Of a stretch of 47,174 nucleotides of DNA, positions 1 through 47,174 are shown in pieces; position 1 is the first letter of the stretch; each line of letters opens with the position of its first letter. Below the pieces are notes generated by a model. It did not search any database. It saw only the letters and a program-made list of their open reading frames with translations, and had not been told where the DNA came from. Both the position numbers and the translations under genes were made by a program. Source of the DNA: Candidatus Nitrosopumilus sp. (GTDB taxonomy: Archaea; Thermoproteota; Nitrososphaeria; Nitrososphaerales; Nitrososphaeraceae); NCBI GenBank assembly GCA_013694585.1, contig JACDCB010000077.1, forward strand, positions 1 to 47,174, written 5' to 3'.

Positions 1-887
1 CGGATACTAATCAAGGACAGCCTTTTACGATGACTATTTATTTTAAAGAATATAATGAAACAGGAAAATATTGGGTAGCTCCAACATTTGTAGTTGATCA
101 GGGGAAAGTAATCAATGGTACATTGTATCTCAGTGATTTGGATCTTACTGCCCTAGGATCTTCACCAATTCCCCCAGAGATGAACGAATATCGTAGTGCT
201 TATGCAACAACTCTAACATGGCTCTCAGCGTTTGTAGCAAAGCCTGGACAGTCCTTAAGCTCGCCATCTTGGGGTAAAATAGCTGCAATAGGTGGATCCG
301 AGATAAGGCCATCAGGTAGCGCAAAAGTTACAACCCCAGCCGGCACATTTGATACCACGGTCATAGGCTACCACAAGGGTGTGGATAATCACATTTATGT
401 AAATAAGGATATGCCTTACCCGGTTAAAGCTGAAACATTTGCTGACGTTACTTCCGGAAAAGCACCAATTCAATACGCTTTTGAATTGAAAGCGACTGGA
501 ACTGGCCAACAGCCTATACCAGAAAGCCAAGTCCAAATTCCTGTACCACCATTGAATATTCAGACTCCCCGAGGAACCTATAATGTTCAGCTATTATGGG
601 AGCCAGTAGAAATAAAAGCAGGCAATGACACGCAATTTGGTGTAATATTTACCGACGATAAGAATAATATCGTTGATAGAGTAACATACGGTTATAAAGT
701 AATGGATGGTAATAAGACAGTTATAGATGAATTCAAGAATCAAAGAGCAACAGAAGGAATCGGCCAATTTACTTACAAATTTGACACACTAGGAGAGAAG
801 TATCTTCAGATCACGCTAGAAACTGCAACAGGAGAAGATCTCGGAATGTTTGTTGAGGCTGCTACTTTTTATCTTGTAGTTCAATAA
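1..887 (+). CDS. Hypothetical secreted/surface-type protein, 5' truncated by window edge
   Basis: Frame of ORF 30..887 stays open upstream to the window start (…DTNQGQPFTMTIYFKEY…); beta-rich composition, no recognised family. Confidence 0.7.
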   Translation, partial: DTNQGQPFTMTIYFKEYNETGKYWVAPTFVVDQGKVINGTLYLSDLDLTALGSSPIPPEMNEYRSAYATTLTWLSAFVAKPGQSLSSPSWGKIAAIGGSEIRPSGSAKVTTPAGTFDTTVIGYHKGVDNHIYVNKDMPYPVKAETFADVTSGKAPIQYAFELKATGTGQQPIPESQVQIPVPPLNIQTPRGTYNVQLLWEPVEIKAGNDTQFGVIFTDDKNNIVDRVTYGYKVMDGNKTVIDEFKNQRATEGIGQFTYKFDTLGEKYLQITLETATGEDLGMFVEAATFYLVVQ

Positions 888-897
888 ACTGAATTTT

Positions 898-1419
898 TTA
901 AGTAGAGAATTTTCCACTTTTATTTTTAAGTCTCTCATAGTAAACGTTAGATAATAACCAATCACCAAACCTTTGAATTTCGTCATCTATTTTAGTCCAA
1001 AGATGAAATGAACCTGGCAATAAATCTATGCGCGAATTATTTGGTTCTGGATCTTTAAAGTTTATTTTTAGTCCTTCTTTTCCCTCATACATATAGGCAT
1101 CAATTATTTGGACATTGCCTGTGAGGTCCTTGGTTGCTTGAAGTTTAATCTGATCCCGCTCAATCGGAAAAGTTTTTCTAAATTTATCAAATATGAAACT
1201 CATGTTTTCAGTCCCGTAATCTCGAATTTCACCTATCTTTCTACGATCTGGAAAATGAATTTCCATGACTAGACCATACCTTGATCCTACAAAATTTGAT
1301 AATTCGTTTAGCTTGTAGTAAGCAAGCGTAGGGTTCCGGATAACAGTTTTCTGAAAAAATTCCAAGTTAGCTTCGATATTATTTTTGAATTCAAGCAACA
1401 GGTTAGTAAATTCCTCCAC
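898..1419 (-). CDS. Hypothetical protein, start uncertain (GTG at 1419 proposed)
   Basis: C-terminal ~173 aa of ORF 898..1803 has protein-like composition; the part beyond ~1450 overlaps the opposite-strand ORF and looks spurious. Confidence 0.55.
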   Translation of the reverse strand: MEEFTNLLLEFKNNIEANLEFFQKTVIRNPTLAYYKLNELSNFVGSRYGLVMEIHFPDRRKIGEIRDYGTENMSFIFDKFRKTFPIERDQIKLQATKDLTGNVQIIDAYMYEGKEGLKINFKDPEPNNSRIDLLPGSFHLWTKIDDEIQRFGDWLLSNVYYERLKNKSGKFST

Positions 1420-1476
1420 AAGTATGTTGAAATTAAAGTTTAATAAATAAGTTAAATGACTAACCTTTACCTTATA

Positions 1477-2097
1477 ATGTTCGCATCCGATAGAGATTCT
1501 GAACGAGCCACTAGCATAGAAGATTACCAGAATACATGTACTGAGTTCATACAAGATATAAGTAAAGACTATCGGGATTGGGTAGAGAGATACCAGCTTC
1601 CAAAAGATGAAGAGGTTCAGAGAATTAGTGGGATCGATGATACCGTAAGAAAAACGAATGAGTGCATATTCAAGTTTGGAAACACCATAAAAAAGATTGA
1701 TATAATCATGAATGATGGGATCAACAAGATGGCTGAAATTACTGCAGGATATCCATTTCAGATAGATGTATCCAGCAGCAGTCAAAAAAGATATATAATT
1801 CATGAGAAAAAATCTATAAAACTAAACCTAAGGTCTTATCCGCGTCAAAAGAGACGGGTCAGGTTTTGTAACTATGACAAGGACAATATATTCCTGTTAT
1901 CAGCTAGCAATAAGATAGATTTAAAATACAGCAAGACTAGTTTTGAGTCTTCGGATCTGCTCGACGAATTTATAGTAATTAACCCTATTCAATTTGATAA
2001 TGAAGAGGTTATTTCAATAACTATCAAAGTTGAGGAATTAGAAAATGAGGTTGTTAAAGAAAGTCGCGGCTATACCACACTTATAATAGCAAGATAA
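1477..2097 (+). CDS. Hypothetical protein (divergent from 898..1419)
   Basis: ORF 1456..2097; charged soluble composition; start at 1456 or 1477. Confidence 0.6.
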   Translation: MFASDRDSERATSIEDYQNTCTEFIQDISKDYRDWVERYQLPKDEEVQRISGIDDTVRKTNECIFKFGNTIKKIDIIMNDGINKMAEITAGYPFQIDVSSSSQKRYIIHEKKSIKLNLRSYPRQKRRVRFCNYDKDNIFLLSASNKIDLKYSKTSFESSDLLDEFIVINPIQFDNEEVISITIKVEELENEVVKESRGYTTLIIAR

Positions 2098-2110
2098 CAA
2101 TATTAGTTAA

Positions 2111-2950
2111 CTAAGAACCTATCTTTAAATTCTTTGCAAAAATACTCCGTAGGCATTCTATTGCTGACAAGATGGCCAAATAACTAGTTTTAGGGTTGTC
2201 GGGACTAGGCATGTTATCAACCTTGATCTGGAAACTTCCAAATTTCCACTTGACATGAATCTCGTGTTGATTGTTTATTATTTTCGGATCGACAACTATC
2301 TTGACCTTGGTTTTTTCAAACCCGATGCCTGCTAAACTAACTAACGCTGAGATATTAACATTTGATGGAAATCCTTTGATTGCATCAATTGCGTTACCTT
2401 CAAAAATAACCTTCTTTTCTTTGATGGCATCTATATCGATATCTTTACTGTAAAAATATGGTGCACCCTTTAATGATTTGTTGTTTTTTGTGGTTACAAT
2501 GGTAACATCATCTATATAGTCTTTCACGCTTCGAATAATGTCAGCGCCACCAATCGCGCCCGAAGGAAGAAAAACATTGCGATCAGTATCGGTCAATAAC
2601 TGAATAATGGTTTCATAAAATGCTGGATCAGAAAAAGCGCCTATACTCATTATCATAATGTCCTTCCCTTGTTCTAGTATTGTAGCCATGTATGTTTGAG
2701 CAGCTTTAACAGACGCGGCTTCAATGACCAGATTGACATTTTGATAGTCATTTGATGAAACAAATTCATTGAAGTCGTTGAATGTCCTAGAGGGTTTGTT
2801 GTTTAACTCATTATACAACAATTCTAGCTTCTGAATATCTATGTCGAATATGATAGATAACTTACAGTTTGGAATTTTCTGAGCGTCAATACTAAAAGCT
2901 ATTTCACGTCCGATGGCTCCGCAACCTATTATTGCAACTTTTATATCCAA
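2111..2950 (-). CDS. nadX: L-aspartate dehydrogenase (NAD biosynthesis)
   Basis: N-terminal Rossmann VAIIGCGAIGREIA; IMSIGAFSDPAF and FLPSGAIGGADII typical of aspartate dehydrogenase. Confidence 0.85.
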   Translation of the reverse strand: MDIKVAIIGCGAIGREIAFSIDAQKIPNCKLSIIFDIDIQKLELLYNELNNKPSRTFNDFNEFVSSNDYQNVNLVIEAASVKAAQTYMATILEQGKDIMIMSIGAFSDPAFYETIIQLLTDTDRNVFLPSGAIGGADIIRSVKDYIDDVTIVTTKNNKSLKGAPYFYSKDIDIDAIKEKKVIFEGNAIDAIKGFPSNVNISALVSLAGIGFEKTKVKIVVDPKIINNQHEIHVKWKFGSFQIKVDNMPSPDNPKTSYLAILSAIECLRSIFAKNLKIGS

Positions 2951-2987
2951 CTTTCATTTATTATAAAAAAAAATCATTTATAATCAT

Positions 2988-3620
2988 TTATCTTCGGCTC
3001 TGTGCCTTTTGGAGTCCCTTTAGGTATTTATCTAATCCCACTTCATCCAATTTTGCGTTCTTTAGTTTCACTTCCTCTCTCATTTTCTCCTTGAACTGAT
3101 TCATCTTCTTTAGCAATGAAGGTTGGGAAATAGAGAGTATTGAACATGCTAAAATACCAGCATTCTTTGCTCCGTTAATTGCAACTGTGGCAACAGGTAT
3201 ACCGGGTGGCATTTGGATTATGGAATAGAGCGAATCGATCCCATTAAGAGGATTGGTCGAATTGTTTATAGGTACTCCGATCACAGGTATAGATGTCATT
3301 GAGGCGACCATACCCGGAAGATGTGCAGATCCTCCCGCACCACTAATTATGACCTTGATACCACGTGATTCAGCAGTTTGAGAATATTCAAACAATTCAA
3401 CTGGTGTTCTATGAGCAGAGACTATCTTTACTTCATACGAGATTTCAAACTCATTCAATATTCGAGCGGCTTCCTTCATTATCGGCAAGTCTGAATCACT
3501 ACCCATAATTATTCCAACTATCGGTGAGGCATTTTTTTCTAAATTCACTGATTCACTAAGGTCGGGCGGGCCCTCAGACTTATTTTTGCTCTTATTTTTA
3601 ATTGGATTAGATTTTGACAA
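2988..3620 (-). CDS. purE: N5-carboxyaminoimidazole ribonucleotide mutase
   Basis: [39 protein letters not shown]. Confidence 0.95.
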
Positions 3621-3665
3621 AGAATTTACATGATCTTCTTATTAGTGGAATTTGAATTTTTAGAT

Positions 3666-4841
3666 CTAAGACGATGCTTCTCGGACTTTCAGAAAATCTT
3701 CCACGTTGCACTTAGTTAAGAGAGGATCCATGTTATTTGATACTACCGTCACGTGACCAAGTTTTCTATTTGGTTTCGTTTCTAGTTTACCATATACATG
3801 AATTTTAGCTCCGGGAATGGCAAACAAATCATCAATTCCTGTAATTTCATAGGGGCCAGTATAATTATTTGGGCCAAGAATATTAACCATTACAGCATTT
3901 GATAATAAAGCTGGTTGAAGAAGCGGATAATTAAGTATTGCTCGAATGTGTTGCTCAAATTGGGAAATTGAACAAGCTTCAATAGAATAATGGCCGGAGT
4001 TATGAGGTCGTGGGGCAATTTCATTAATTAATACATTGTCATCCTCATCTATGAACATCTCAATTCCAAAAATACCAGATCCCTTTAAAGATTTCATAGT
4101 CATTATTGCCAAATCTATTGCTTTCTTTTCAGTTTCTTTACTGATTCTGGCAGGAATTATAGAAGTTTTCAGTATGTGATTCTCATGAATATTCTCAGCA
4201 ATGGGAAAGTACGAAATAGTGCCCGATAAATTTCTGGCCACCATTATGGAAATTTCTTTTTTAAAATTCACGAATTTTTCTACCATGCATTGACGGCCTG
4301 AAAAGTAGATTAGAGCTTTACTTATTTCATTTTCTGATTTAATCAAATAATTTCCTCGACCGTCGTATGAATCCTCACATGCCTTTAATAATACAGGAAA
4401 CCCAGATATCGAACAATAGTTCATCAATTGTTCTTCGCTAGAAACTAGTTCAAAGTCGGGGACCGTAATCCTATTATCTCTCAGAAATTTTTTTTGACGG
4501 TACTTATTTTGAATGATGGAGAGTGTTTTTGGTGATGGATGTACCAAGAATCCGGATTCTTCAAGATTATCGAGGGCTGTAGCATTTGCTAATTCAATTT
4601 CATAGGTTATAATATCCACCTCTTTTGATAAATCATATATTTTTTGCTCGTCAGAGAAGTCGCCTATGATTAGTTTGTCAGCCATACTTGAAGCAGGACA
4701 ATCTACGCTGGGATCTAGTATAACTACCTTCATAAACATGCGCTTTGCCTCAGCAGCCATCATCTTTCCAAGCTGTCCCCCACCAACAATACCCAATCTG
4801 ACTGGTTTTCTAATTGAAAACTTGTCTTTGTATAATGTCAA
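3666..4841 (-). CDS. purK: N5-carboxyaminoimidazole ribonucleotide synthase (ATP-grasp)
   Basis: LGIVGGGQLGKMMA, INEIAPRPHNSGHYSIEAC; adjacent to purE. Confidence 0.95.
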   Translation of the reverse strand: MTLYKDKFSIRKPVRLGIVGGGQLGKMMAAEAKRMFMKVVILDPSVDCPASSMADKLIIGDFSDEQKIYDLSKEVDIITYEIELANATALDNLEESGFLVHPSPKTLSIIQNKYRQKKFLRDNRITVPDFELVSSEEQLMNYCSISGFPVLLKACEDSYDGRGNYLIKSENEISKALIYFSGRQCMVEKFVNFKKEISIMVARNLSGTISYFPIAENIHENHILKTSIIPARISKETEKKAIDLAIMTMKSLKGSGIFGIEMFIDEDDNVLINEIAPRPHNSGHYSIEACSISQFEQHIRAILNYPLLQPALLSNAVMVNILGPNNYTGPYEITGIDDLFAIPGAKIHVYGKLETKPNRKLGHVTVVSNNMDPLLTKCNVEDFLKVREASS

Positions 4842-4907
4842 CTAACTGACCTAGTAACAATACCTTGAACTAAATTTAATATGGACATAACCATCTCACA
4901 ATTCGAT

Positions 4908-5957
4908 TTATTTCACAAATATTTTTATCGCCTGTGGAGGACAGACATTTTCGCACGCCAAACAAAAAATACAATCCTTTTCTCTAATCATAAATGGTTT
5001 TCTATCTGATGCTGGATGACCTGGCGTATCAAGCCACTCAAAAACGTTAACTGGGCATGCATCAATACAAGCACCATCTGAAATACAAATGTCAAAATCA
5101 ACGCATACATCAGTACCCCAGATTCCAAGTTGTCCAGGTGGATCATATGGACCCCATACCTGGATCCCTTGGAATTTTCCTACGGGTTGTCTTTTAGACT
5201 TAAACCCAGTATCTATAGGTCCTTCTGCTGCCTGGTAGTCTGTTCCAGTGCCTGTAAGCAGAATTGTGGTATTAGCAGAAAGTCTTGCAGCGTTGGATGC
5301 AGGAGCAGGAGATGGTACAGCAACTGATGATGCAATTGATTGATTCTCACCAAGATTCTCACCTGATGGCTTTCCTGTTGTTGCTGTTACAGATGGGTTG
5401 ACTAATGATTTTTTCTCCTCTTTAAGATTCTTTTGAGTATTTGCTAAAGGAGTTATAGATTCTAATTTTTTTATTGATTCGACCTGGCCCAGTTTCTGGA
5501 TTTTCTGGTAATAAGTAATTAATTTTTGTCCTATCTTGGTATTACGAATTATATTATCTATAATTATTTTAGCATTATGATCAGCCTTTTGCCTATAATT
5601 TCTTATCCAATAAAGGTCACCAAATGTTTCTAGAGGTTTTATCTGATAAATTATGTCCAATACCTCACCGATGACTATTTCAACTGTTACATACAATTCT
5701 GCAGATTGTTCTTTATTTGTGTATATATCAAAACCTTTTTCAATCCATTTAGAAGTCACAAAAATTCTGTCGGCATAAGTATCGAGAACGTAACCATAAG
5801 TTTTAAGTTCACTCATAACTCCATTAACCTCCGACTGCCCAACGATGTCAACAGGCATTCTATATATTCCGAGCTTAGCACTATGAGTTGGATAAACACC
5901 TCGTTTTGCAACTTCAGAAAGCATTACCCAGACTTTATCTGATAGCAAGAGGGACAT
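4908..5957 (-). CDS. Zinc-ferredoxin-like dicluster ferredoxin with ~240-aa N-terminal extension and Pro/Ala/Ser-rich linker
   Basis: C-terminal [54 protein letters not shown] resembles Sulfolobales zinc-containing ferredoxin. Confidence 0.85.
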
Positions 5958-6017
5958 TGACTATAAATACTTTTTATTCAGGATATTAAAACTTATGTAT
6001 ATTCAAATGAATAAATT

Positions 6018-6350
6018 CTACAGATCGTCCGGACAGGTCATCTCTCTTATTTCTATATATTTTTTTTCCATTCTTTCTGCAATAGTAGTAACGAATTCCA
6101 AATCGTAATTGGGTTTAGGATAAAACCATCGCTTTACAACCTTGTGGCCTGTACCTTCCATATCATAAATCATACCCTTTTCAGAAATCACTTTACTATT
6201 TTCATCAGTTATTTTATCTTTAATCTCTAAACCACGTTTGGTTTTGTCCACCAATATTAGAAATTGAGAATCTTCAAAGATAAAATAGAATTTCCCTTTC
6301 TTGATCAATATAGGTTCAGGATTTGAAGTAGTAGTTTCACCTGACATCAA
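6018..6350 (-). CDS. Hypothetical protein, 110 aa
   Basis: Intact ORF between ferredoxin and rhodanese genes, same strand. Confidence 0.65.
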   Translation of the reverse strand: MMSGETTTSNPEPILIKKGKFYFIFEDSQFLILVDKTKRGLEIKDKITDENSKVISEKGMIYDMEGTGHKVVKRWFYPKPNYDLEFVTTIAERMEKKYIEIREMTCPDDL

Positions 6351-6366
6351 ATATTCGATTCCTTAT

Positions 6367-7215
6367 TTATTTTTCAATTGGATTTCCAATCATATTTCCC
6401 CATTCTGTCCAAGAGCCGTCATAGTTTTTGACTGATGGATATCCCAACAAATATTTCAGTACAAACCAAGTATGCGATGAACGTTCCCCAATCCTGCAGT
6501 AGCAAATTATATGTTTATCCGGTGTAATGCCTTGCTTTCCGTATAAAGCCTCCAAATCTTCTGCGGATTTAAATGTCCCATCATCATTAATTGCTTGAAG
6601 CCAAGGAATGTTTTTAGCACCTGGAATATGCCCACCTCTCTGAGCATGCTCCGTTGGATATTCTGGGGGTGCGGTTATCTCGCCATTGAATTCTTTTACA
6701 GACCTAACGTCTACCAATCCGACCTCCTCCTTCTTAAATGAGCGCTTGACATCATCTAGATAAGCTCGTACGCCTTCATCAGGAGCAGCTGCTACATAAT
6801 TCGAGGTATTTGCAACGGGTTCATCCTTTGTATAAGGCCGATTTTCATTTTCCCATTTTTTTCTTCCACCGTTCATTATTCTAATTTTTTTGTGTCCAAA
6901 GTACTTGAAGACCCATAATGCAAAAGCAGCAAACCAGTTATTGAAATCTCCATATAGGATCAATTCATCATCCGGTTTTACCCCTAGACGGGACATTAAC
7001 TCTTCGAACTGGTGTTTGTTAATAATATCTCGAGTTGATGAATCGTTAATATCCTTTCTCCACCATACCATATGAGAATTCGGTAAGTGACCCTCTTTGT
7101 AGGCATTTTCTACATCGTAATCTACTTCCAAGATTTTTACTTCATCATTATTGAGATTATTATTAACCCAATCGGTTTCACAAAGCACATCTTGATTGGC
7201 ATATTGTTTGGTCAT
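6367..7215 (-). CDS. Thiosulfate/3-mercaptopyruvate sulfurtransferase, two rhodanese domains
   Basis: Tandem rhodanese domains, active-site loop CRIGERSSHTW; start likely MTKQYANQ. Confidence 0.9.
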   Translation of the reverse strand: MTKQYANQDVLCETDWVNNNLNNDEVKILEVDYDVENAYKEGHLPNSHMVWWRKDINDSSTRDIINKHQFEELMSRLGVKPDDELILYGDFNNWFAAFALWVFKYFGHKKIRIMNGGRKKWENENRPYTKDEPVANTSNYVAAAPDEGVRAYLDDVKRSFKKEEVGLVDVRSVKEFNGEITAPPEYPTEHAQRGGHIPGAKNIPWLQAINDDGTFKSAEDLEALYGKQGITPDKHIICYCRIGERSSHTWFVLKYLLGYPSVKNYDGSWTEWGNMIGNPIEK

Positions 7216-7334
7216 GAATAAATTATGAACTTTAACTATATAATACATTTGTCTTCCAATAATATGGTTCTAAAGACGATATTAAAAACAATAAAATAGA
7301 ACGAGAAAATATCTTTGAGTAAAACAGGCTAAAT

Positions 7335-7426
7335 GGGCCGGTAGTTTAGTCTGGTAGAATACCTGCCTTGCATGCAACTAGCAGAGGATACGTAGGTGGT
7401 CGTGGGTTCAAATCCCACCCGGTCCA
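7335..7426 (+). tRNA. tRNA-Ala(UGC) with ~18-nt intron after position 37
   Basis: Acceptor GGGCCGG/CCGGTCC with G3:U70 pair, anticodon stem CCTGC/GTAGG, loop CTTGCA then ~18 nt intron (about 7373-7390), T-arm GTGGG TTCAAAT CCCAC; CCA not fully encoded. Confidence 0.9.
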
Positions 7427-7544
7427 CATTTACGATGGCCTTAAAATATGGTTCCTCCGTAAATAGTAATATTTAGAGTGCATAAAAGAGAGTAAATAAA
7501 AAAAATATAATAGCTAGCACGATAACTAATACCGATTAAACTAT

Positions 7545-7757
7545 TTGCCAAAAAATAACGCTTCAAGAAATCAATTAATAATGAAAAAACAAAAAACCTC
7601 CCTTTATCCTTCTTCATATTCGACTTATGCTAATAGCCATAACAATACCATAATCAAGTATATTGCATATATGCGTGCCATGAGTAAATCCACAGCATGT
7701 CAGTATTATGCTAGGCTATCGAACTTAGGTTTCGTTAGATTCTATTACTTGACTTGA
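7545..7757 (+). pseudogene. Possible truncated tyrosine-recombinase N-terminal (SAM-like core-binding) fragment
   Basis: IIKYIAYMRAMSKSTACQYYARLSNLGFVRFYYLT resembles integrase core-binding helices; ORF ends abruptly; 118 bp downstream of a tRNA gene. Confidence 0.35.
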
Positions 7758-7821
7758 ATACAAGTTTGAATAATAGGATTTTATAAAAAGATTTTAGTTT
7801 GGAGTAATTCAAACAATAACA

Positions 7822-9531
7822 ATGTCAATTTCAGCTTTTGCAAAGACGACTGCATTGTATAGTATCTTTATAGTTTCATTTCTAATTATATTTCAAACCT
7901 CAAGCACCATCGCGAATGTTCTAGGTAGCACCATAGAAAATCCTGATAGAATCTCAATAGCCAGCTCAAATATATCTTTTCAATTACACGACCACAAAAC
8001 AGAGGATCTGAAAAAACATTTTGAAACAGGTATGGAAGAAAGTAATAGAGATAACTGGATATTTGTCAACCACGATATTTATGGGACCAGGAACAGTAAT
8101 CAAACTCAGATTGACGAATCCAACGTTGGAGATCTAAAAGTTAAATGGAGACTAAATAATACATTTGAAATCCAAGACCCGCCCATAATAGTAAACGACA
8201 GTGGTTATTTTCAGGATTACATTGGAAACCTCGTTGCTTTTAATACTTTGACTGGAAACATTAAATGGAAACTCGATTTAGATGGAGGCCCCACAATGGG
8301 TCTATATTTTTCAGATGGAATAATTTATGCTACCATAGGAACTAAGGCTAAAATTATTTCTGTTGACTCTACGAATGGAAAGATATTGTGGGAGTCCCCG
8401 AAATTAGGAGATACAGGTTTAGGATATGCCATAAATTCACCTCCTTTGATTTGGAATGATTATGTAATCGCAGGATCTGGCGGTAGTGGATTACCCCCTG
8501 GCAAGGGATTTGTAAAGGGTAACATAACGGCTCTAAACAAAACAGACGGGAGCATGCTATGGAATATTGAAACAACTACTGGAGAATGGGTTGAGAAAGG
8601 TAAAAATCCACCCAACGGTGGAGCAACAGCTTGGTCAGGTGGCTCAATTGATGTGGATACAGGAATTGCCTATATCCCCTTGGGTAGTGCTTCCCCGAAT
8701 TTCAACGCCTCAACAAGACAATCACCCAATCTCTATTCTAATCACATGGTAGCAGTAGATATTAAGGAAGGCAAAATCATCTGGGCAACTCCATTTATTG
8801 CTCATGGGACAGTTTTGAACATTCAAGTTCCAGACACGCATGATTGGGATACTTCCTGGGGAAGTAGTGTAAGTAATGTAAAATACGAAAATGGGTCGTC
8901 TAAAAAAATAGTGATAGGGCATGACAAAATGGGCAACGTAATTGCAATGGATGCATTAACTGGGGAAGAAATATGGTGGAAAACATTGGGAAAACAAATT
9001 AACATTAGCAGCCTACCCTCGCCCTCAGGGAGCGGAATGATTTGGTCATTCGGAATTTATAATTATCATGCAGTAGATGAAGACACCTTGTACATAACTG
9101 CAACTAATAGAGGTCTAAATTTTTTTACTGATGGGCTAAGCGGGCATAAAGAGGATCCCGAAAACTCGATAGAGCAGGGACTAGTTAACGGTACCATATA
9201 TGCACTAGATAAAAAATCAGGTGTTATTAAATGGAAGATTGACACAGATTATCCACCCAGAGTTTCTCCTTTGGTGTCAAAAGGGGTTGTTTACACCGGT
9301 TACATCAAGTTCGGTGAAAACGATAGGACAGGTATTATTTTGGCACTAGACAAGAACACGGGGGAAAAACTTTGGGAATATGATGTTCGAGGGTCTATCT
9401 CTCCGGTCGGAGCATCTATTGGGAACGGAATGCTTTTTGTACCTACTGACAAAGTTAACCTTTATCCAAATGAAGGGGAAGGGGAAGAGATAGGGGGTTC
9501 GATCGTGGCATTCACGCCGATTAAAAATTAA
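7822..9531 (+). CDS. Secreted PQQ-type beta-propeller (quinoprotein dehydrogenase-like) protein
   Basis: N-terminal hydrophobic signal segment; repeated W motifs (LTGNIKWKLD, NGKILWESP, DGSMLWNIE, EGKIIWATP, TGEEIWWKT, SGVIKWKID, TGEKLWEYD); HDWDTSWGSS segment. Confidence 0.85.
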   Translation: MSISAFAKTTALYSIFIVSFLIIFQTSSTIANVLGSTIENPDRISIASSNISFQLHDHKTEDLKKHFETGMEESNRDNWIFVNHDIYGTRNSNQTQIDESNVGDLKVKWRLNNTFEIQDPPIIVNDSGYFQDYIGNLVAFNTLTGNIKWKLDLDGGPTMGLYFSDGIIYATIGTKAKIISVDSTNGKILWESPKLGDTGLGYAINSPPLIWNDYVIAGSGGSGLPPGKGFVKGNITALNKTDGSMLWNIETTTGEWVEKGKNPPNGGATAWSGGSIDVDTGIAYIPLGSASPNFNASTRQSPNLYSNHMVAVDIKEGKIIWATPFIAHGTVLNIQVPDTHDWDTSWGSSVSNVKYENGSSKKIVIGHDKMGNVIAMDALTGEEIWWKTLGKQINISSLPSPSGSGMIWSFGIYNYHAVDEDTLYITATNRGLNFFTDGLSGHKEDPENSIEQGLVNGTIYALDKKSGVIKWKIDTDYPPRVSPLVSKGVVYTGYIKFGENDRTGIILALDKNTGEKLWEYDVRGSISPVGASIGNGMLFVPTDKVNLYPNEGEGEEIGGSIVAFTPIKN

Positions 9532-9536
9532 TTAAT

Positions 9537-9821
9537 TCAACCTTTATTTTTTTCATCCATCGAACATTCTAAACAACATAATGAAATAGAATTTGATTTG
9601 TTATTTTTATATTTAATGGTACAACTCTTGCATTGATCAAATGGACAATAATCACATTTTCTAAGTTCATTATCGCAAATGATTTTTGTACACAATCTAC
9701 AAAAACTAAAGTGTTTATTGCAAATTGTATTATTACAGTAATAACATCTTTTTATTTCCTGACCCCTAGTCACATCGATGTTCTTTTCACAAACTATACA
9801 GACTTTCTTAGCGGGAGGCAT
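9537..9821 (-). CDS. Small Cys-rich zinc-finger-like protein, 94 aa
   Basis: CIVC, CYYC, CRLC, CDYC, CKSC, CCLEC pairs, plus His. Confidence 0.75.
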   Translation of the reverse strand: MPPAKKVCIVCEKNIDVTRGQEIKRCYYCNNTICNKHFSFCRLCTKIICDNELRKCDYCPFDQCKSCTIKYKNNKSNSISLCCLECSMDEKNKG

Positions 9822-10048
9822 TTTTCATCAGATTCCTTTCTTGCATTGTATTAATTATAGTACTTAGACAGTTAATTTACTTTATTCATATAACTAATTG
9901 AGTGAGCTAATCACATTAAAGAGGTATTGGAATCAGTAGAATTGTTTGGTATATCCATTTACATGAATCTTCAGATTTGAATATTAAAGCAAATAACAAT
10001 CCAAAAAAGCAGTGTATAAATTCGAAAAACAGTGCTTATAGCCATTGT

Positions 10049-10138
10049 AATCTAATTTGTCTGTTTATCGCTTGTTCGATTCCCGCGTGGTTAAATGGAT
10101 TAGATTGGTGTTTCACTTTGCAATTAAAAGCGATAAAC
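10049..10138. other. Two interleaved inverted repeats (possible pseudoknot-type structured element)
   Basis: AATCTAAT 10049-10056 / ATTAGATT 10099-10106; GTTTATCGCTT 10063-10073 / AAGCGATAAAC 10128-10138. Confidence 0.3.
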
Positions 10139-10348
10139 CCTTCTTAATCATTTATGCACTTTAAATACCTATTTGAACAGGGCTTTACATGATTTAGAAT
10201 CGTATAGATTAAATATTAACTAGAATCTAATCGACATTTCTATATGATCTTTATGGTAGAAAGAAATCCCTGATAAGAATTTTGGTTTAATTGTACGGCC
10301 TCATCTTAAGAATTTTAAATAAATTAAAAAACCTATCAAACATTGATA

Positions 10349-10693
10349 ATGAAGAATATTATGATGATTACTATGATTACTATGATTACGTTATTTTCGA
10401 TTATAAATACCAATTATGTTTTTGCAGATAATAAAGATCCGGAAACTCAAACTAAGGAGGGCACAGATGAACAAACCAGAGATCTTGTTCAAGATAATTA
10501 CCAAAACAATCAATGTAGGGATGATGCAAAGTGCGACAATCAATCACTCGAACAGTTGAATAATCAAATTAATCAATGTAGGGATGGTGCAAACTGCGTC
10601 AATGAATCAGTTTCTAACATATTCGTATGCGAGGAGAGATCATTGTGTTTGATACAATATGAAGGACCATTCGAATTGCTAAATCCCTATTAA
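10349..10693 (+). CDS. Small secreted Cys-rich protein with internal duplicated motif
   Basis: Signal peptide ending …NYVFADN; repeats NQCRDDAKCDNQS / NQCRDGANCVNES. Confidence 0.65.
   Translation: MKNIMMITMITMITLFSIINTNYVFADNKDPETQTKEGTDEQTRDLVQDNYQNNQCRDDAKCDNQSLEQLNNQINQCRDGANCVNESVSNIFVCEERSLCLIQYEGPFELLNPY
10364..10390 (+). repeat. 9-bp tandem repeat (ATGATTACT)x3 within signal-peptide codons
   Basis: atgattact-atgattact-atgattacg. Confidence 0.85.
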
Positions 10694-11212
10694 ATTAGGC
10701 TCGAATTACCAAGCTTCGTTTTTCATGTTGAGGAGTTTTACCTTTTAGGAACATAGATGCGGATGTTTCTAGCAAGCCTTTTAGAAATCTTTTCCTCTCT
10801 TTTTTAAGATATCTCTATTAAATGTTAGATAAGGTACAAGTACAGCAACCTTTTTTATCTTTATTAGAATCCCGTCCTCTTCCAGCCATTCATAGAATCT
10901 CTATAGGTCCTTTTTATGGATTCAAACTTTACAATAGTCAATTCAAACTTATTCCGCTGAGCTATTTTCAAGAAGCATAAATACTTATTATTATATCAAA
11001 ACATGCGCATCCTATTTTGAATATTCGTTGATGATGGGAACGAATTAACCCCATTTTCAAGTATGACGCACAGAACTAGAGTTTAATATTAACGGCACTT
11101 GCTACAATTATAACCTAATATGTTTTGACCAAAATTACGACCATAAACCTATTGAATTATTCTCAATTCATTACAAAGGTTTAAAAAATTATAGGAATCC
11201 AATAATGGTATG

Positions 11213-11380
11213 ATGGTACAACAATTAATTTGTGACCAATGCAAGATGGTATTACTAGAGAAGGATTCAAAGCATTTGAATGACGAAAAATTTCCGATAA
11301 CTGCGGAGGAAGCTATGATGATTGACAGGGATCACAGAGGTCATGAATGCCATATTGAATTGGTTGAAAAATTTGCATAG
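11213..11380 (+). CDS. 55-aa small zinc-binding-like protein (not in ORF track)
   Basis: MVQQLICDQCKMVLLEKDSKHLNDEKFPITAEEAMMIDRDHRGHECHIELVEKFA*; CxxC plus HRGHECH. Confidence 0.6.
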   Translation: MVQQLICDQCKMVLLEKDSKHLNDEKFPITAEEAMMIDRDHRGHECHIELVEKFA

Positions 11381-11563
11381 AATCACTCAAACATAAACAA
11401 ATACCTTTAATTAGAAATAAACACAAAAAAGATTGGCAATGAAAAAAATTTTGATGATATCGATGATTAAAAAATGTTATCCCTCGGAGCCAAATAGAAA
11501 AAACAGTGGGTATATGAATGGTCATTTATCCAAAAAATTGGTAAAACAAATATCGTACTAAAT

Positions 11564-11743
11564 CTACGATCCAAAGAACTCTGCTTTGTGTTCCTCACTA
11601 CAAAAATAATCGATTTTTTTTACTCCCAGATTTGAGTCACCATCAACATGAGGCCAAGCCTCAGTGTGTGCTATTTCTCGGCCGCATAACGCACAATGAA
11701 TTATCCTTTCGTCAAAATCCTTATCACCATCAAGATTATTCAC
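11564..11743 (-). CDS. 59-aa small zinc-finger-like protein (GTG start; not in ORF track)
   Basis: VNNLDGDKDFDERIIHCALCGREIAHTEAWPHVDGDSNLGVKKIDYFCSEEHKAEFFGS*; CxxC…FCSEEH. Confidence 0.6.
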   Translation of the reverse strand: MNNLDGDKDFDERIIHCALCGREIAHTEAWPHVDGDSNLGVKKIDYFCSEEHKAEFFGS

Positions 11744-11828
11744 GGATTAATCCATTTGAACTGGACCTTATATAATCTAGATTGCTAAACAAAGAATTTA
11801 TGTAAGATAACCAAAGAAGATAGATATA

Positions 11829-12122
11829 TTGTCTTTCTTTGGAAATGCATCAGGTAATAATAGTAAGAAACGAGACAAGTACAAAGAATTAACACTTGCG
11901 ATAAAGCAAATTGTACTTGAAAGATCAAAGTATAGGTGTCAGGAATGTTCAAAGAAATTATCTGGAACAAATCAACCCAATTTTATCCATATAAATGGAT
12001 CAAAAAAGGATAACAAACCAGAAAACTTGCGAGCTGTTTGTCCTGAATGTTATGAAGGTAATGCTCCGAAGAATAACGGAAATATGTTCTCTTCAATCAA
12101 AAAAATATTTTCAAAACCATAG
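11829..12122 (+). CDS. HNH-endonuclease-like small protein
   Basis: RSKYRCQECSKKL…FIHINGSKKDNKPENLRAVCPECYEG, treble-clef HNH layout. Confidence 0.6.
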   Translation: MSFFGNASGNNSKKRDKYKELTLAIKQIVLERSKYRCQECSKKLSGTNQPNFIHINGSKKDNKPENLRAVCPECYEGNAPKNNGNMFSSIKKIFSKP

Positions 12123-12179
12123 ACCCACTCTTAAAACTTTTTTTTAAGAAACTTTTTCGATTTCTAACAGGTAATAGGT

Positions 12180-12989
12180 CTAGCTCAAGGTAATTGAGGC
12201 TTTCATGAAAGGATGTAATGTACAAAAGTAATCGTACTTTGATTCGGTTAGAGCTGACGTATCAAGGACGTATTTCTTATCGGTCATTATCAATGATGAA
12301 TCAAAGGATTTGCCATCATCAGCGAAACTAGTCACTGTATGTGGAACATTGTCTAAATTAGTCCATTCTATAGCTTCGCCTTTTTTTGCTTCAATTATTG
12401 CGGGTTCATAGGCTGGATTTCCCTGACCCGAGGCACCTGCAGGGATGGTGGCAGAAATAATTGTAGTATTAACCACTTTGGGTATTGTTGAGTTTTGAGA
12501 GTCAACTTCCGTATTTTCATCCTCTGATGTAGCAGTAGCTGGTGCGGCCAGCCATGCAGTAGATATTATCAGTCCCGATCCTATTATCATAACAACTACG
12601 CATGCAGCAGCTATTTTCAATAAATGAGCAGTTTTCCTGTAAGAAGCGATTATTATTATTAGTGATGGAATACTTATTGTAAGAATAATGGCGACAAACG
12701 AAAGTATTGAAGGAACTTTGGTGCTGACTTGCACAGCCCCGATGATTCCAGCAGTTATGAATAGAATCAATATTATGGCTACTGCAGTTTTTGATTTTTT
12801 TGAGGTAGGAAAACCATCCTTAAAGAGCCCAGCACTCAAAAATATTAATCCAAAGAACATTAATAAGATTGAAACGGCGTGCATCCCATCCATAAAGGTT
12901 TTAGCGATTCCAGAAAGAGCTACGGCTACTCCAATAGCACCAACAGCTGTTAAACCAGCGCCTGGCATGAGCAAGTCCCAGTCTGTCAT
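12180..12989 (-). CDS. Membrane-anchored plastocyanin-like blue copper protein
   Basis: Several N-terminal TM helices; C-terminal cupredoxin with VPHTVTS and YFCTLHPFM (C-x2-H-x2-M). Confidence 0.9.
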   Translation of the reverse strand: MTDWDLLMPGAGLTAVGAIGVAVALSGIAKTFMDGMHAVSILLMFFGLIFLSAGLFKDGFPTSKKSKTAVAIILILFITAGIIGAVQVSTKVPSILSFVAIILTISIPSLIIIIASYRKTAHLLKIAAACVVVMIIGSGLIISTAWLAAPATATSEDENTEVDSQNSTIPKVVNTTIISATIPAGASGQGNPAYEPAIIEAKKGEAIEWTNLDNVPHTVTSFADDGKSFDSSLIMTDKKYVLDTSALTESKYDYFCTLHPFMKASITLS

Positions 12990-13085
12990 AAATATATTAA
13001 AAGGTGAATATGGTATAATTAATAGTTTCTTTATTTTAATTCATAAAAACACGTTTCTACTTTAAAGGCAGGTAACTGATGGCAA

Positions 13086-13520
13086 ATGAATCAACTTACT
13101 ATAGCGCTCAGAGTTAGTCAACTATTAACATTAGATCAGATTGCCAATATGAGTAATCCACATGAGTCGTGCGCTCTGCTACTTGGCAAGAGGAAGGAGA
13201 ACGTCTATGAAGTCGAGGAGGTAATCCCCGTGAGTAACAAGTATTCATCTGAGGTCAGCTTTGCCATAGATGAAAATGAATTATTGAAAATTTACAAACA
13301 TGCTGAATTATCAAACACTTCGGTCGTGGGGATATTTCATTCACATCCTTCCAAGCCTTTTCCATCAGAAACCGACAAGACCTTCATGGAGATTAATCCC
13401 ATACCATGGATAATCAAATCCACAATAACTGATGAGATGAGATGTTTTATTTTCATTGATGCATTAAAAGGAAAAATTGACGGTATCGAAGAAATTAAGA
13501 TGATTGTTGTCAAGGACTAA
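13086..13520 (+). CDS. Mov34/MPN/JAMM-domain metallopeptidase-like protein
   Basis: HSHPSKPFPSETD motif, ESCALLLGKR N-terminal segment. Confidence 0.85.
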   Translation: MNQLTIALRVSQLLTLDQIANMSNPHESCALLLGKRKENVYEVEEVIPVSNKYSSEVSFAIDENELLKIYKHAELSNTSVVGIFHSHPSKPFPSETDKTFMEINPIPWIIKSTITDEMRCFIFIDALKGKIDGIEEIKMIVVKD

Positions 13521-14835
13521 TTCTTGAAGTATCTCTTGGGTATAAAACTGCCTCTCTAATATTATTCAGACCTAATAATACCATCATCAATCTATCAAAT
13601 CCCAGCCCACAACCCGAATGTGGTGGCATCCCCCACTCAAAAACTCTCAAATGATCTTTAAAGTTTTCAGCTGATAATCCTTGCTCTGCTAGTCGACTTT
13701 TTAGTTTCGACACATCATGTTGTCTGGTCCCTCCAGAAACCAGCTCAAGATGACCAAATTGCAAATCAAATGATTTTGACAAGGCAGGATTGGATTCCTT
13801 CTCGTGTATGTAAAAAGGCTTTAGATTTAGTGGCCAATCAACGATGAAATAGAACTTGTCAAATTTTTCCCCTAACTTTCTTAAAGAAGAATCAGATAAA
13901 TCATCCCCAAAGGTAACTTTTTCTCCAACACTAGTTAATTCGTCCAAACATTTATCGTAACTTATCTTTGGAAATGGTATTGAAATTAAATCGTTTAAGG
14001 TGTTTTCTTTAAAGAGCGGATTCTCATTGTCAAAATAATTGGAATCTCTCATATACACGAGAATTTTCTTGATTAATTCTTCCATTAAATTCATTATATC
14101 ATAATAATCAAGGTAAGCTGCTTCTAGATCAACACTCAAAAATTCATTGAGATGTCGAAGAGTATGGGAATTTTCAGCTCTAAAATATGGTGCTATTTCA
14201 AACACACGATCCAATGACAATACCAGTTGTTCCTTATACAACTGAGGGCTTTGAGCCAAAAATCCTTTTCGTTTGAAATAATCAAATGAAAAAAGGTTTG
14301 ATCCTCCTTCGCTCGCACTTCCAATGATTTTTGGTGTATTCACCTCTATGAACTTGTTTTCAGAGAAAAAATCTCGGATTATTCTCAAAATATTAGAACG
14401 AAGGATAAAGATATTAGAAATTTTGGGGTTTCTCAAATCCAAAGCTCTACTGTCCAACCGGGTATCCAAATTTGATTCAACCCTGCCAGTTGGATCGATA
14501 GGTAGAGAGAGAGAAGCGTGTGAGAAAACAAAAATTTCCTTGACTTTAATCTCGATTGGAAAATTCTTAGATTTTGTACCCTGCACTACCCCAGTCATTA
14601 AAATATTACTCTGTCTAGGAATAGATTTAGCTTTTTGCAAATTCTCCCCGACCAAAACGGTTTGAACCAATCCGGTTACATCTCTAAGCAATATGAATCC
14701 AAGTTTACCGATATCCCTGAAATCCTCAATCCACCCCGCAACCTTAACTTCTGAACCTATTGGCAACTCTTGTAATTGAGATGTGAAGTGAGTTCTTGTA
14801 TTGCTGTTTGATTCATTCTGAGCTGATTGAGCCAT
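13510..14835 (-). CDS. aspS: Aspartyl-tRNA synthetase
   Basis: OB-fold N-terminus, FRAENSHTLRHLNEFLSVDLE, SGGTRQHD, GCGLGFDRLMMVLLGLNNIREAVLYPRD. Confidence 0.95.
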   Translation of the reverse strand: MAQSAQNESNSNTRTHFTSQLQELPIGSEVKVAGWIEDFRDIGKLGFILLRDVTGLVQTVLVGENLQKAKSIPRQSNILMTGVVQGTKSKNFPIEIKVKEIFVFSHASLSLPIDPTGRVESNLDTRLDSRALDLRNPKISNIFILRSNILRIIRDFFSENKFIEVNTPKIIGSASEGGSNLFSFDYFKRKGFLAQSPQLYKEQLVLSLDRVFEIAPYFRAENSHTLRHLNEFLSVDLEAAYLDYYDIMNLMEELIKKILVYMRDSNYFDNENPLFKENTLNDLISIPFPKISYDKCLDELTSVGEKVTFGDDLSDSSLRKLGEKFDKFYFIVDWPLNLKPFYIHEKESNPALSKSFDLQFGHLELVSGGTRQHDVSKLKSRLAEQGLSAENFKDHLRVFEWGMPPHSGCGLGFDRLMMVLLGLNNIREAVLYPRDTSRISP

Positions 14836-14902
14836 AATAAATGAAATCAATCAACTCCTTTTAATAAACTACCTGTTCAATAGTGGGAGTCAAATTAAGT
14901 TT

Positions 14903-15436
14903 TCAATCAAACTCAATTATGAGATCGATTTGTCTGACTGCCATGGATATCTTTTTAATAGTTTCTAACATCTTTTCATCTACTCCTTTAGAATTCTTTT
15001 CCAATACAACCCTTGTTGACTTACTCCCATCCGGTAACCAGACAAAATTTACACTTTCTAACTTTAGAGGATGAAATAGATTATCTAGAAATCTTCGATC
15101 ATTAGAATCAGATTCAATTATCCAAATATCTTTCTGGAATGATTTATTTATGAGATCACTAAGATCGTTGTTTGAACGGATTAGCCTAATATCAGAACTC
15201 TTGAGGATTAGTATATGTTCATTTTCAATTTCTTTTGCCGAAACTAACGTCATTTTATTTATGTTTGAATTTTTTTGAGCTAGTCTTGTAAGAACTATAG
15301 AGCTCTCAACATCCGATTGAGTGATCTGGCCTGACTCAAGTTTGCTTTCACATAAGTTACACAAAATACCTGTTTTAGCATCAAAAGCACAAATTGGGGT
15401 TTTCAGTACCACTTTAAACTTAATAAAAGAATACAC
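14903..15436 (-). CDS. Archaeal NusA-like/KH-type nucleic-acid-binding protein (putative)
   Basis: PICAFDAKTGILCNLCESKLESGQITQSDVESS N-terminal Cys motif; upstream of aspS on same strand. Confidence 0.5.
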   Translation of the reverse strand: MYSFIKFKVVLKTPICAFDAKTGILCNLCESKLESGQITQSDVESSIVLTRLAQKNSNINKMTLVSAKEIENEHILILKSSDIRLIRSNNDLSDLINKSFQKDIWIIESDSNDRRFLDNLFHPLKLESVNFVWLPDGSKSTRVVLEKNSKGVDEKMLETIKKISMAVRQIDLIIEFD

Positions 15437-15612
15437 TTAAATATCTTTGATTTTTCTTTATATGAATCATCTGTATCCTGAGAACCGTGAATCAAAAGTT
15501 CATTTTTTCTTCATAAATAACTAAGTAGGAAATTTTAACAAATTATTTAAGACCGGATCAAACTTTATGACAGATCAAGATGCATTCAAGCTAAAGCCGA
15601 GATGAAGCGTCA

Positions 15613-15885
15613 TTAGCATTTTGGCAAATATTTAAGATTATTGGGCAATTTGACATTAGTAGTGGTAGTAAGATAGGGTTCATTAGTAGAGGTGTGTCTA
15701 AGTGCAAATACCCTTACCCTAATCCCATTTGCTATAGTAAAATACATGTTCTCTCGGGACCATATCTTTTCGGCAATAGTTTTAACATCAAAAATATTTC
15801 CATTAATTCCTACTTGCACTATGAGCCCTTGTGCGTTTTTTTTGACACAGGTTATGAGTAATTCGGTCATGAATCCGGAAATCAA
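15613..15885 (-). CDS. DUF3892-like small protein
   Basis: ITCVKKNAQGLIVQVGINGNIFDVKTIAEKI…VRVFALRHTSTNEPYLTTTTNVKLPNNLKYLPKC. Confidence 0.65.
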   Translation of the reverse strand: MISGFMTELLITCVKKNAQGLIVQVGINGNIFDVKTIAEKIWSRENMYFTIANGIRVRVFALRHTSTNEPYLTTTTNVKLPNNLKYLPKC

Positions 15886-16037
15886 AATAAAATGGCCTGA
15901 TCACCAATAAAATCGTTTAACACTAACTCAAATTTGAGACCAATACACAAAAATATTATAAAGCAAACAAGAAAGTAAATTTATGACGATTAACCAAAAG
16001 CCTAATGCTGCATAATAAGATAAGAAAGTAATTTGAA

Positions 16038-17045
16038 ATGAATGAGAGAAACAAAATCAATGGAAACAAGATTGACAAAAGTGTAAGTGGAGCATTAGAA
16101 GTCAATGATCTCTCTATAGTTTATAAAACCAGATCAGGAGTTTTGAAGGCCGTAGATAAAATTTCGTTCAAGATGAAAGATACCCAAGGTATCGGCATAA
16201 TAGGGGAATCGGGATCAGGAAAGAGTACACTAGGTTATGGACTCATGAGATCATTGGCAGAAAATGGGTCCGTTGTATCAGGAAGTTTCATCTTCGAGGA
16301 TCAAGATATTTTGAATATCTCAGAAAAGGATTTCAATGAGAAATACAGATGGAAGAAAATATCTATGGTGTTTCAAGGTTCAATGAACAGTCTTGATCCG
16401 GTGTTTACCATAGAAGATCAGATGAAGGAAATTTTGTCATCTCATAGGAAAAAAATATCTAGTAAAGATCGTATTTCAATCATCAGATCTGCTCTTACTG
16501 ATGTAGGATTGAATCCTGACTTTGTTTCTAAAAAATACCCGCATGAATTGAGTGGCGGAATGAAGCAACGCATAGTAATAGCCAATGCATTATTGTTGGG
16601 ACCCAGAATTCTAATCGCAGACGAACCAACTACGGCATTAGATGTAGTGATTCAGTCACAAGTTTTGCAATTATTAAAAAAATTAAGAGAGGAAAAAAAC
16701 ATGAAAATAATAGTCATAACTCATGATATGTCACTGATTCCAAATTTAGTAGATAGAGTAATGATAATGTATGCAGGGCAAGCTGTTGAAATATCAGATG
16801 TCAAAACAGTGTTTGAAAAACCTTTGCACCCATATACCCAAGCACTTATTCAATCAATACCTAACATAAGATCCTCAGAGAAATCCATCAAATTCATAAA
16901 AGGAGACCCCCCTAATTTAACAGAAATAGGAGAAGGTTGCCGGTTTATAGATAGATGTCCCCATGCATTTGGAGATTGCAAAAACGATCCACCTGATATT
17001 CTAATTGGTAATAATTTGGTGAAGTGCTGGTTGTATAAAAAATAA
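16038..17045 (+). CDS. Oligo/dipeptide-type ABC transporter ATP-binding protein (DppD/OppD family)
   Basis: Walker A GESGSGKST, signature LSGGMKQR, LIADEPTTALD, C-terminal CRFIDRCPHAFGDC. Confidence 0.92.
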   Translation: MNERNKINGNKIDKSVSGALEVNDLSIVYKTRSGVLKAVDKISFKMKDTQGIGIIGESGSGKSTLGYGLMRSLAENGSVVSGSFIFEDQDILNISEKDFNEKYRWKKISMVFQGSMNSLDPVFTIEDQMKEILSSHRKKISSKDRISIIRSALTDVGLNPDFVSKKYPHELSGGMKQRIVIANALLLGPRILIADEPTTALDVVIQSQVLQLLKKLREEKNMKIIVITHDMSLIPNLVDRVMIMYAGQAVEISDVKTVFEKPLHPYTQALIQSIPNIRSSEKSIKFIKGDPPNLTEIGEGCRFIDRCPHAFGDCKNDPPDILIGNNLVKCWLYKK

Positions 17046-17147
17046 CCGTTGATTTCATGTCATCTAAGCATTTTGACCTTAATTGTTCCGTGAATATTTT
17101 TTATAGATATTAAGTTTATATCTCAAAATATAGAATAATAAACATTA

Positions 17148-18398
17148 ATGCAAGCCCTTCTAGACGTTCGTAAGATCAGACAGGATTTTCCCATTTTAAA
17201 TAGACGGCTAAATGATGGAAAAAGATTGGTATATCTAGATAATGCTGCAACTACTCAAAAGCCCAATGAAGTTATAGATGCAATTTGTAGATATTATTCT
17301 GAGTATAATTCCAATATTCATAGAGCAGTTTATCAAATTGCTGAAGAAGCTACGGAGGAATATGAAGGAGCAAGGGAGAACGTTAGAAAATTCATAAATG
17401 CAAAATACCAAGAAGAAATTATTTTTACGAGAAACACCACCGAGTCAATCAATCTAGTAGCTTACTCATGGGGAAATGCCAACATTAAGAAGGGAAATAC
17501 AATACTACTGACCGAATATGAACACCATAGTAATATCGTTCCTTGGCAGATTCTATGCAAAAGTAGAGGAGGAAAAATCAAATACTTAGAGGTAGATGAG
17601 GATGGATATCTAGACCTAGAGGCTTTGGAGGAACTTTTGTCAAGGAAAGGTGATGGAAAAATTAAGTTGGTATCTCTTAGTGAAATGTCAAACGTATTAG
17701 GAACTATATTTCCAGCCAGGGAAATTATCAGAATTGCGCATGAAAAAAACATCCCTGTTGTTTTGGATGGTGCCCAGTCCGTTCCACATATGAAAACAGA
17801 TGTCCAACAAACAGGATGTGATTTTTTAGCATTTTCAGCTCATAAAATGCTTGGCCCTACTGGCGTGGGAGTGTTGTACGTCAAAAAAGCAATATTAGAG
17901 CAGATGAAGCCATTTATTTCTGGTGGCGATATGATCAAAGAGGTACATAAAGAAAACACGATATTTAATGATCTGCCTTACAGATTTGAAGGGGGAACGC
18001 CAAATATTGCTGATGTAATTGGCTTTAGCTCTGCAATAAAGTATCTCAATAGGATAGGGATGGATAATGTACGTGATCATGAATTAGAAATGACCGCCTA
18101 TCTTCTTAGCCGAATCCAAGAAATAAAAAATATTAAAGTGTATGGTCCCAAAATTGCAAAAGATAGAGGAGGCCTTGTCTCATTTAACATCGAAGGAATT
18201 CACCCTCATGATTGCGCTACAATATTAAATGATTTTGGCATAGCCATTAGGTCAGGACATCATTGTGCCCAGGTGCTGATGGAAAAGCTTGATATTGTAG
18301 CTTCGTCTAGAGCTAGCCTATATATTTATAATACTAAAGAGGAAATTGATATATTAATAGATGCTTTAAATCATGCTAGGAGGATATTCAATATATGA
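17148..18398 (+). CDS. sufS: Cysteine desulfurase SufS
   Basis: YLDNAATTQKP, HHSNIVPWQ, FSAHKMLGPTGVGVLY, RSGHHCAQ. Confidence 0.95.
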   Translation: MQALLDVRKIRQDFPILNRRLNDGKRLVYLDNAATTQKPNEVIDAICRYYSEYNSNIHRAVYQIAEEATEEYEGARENVRKFINAKYQEEIIFTRNTTESINLVAYSWGNANIKKGNTILLTEYEHHSNIVPWQILCKSRGGKIKYLEVDEDGYLDLEALEELLSRKGDGKIKLVSLSEMSNVLGTIFPAREIIRIAHEKNIPVVLDGAQSVPHMKTDVQQTGCDFLAFSAHKMLGPTGVGVLYVKKAILEQMKPFISGGDMIKEVHKENTIFNDLPYRFEGGTPNIADVIGFSSAIKYLNRIGMDNVRDHELEMTAYLLSRIQEIKNIKVYGPKIAKDRGGLVSFNIEGIHPHDCATILNDFGIAIRSGHHCAQVLMEKLDIVASSRASLYIYNTKEEIDILIDALNHARRIFNI

Positions 18399-18823
18399 GT
18401 GAAGATATTTACAGGGAAATGATACTAGACCACTATAGGAATCCACGAAATAAGGGAAAGATCGAGGATCCGGATATAAGAATAAATGATAGTAATCCAC
18501 TCTGTGGTGATGAGATTTCAATTGATCTTAAAGTTGAAGGGGATATAATTAAAGACATAAAGTTTGATGGGAGGGGATGTGCTATTAGCCAGGCTAGTGC
18601 CTCGATGTTGACTGAAATGGTTTCAAATAAACCACTAACAACAATAAAAGATATCACAAAAGACGACGTACTCGAAAATATTGGTCTGACAAATTTGGGC
18701 CCTGCTAGGATAAAGTGTGCTTTACTTTCCTTAAAAGTTCTAAAACTAGGAATGGTAAAATATTATGTCGATAGGGATCCATCATCAGCTGCTCAGATGA
18801 AAGATGAATCCAAAGTCTTTTAA
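18395..18823 (+). CDS. sufU: SufU/IscU-type Fe-S scaffold/sulfurtransferase
   Basis: ILDHYRNPRNKG, NPLCGDEI, GRGCAISQASASMLTE; overlaps sufS stop by 4 nt. Confidence 0.93.
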   Translation: MSEDIYREMILDHYRNPRNKGKIEDPDIRINDSNPLCGDEISIDLKVEGDIIKDIKFDGRGCAISQASASMLTEMVSNKPLTTIKDITKDDVLENIGLTNLGPARIKCALLSLKVLKLGMVKYYVDRDPSSAAQMKDESKVF

Positions 18824-18887
18824 CAAATAGTAAATGATCGTTGAATTAATTCTCAGAAAGCAGAAACGAACAGTTTGCTACTAATTT

Positions 18888-19601
18888 ATGGTGAATAAAA
18901 AGATTCAAATAAAACAGATAAATCCTTATTGGAATATCAAAATATCTTTTATTTTTCTATTTTTGTTTATTTTTGTTATTACGAGCGTTCTTGCAGTCAT
19001 AGGGGTAACAGGTAATTTAGATGAAATAGTGACAAAATTTATTAGTCAAATAAGAAGCCAAACATTGGATACAGCATTCATTATCATAACTACCACATCA
19101 GATACTATTAATTTAATAATTGTGGGTTTTATTCTTACAATTATAAAGAGAACTAGAAGATTTGGTATGATTTTGTTGATTACCTTGGTTTCCGTTACCA
19201 TTTTAGTAACTTATATCAAACCCTTGTTTGCAATTGAGCACCCAAGTGTCGATTTTAAACCATTAGCAATACTACCAGATAAATTTACTCTCGAACGGGA
19301 TAGTTTTATGCCTTTTGCCCAAGACTACTCATACCCCTCCAATCACATCGCTTCAGCAGCCGCTTTCAGTTTTATTGTGGGTGGATTGTCCTATAAAAAT
19401 TCGTCTAGGTTCGCAATAGCATTTTTAATATTTTTCCCAGTGCTAATAGGTTTCACGAAACTGTATCTTTTTCAACACAACTTTATAGATTTGGTAGGTG
19501 GGTATTTTTTTGGTTTGGTAATAGTTACGGTAATAGTAAAGGCCCTAAAAGCCAACGAGGAACAAAGAATTAACATTGTAGATTCTAACCAAAGGGATTA
19601 A
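18888..19601 (+). CDS. PAP2-family membrane phosphatase
   Basis: Multiple TM segments; SYPSNHIASA and FQHNFIDLVGG motifs. Confidence 0.8.
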   Translation: MVNKKIQIKQINPYWNIKISFIFLFLFIFVITSVLAVIGVTGNLDEIVTKFISQIRSQTLDTAFIIITTTSDTINLIIVGFILTIIKRTRRFGMILLITLVSVTILVTYIKPLFAIEHPSVDFKPLAILPDKFTLERDSFMPFAQDYSYPSNHIASAAAFSFIVGGLSYKNSSRFAIAFLIFFPVLIGFTKLYLFQHNFIDLVGGYFFGLVIVTVIVKALKANEEQRINIVDSNQRD

Positions 19602-19672
19602 TGCTAGTGGTAACAACATGACTTTCTGTTTTATAATTCATATTCTAAAGACGATAGAACGATAACATAATT

Positions 19673-20014
19673 TCATTTGAATCGATTTGTTAACGCTGGA
19701 TCTAGTAATAACCAGCCAAAGTGTGAATCATCGTGAACATATCGGTAATCCTTAATATTTGGCCTTAATTTTAAAGACCTGATTCCAGATAACAATTCGT
19801 TTTGAAGTTGCAATCCCAATTTTCTTGAAATATCATTTGCTTTTGGGGATTCAATTGACCTTGGTAACAAAATCTTATAACTAAAATTATGAGTGGAATA
19901 ACATTTGGCATAATGATTTAACAGTTTCTTAGATACGGTTGAAACAGCTTTATAACTATCTATCTTCTCCGTATAATCTGCGGAAAAGCGTTTTAGAAAT
20001 TCAATATTTACCAA
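19673..20014 (-). CDS. Hypothetical protein, 113 aa
   Basis: Intact ORF with ordinary composition. Confidence 0.5.
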   Translation of the reverse strand: MVNIEFLKRFSADYTEKIDSYKAVSTVSKKLLNHYAKCYSTHNFSYKILLPRSIESPKANDISRKLGLQLQNELLSGIRSLKLRPNIKDYRYVHDDSHFGWLLLDPALTNRFK

Positions 20015-21021
20015 ACAAATATTAGAATATTAATAATACTATTAATATACATTCTGACCGAAAATAAAGATTAGTTACTAATGTTACTGAATAAAGGTAA
20101 AGTAAAAAAAATTAGAAAAGTATTATTTTTTTGATTAAATTTCTTTCTTCAACGTGGCTTTGAGTCTGTTTAACTAGTAGATAATGATTTAATCGAGGAT
20201 TCTATTTTTTATTTTCTTTAGGAGCGGAGTGATCTTTTTTCTTATCCGGTTCTTTTGATTTTTTGTACCCATAAGAACCCTAATTTCCAAATGTTAAATA
20301 GTGTATGTTTCTCCTCAGTAGAAAATAGTATAATCAAAAAAGCAAAAAGATCACTAAACGATTCGTTTCGTCTAGGTTTCTAAACATTTTATTTTGAAAA
20401 AGATCAATCTGTCTCTTTATAGGTTTCATGGATGAGCACATGCTATTATTATACCAGTCAAGATGGATTTAGTGAGTCTAAAATGGGCAATCAATCATAG
20501 AATTTGAAAGCTAACACATTCATTTAGTGGTTATTAAAAGGATTGTATGCGGCACAAGGGAACTAAAATCCAAATATCAAATCAATTTGGTTTCTTGGCT
20601 AATTGAAGCCTGTTTTTGTGCTTTGCAATTAGGAGAGCAGAAATGAACAAAATAGGTAAAATAATGTATCGCGGGTTTATCTAGTATATAGGATCTAATT
20701 ATTTGAAGCAAAGTCCCCCCCTTGCTGTTCTGTTAACATTATACCAAAGTTACGTTGAAGGGGTCAAATTGAAAGTATAGCCAAGTGGTGATTGACAAAA
20801 AAATATTTGATTGTAAAAATTAACACATCGTGCGAGAACCTAACTTTATTTTTGATAGATTGGTGTCAATAATAGCACATTAGGTATCTGTAGAATAGCT
20901 ATAAAATATTCAATCAATTTCTGACTTTGTCTAATTAACTCTATCCATCTCTAAAATATCAAATTACGGTAGTGACTTTTTGATTAAATTTAAATATATC
21001 AAAATTTTTCCCTCTAGTATA

Positions 21022-22296
21022 ATGACAAATAATACTAACGAATTTGCCTCGACTAATAATCCCTATCAAATGGCTTTGAAGCAGCTTCAAGAAACTGCAA
21101 AAATTATCAATTTAGATGAAGGTATCCACAAGATACTTGCGAAACCAAAGAGAATCTTAACCGTATCCCTACCTGTCATAATGGATGACGGGAGGATAGA
21201 GGTTTTTACTGGGTTCCGCTCTCAACACAATGATGCAAGGGGTCCATTTAAAGGTGGAATCAGATATCATCCTCAAGTAACCATAGAGGAAGTAATGGCA
21301 CTTTCTATGTGGATGACTTGGAAATGTGCTATAGTAGGGATCCCGTTTGGTGGGGGTAAGGGAGGCATTATCTGTAATCCAAAGAAAATGTCAAACTCAG
21401 AGTTAGAAGGGATGACAAGAAGATATGCGTATGCTATATCCGACATTATTGGACCCTACACTGACATTCCGGCACCAGATGTATACACTGGAGGTCAAGA
21501 AATGGCATGGATTATGGATACTTACTCTACCCTCAAGGGCAATCATGGAGAACCTGCAGTAATTACTGGGAAACCACTCTCTATAGGCGGATCATTGGGT
21601 AGAACTGAAGCTACTGGAAGAGGACTATCTTTTACGGTAAGAGAGGCTGCCAAAAGACAAAATATAGATATGAATGGGGCAACAGTAGTCGTACAAGGGT
21701 TTGGTAATGCAGGACAGTATGCAGCTCAATTGGTTGAAGAGCAGGGTGCAAAAATTATTGCTGTTTCTGATACGCAGGGAGCCATAATCAACAAGAATGG
21801 ATTTAGGTCTAACGAATTAATTAAATTTAAATTAGAAAATAAATCGATCCGTGGCTTCCCTGGGTCGACTGAAATAAGTACTGATGAATTATTAACCACA
21901 GAATGTACTATTTTGATCCCAGCCGCGCTCGAGAATCAGATTACTAAGGACAACGCATCTAGAATTAAGACCAAAATTGTTGCTGAAGCTGCAAACGGTC
22001 CGACTACCCCCGAAGCTGATAAAATTTTTTATGAAAACAATATTTTGGTTATCCCAGATGTATTGGCTAATAGTGGTGGAGTGACAGTATCATATTTTGA
22101 ATGGCTCCAAAATCTGAGGAGAGAGTATTGGTCTGAAGCTGAAGTAAATGAGAGATTAGATGTAATAATGACTAGAGCATTTGGCGAGGTATATGAAGCG
22201 CATCAAAAATATAGCACAAACATGCGTACAGCAAGTATTGCCTTGGCAGTCAATAGAGTAGCTGAAGCCATAAAGCTAAGGGGAATTTGGCCCTAA
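21022..22296 (+). CDS. gdhA: Glutamate dehydrogenase
   Basis: GPFKGGIRYHP, GIPFGGGKGGI, PAPDVYTGGQEMAW, QGFGNAGQYAA, NSGGVTVSYFEW; start MTNNTN preferred. Confidence 0.95.
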   Translation: MTNNTNEFASTNNPYQMALKQLQETAKIINLDEGIHKILAKPKRILTVSLPVIMDDGRIEVFTGFRSQHNDARGPFKGGIRYHPQVTIEEVMALSMWMTWKCAIVGIPFGGGKGGIICNPKKMSNSELEGMTRRYAYAISDIIGPYTDIPAPDVYTGGQEMAWIMDTYSTLKGNHGEPAVITGKPLSIGGSLGRTEATGRGLSFTVREAAKRQNIDMNGATVVVQGFGNAGQYAAQLVEEQGAKIIAVSDTQGAIINKNGFRSNELIKFKLENKSIRGFPGSTEISTDELLTTECTILIPAALENQITKDNASRIKTKIVAEAANGPTTPEADKIFYENNILVIPDVLANSGGVTVSYFEWLQNLRREYWSEAEVNERLDVIMTRAFGEVYEAHQKYSTNMRTASIALAVNRVAEAIKLRGIWP

Positions 22297-22391
22297 TTAC
22301 TAACCGGCTTTAGATACAAACAATTTGATCTGATATAAGGCCTGAAAAATAGATCAGTTTAGAAAAATCAAGTCATTATTTGACTCCTTTT

Positions 22392-22409
22392 GGCCGTATT
22401 GGCCGTATT
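22392..22409. repeat. 9-bp tandem duplication GGCCGTATT x2
   Basis: tggccgtattggccgtatta between convergent gdhA and iscA-like gene. Confidence 0.8.
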
Positions 22410-22504
22410 ATTAATATGTTTAATAGGTTTGAATCGCGATATTTCAAAAAAATGAAAAGAAATAAAACAGAATTGGATTCTGGATTCTTGAATAGCTGAA
22501 AAAA

Positions 22505-22855
22505 TTACTCAGTAGAGAATGAGTGACCACATGAGCAGCTCTTTGTAACGTTTGGATTAGATATCTTAAACCCTGATCCCATCAAGCTTTCAATGTAATC
22601 GACTACGGCTCCATTTAAGTATTTTTGACTATAATTATCTACTAATATTTTAACTTTGTTTTGTTCCAATATTACATCATCTTCATCTGGATTTTCTTCA
22701 AACCCCATTCCATAGGATAATCCAGAACATCCACCGCCAGTGACATAAACTCTCAAATAGAGACTATCTTTTCCCTCTTGTTTCATAAATTCTGTAACCT
22801 TTTCTGCAGCTTTTGCTGTAACATCAATGATTTTAGGTTGTTGTACACTTTCCAT
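22505..22855 (-). CDS. A-type Fe-S carrier (IscA/ErpA/SufA-like)
   Basis: VTGGGCSGLSYGMGFE … KSCSCGHSF. Confidence 0.92.
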   Translation of the reverse strand: MESVQQPKIIDVTAKAAEKVTEFMKQEGKDSLYLRVYVTGGGCSGLSYGMGFEENPDEDDVILEQNKVKILVDNYSQKYLNGAVVDYIESLMGSGFKISNPNVTKSCSCGHSFSTE

Positions 22856-22941
22856 GATATAGTATAATTGGTCATACAAATTTAATAAGGTTTGCCTATA
22901 AATAAACCAAAAAATAGAGATGAACCTTGTAAAAAATGGGT

Positions 22942-25065
22942 CTACTTAGGTGAGTTTGATAAAGCAGACCATTTGGCTAATGAACTAGCTGCTATACTCC
23001 AGGTATTTACCGATTGATATACTGGCACATTATTCTCCTCTAATCTGTTCGCCATTTTTTGAGTAAATGGACCGCCCAATGCTCCAACAAGGATGGACTT
23101 TTTCCCTTGCCTATTAAATTCGGCCAGAATATCAACTATTTTCTCCTCAAGTGGATCGTCCTGAAATACGAACCATGGCATTACAATATCGACATTGGGG
23201 TCATCCATAAATGTCTGGATCGCAAATTTATAGTCGTCAGCATTTGCTGATCCTGTGACATCACATGGATTGCCGATTACGTAAGTAGCGGGATAATGAG
23301 ACTTGAATGATTTCATACTTTCTTCACTTAGGTTAGCTACCTGTAACCCCAATCTCTCAAATTGATCAATGGCTGCAATTATCGGCCCGGCACCATTCGT
23401 AACCATTGCAACTCTATTTCCCTTTGGTACTGGTTGCCATGAAAGGGCTTTAAGGGAAGCAGTCAGTTCATCGTAGCTGTCCACTGAAATTATCCCATTT
23501 TGTGAAAAGGCACCCTTCACAACGCTATATGTTCCTCCTAGAGAGCCAGTGTGAGAAGCAGCTTGTTTAGCACCTCTTGTAGTTCGCCCATTTTTGAATA
23601 CTATTATCGGCTTTTTTCGGTCAGAAATTACCTTCTTAGCAGTGTTTACAAACTTTCGGCCATCGCCCAAGCCTTCAACATATAATCCAATAACCTTGGT
23701 TTGAGGGTCCTCGGATAGATACCAAATCATGTCAGCTTCGTCTACATCAGATCGGTTTCCATAAGAAACCATTTTGCTCATCCCAAAAGGAAATGAATGT
23801 TCCATAAACGCGATGCCTATAGTTCCACTTTGCGACAAGAATGCTACATTGCCGTTTTTAGGTCTAAGCATACGTTCATGCCCCTGGAATGCGCAATCAA
23901 GCCTATTCTCGCCGTTGAACATTCCAATGCAGTTTGGTCCAATAATCCTAATATTTAACTGAGATGACAATTCCTTAACTTGTTGTTCAATAGCTGCTCT
24001 TTCCCCTCCTAATTCTTTTCCGCCTCCGGAAATGATTACAACATTGTGGATTGATTTATCGCCACAAATCTTCAACAAATCAGGAACAAATTTTAAATCT
24101 ACAGTAACAACCACTACGTCGATAGGATCCTTAATATCATTTAGACTCTTGTATGCTGGTACTCCCATTATTTCGGGATAGCCTTTTGCATTCACAGGGT
24201 ACACCTTTCCTTTATAGTCATGCTTTACCAATGTTTCAAGCACAGAGTTTCCGATCTTTCCTATTTCAGGGGAGGCCCCTATTAATGCGACAGATTTTGC
24301 ATTAAAAAACAAATCCATGTTAGTTGAATTTGGTTCAATTTTAGAAACAACATCATATTTAGGACGTTCTGATAAAATAATTTTTGCATCAGCTACAAAA
24401 TAACTGTCCGGATATACAATCACAGGATTGAAATCTATGCTTTCATAATAAGGCGAAATATCGTATCCTAATTTTCCTATATTGAGTAAGGCATTAGTCA
24501 ACATTTCCATATCTATCGGATCTGAACCACGATATCCTTTTAACAGCATTTTACCCTGAAGTTCTTCTATCATTTCTATTGCATCTTCTTTGGTAAGAGG
24601 GAGAACCCTAAACGAAACATCTTTGAATAATTCAGTGAATATTCCTCCAAGACCAACCATCATAACAGGGCCAAACTGGGGATCGTTTTGCAAACCAACA
24701 ATCATCTCAACCCCTTTGGGGACCATTTTCTCAAGTAGGACCCCCTTTACATCATAATCCTTTGATAGTCTATCATACATATCATTAAATGCAGATTTAA
24801 CAGATTCTTCATCTTTAAGATCAATCTTAACTCCTCCTACATCAGTTTTGTGCAAAATTTGTGGGGAGACTATTTTTGCCACTAATGGAAAACCCAATTT
24901 TCTTGCTTCAGTGACTGCTGAGTCAACATCCTTAACCAAAGCAAACCCAGGAACGCTAATATTATATTCAGAAAGAATGCCTTTAGCAATTTCTTCGGTA
25001 ATGACTTTGGTCTTATTCTTAAAAGAATCCTCAAATATCGATTTGATTTTGTTTTGATCTGTCAA
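22942..25065 (-). CDS. ADP-forming acyl-CoA synthetase (acetyl-CoA or hydroxyacyl-CoA synthetase type), beta-alpha domain order
   Basis: N-terminal ATP-grasp ([22 protein letters not shown]), CoA-binding [35 protein letters not shown]. Confidence 0.88.
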
Positions 25066-25212
25066 TGAATGTTCTTTATTCGATTCGGTTTATAATTTTT
25101 CTTACTTTAAATCCTAAATTTTGAATTTTTAGAAAGGAATTCATTTTTCACCAAAACAAAGATCATTTTGATATTTTAGCAATATGCATGATAAAGCAGA
25201 GTCATGAAATGA

Positions 25213-25923
25213 TTATTTATAAGCAATCACAATTATGGCCCCTCCCAGCATCTTTTTTTTGAACTCTACCTTGGAAAATGTTTTTAATAACAAGTCATTT
25301 AGCTCTTTGTTTCTTGGCCACCTAAGAAAAGTACCGTATAGTGTACGAAAAGGTAATCCTTCCCTACCAGCGACTAAAAATGCCATGATTACAAGGAAAT
25401 ACTTTAGATAGAAGGATACAAGATAGCGGGCCAAAAAATTATCAGGTTTTCCGAGATCAACAATTAATAACCTTCCATTTTTCTTTAAAACCCGGTGAAT
25501 TTCTACAAAGGAATCATTCAAAGCGATAGAATCTCTTATGGAATAACCACATAGAACAGCATCAAATGTATTAGACTTGTAAGGAATCTTTTCAAAGATG
25601 CCACTGCATAAAAAATAACTATTATTGTAATTCTTAAATTTGCTTTTGATTTCAGCCAACATTTCGGGAATAGGATCATAAAAATTTATAGTAACATTCT
25701 CAGAGACGAAATCCAGAACTAGTTTTGACATGTTGCCATATCCAGAGCCCGCATCGAGTATATGATTTCCAGGAAAAACGCTTTTCCTTATTCCTTCTTT
25801 TCGAAACTGATTGTCTTTTCCCAATGAAATAGCACTATTTACCTTATCATAAACAGGAATAATATTCCTAAGTACCTTAATCACTTCTTTCCAATATAAA
25901 TTGCCCAATCCAATATCCTTCAA
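25213..25923 (-). CDS. SAM-dependent methyltransferase, UbiE/MenG-like
   Basis: HILDAGSGYGNMSKLVLDF; GYSIRDSIALNDSFVEIHRVLKKNGRLLIVDLGKPDN. Confidence 0.8.
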   Translation of the reverse strand: MKDIGLGNLYWKEVIKVLRNIIPVYDKVNSAISLGKDNQFRKEGIRKSVFPGNHILDAGSGYGNMSKLVLDFVSENVTINFYDPIPEMLAEIKSKFKNYNNSYFLCSGIFEKIPYKSNTFDAVLCGYSIRDSIALNDSFVEIHRVLKKNGRLLIVDLGKPDNFLARYLVSFYLKYFLVIMAFLVAGREGLPFRTLYGTFLRWPRNKELNDLLLKTFSKVEFKKKMLGGAIIVIAYK

Positions 25924-25949
25924 TGTAAAAAGTATAAGAAAACCAGATA

Positions 25950-26576
25950 TTGAATTTTTGTATCAGCCCAGATCATAAAGCTATTAGTCAAGAAGCCATC
26001 AATAGACTTGGAGTGAAGGTCGGGGACAACAAGAGGATCATTAGGATGGATACCTTAAAATCAATTATCGTGGGATTTTCCTTTTTTGACATGGATGTAA
26101 GAAAGATCTATGACAAGCTAAAATCAGATGATAAAACTATCAGCATAATATTTGTTAATTCAAAATTGGTTTATGGGTGGGACCATGTACTGGGAATCTT
26201 AAAGATAATTAACGAGGAGGAAAAAAGAAATATCAAATCGGACATAAAAAACGTCGAAATTGAATTTTTACTTAGAATATGCTACACAAATCAAATAAAA
26301 GATGCCCTAAAAGCAAACTTTGGAGATAGCAAAAATAAAACTTTTGTTGTAGTGTTGATTTCTAAATTTGGAGACAATTTGAGTAATACTCTCGGTACTC
26401 TCATGTCCTACGGTATTGAAGATAGTAACTTGATAGTTCCTAATACCACAAAGAAGGACTACATCCTCAATTACTTCTTTAAAGACAAATTCAAAGGCAA
26501 TTCACATTTATTATTAAATAATGAAGAAAAATATTTGAAATTCCTTGTTGAGAAAGCAGCGATATCCCTAAATTAA
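25950..26576 (+). CDS. Putative KEOPS subunit Cgi121-like protein
   Basis: IIFVNSKLVYGWDHVLGILKIINEEEKRN…EIEFLLRICYTNQIKDAL resembles Cgi121 core; non-ATG start. Confidence 0.55.
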   Translation: MNFCISPDHKAISQEAINRLGVKVGDNKRIIRMDTLKSIIVGFSFFDMDVRKIYDKLKSDDKTISIIFVNSKLVYGWDHVLGILKIINEEEKRNIKSDIKNVEIEFLLRICYTNQIKDALKANFGDSKNKTFVVVLISKFGDNLSNTLGTLMSYGIEDSNLIVPNTTKKDYILNYFFKDKFKGNSHLLLNNEEKYLKFLVEKAAISLN

Positions 26577-26626
26577 GTGATGTTGGAATTGAGACTGCAT
26601 TCTTGTTACCATAATTTAATTTAACT

Positions 26627-27154
26627 CTATTCTGAAACTCTTTTTTCAGTCATCGAACTAAATATCATCTCGGAGCTGATAACAGATATTCCTGAATATT
26701 TTCCAATAATCTCCACAAGCAGAATCCATGCAGGATTGGTCAAATTTACAGGATAATTCAAATGAGGTCCCACCGAATCTATAATGTCTTTTTTATTTAA
26801 TTTGGTATGTCTTTTTTCAACCAGAATTTTTACAGGTCCTTTGTTAATAATTTTCTCTTTAGCCAAATTGAGCAAACAATTTCTAATTTCTTCGACCTCG
26901 GTTAACACCACCTTCTGGATGGGAACAAATCTAAGCAAATTCCGAATCTCCCATGGTGAATCTTTTACCTTTGCCCTCAAATATGGTACAAAAAGTTCTG
27001 AATCCTTTGAAGATTTTCCCACAATAAGGCCCGAAATATTAGTTTCGTGTACTTCCACTGCGGTTTCCCCAAAGTCGTAAAAGAGCCCTTCTAGTTCGTC
27101 CATTAAGTCATCCTCCTTGTATCTATATGTTGTTGCAAGAAAATTGAATATCAT
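26627..27154 (-). CDS. THUMP-domain protein (putative tRNA-binding)
   Basis: VKILVEKRHTKLNKKDIIDSVGPHLNYPVNLTNPAWILLVEIIGKYSGISVI. Confidence 0.75.
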   Translation of the reverse strand: MIFNFLATTYRYKEDDLMDELEGLFYDFGETAVEVHETNISGLIVGKSSKDSELFVPYLRAKVKDSPWEIRNLLRFVPIQKVVLTEVEEIRNCLLNLAKEKIINKGPVKILVEKRHTKLNKKDIIDSVGPHLNYPVNLTNPAWILLVEIIGKYSGISVISSEMIFSSMTEKRVSE

Positions 27155-27165
27155 AGTTTACTCCG

Positions 27166-27807
27166 CTATACATTCCTAAGAGCTGCTAGGATTTTTTCCT
27201 TTGGAATAGCACCTTCCCTAATTATTTCAGGAAATCCCGACCCTGAAACATCCACTATGGTTGATCCACTATCGTTGCCAGATAATATTTCGTTACGAAT
27301 TATGGCGTCGCATTTACCCAAGATAGTTTTATCAATGTCTTCTAATCTCGTTGAGGGAAGCTTTTTTGATATGTTGGCGCTTGTTCCCACTAATAATTTA
27401 GATCTAGTTAGGCTTATTAGATCTAAGATGCATGGACTGTTAGGAATACGTAATCCAATAGTATTATTTTCATTGTTAAATACATATTTAGACAACCCAT
27501 GGTTTTCTTTCAATTTTAGAATTAGAGTCAACTTTCCAGGCCAAAATAATTTGTAGAGTATATTGGCTTGAGAAGATATATGAGAAATTCTTGAGACTAT
27601 TCTCCAGTCATTTGTCAGTACTGGTAGCGACTTTTCCAATGGTCTTTCTTTGATACTATATAATCGTAAAACCGATTTATCCATGGTGGGATCGCAACCT
27701 ATACCAAAAACAGTGTCAGTAGGATAGACAACCACGCCCCCATTATCAATAATTTCAGCGCATTTCTCTAGGTCGTCAAGTTTACTACAATCCATATAAT
27801 AGACCAA
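27166..27807 (-). CDS. L-threonylcarbamoyladenylate synthase (Sua5/YrdC/YciO)
   Basis: GGVVVYPTDTVFGIGCDP, KERPLEKSLPVL, WPGKLTLIL, GLRIPN, GTSANIS. Confidence 0.92.
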   Translation of the reverse strand: MVYYMDCSKLDDLEKCAEIIDNGGVVVYPTDTVFGIGCDPTMDKSVLRLYSIKERPLEKSLPVLTNDWRIVSRISHISSQANILYKLFWPGKLTLILKLKENHGLSKYVFNNENNTIGLRIPNSPCILDLISLTRSKLLVGTSANISKKLPSTRLEDIDKTILGKCDAIIRNEILSGNDSGSTIVDVSGSGFPEIIREGAIPKEKILAALRNV

Positions 27808-27979
27808 TATGTTAGAGAACTTGCAAATTCAATTTAACCTAACCTATTAGCCTTTACCTTAAAGTAAAAATTTTGAATTCAATATTCTTTTTTAAATTTC
27901 AAAAGAAATTAACATAGTGTAATAATATTGAAAAGATACAATTGTTTTAGAAAAGCATATATAGTTATATTGGTATAAA

Positions 27980-28711
27980 TTGTCAATGCAATACAATATC
28001 GATGTTTTAGGATATGAAAACTACGAGAAGGTAGCAAGAATGTATGACCAATTCAAGCTTCAAAATCTAAAGGCATTAGATAGCAGTATTCAATCATCAG
28101 AGACGTGCAAAAAGCCGATAACTATTGTTTTTTGGGATATTAGTGGGTTTTCAAAGTTAACAAAGATGTTTTATTCGATGGATAGCGAAAATATCATACT
28201 AGAATTCTTAGAAGAATATTACAAGATTGCAAGGTGTATAATTGCACATAATAATGGAGTATGGGATAAAACAATCGGAGATGGCATCATGTCTTGGTTT
28301 GGGTTCTTTGAGAAGAATCTAGTAAATAGGCCTATAGGTAAGGATGATGGAGCCTTTGATGCTATAAATGCTGCAATTGAACTTAGAAATAGCTTTCAGA
28401 ATTTAAAGGACAAGATGATTTCAGGTTGGAAAATAGATGGAATTAACCTAGACTTTAACATAAAGTGTGGCATTAATACAGGCCCAGCTCAGATAGGCCT
28501 TGTCTACGATCAGTTTACAGCCATGGGAACAAATGTTAATATTGCTAGTAGGCTCCAAGAATTTGCGAAAAGTGGTCAAATAATTATTTCAATCACAACA
28601 ATGGAAAAGACATGTTCAAAAGGATTTGATTTTAGGAGGATTTCTGTTGATTCGAATAATCCCATAAAATCATTTGAAGACATCGATTGTTGTTATGAGA
28701 TTTTATTCTAA
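27980..28711 (+). CDS. Class III adenylate/guanylate cyclase catalytic-domain protein
   Basis: TIVFWDISGFSKLTK, WDKTIGDGIMSWFG, FTAMGTNVNIASRLQEFAKSGQIIIS. Confidence 0.9.
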   Translation: MSMQYNIDVLGYENYEKVARMYDQFKLQNLKALDSSIQSSETCKKPITIVFWDISGFSKLTKMFYSMDSENIILEFLEEYYKIARCIIAHNNGVWDKTIGDGIMSWFGFFEKNLVNRPIGKDDGAFDAINAAIELRNSFQNLKDKMISGWKIDGINLDFNIKCGINTGPAQIGLVYDQFTAMGTNVNIASRLQEFAKSGQIIISITTMEKTCSKGFDFRRISVDSNNPIKSFEDIDCCYEILF

Positions 28712-28842
28712 AATAGAGAAAAGGAGATCAGAAGCATTGTCCGACGGTTTTTTATATACCAACTAACTTTCTCAAATATAGAATAACAAAAGTATTTTTA
28801 TTTGAAAGTGCACTATATCATCAATTAATAATACAGATTAAA

Positions 28843-29460
28843 ATGATAGAAAAAGAAAGTTTAGGTTTAAAGGGAAAGGGTATAAACGAGGTTTTTCTTA
28901 GCGAAAACAGAGACGAATTTGATAGCACTGTTAATGGTTATTACAAGCTGATTGGTGGTGAGAATGGCAGTTACAACAAAGAAACCAGTAGGAGGCTACG
29001 GGCGTTTGGGGAAGAATTGTTTGAAAAGAGATCGTATGAGAAATTTACTGCCTTTAAGGCAGATCATGATGATATGATAATAGGAAATCATTTAAGATTA
29101 TTTTCATTTTGTGAACATCATTTGCTTCCATTTTTTGGGGAGGTTGCGATAGGATATATCCCAAATAACAAAATATTCGGGCTCTCAAAATTCCAGCGAC
29201 TGGTGGACAAAGTATCTTCTAGACCTCAACTTCAAGAGAGACTCACCTACCAAATTCTTGAGGAAATCAAAAATAGACTTGAACCTAAAGGAGTAGGCGT
29301 TGTTATAAAGGCTATTCATACGTGCGTTTTTGCAAGGGGCACGCAATCAAGTTCAGCAGAATTTACAACCTCAGCAGTTGACGGGAGTTTTAAGGAAAAC
29401 AACAACACAAAGCAGGAGTTCTTTTCAATAATAAATTCTGATGGTAGACTCAGACTGTGA
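28843..29460 (+). CDS. folE: GTP cyclohydrolase I
   Basis: FCEHHLLPFFGEVAIGYIP, GLSKFQRLVD, RPQLQERLTYQI, HTCVFARG. Confidence 0.93.
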   Translation: MIEKESLGLKGKGINEVFLSENRDEFDSTVNGYYKLIGGENGSYNKETSRRLRAFGEELFEKRSYEKFTAFKADHDDMIIGNHLRLFSFCEHHLLPFFGEVAIGYIPNNKIFGLSKFQRLVDKVSSRPQLQERLTYQILEEIKNRLEPKGVGVVIKAIHTCVFARGTQSSSAEFTTSAVDGSFKENNNTKQEFFSIINSDGRLRL

Positions 29461-29658
29461 CATCCAGATTTATTAGATAGGTAAATTTGACATAATTTTT
29501 TTATGCACGCGCAGTCCGTAACCTAGTGACTTCTGCTAAAATAGTCATGATACGGAATTATCATTAGTTTTGGTAATTTCGTGGTGCATATATCATTTGG
29601 ACACTATATTTAAGTCTACGATATATTTTAATTAGATAGGAGAGCGAGAAAACCTAAA

Positions 29659-30480
29659 TTGATGTCTGCGGCCGCCAATGATGCAAATATAGAGTATATT
29701 GATTGGAATAATGCTTTTGAAATTTTAGATAAGGCTTATAAACTTGGTATTTTTGTCCTAATAATTGGTCCAAAAGGGACTGGAAAAACCACACTCGTTA
29801 GAAAATTCGCTAATCAGATAAATAAAAAACTATCCTCGGTAAATTTTAGCCTCAGGACTAGAGAATCACACCTAATTGGAACTAACACAATTGATAATGG
29901 TCAGATAAATTTTGTAAACGGAGTTTTGGTTCATTCTATGACGCAAGGGGATTTATTATACCTAGATGAGCTTAACGCGGCAGAACCGGATGTGCTGCTT
30001 CGACTGGACGAGGCTTTAGACGATAGAAGGCAGATTGTTTTGAAAGAATTTCATGGACAGACTATAAAGGCAACGGAAAACTGGTTTGTAATTGGGACCA
30101 TCAATCCATTATCGCATGTTGGAACAAAAGAACTCCCACCACAAATTCTAAGCAGATTCCCAATTAGAATAATGCTGGACTACCCTCCAGAAGATACTGA
30201 AATGGATATTATCAAAAAACATGTTAAAGTAAATAATCAAAACGATGAAGAAAATATTAAAAGTGCAATAAAATTGGCTCACAATCTTCGGAAGGCAGCT
30301 TCTCTTGAAGAAATCTTTTATAGCCCTAGTTTGAGAGAAACGATTGCATATTCGAAATTGGTAACGAACAATACGAATCCAAAAGAAGCAGCTGAATTTG
30401 TATTTGCAAACGTTTACCATCAATGGGGCGAAATTGAGTACCGAAAGGTAATGGATATAATCGCATCTATATTCATTTAA
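29659..30480 (+). CDS. MoxR/CbbQ/NorQ-type AAA+ ATPase
   Basis: Walker A GPKGTGKTT, Walker B LLYLDELNAAEPDVLLRLDEALDDRR, VIGTINP, LSRFPIRI. Confidence 0.9.
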   Translation: MMSAAANDANIEYIDWNNAFEILDKAYKLGIFVLIIGPKGTGKTTLVRKFANQINKKLSSVNFSLRTRESHLIGTNTIDNGQINFVNGVLVHSMTQGDLLYLDELNAAEPDVLLRLDEALDDRRQIVLKEFHGQTIKATENWFVIGTINPLSHVGTKELPPQILSRFPIRIMLDYPPEDTEMDIIKKHVKVNNQNDEENIKSAIKLAHNLRKAASLEEIFYSPSLRETIAYSKLVTNNTNPKEAAEFVFANVYHQWGEIEYRKVMDIIASIFI

Positions 30481-30496
30481 TTTATGTTGACAAAGT

Positions 30497-32269
30497 ATGT
30501 CTATTTTTTGGAACATTAAAGACAATGACAATAATTCAAAGCATGTTGAATCTAATGATCAATATATTGATGAATCCTCTGATAAGAAAATAAAAAGCAA
30601 GGAATACAAGAAGAGGTCCGAATCGTTTTTAAGATTTGATGATCTTGATCTGGAGAATATCCACATCAGAAATGATGTATTGCTTGAGATTGCTACATTC
30701 TTATCTAGACGGTGGTCAGACAATTCTGAATCAACTATTCATATTTCAAGAGAAGGAAAAATCTCAACTAATTTAGACAAGAAAAGAATTACCCTTCCTG
30801 GATTGGATTATTTCTATGGTAATATTTTTCAAAAGTACAGACAATGGCGAACATTACTATGGTATGAATCAGTCAGATTAAAATATTCATTTAAGATTTT
30901 TGATACTGACGTCGTCTTTGGATTTGTATTTAACATTTTGGAGACAAAACGGATAGAAATATTGGGATTAGAAGAGTGGAAAGGTATGATAAAAGAAATT
31001 ATATATTACGAAGGGCTATCCTGGCACAACAAACCCCTACTGAATTCACTCCATGGGAAAAACAAAGTTTTAGAAGCATTTTCTCAGTTCTTTTTGACAG
31101 GATATATAAAGGGTGAACTCTATGGTGGAGAAAATGAAAGAGTAATAAATGCATCAGAATATGCACAGAGCATTTTAAGAGATTATATAAAAAATTTCAA
31201 ACTTAATAATAAAACTTATGACCCAATTAAGGACCAAAAGTGGTTAGAATATGAAACAAGACAGATAATTAAAATCCTTCAAGTTGATTCGCTAATGTCG
31301 GTCCCACCCATCCCTATTCTTATGCCAAAGAGCAAAGTAGGGCTTTCGATGAAACAGGAGGAAATACTATCACAAATTGAAAAACTAGTGAGGATAAAGA
31401 CTAAGGAGATTGAAATAGAGAAATTAAAAAAAGAAATTGTCCAAGGTGATGATATCAATGAAGAGTTTAGAATAATAGTCAATGAGAGCAAGAAAAATGA
31501 TAACAAAGGTTTTGAAACAACTGAAAACCTTTCTATTGCGATCCCAGATAACATGGGTGTTGACGAAACTGCCATTTATGATTTTGATTTAATTAACAAG
31601 GTGAAAACGGCCCTCAAGGAATGGAAAAGTGGATGGAAAGAAAAATATGATTTTAACGGAGACGAAATAGAAATTGAAAACTACATTGAAAAGCAGCCAA
31701 AAGTTTTCATTAGTGATAAGAAAATTGCTATAAATGTAAAAATATCGGTACTTTTGGATCTTTCAAGCAGTATAGAAGACAATGAAATGGAGTACAAAAA
31801 AGCCACAGTCGCACTATGTGAGGGATTAGAATATCTAGGAATTAAATTTTCTATATATGCTTTTAATACTGAATCTAGAACGGTTAAATGTTGGGTCATT
31901 AAACCACCAACAGCAAGATGGGGATCCATATATGCAAGAAGACTTATGCAAGTAAAACCAATAGGAGGAACGCCCTTGGCAGAGATCTACAGGATACTTC
32001 AGCCAAGCATTAGTGCATTTAAACCAGATATTTTCGTAACACTTACGGACGGTGAACCCTCAGATATGGATGCTGTGCGTTCAATAGTCCTGTCATACAA
32101 GAGAAGTGGTGTGAAAATGATTGCTATAGGTTTGGGAGCTGATTTGGGAGACGCGATAGGAATTGGATATAATTTGAAATACCTCAACTATCAAAGAATT
32201 TTAACGTTATCAAAAAAGAGGTTGCAGGATTTACCTAAAAAAGTATTGGGACTTTTAACTACAGAATGA
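30497..32269 (+). CDS. VWA-domain protein, CbbO/NorD-like
   Basis: C-terminal VWA with MIDAS DLSSS, GGTP, TDGEPSD; directly follows AAA+ gene. Confidence 0.88.
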   Translation: MSIFWNIKDNDNNSKHVESNDQYIDESSDKKIKSKEYKKRSESFLRFDDLDLENIHIRNDVLLEIATFLSRRWSDNSESTIHISREGKISTNLDKKRITLPGLDYFYGNIFQKYRQWRTLLWYESVRLKYSFKIFDTDVVFGFVFNILETKRIEILGLEEWKGMIKEIIYYEGLSWHNKPLLNSLHGKNKVLEAFSQFFLTGYIKGELYGGENERVINASEYAQSILRDYIKNFKLNNKTYDPIKDQKWLEYETRQIIKILQVDSLMSVPPIPILMPKSKVGLSMKQEEILSQIEKLVRIKTKEIEIEKLKKEIVQGDDINEEFRIIVNESKKNDNKGFETTENLSIAIPDNMGVDETAIYDFDLINKVKTALKEWKSGWKEKYDFNGDEIEIENYIEKQPKVFISDKKIAINVKISVLLDLSSSIEDNEMEYKKATVALCEGLEYLGIKFSIYAFNTESRTVKCWVIKPPTARWGSIYARRLMQVKPIGGTPLAEIYRILQPSISAFKPDIFVTLTDGEPSDMDAVRSIVLSYKRSGVKMIAIGLGADLGDAIGIGYNLKYLNYQRILTLSKKRLQDLPKKVLGLLTTE

Positions 32270-32291
32270 TGCAGTACTATAACAGGGGACT

Positions 32292-32315
32292 AAAAAAATA
32301 AATAAATAAATAAAT
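32292..32315. repeat. Short AAAT tetranucleotide repeat
   Basis: taaaaaaataaataaataaataaatt between convergent genes. Confidence 0.7.
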
Positions 32316-32980
32316 TAGAATTCAAGATCAGGGTTATCTTTTTCTAGTTTTTTCCAATCCGACAAGAACGAATCCAGGCCCTTGTCTGTCAGTGGATGGC
32401 GTATCATCTTGTCTAAGATGTCTGGTGGAAGAGTAACGACGTCTGCCCCCATTTTTGCCGCTTCGATCACATGTAATGGATGACGAACACTAGCCACCAA
32501 TAATTGGGTTGAGATATCGTAACTAGCAAATATTTGAACAATTTCACTTACCAAATTCAGACCCTCGGTTCCAATGTCATCTAACCGGCCAATAAACGGA
32601 CTTACATAAGTAGCTCCGGCTTTTGCAGCTAATAACGCTTGATTTGCAGAAAAAATTAGTGTCACATTAGTTTTTATGCCCTTTTTGGTTAGTGCATGCA
32701 CAACTTTTAGACCATCCATGGTCATAGGAATCTTTACAACCACATTATCCCCATACTTTGCTAATTTCAACGACTCTTCCATCATCTTCTCAAAGTTAGT
32801 CGCAACTACCTCAAGGCTTACTGGTCCCTTCACAATCTCTACGATTTTCTTCATGGTCTTAATGGGGTTGCCTTTTTCTTTTGAAAGTAAAGTTGGGTTG
32901 GTAGTGATACCATCTACGACTCCTAATTCATCGTATTTTTCTATAGATTCAACATTAGCAGTATCTAAGAAGATTTTCAT
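32315..32980 (-). CDS. tal: Transaldolase (small, fructose-6-P-aldolase-like)
   Basis: [59 protein letters not shown]. Confidence 0.93.
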
Positions 32981-33969
32981 TTTTTTTCACTCTTTTTTAG
33001 GGCGATCACATTTTTTACTATTTCCCCTGGAGACAAGCCATATTTATCTAAGAGTGAATCGATTTCTTCGTCTCTTGCAGACTCACCGTATCTGTCTCTA
33101 ATTCCTATTTTTCTTACGAAAGTAGGGCATATTTCAGAGGTCACTTCTGAAATTGCAGACCCTAATCCCCCTATTATATTATGCTCTTCTATAGTAGCCA
33201 ATGAGCCTGTTTCCTTCGTACATCTGTAAATCAAATCCGAGTCTATCGGTTTGATAGAGTACATATCGATAACCCTACAAGAAATATCATGATCCTTTTT
33301 CAATGTGTCGCTTGCCTTCAGTGAGGCTGAGATCATAGTTCCACATGAAAATAAACTGATATCGTTACCATCTTTTATTATTGTTCCTTTTCCTAATTCA
33401 AAGTCGGATTCCTCAGAATAGATTTCCTCAGTTGAAGGCCTGGCTAACCTTACATAGAATGGACCCGGAATATGCACTATTTTTTCAAGCAGTTTTTTGA
33501 CTGAAATCGCATCGGCAGGTACCAAGACCCTCATATTTGGTAAAGATCTCATAATAGAGATATCTTCAATTTGTTGATGAGAGGCTCCATCAGGTCCCAC
33601 GGATAAACCAGCGTGGGATACTACAATTTTCACGTCTAGGTTGGGATAGCAAATTGCATTTCTAATCTGATCCAAACACCTGCCTGGAATAAAAGCAGCA
33701 TAAGTACTAGCAAAAGAAACTTTACCCGCGATAGCAAGTCCAGCTGCGATAGAAACTAAATTAGCTTCGGCTATTCCAACATTGAAAAGTCTATCTGGAA
33801 ATTTTTCACCGAATTTTTTAGTTTTGAGCGAATCAGTAGTATCACCACCCACGCACACAATGTTAGAATGCTTACTACCTAAATTTACAAGGCTATCTCC
33901 GTATGCAGAACGCATATCAGAAAATTTAATATCACTAGTAGTCAAATGGTTCAATTCATAGTTCACCAT
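32977..33969 (-). CDS. Transketolase, C-terminal subunit
   Basis: [50 protein letters not shown]. Confidence 0.93.
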
Positions 33970-34030
33970 TATGCATTATATCTTTTTTTTCAATATCAAA
34001 CATTGTTGCAGCCTCGTCATTAGTGTTCAT

Positions 34031-35650
34031 TTATCTCGATAAATTAAATTGTTCTATTATGTTCCTTCGGCCCTTAATCCAGTCTTCTTCAAGATTTAGA
34101 GACTGGGATTCATCAAGTAAACTCTTCTCTAGATAAGAATCGAGCAAAAATCTAGTATCCCTAATTCTCTTGTCAACATCACTATTACCAAATATTGCAT
34201 TTCCCATTACAAATATTCTGCAACCGGCATCAAAGCACTGAGTTATTGTTGACGGGTCTATTCCACCATCAGCCTCAAAATAACCCTTAAATCCTCGCTC
34301 CCTTAGTAGGGGAATAGCCCTTTTCATCTTGGGTAAAATTTCTGGAATGAATTTTTGACCAGCAAAACCAGGATTTACAGACATTATGATAATGACATCA
34401 AGGTTATCAAGATAAGAGAAAATCCATTCTGGCAATTCGGTGCCAGGATTTACAGCTAGTCCAGGGCTAACACCGCTTGATATAAGTTTAGAATTGATCT
34501 TTTCAAATTCTTGCTCGTTACTACAAGCCTCTGCATGGACAGTTATAACATCACAGCCTGCATCGATATACTGATCCAAGACTTTGGCAGGATTTTGGAT
34601 CATCAGATGAGTATCAAATGGCAATCTTGTCCCGTCTCGTAATTTCTTAACAGTATCAAAGAAAAAAGTTGAGTTTGGAACAAATTTCCCATCCATCACG
34701 TCTAAATGTATCATATCTGCACCGTACCGCTCGGCTGTTGCTATTTTTTGTTTCAAACTTTCCTCACCGATTCCATCTGCACCTGCTATAATAGAGGGGG
34801 AAATCATATACTCCCCTTCCAGTTCTCTTATTAACAACGGTAGATGTTTTTTTGAAGGCGCTTTCCCATGCCACTGAGGATTGTTAGCCATATGTTTTAT
34901 ACCGTTCCCTTTCACGGTGTTTGCTATTATTATTTTGGGCCTATCAACAGGCTTTTTTAAAAGTTCTGGAATCAGCTGTTCAATCTTATGACCATTAATT
35001 TCTACCACTTCCCAGTTAAACGAAAGCCATTTTTCTTTGATAGGGTCGATTGGCATAATCTCTTCGGTAAATCCATCTTGTTGAATCTTGTTTCTATCCA
35101 AGATGGCAATAAGGTTATTAAGTTTGAATTTTGCAGCAGCCATTGACGCTTCCCATATTTGACCTTCATTGGTCTCACCATCACCTAGGAGACAATACAC
35201 CATATTGTCACGCTTGTCAAGCTTATTAGCAAGGCATATACCAATTGATACAGAAAGACCAATACCTTCAGATCCCCCAGAATATTCGATTCCCGGCACG
35301 CTGTGGTGCTTTTGCATCTCGCTAAATCTTACAGGATGTCCTTGTAGTCGTGAATTCAATTTTCGTAACGTCTTTATCTCATCCTTTGGGAAAGATCCAA
35401 CTAGGGATAAAGTAGCATAATATCCCGGTGCCGAATGAGCCTTTGAATTTATGAAATAATCTCGATTGGGATTAGAAGGATTCTTAATATCATTATTCAT
35501 TATCTGAAAATAAAGACAACCCATAATTTCGGCAGCCGAAAAGGATGCACCAGGGTGTCCTGATCCTGCTTCTGCTATGCCGGTTAAGGCTATAGTACGT
35601 AAATCCTTAAGTTTTTCCTTTAATTTCAAATACCTATTTATGTTGTACAT
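34031..35650 (-). CDS. Fusion: transketolase N-terminal subunit + ribulose-phosphate 3-epimerase
   Basis: N-part GSGHPGASFSAAEI, LGDGETNEGQIWEA, HGKAPSKK; C-part ISPSIIAGAD, MIHLDVMDGKFVPN, HLMIQNP, MSVNPGFAGQKFI, EADGGI; one uninterrupted frame. Confidence 0.92.
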   Translation of the reverse strand: MYNINRYLKLKEKLKDLRTIALTGIAEAGSGHPGASFSAAEIMGCLYFQIMNNDIKNPSNPNRDYFINSKAHSAPGYYATLSLVGSFPKDEIKTLRKLNSRLQGHPVRFSEMQKHHSVPGIEYSGGSEGIGLSVSIGICLANKLDKRDNMVYCLLGDGETNEGQIWEASMAAAKFKLNNLIAILDRNKIQQDGFTEEIMPIDPIKEKWLSFNWEVVEINGHKIEQLIPELLKKPVDRPKIIIANTVKGNGIKHMANNPQWHGKAPSKKHLPLLIRELEGEYMISPSIIAGADGIGEESLKQKIATAERYGADMIHLDVMDGKFVPNSTFFFDTVKKLRDGTRLPFDTHLMIQNPAKVLDQYIDAGCDVITVHAEACSNEQEFEKINSKLISSGVSPGLAVNPGTELPEWIFSYLDNLDVIIIMSVNPGFAGQKFIPEILPKMKRAIPLLRERGFKGYFEADGGIDPSTITQCFDAGCRIFVMGNAIFGNSDVDKRIRDTRFLLDSYLEKSLLDESQSLNLEEDWIKGRRNIIEQFNLSR

Positions 35651-35758
35651 ATTATCAGCCTCTTCATTTTGGTCATGCCCACTCCATCTCAAACATCTCT
35701 GTATACTAGTTTTCAAATATCAAATAGATAAAAAGGTAGCTTCATTTAGAAAATGATT

Positions 35759-36094
35759 TTACATGTTTATTCCAATACTAGACAAAATCGCTTCCAAATC
35801 GCTCTTGGTAAGGCCTACTCCCATTCTGGCATCTCTACGATCTTTAATTGTGTTTTTGGAAAAGGCTATCAAAGTCGGTACTGCATTGATACCATATTTA
35901 TCCCACAAAGGGTTTTCATCCTCGTTCAGTTTTACACCCCCAATAGGAATTTTTATATCGCTTAACTGTTTAACTGAATTTTCAAATATAGGTATAAAAC
36001 TTTTGCAATAATGGCACCAATCAGCATAAAACAAAATTAAGGAATTTGCACTACTTGTGGCAGAATCAAGTTCGCTCTGGCTAAAGTCTTTCAT
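35759..36094 (-). CDS. Thioredoxin-fold protein
   Basis: LILFYADWCHYCKSFIPIFE (WCHYC), NAVPTLIAF. Confidence 0.9.
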   Translation of the reverse strand: MKDFSQSELDSATSSANSLILFYADWCHYCKSFIPIFENSVKQLSDIKIPIGGVKLNEDENPLWDKYGINAVPTLIAFSKNTIKDRRDARMGVGLTKSDLEAILSSIGINM

Positions 36095-36451
36095 GTTATA
36101 CTTTTATAGATTTATGGTAAAAAATATTTGCAATAATACCTTGGACCAAATAATATTGTTTTTTTTCTTTGGTTTGTTTCGCAGTTCGTGGTGATTATTT
36201 TAGATAGAAAATTCAACATGAAAACAACGTATTCATCCACTAATAGTTCAGAAAAGAGGTTTAATAAAAGAATGATCAAAGTTTGACCTTACTTAGATAT
36301 AGTTAGCATAACATGCTTATGAGTCATTATGAAAAACATATGTCGTTTTCATTTCATGCTAATTGAGTCTTAAGAAAAAAGATGGTAAATTGCCCATGTA
36401 TCTATTTCGTGAAAAGATATAACTTATTATCCAAAACCATTTGTACTTTCG

Positions 36452-36691
36452 TTATCTTAATGGTTTACCGAATTCATCATTATCTAATGCACCTTTGAAT
36501 ACCTTATCGTAGCATGCTTCTGCGTTGTCGAGCGAGAAAGTTCCGTTATTGTTCGCTGTTCGTGTAACACAATTAAAATACCTCGTTAGAGCGTTAGCTG
36601 GTTCTACGACCATTAATTGTGCCAATATCAATACCGAGAAAACAATACAAGATACTTTTAAAGCATTTCTTAGATTTTGATTAATAATCAT
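36452..36691 (-). CDS. Small secreted two-Cys hypothetical protein
   Basis: Signal peptide; mature FNCVTRTANNNGTFSLDNAEACYDKVFKGA. Confidence 0.6.
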   Translation of the reverse strand: MIINQNLRNALKVSCIVFSVLILAQLMVVEPANALTRYFNCVTRTANNNGTFSLDNAEACYDKVFKGALDNDEFGKPLR

Positions 36692-36697
36692 GCTAAA

Positions 36698-37039
36698 TTA
36701 TTCGCCTCCGAATTCGATATCTTCTTTAGCATCAGCACCATCATTAGATTGAGCGCTTCCTAGAAGAACTTCATTATAGCAACTTTTTACTTCATTTTTA
36801 GTTGGTTCCTTTTCAAAGTATGTATCTTCCTCAACCCCTTTGCTTGAATCTACTTTTTCATCTATGCAGTCATAAAATTGTGGTAATCCGCTATCTAAGG
36901 TCTGGTTTCCACTATTAATTTCTATCAAATCCACAGCTTGAGAGTATACCTTGTCTGTATTCAGGGGGATTCCTACGATACTTGAAACAGTAATCATAAG
37001 GGCTGAAAATAATAACGAATTTATCCAGAGATATTTCAT
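36698..37039 (-). CDS. Small secreted two-Cys hypothetical protein
   Basis: Signal peptide; mature FYDCIDEKV…KNEVKSCYNEVLLGS; tandem with 36452..36691. Confidence 0.6.
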   Translation of the reverse strand: MKYLWINSLLFSALMITVSSIVGIPLNTDKVYSQAVDLIEINSGNQTLDSGLPQFYDCIDEKVDSSKGVEEDTYFEKEPTKNEVKSCYNEVLLGSAQSNDGADAKEDIEFGGE

Positions 37040-37628
37040 CCTATAAAAAGACCGAAATAAATTATTTAACTAATTCTACAAAATTCTCCAAAGGATTTCT
37101 TAAGAACAAAGTTTGTTTAGTATTGCAAACATCAATCAAACTTTATTTCAATTGACTCTAAAATACTGATGATTATGCTGATTTTGAGTTTGACGCAAGT
37201 TTATATCAAAATAAAGTCAGTTATCTCCAGTTATGATATTAGTATATCAGCAATAAACCGTTGCAGTTTGAGAATTAGAAATATTGGACTATAGGAATGC
37301 AAAGCAATGTTTTCATCAAGAAGAATTCACAATATAGACCGAAGACCGCTTAAGATTTTAGGGGAGTTCGGAATGCATTCGATACATATTCGAGGTGAAT
37401 AATACGTTTTAACATGTTGTTAGTCATAAATCGGCTTGGGGAGAATAAACAAGTCATCCAGAGGTTTCCTCATAATTTAATTTTTAAACGATGTTAAATA
37501 GAAATTAATATTCATATTGCAACCCGGAGTCATTATTTCAAACTATTGCTCGAAGAATTTATGACGCATAAAGTATATAATATAAATATAATCATGACTA
37601 TAGTGTCATATTGATTTTTTTGTCCAAA

Positions 37629-38903
37629 ATGAAATATTTCTGTTTAATTATGATATTTTTTGCTAGTTTAGTGATTATTCAATCCCCTCAAGCATTTGCT
37701 CAAAATCAAAGTCTAGAACAGCATCTAGGTTTGTTTGGTAATGGAAACAATTCATTGTTAAATGATATATTTAATAAAGTAAAAGATTCTGTTGTTCAAA
37801 TAAGTACAGAATATCAAGCTGTGGATCCTTCAAACAGGCTTTATGATTCAACAGGTCCTAGCCCATTCACAATGAAGTTTGGCTCTGGATTTATTTATGA
37901 CAAATCAGGCATCATAATAACGAATTACCATGTTGTTAGCTCTGCTACCAACATAATAGTTACATTCAACGATGGTAACAGTTACACCGCCAAAGTAGTT
38001 GGTGTAGATCCTTTTGGAGACATATCGGTATTGAAACTGGATAATCCAGTGGATGAAAAATTGATTCCGGTAACATTAGCAAACTCCTCAAACTTAAAGG
38101 TCGGGGATCCGGTTCTGGCTATTGGTAACCCATATGGGCTTGATAATACTTTAACATTTGGGATTATTAGTCAAATCGGTAGATTATTGCCAAACTCAGA
38201 TTTGGGTTATTCAATTCCCAATGTAATTCAGACAGATGCTGCGATTAATCCGGGCAATTCAGGAGGACCTCTGATAGATCTTGACGGTAAAGTGGTAGGT
38301 ATGAATACTGCGATATTTTCAAATACAGGAGCTTACACAGGGGTAGGATTTGCAATTCCTTCCAATGATATTCTTAGAATAATACCTTCCTTAATAGAAA
38401 CGGGTACATATCAGCACCCATGGTTAGGCATATCAGGATCAAAGCTATCACCCACTTTAGCTGAAATGTTCGGACTACCCCCCAATTACAAAGGTGTATT
38501 AATTGAGAATGTTGTGCCTAATGGACCGGCAGACAAAGCAGGTTTGAAAGGAATGTTAATTCAAGGAAACAGATTTGGTGAACAACAAATACTAGATAAA
38601 GATATAATAATTGCAATAGACGGAAAACCTGTTTCAAGAATTGATGATATAATTTCTTCTTTAGACATATACAAGAAAGTAGGAGACAAAGTAAATTTGA
38701 CCGTTAACCGCAACGGGCAAATAATAAACCTTGTTGCCACTTTAGAAGCTAGACTAGATTTGCCTTTGCAAGAAATTCAATCACAATCTGATCCCAATTA
38801 TAACGACGCTCAGCCTTATACCCCGTTTCCAAATTTCAAACTACCACAACTTCCAGAATTTAAACTTCCGGATTTGCCTAATTTTAATATCCCTGGCTTA
38901 TGA
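37629..38903 (+). CDS. HtrA/DegP-family secreted serine protease with PDZ domain
   Basis: Signal peptide …SPQAFAQ; triad His (NYHVVSSA), Asp (FGDISVLKL), Ser (NPGNSGGPL); PDZ GVLIENVVPNGPADKAGLKG. Confidence 0.93.
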   Translation: MKYFCLIMIFFASLVIIQSPQAFAQNQSLEQHLGLFGNGNNSLLNDIFNKVKDSVVQISTEYQAVDPSNRLYDSTGPSPFTMKFGSGFIYDKSGIIITNYHVVSSATNIIVTFNDGNSYTAKVVGVDPFGDISVLKLDNPVDEKLIPVTLANSSNLKVGDPVLAIGNPYGLDNTLTFGIISQIGRLLPNSDLGYSIPNVIQTDAAINPGNSGGPLIDLDGKVVGMNTAIFSNTGAYTGVGFAIPSNDILRIIPSLIETGTYQHPWLGISGSKLSPTLAEMFGLPPNYKGVLIENVVPNGPADKAGLKGMLIQGNRFGEQQILDKDIIIAIDGKPVSRIDDIISSLDIYKKVGDKVNLTVNRNGQIINLVATLEARLDLPLQEIQSQSDPNYNDAQPYTPFPNFKLPQLPEFKLPDLPNFNIPGL

Positions 38904-39088
38904 TATATCAGGATGAACTACTTCCAGACTGAGGCTGAGCCAATATACTAATTATTTTATTTTAGAGCCCTAATCAATCAAAAATTTTAAAAGATTTTGT
39001 CAGATTGTTGCCGAGGAATCATATGAAATGAAAGGATTTTTCTTATTTAGATTTATAAACTTTCATTTCTTTAATTTGTAATAGATAT

Positions 39089-39859
39089 ATGTCTGAGAAG
39101 GAAAAGGAGAAGGAAAAGGCTTCGAACCCTATTGTCAAATTAGACAATATAAGTTACAGAAATGACTCAGAAGTTATTTTGGATAATATCTCCTTTGAAA
39201 TAGACAGAGGAGATTTTTTAGGAATCATTGGACCAAATGGTGCAGGTAAAACTACCCTTTTTAAATGTCTGCTAGGGTTGAACAAAGAGTATACGGGCAA
39301 TATAAGATTATTTGATAAAGACATAAGAAATCATGCGAAAGAGATTTATAAAAAGATAGGATATATCCCTCAGTCAAACAGTTTTGATCCCAGGTTTCCT
39401 GCTACAGTAAAGGAAATAATTCAATTAGGTTCTGTAGGAGGGAAGGCTTTTGATGAAAAAAAAGTAAAAGAATTGATAGAATTGACAGGTATAACTGAAT
39501 ATCTCAATAAAAGAATAGGCGATCTATCAGGAGGGCAACAGCAAAGGGTCATGATAACTAAAGCACTTATTCATGATCCAGAATTGCTGCTTTTGGACGA
39601 GCCGGATACAGCTATAGATGCAGCCGTATTGAAATTGTTCTATAAACTTTTAACAAAACTGAACAAGGAAAGAAAAATTACCATTATTTGGTCTTCACAT
39701 GATCTCGATGCGGTGAGTTTGCTTTCAAATAAAGTGGCTTGTCTTTATCGGAAACTCTTTTTTCATGGAATTTCACAAGATTTTTTTAACAATGAAAGTA
39801 ATCTCAAGACATTTGCTGAATCGTCAATGCATATCCATATAAAAAGCCATTCGCATTGA
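39089..39859 (+). CDS. Metal-type (ZnuC/MntB-like) ABC transporter ATP-binding protein
   Basis: Walker A GPNGAGKTT, LSGGQQQRV, LLLDEPDTAID; YIPQSNSFDPRFPATVKEII typical of ZnuC-like group. Confidence 0.88.
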   Translation: MSEKEKEKEKASNPIVKLDNISYRNDSEVILDNISFEIDRGDFLGIIGPNGAGKTTLFKCLLGLNKEYTGNIRLFDKDIRNHAKEIYKKIGYIPQSNSFDPRFPATVKEIIQLGSVGGKAFDEKKVKELIELTGITEYLNKRIGDLSGGQQQRVMITKALIHDPELLLLDEPDTAIDAAVLKLFYKLLTKLNKERKITIIWSSHDLDAVSLLSNKVACLYRKLFFHGISQDFFNNESNLKTFAESSMHIHIKSHSH

Positions 39860-40131
39860 TATTTTTATTTGGAAGGTTATTTCGATGACATAACATATAG
39901 CAATGTCTGTCTACTGAATTAAATTTTTGAAAAACGAGTTTTAATTTATGATTTGCTTATTTTTCAATGGAACGTGGAATTTACTCGTATGGCAACAAAC
40001 CATAATGAAATAATGACGGAGTTGATTTTTTTGCGAGCAGAAAATAGTCGCGTTGGCTAATTCTGTTCAAGAACTAAGATAAAAGACATAATAACAAATC
40101 TACATTTATGATCTAAGGATATACAATAGAA

Positions 40132-40731
40132 TTGAAAGAGAATGAAGCCTATGAGAATAAACCAAGCAAAACTAGAAGCATCACATTTAGACTCGAAAGC
40201 TCAGTTATAGAAGAATTACAATTTGAAGCTGATTACAGAGAAACATCTTTGAATGTACTTATTAATCAGATTTTACGGAGATACTCCAACTGGGAAAGAT
40301 ATGAGAATAAAATTGGAATGATCCCTATTCCCAAGATAATACTATCTAGTGTGATGGACCAAGTAATTAGAACAGGGTCTGAAAATGGAATCGACGATAT
40401 CTCAAAATTTAAGGAATCTTTGGTAAAAGAACTGTCACAAATAGCATTCAACTTTCTAAAGGACTCTGTTCTTCTCATAAAGAAAAATTATAATCTATTT
40501 TCGGTTTTAGAAGTACTCGAACAATATATGAAAGTTATAGGAATAAATTCTGATCATAAAATCGAAGAAGATGGAAAACACGTTTACGTCATACAGCATA
40601 AATTAGGAGAAATGTGGTCTCTGTTCATCAAGGAATTCCTTATTCTTATATTTGAAAATTTAGGGAAAGTTAAGGTGGATATTTCAAGTACTCCTAACAC
40701 CACCGTTGCGAAGGTTTTCCTAAATTCCTGA
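40132..40731 (+). CDS. Ribbon-helix-helix-like N-terminus + ~150-aa uncharacterised C-terminal domain
   Basis: SKTRSITFRLESSVIEELQFEADYRETSLNVLINQILRRYSNWERY (RHH-like); C-terminal HKLGEMWSLFIKEFLILIFENLGKVKVDI. Confidence 0.65.
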   Translation: MKENEAYENKPSKTRSITFRLESSVIEELQFEADYRETSLNVLINQILRRYSNWERYENKIGMIPIPKIILSSVMDQVIRTGSENGIDDISKFKESLVKELSQIAFNFLKDSVLLIKKNYNLFSVLEVLEQYMKVIGINSDHKIEEDGKHVYVIQHKLGEMWSLFIKEFLILIFENLGKVKVDISSTPNTTVAKVFLNS

Positions 40732-41036
40732 TACTTTATGAATAAAAATAGTAATATTTTTGTGAGACATCCTTATTAAAGCAAAAATGATTAACCCAAT
40801 AAAATTTTTCAATTGTGTACGATTTATAGATTATTGCTGCGATTTCCACAATATAATAAATATTTAGAGGTAATAGTTTGAACCATAGTAGGCAGTCAAA
40901 CGAAATTATCCTTCCACACACTTTCCAAATGTTTTTTCGAGGATATAAGGAGTAAAAATTTTCGAAATAAACAAGATTTTTTGTTAGTCCTGACATTTTG
41001 ATTTTTATAGGATAAGATTTAAAAAAAATCATTGGT

Positions 41037-41462
41037 TTGGAGGGCATACTACCTTTCAAGAAAGACAACTACTTGAAAATTTCTACATTATTAATTTGTA
41101 TATTTTCAGTTTTCGCATTAATTTTAAACCTTGAGGGAAGCAATTGTATTATTCAAATCAATTCCTCACCTCTGATTAGCTATAGTTCGAATGAAAATGG
41201 AGAAGTAAGTAATAATAGTGATTTCATGAATCAACAGGCAGCGGAGGAGCAGCAGGAACCACAACTACAGCAGCAGGATGCCCAATCTCAAGAGACATTG
41301 ATGCAGCAGTCATACGAACTCCGAAAATACTGCTTTTTGGTGACAAATCTGTACGTATACTCCCTATTTGGCGTCATCATAGGTTTCATAATACTTGTGC
41401 TCTGGTATATAAGATACAAAAAAATTTGGTCTGGGAAGAAAAGCGGCGGCCCTACCAATTAA
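41037..41462 (+). CDS. Two-TM protein with Gln-rich extracytoplasmic segment
   Basis: TM LLICIFSVFALIL, NQQAAEEQQEPQLQQQDAQSQETLMQQ, TM YSLFGVIIGFIILVLWYI, basic tail. Confidence 0.55.
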   Translation: MEGILPFKKDNYLKISTLLICIFSVFALILNLEGSNCIIQINSSPLISYSSNENGEVSNNSDFMNQQAAEEQQEPQLQQQDAQSQETLMQQSYELRKYCFLVTNLYVYSLFGVIIGFIILVLWYIRYKKIWSGKKSGGPTN

Positions 41463-41538
41463 ACCACTTTTAATATTGAATAATGCCAAGCTATTTGCAT
41501 AGATTTTTAAATAAAAAGGAACTAATTTCACACAAAGA

Positions 41539-43275
41539 TTGTCTCGCGCAGATTCTATTCTAAAATTGGTTAAAACCTCGTACACAACATCACCCACGTT
41601 TAAGCAGGCCACTTTTTTCGGAGTGCCACACAACTACAAGAATATAAAGACACTAAGAGACCTTTTAGAAATCAATTACAAGTATCAGCCAGTAAAGAAT
41701 CAGCTAAGACAAAACCTTATTGCTAAAATTAAGAATAATGAAAATCCATTCGTAGGAATTATAGGGTTTGATGATACAGTTATCCCGGCCATAAAGAGAG
41801 CACTCTTGGCGGGACATGATATATTGTTTGTAGGTCACATAGGTCAAGGAAAAACCAAACTTGCTGAATTAATTTCAGAGAACCTCTTGTCACCCATCCC
41901 CATAGTGGAAGGAACTTTGACAAATGATATTCCAACCGAAATGCCTTATACTCATCTTGTCGATTTACTAAATGGAAATGCGATTGACAAAATGCTTCCA
42001 GAATTTTATGTTTCAAAAGACTGTGAGGAAATAATCAAAAATAATGGTTTAGACACCAAAATAAAATGGCTAGACGGCAAGCAAAGGTACAGATACATAC
42101 TAGCAACCCCCGACATCTCCGTTAAAGATTTAGTAGGACAGATTGATGTTGTAAAAATTATAAAAAAGGGTATTGAAGTTTTTGATATTGATTCATACTC
42201 TCCTGGATATTTACTACAAGCCAGATATGGGATTTTATGTCTTGACGAGTTACCCGTCCTAGATCCCCGAAAACAAGTAACATTACTTAGTGTACTACAA
42301 GAAGGAAGATTTACAACTGGTGCTTATCCAGTATTTTTCAAACCAGATGTAAAAATAATTGCTACGGCAAATCCTATAGATTACACTCATTCTGGAAAGA
42401 TAATCGAACCATTAGCCGATCGTTTGAAGAGCCATATTGAGACACATTATCCTAATACGATTGATGATGAAACCCTAATTTTGGTACAAGAAATGGACAT
42501 GCTAAATAGAAATCAAACTTTTTTGCCAATTTTCATGTTAAAAGCAATTACCAGAATTTTCCAAAAGATTAGAACCCATCCTGATATCAATAGCGATAGA
42601 GGAGTGAGTGTACGGTCAACCATTCATTCCTTAGAAGCAGTCATCGGTGAAGTAGAGAGGGTTCGTTCTCTGGTAAATAATGTCAAAACAATACCCAGAT
42701 TCTCAGATCTGCAAAGCATATTCCAATCTTCAAAGTTTGAACTAGATGAAATAGAAGATACGACAGAAAATAAGACGCTATTTCTAAATAACGTGATCAA
42801 TGAAGTTATACAAGAGACATGCTTACATTTTTTTAATGAATTTTTCAAGCCTCAAGAACTAATATCCATTAAAAATGAGTTTAGAAACAAGTCATTTATA
42901 GTAGTTCAAAATCAATACCAACATTTACCAACTCAACCGGTAGATGATGGAGAAGGAACTAAGTTGGCAAAAGAATCTAGGGATACTTCGTTTTTATATA
43001 CAGATCAGTTGAGACATCTTCCAGTGATATCCAAGACATTAAGAGGCGTCATCGCTAAAATTAAGCAAGAACAAGATAACTTTGTTCAAAAGGCTCGTCA
43101 AAATGAGATTGACAGGAATCTCCAATATATTCAGTTCGAAAACGTATGGAACGATAAGGAAAACAATAACGAAGAACTTTTAGCAACCTCATCCGAGTTA
43201 CTCTTTGAATATTTAAGGTTTAGTTCCCCCCCAATTCTGGATAAAAGGGAAGACAGGTTCGAAATTAGAGAATAA
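41539..43275 (+). CDS. MoxR/ChlI-like AAA+ ATPase, 578 aa
   Basis: Walker A GHIGQGKTKL, Walker B GILCLDELPVL, IIATANPIDYTHSGKIIEPLADRLKSHI. Confidence 0.88.
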   Translation: MSRADSILKLVKTSYTTSPTFKQATFFGVPHNYKNIKTLRDLLEINYKYQPVKNQLRQNLIAKIKNNENPFVGIIGFDDTVIPAIKRALLAGHDILFVGHIGQGKTKLAELISENLLSPIPIVEGTLTNDIPTEMPYTHLVDLLNGNAIDKMLPEFYVSKDCEEIIKNNGLDTKIKWLDGKQRYRYILATPDISVKDLVGQIDVVKIIKKGIEVFDIDSYSPGYLLQARYGILCLDELPVLDPRKQVTLLSVLQEGRFTTGAYPVFFKPDVKIIATANPIDYTHSGKIIEPLADRLKSHIETHYPNTIDDETLILVQEMDMLNRNQTFLPIFMLKAITRIFQKIRTHPDINSDRGVSVRSTIHSLEAVIGEVERVRSLVNNVKTIPRFSDLQSIFQSSKFELDEIEDTTENKTLFLNNVINEVIQETCLHFFNEFFKPQELISIKNEFRNKSFIVVQNQYQHLPTQPVDDGEGTKLAKESRDTSFLYTDQLRHLPVISKTLRGVIAKIKQEQDNFVQKARQNEIDRNLQYIQFENVWNDKENNNEELLATSSELLFEYLRFSSPPILDKREDRFEIRE

Positions 43276-43280
43276 ACACG

Positions 43281-45017
43281 TTGAAAGGGTCAGAAGACAA
43301 GATTAATAGTAACAGGATTAGAACTGATGATAGTAACAACAATACTAACGTCCTGAGGAATAATGACAAGGATCAATCGGACCAATACAAGACCGTCACG
43401 TATGAGAAAAGAATCATTTATTTTTCAAAGCCCCTTATAAATGATGGCGACGAGGAGGATAGTAACAGAGCTGAGAAAAATTCAGGAAATAGTCAAGGTA
43501 ATATTTCTCAACAAAAACAACTACAGCAATCCTCTTTTGACCAGGAAAAAATTCGAGCAAGAAACAACTTATTAAAGCAGTTTTTTCCAGATATATTAAA
43601 GGCAATAGGTAACAAAGCCATTAAAGATAATCCCCCTACTCTACAAGAACTGGAATCATATCTTCAAAATTACTTTCATGAACTACAAAAGAAAAAGATG
43701 GAGGATGAAAATGCAAAGATTCAAAACTATTTATCAAAATCTACTAACCCTACCTTATCAAGTCAAGAATATAATAATAACAAGGAACTAGGTAGAGGAC
43801 ATTATTCAAAAGGGCATAATGATTCGGCGGGGTCAGTCACCACTGTTAATCAGAAAAACTATAGATTAAATTTTAATTTTAATGAGGATACTTTTTCAGG
43901 TAACAATCTGCCAATCGTTACTGAATTGATTAGAAAAGGATATCTGGTTGATTCAGACAAATGGCTAAACAAAAAGGGATTTCTAAAAATAGGTCAACAG
44001 ATACTGACAGAGATCATAAAGTCTTTAAAGACAGACAAACTAGGCATGCATGAAACAAAGTTTGCTGGATATGGAAGTATGGTTCAGGAAACTTCCAAAA
44101 AATATGAATACGGAAACGAGATTTCCAACATCAATATTAACTCGACCATAAGGAATTTTGTAGAAAGATACTATGAGGATCATCGGAGTGATGTCGACCT
44201 TCATAGCAGGATTGAGTTTCCACTGGACATTTCGTATGAAGATATAGAAATTTATGATACTTTGGAGGAAATTCAAGTAGCAACTGTTTATTGTATAGAC
44301 TTGAGCTCAACAATGAAATATTGTTCGATGTACAATGATCTGAGCAGGATAGAGGCTGCAAAGCGAGCATTGTGGAGCTTGTTTATATTAAATAAAAAAT
44401 TTTTCCCTCTCGATTCTATTCATACTATTGGTTTCGGATCCATCGCATCACGGATTGATCCAATGGATATTCCTTTCTTAAGAACATTTGAACCTAATGC
44501 AGATTTCCTGCACTACACTAACTATCAATCGGCATACAGATTTGCAAGAAGGATTTTGAAAAAGGATGGCGCAAAAAACAAAAGGATTGTAATGATAACA
44601 GACGGGCATCCAAGTGCATGTTTTATAGATAGCAAAAACGAGAAAGATAAAATAATGAAACAAAGACCCTATTCACATTTTTATAAACCTGATAAGGAAC
44701 GGATAGGCTCCCAGAATTCAGAGAATAATAGAATAAAATTCGATATACATGATAAACAAACCGTATACTTGTGCTACAGGTATAGACAGATTGATCAGTA
44801 TATAGGAGAACAGACAATTAAAGAAGCAAAGAAACTAAAAAAAGATGGCATAGATCTTGACACAATAATGGTTAGCGAGGAGGATACTCTATTAGACTTT
44901 GTTAACGAATTGGCTAAATCAGTAGATGGAAAATCGATATATATTAACCCTAAAGATATCGACAGGGTTCTTATTACTGATTATTTGTCAAACAAAAAGA
45001 AAATGATAGGAAAATAG
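43281..45017 (+). CDS. VWA-domain protein, ChlD-like
   Basis: VATVYCIDLSSTM (MIDAS), IVMITDGHPSACF; 5 nt downstream of AAA+ gene. Confidence 0.85.
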   Translation: MKGSEDKINSNRIRTDDSNNNTNVLRNNDKDQSDQYKTVTYEKRIIYFSKPLINDGDEEDSNRAEKNSGNSQGNISQQKQLQQSSFDQEKIRARNNLLKQFFPDILKAIGNKAIKDNPPTLQELESYLQNYFHELQKKKMEDENAKIQNYLSKSTNPTLSSQEYNNNKELGRGHYSKGHNDSAGSVTTVNQKNYRLNFNFNEDTFSGNNLPIVTELIRKGYLVDSDKWLNKKGFLKIGQQILTEIIKSLKTDKLGMHETKFAGYGSMVQETSKKYEYGNEISNININSTIRNFVERYYEDHRSDVDLHSRIEFPLDISYEDIEIYDTLEEIQVATVYCIDLSSTMKYCSMYNDLSRIEAAKRALWSLFILNKKFFPLDSIHTIGFGSIASRIDPMDIPFLRTFEPNADFLHYTNYQSAYRFARRILKKDGAKNKRIVMITDGHPSACFIDSKNEKDKIMKQRPYSHFYKPDKERIGSQNSENNRIKFDIHDKQTVYLCYRYRQIDQYIGEQTIKEAKKLKKDGIDLDTIMVSEEDTLLDFVNELAKSVDGKSIYINPKDIDRVLITDYLSNKKKMIGK

Positions 45018-45090
45018 TGAAAGAGGATTGTTACCTTTTTTTCTATATAGTAGTAATAATATGGAATCTAATACAATAGACTGTACTTTC

Positions 45091-46584
45091 TTAACCACTA
45101 CCACCCTGCAGGAATTCTAACATTCTTAATATATCGACTGTTTCGTTACTTTGTGAGTTAGGTCCCATAAAAGAGTTTGAAGAGTCATTTCCAAACGAAC
45201 TATTGTTAAAGAAGCCAAGACCCGTATCATTTCCGCCAAATAAGGCTTCAAAAGGGTTATAAATTGTGGTATCATTAAGAGCAGTACCATTGTTACTTTT
45301 GTTTAAAAACATTTGGTTTAGAAACGAGGCACCGGATTCGTTGGATGGAAAAAAGGACGAAAATGGCAAGTCACTAAGTGAGGAGGAAGGAGACTCTAAT
45401 GAAGAGAAAGGCGATGATGATGATGAAGGAGAAAGAGAAGAAAGCATTGCAAATGGACCTAATAACTGGATAAATTCTGATAGGTTAAAGCCACCAGTTG
45501 AATTCTTGGAGAAATTAAGCAACTCGGCAAGGCCGGTAATTGAACTTTCATTATTTAGTAGGGAATTCCCCATCTTAAAAGATGGATGAGAAAAGGTTCC
45601 ACCTTTACAAAGATCTGATAGAAGTTGGATGCCACAAAGGGTTTGCAAATTGATCGGCGGAATAGAATTCATCATGGAGGACATGTTTAGAATATTTCCA
45701 GAAGATGAATTCTTTAAGAGGTTTTCTATTATGCTTGTAGGCGAATTATTCATCTTTAACGCGTTAAACAGATCTGAAGAATTATCAGTATAATTGCTCA
45801 AATTTAGAGACGATAAAATCCCTCCCAGCATAGGTACCTTTTCTTTTAGCATGGCCAATCCTGTTGAATTAGTCAATAGTTTTAGAGATTTGGACAAATT
45901 GTCTGAATCCATATTAAAAGAATAAATCATCTTGTTTACGATTGGGAGAGAATTTTGATAGTCTGAAGAATTTACTTCGTAGCTTAATGAATAAAGTTTA
46001 TCGTCAACTATTATCCCATACTCAACGCTATCTATTGTTTCATTACCAGAATAACTTCTTGTTACCAATTTATAAGCTGGATGACCTACCAATAATGAAT
46101 CAGTTGAAGCTTCCACTATAGTAATATCTTGATCTTCTTCTTGAACAGCATTTGTACGATCTTCTAAATAGGAACTTATATTATCAGGAGAATAAAAAAT
46201 TGGTGGATAAAAGGTTTGTACATACACATCAAACCATGAAATGAATGTCTCAGGAGATAGTCCTGAATCATCATCATAAGCTGGGAAAAAGCTTATCTGT
46301 TTAACTGTTTCATTAGAATTGCTTTCGTCAATTAAAAAGTTAGATGGGTATTTGATTGAAACTCCCATTTCACTATTTTCGTAGTTATTGAAAATTATGC
46401 TATTGTTGCTATCGGAAACAGAATTTGCCAATGTGGCTACTGATTCTTGTGCAAAAACTAAGTTTGAGTTGTTATTATTACCAATCAGCATATTTGTGTT
46501 GAGCATAGCGCCAAATAAGGAAAGCACAAATGTCAAAACAAAAAGAGATGATGAAAAAATAATTACATTTTTACTCTTGTTCAT
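45091..46584 (-). CDS. Secreted protein: PsbP-like domain plus Ser/Asn/Leu-rich low-complexity C-terminus
   Basis: Signal peptide; YENSEMGVSIKYPSNFLIDES … ISFFPAYDD; C-terminal SSLSPSSSSSPFSSLESPSSSLSDLPFSSFFPS. Confidence 0.7.
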   Translation of the reverse strand: MNKSKNVIIFSSSLFVLTFVLSLFGAMLNTNMLIGNNNNSNLVFAQESVATLANSVSDSNNSIIFNNYENSEMGVSIKYPSNFLIDESNSNETVKQISFFPAYDDDSGLSPETFISWFDVYVQTFYPPIFYSPDNISSYLEDRTNAVQEEDQDITIVEASTDSLLVGHPAYKLVTRSYSGNETIDSVEYGIIVDDKLYSLSYEVNSSDYQNSLPIVNKMIYSFNMDSDNLSKSLKLLTNSTGLAMLKEKVPMLGGILSSLNLSNYTDNSSDLFNALKMNNSPTSIIENLLKNSSSGNILNMSSMMNSIPPINLQTLCGIQLLSDLCKGGTFSHPSFKMGNSLLNNESSITGLAELLNFSKNSTGGFNLSEFIQLLGPFAMLSSLSPSSSSSPFSSLESPSSSLSDLPFSSFFPSNESGASFLNQMFLNKSNNGTALNDTTIYNPFEALFGGNDTGLGFFNNSSFGNDSSNSFMGPNSQSNETVDILRMLEFLQGGSG

Positions 46585-46713
46585 CAAAAGGTATTGAATT
46601 AACACATATAAAATATTTATCTGTACAAAATCATAATAAGAAATTATAACTTTTTAAAATCGGTCATATAAATAATAAGGAGAAGGATAAGGATAAGGAG
46701 GAGAGGATGAAGA

Positions 46714-47174
46714 ATGTCAGATAAAAAAAATATTTTTAATACAGATATAACTGATGAAGATGATCTAGATGAAATAAAAAAAATTGCAGAGATGTTAAAC
46801 CCGGATGAAAGAGTATTGGTGGTTGCTAGACAATCAAGATTTAAACCAGGCGGGTCTCAGCTTTCACCCAATGTAGTTTATGCCACTGATAGACGAATCA
46901 TATTAAGAGATCCAAGTATGCTTGGGTTGAAGCAAGAAATAATTGATATTCCTTACAATGTTATTACAAACGCGAAAATAGAAAAAGGCCTGCTTTCGGC
47001 TTCGGTAATCTTTAATGCTCCAGGATTGTTTAACCCCAATATCCCTGGGAGAATGCCGTGGATAAAGAGGTTAGAAACAGATGAGCACGGAGAAAACGGA
47101 GTAATAGATGCTATTCCCAAGAAAAAGGCAGAAGATTTGATAGAAGTGATCCGTAATGGCATTACCCAAATAAG
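46714..47174 (+). CDS. Bacterial-type PH-domain-like protein, truncated at window end
   Basis: ATG 46714, open to window end: MSDKKNIFNTDITDEDDLDEIKKIAEMLNPDERVLVVARQSRFKPGGSQLSPNVVYATDRRIILRDPSMLGLKQEIIDIPYNVITNAKIEKG…. Confidence 0.7.
   Translation, partial: MSDKKNIFNTDITDEDDLDEIKKIAEMLNPDERVLVVARQSRFKPGGSQLSPNVVYATDRRIILRDPSMLGLKQEIIDIPYNVITNAKIEKGLLSASVIFNAPGLFNPNIPGRMPWIKRLETDEHGENGVIDAIPKKKAEDLIEVIRNGITQI

Follow-up and report, generated by a model that had tools for sequence, protein, structure and literature searches.

A transketolase N-terminal subunit fused to ribulose-phosphate 3-epimerase in mesophilic ammonia-oxidizing archaea

The 47,174-nucleotide stretch of archaeal DNA analyzed here (the window) contains a reading frame in which the N-terminal subunit of a split transketolase (TktN) is followed directly by ribulose-phosphate 3-epimerase (Rpe). 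This locus raises the question of whether the two enzymes are genuinely encoded as one protein and, if so, how widespread this protein is, how it arose, and what might be gained by joining its parts. The fusion is real and conserved. It is very probably a two-enzyme protein, composed of the split-transketolase alpha chain and Rpe, that goes back to a single ancestral fusion and whose likeliest effect would be to keep the two enzymes at a fixed ratio and within one assembly.

Domain composition and gene neighborhood

The frame at positions 34031 to 35650 of the reverse strand translates into a single stop-free open reading frame (ORF) of 539 amino acid residues. In a Pfam search, its residues 14 to 264 match Transketolase_N (PF00456, E value of 6.7e-40) and residues 283 to 487 match Ribul_P_3_epim (PF00834, E value of 4.6e-53), both well over the cut-offs. 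The translation and this search, which an earlier note on this DNA had proposed, agree with the reading given there, based on short sequence motifs, of a TktN half and a complete Rpe in one ORF. With the strict rpe equivalog model TIGR01163, the Rpe half scores 193.4 bits against a cut-off of 212.6, and it exceeds the cut-offs of the subfamily model NF004076 and of PF00834. Both Pfam and the fold comparison show that the transketolase half has no Pyr or C domains on its own chain, which is the layout of a split-transketolase alpha chain; the partner subunit, TktC, is encoded apart (Table 1), so that the division of transketolase into halves described in the earlier note holds as well. At the joint, the DNA reads GGAAGGGGAG TAT ATG ATT TCC, translated as ...EGEY-MISPSIIAG, with the G-rich GGAAGGGGAG (34811 to 34820) located just 5' of it.

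Table 1. Coordinates of the fusion protein parts, of the adjoining genes, and of the reverse-order fusion
Feature	Position	Strand	Remarks
TktN (PP/TPP-binding) domain	34808..35650	-	Fusion residues 1-281; PF00456; 44% identity to 6YAK alpha chain
Junction	34805..34819	-	TktN end EGEY, then old Rpe start Met, ATG 34805-34807
Rpe barrel	34151..34807	-	Residues 282-500; PF00834; AF2 model vs 2FLI, TMt 0.91
C-terminal tail, fused clade only	34034..34144	-	Residues 503-539; invariant Leu511, Trp524
TktC (Pyr + C domains), partner subunit of fused TktN	32977..33969	-	PF02779, E 7e-38; PF02780, E 7.9e-25
Transaldolase/fructose-6-phosphate aldolase (TalC/MipB type)	32315..32980	-	TIGR00875 over cut-off; PF00923
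Reverse Rpe-TktN fusion	L073:4096-5712	-	G411; G417 counterpart in L097

The TktN residues His32, His72, His105, GDG (156 to 158), Asn187, and His261 are invariant in 16 fused homologues, and, in the Rpe half, His315, Asp317, His348, and Asp461 occur without exception in all 60 distinct fused sequences and in all 21 of the compared Rpe sequences that are unfused or fused in reverse. Thus, both domains look catalytically competent. The AF2 model of the fusion (mean pLDDT of 83.5, pTM of 0.87) has the last TktN helix (residues 267 to 278) almost directly joined to the first Rpe strand (residues 282 to 287). Its closest solved structures are 6YAK, the split transketolase alpha chain, and, for the Rpe half, the epimerase 2FLI; the fold match to 2FLI indicates a beta/alpha barrel, and the catalytic or metal-binding set of His, Asp, His, and Asp is kept. 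The homologous split transketolase of Carboxydothermus hydrogenoformans is an active alpha2beta2 tetramer (PMC7661550). Judging from its sequence, the fusion is almost certainly bifunctional, and we infer that it has both activities and assembles with TktC.

The TktC gene starts 61 nucleotides 3' of the fusion and overlaps the transaldolase (Tal) gene on the same strand by 4 nucleotides, just as the earlier note had it; a comparison of loci finds TktC adjoining in the fused loci and in most unfused ones. That note had also described a compact nonoxidative pentose phosphate module with no Rpi in view. Indeed, Rpi is absent from the window, and a single RpiA gene is found on contig C72 (PF06026, E value of 3.4e-44), which makes the module complete at the genome level. 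The genome assembly consists of 280 contigs and is estimated to be 90% complete, so gene absences are not absolute. It contains one match to PF00456 and one to PF00834, both of which are the fusion ORF, as well as one OMPdecase-family gene, which is PyrF and not Hps; no Hps was detected in this estimated 90% of the genome. The fusion therefore appears, from these matches, to be the sole detected source of TktN and Rpe activities in the genome.

The likely anabolic route proceeds from F6P and GAP to E4P and Xu5P by transketolase, from Xu5P to Ru5P by Rpe, and from Ru5P to R5P by RpiA. In this organism, the fused TktN would combine with the separately encoded TktC into an active transketolase that yields Xu5P, to be converted to Ru5P by the fused Rpe and then to R5P by the separate RpiA; in these autotrophs, the flux most likely runs from F6P and GAP toward ribose-5-phosphate and E4P. 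Because, in this direction, Xu5P would be produced by transketolase and consumed by Rpe, the fusion would link the Xu5P-making enzyme to the Xu5P-using one.

Two more genes flank this operon. A small thioredoxin-like protein (PF00085) is encoded on the same strand 5' of the fusion (35759 to 36094, minus strand), and a 590-residue protein with a weak, sub-cut-off VWA match and a C-terminal MIDAS-like DLSSS motif is encoded convergently with the operon (30497 to 32269, plus strand).

Distribution and origin

In the family of the window genome (f1), 59 of the 61 sampled genomes yielded a match, and in 55 of these a frame without interruption covers both domains. The remaining four matches are partial, with two of them spanning the junction, and separate genes were seen in none. 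In a second family (f9), all 62 listed genomes encode the fusion in an open frame of approximately 551 to 605 residues. Fused assemblies of both families include single-contig genomes, such as G005, G007, G014, G025, G037, and G042 in the f1 search. The earlier note had pointed to separate ORFs in close relatives as the observation that would speak against a fusion and had left its distribution open; all 55 full-length matches in f1 are fused, as is every matched genome of f9, a distribution that is already published (see below). The window genome, with its 280 contigs, might be suspected of a sequencing or assembly error that masks a stop codon at the junction. However, the identical open frame in independent assemblies, single-contig genomes included, makes such an artifact vanishingly improbable, and a hidden stop was ruled out by the open frame across independent f1 assemblies.

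Family-specific inserts were seen in the TktN half. In f1, the segment VRFSEMQKHHS follows the LQGHP motif at residues ~107 to 115 (near 35305 to 35332), with low AF2 confidence at residues 97 to 109. An insert of ~18 residues (e.g., DEELVGDDLSEMWKDASRWKT) is found in f9 (loci L084, L085, L088, and L089) and is missing from f1.

The archaeal amoA gene is present in the window's genome and in families f1, f9, f2, and f3; a family search did not find it in f8 and f10. On grounds that include amoA, f1 and f9 would correspond to Nitrososphaeraceae and Nitrosopumilaceae. In f2, f3, f8, and f10, which belong to the same order as the window, TktN and Rpe are separate ORFs in a TktN-Rpe-TktC arrangement, with Tal nearby in most loci. 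The same unfused arrangement is found in two genomes of f72, the gene order in f25 is TktN-TktC-Rpe, and no Rpe adjoins TktN in the f14 loci examined. The TktN and Rpe genes of f3 share an ATGA overlap, so that few mutations would have been enough to fuse them.

All fused sequences fall into one clade, with support of 100/99, in the TktN tree and likewise, with support of 100/99, in the Rpe tree. In the latter, f2 adjoins the fused clade (88/71); in the former, the unfused families of the order and f72 form a group of their own. Since the amoA-bearing sister families f2 and f3 are unfused, the fusion arose within the ammonia oxidizers, and together with the single fused clade in both trees this points to one fusion event, in a TktN-Rpe-TktC-Tal operon, in the stem lineage of the mesophilic members before f1 and f9 diverged. 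Such a scenario fits both trees, which do not support separate origins in f1 and f9. The mesophilic lineage has been named CAMA (PMC7554672), and "Candidatus Nitrosocaldus cavascurensis," with a genome of 1.58 Mb, is sister to all known mesophilic ammonia-oxidizing archaea (PMC5797428). A search of open-license papers for thermophilic ammonia-oxidizing archaea in connection with the pentose phosphate pathway and transketolase found nothing relevant.

The same two enzymes are also fused in reverse. This version was found in 2 of 91 members of f18, a family from another order (G411 and G417; 83% identity between the two), where Rpe (residues 9 to 197) precedes TktN (residues 269 to 524) in one chain of ~539 residues (P0002). 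As with the window fusion, both enzymes reside in one chain, and TktC and Tal follow 3' of it in G411 (L073); in contrast to the window fusion, the order is opposite, the parts are separated by a linker of ~50 residues, and there is no tail. Its TPP motif is SDG and not GDG, and a PRPP-synthetase-like gene lies close by in L073. The TktN part groups with a Micrarchaeota metagenome-assembled genome (MAG) among CPR/DPANN sequences (97/99), and the Rpe part groups with a Micrarchaeota MAG within CPR/DPANN-type sequences (98/92). The operon order in the Micrarchaeota MAG is Rpe-TktN-TktC, and this order is frequent among 80 named, mostly CPR/DPANN TktN loci identified in a transketolase-profile scan of genome contigs, none of which has Rpe in the TktN ORF. 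Because both of its halves group with lineages that have the Rpe-TktN-TktC order, the reverse fusion would have arisen from this other operon order, probably after transfer.

Junction, C-terminal tail, and likely effect of the fusion

The WHG motif and the joint are 22 residues apart in all 69 fused loci compared, some of which are repeats of one genome, and two extra loci missed by the WHG search motif have the same junction length by eye. At the position of the old Rpe start, 41 of these 69 loci encode Met, 20 encode Leu, 6 encode Phe, and one each encodes Val and Ala; in 17 loci, the codon is one that does not normally initiate translation (CTT, TTC, CTC, CTA, TTT, or GCA). In the most divergent fused members, f9 loci L086 (G401) and L092 (G178), Ala stands where the Rpe start Met used to be. 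Thus, the old Rpe start has decayed in many lineages, and free Rpe made from the junction is not a conserved feature. A dual product, in which the junction ATG and the G-rich leader also initiate free Rpe to supply extra epimerase, would fit the GGAAGGGGAG-TAT-ATG of the window and the ATG retained in 41 of the 69 loci; however, with Leu, Phe, Val, or Ala in the other 28, including the 17 with noninitiating codons, it is very unlikely. A conserved internal start was accordingly rejected as a general mechanism, and some internal initiation is possible in the loci that keep the ATG, the window among them. One chain and loss of the internal start together result in equal amounts of TktN and Rpe, in line with the earlier proposal that the fusion could enforce stoichiometry. 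Posttranslational proteolytic cleavage of the fusion would be compatible with the sequence and is possible.

Beyond position 503, the fused proteins carry a tail of 37 to 48 residues, and each of the 60 distinct fused sequences has Leu511 and Trp524. The unfused Rpe proteins of the sister families terminate 4 to 27 residues past this position and have no aligned Trp. AF2 predicts the tail to be helical both in the fusion and in Rpe plus tail alone; in the latter, block means are 86 to 93 for the tail and 68 for its last block, a confidence similar to that in the full fusion, so TktN is not needed for a confident prediction of the tail. The idea of the tail as a lock onto TktN was also considered, and the similar AF2 confidence with and without TktN neither supports nor opposes such docking. 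As for the role of the tail, oligomerization and docking of TktC are our guesses.

What the fusion might be good for can be considered against this background. It could be of no functional use at all: once two neighboring or overlapping genes had lost the stop codon between them, drift would have fixed the change, and separation would be hard to regain. One or two mutations would suffice where adjacent sisters have ATGA-type overlaps, as in L057 and L058, and the stem lineage was narrow. Yet there is no reversal in at least 117 genomes, the junction length is constant throughout, the conserved tail is confined to the fused proteins, and a second, independent fusion exists, all of which renders a neutral fusion rather unlikely. 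If, instead, the fusion brought the active sites of transketolase and Rpe together so that Xu5P is handed over directly, one would expect consecutive enzymes that have Xu5P in common, a near-zero linker of invariant length, and perhaps the same enzymes fused independently in reverse order, and all of these are seen. However, the junction is at the N-terminal strand of Rpe, which in such barrels occupies the face away from the active site. Besides, the transketolase site requires TktC, and the AF2 model was made without it. Channeling is distinctly unlikely in our estimate, and no paper on channeling between transketolase and Rpe was found in the open-license literature. It is likewise rather unlikely that the fusion and its tail form an obligate higher-order assembly in which transketolase tetramers are tied together by Rpe oligomers, with a kinetic coupling through Xu5P that was selected twice in opposite orders.

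We infer that a fixed ratio and co-assembly of the two enzymes are a likelier benefit than channeling. The unfused genes of the thermophilic-type relatives offer a natural before/after comparison, which makes the benefit of the fusion, be it ratio, assembly, or channeling, testable, and the independent reverse-order fusion is new evidence that joining TktN and Rpe is useful. Few archaea on Earth are as abundant as the mesophilic ammonia oxidizers, for which the fusion serves as a molecular marker; it is placed on what seems to be their sole route to ribose-5-phosphate.

Comparison with known systems

The TktN-Rpe fusion itself is already reported: in the accessible text of an archaeal fusion/fission survey (mSystems 2024), it is cluster 341.1, present in 73 of 98 Thaumarchaeota assemblies, with the same domains, in the same order, and in the same lineage of ammonia-oxidizing Thaumarchaeota as the window fusion (PMC11237513). 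That text deals with the presence of the fusion; its placement on the stem of the mesophiles, the C-terminal tail, the loss of the internal start, and the reverse fusion go beyond it and may be new, as far as open-license papers show.

Among other fused enzymes, the archaeal Hps-Phi, whose bifunctionality has been validated experimentally (as cited in the accessible text of PMC11237513), is similar in that two consecutive enzymes acting on pentose and hexose phosphates are joined. However, it consists of other enzymes and serves the reverse RuMP pathway, and its Hps was not detected in the window genome. The closest counterpart of the transketolase part is the split enzyme of C. hydrogenoformans (6YAK; PMC7661550), which, as here, has the PP domain on one chain and the Pyr and C domains on another. 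The alpha chain of that enzyme stops after the PP domain, whereas the protein encoded in the window continues into Rpe and the tail.
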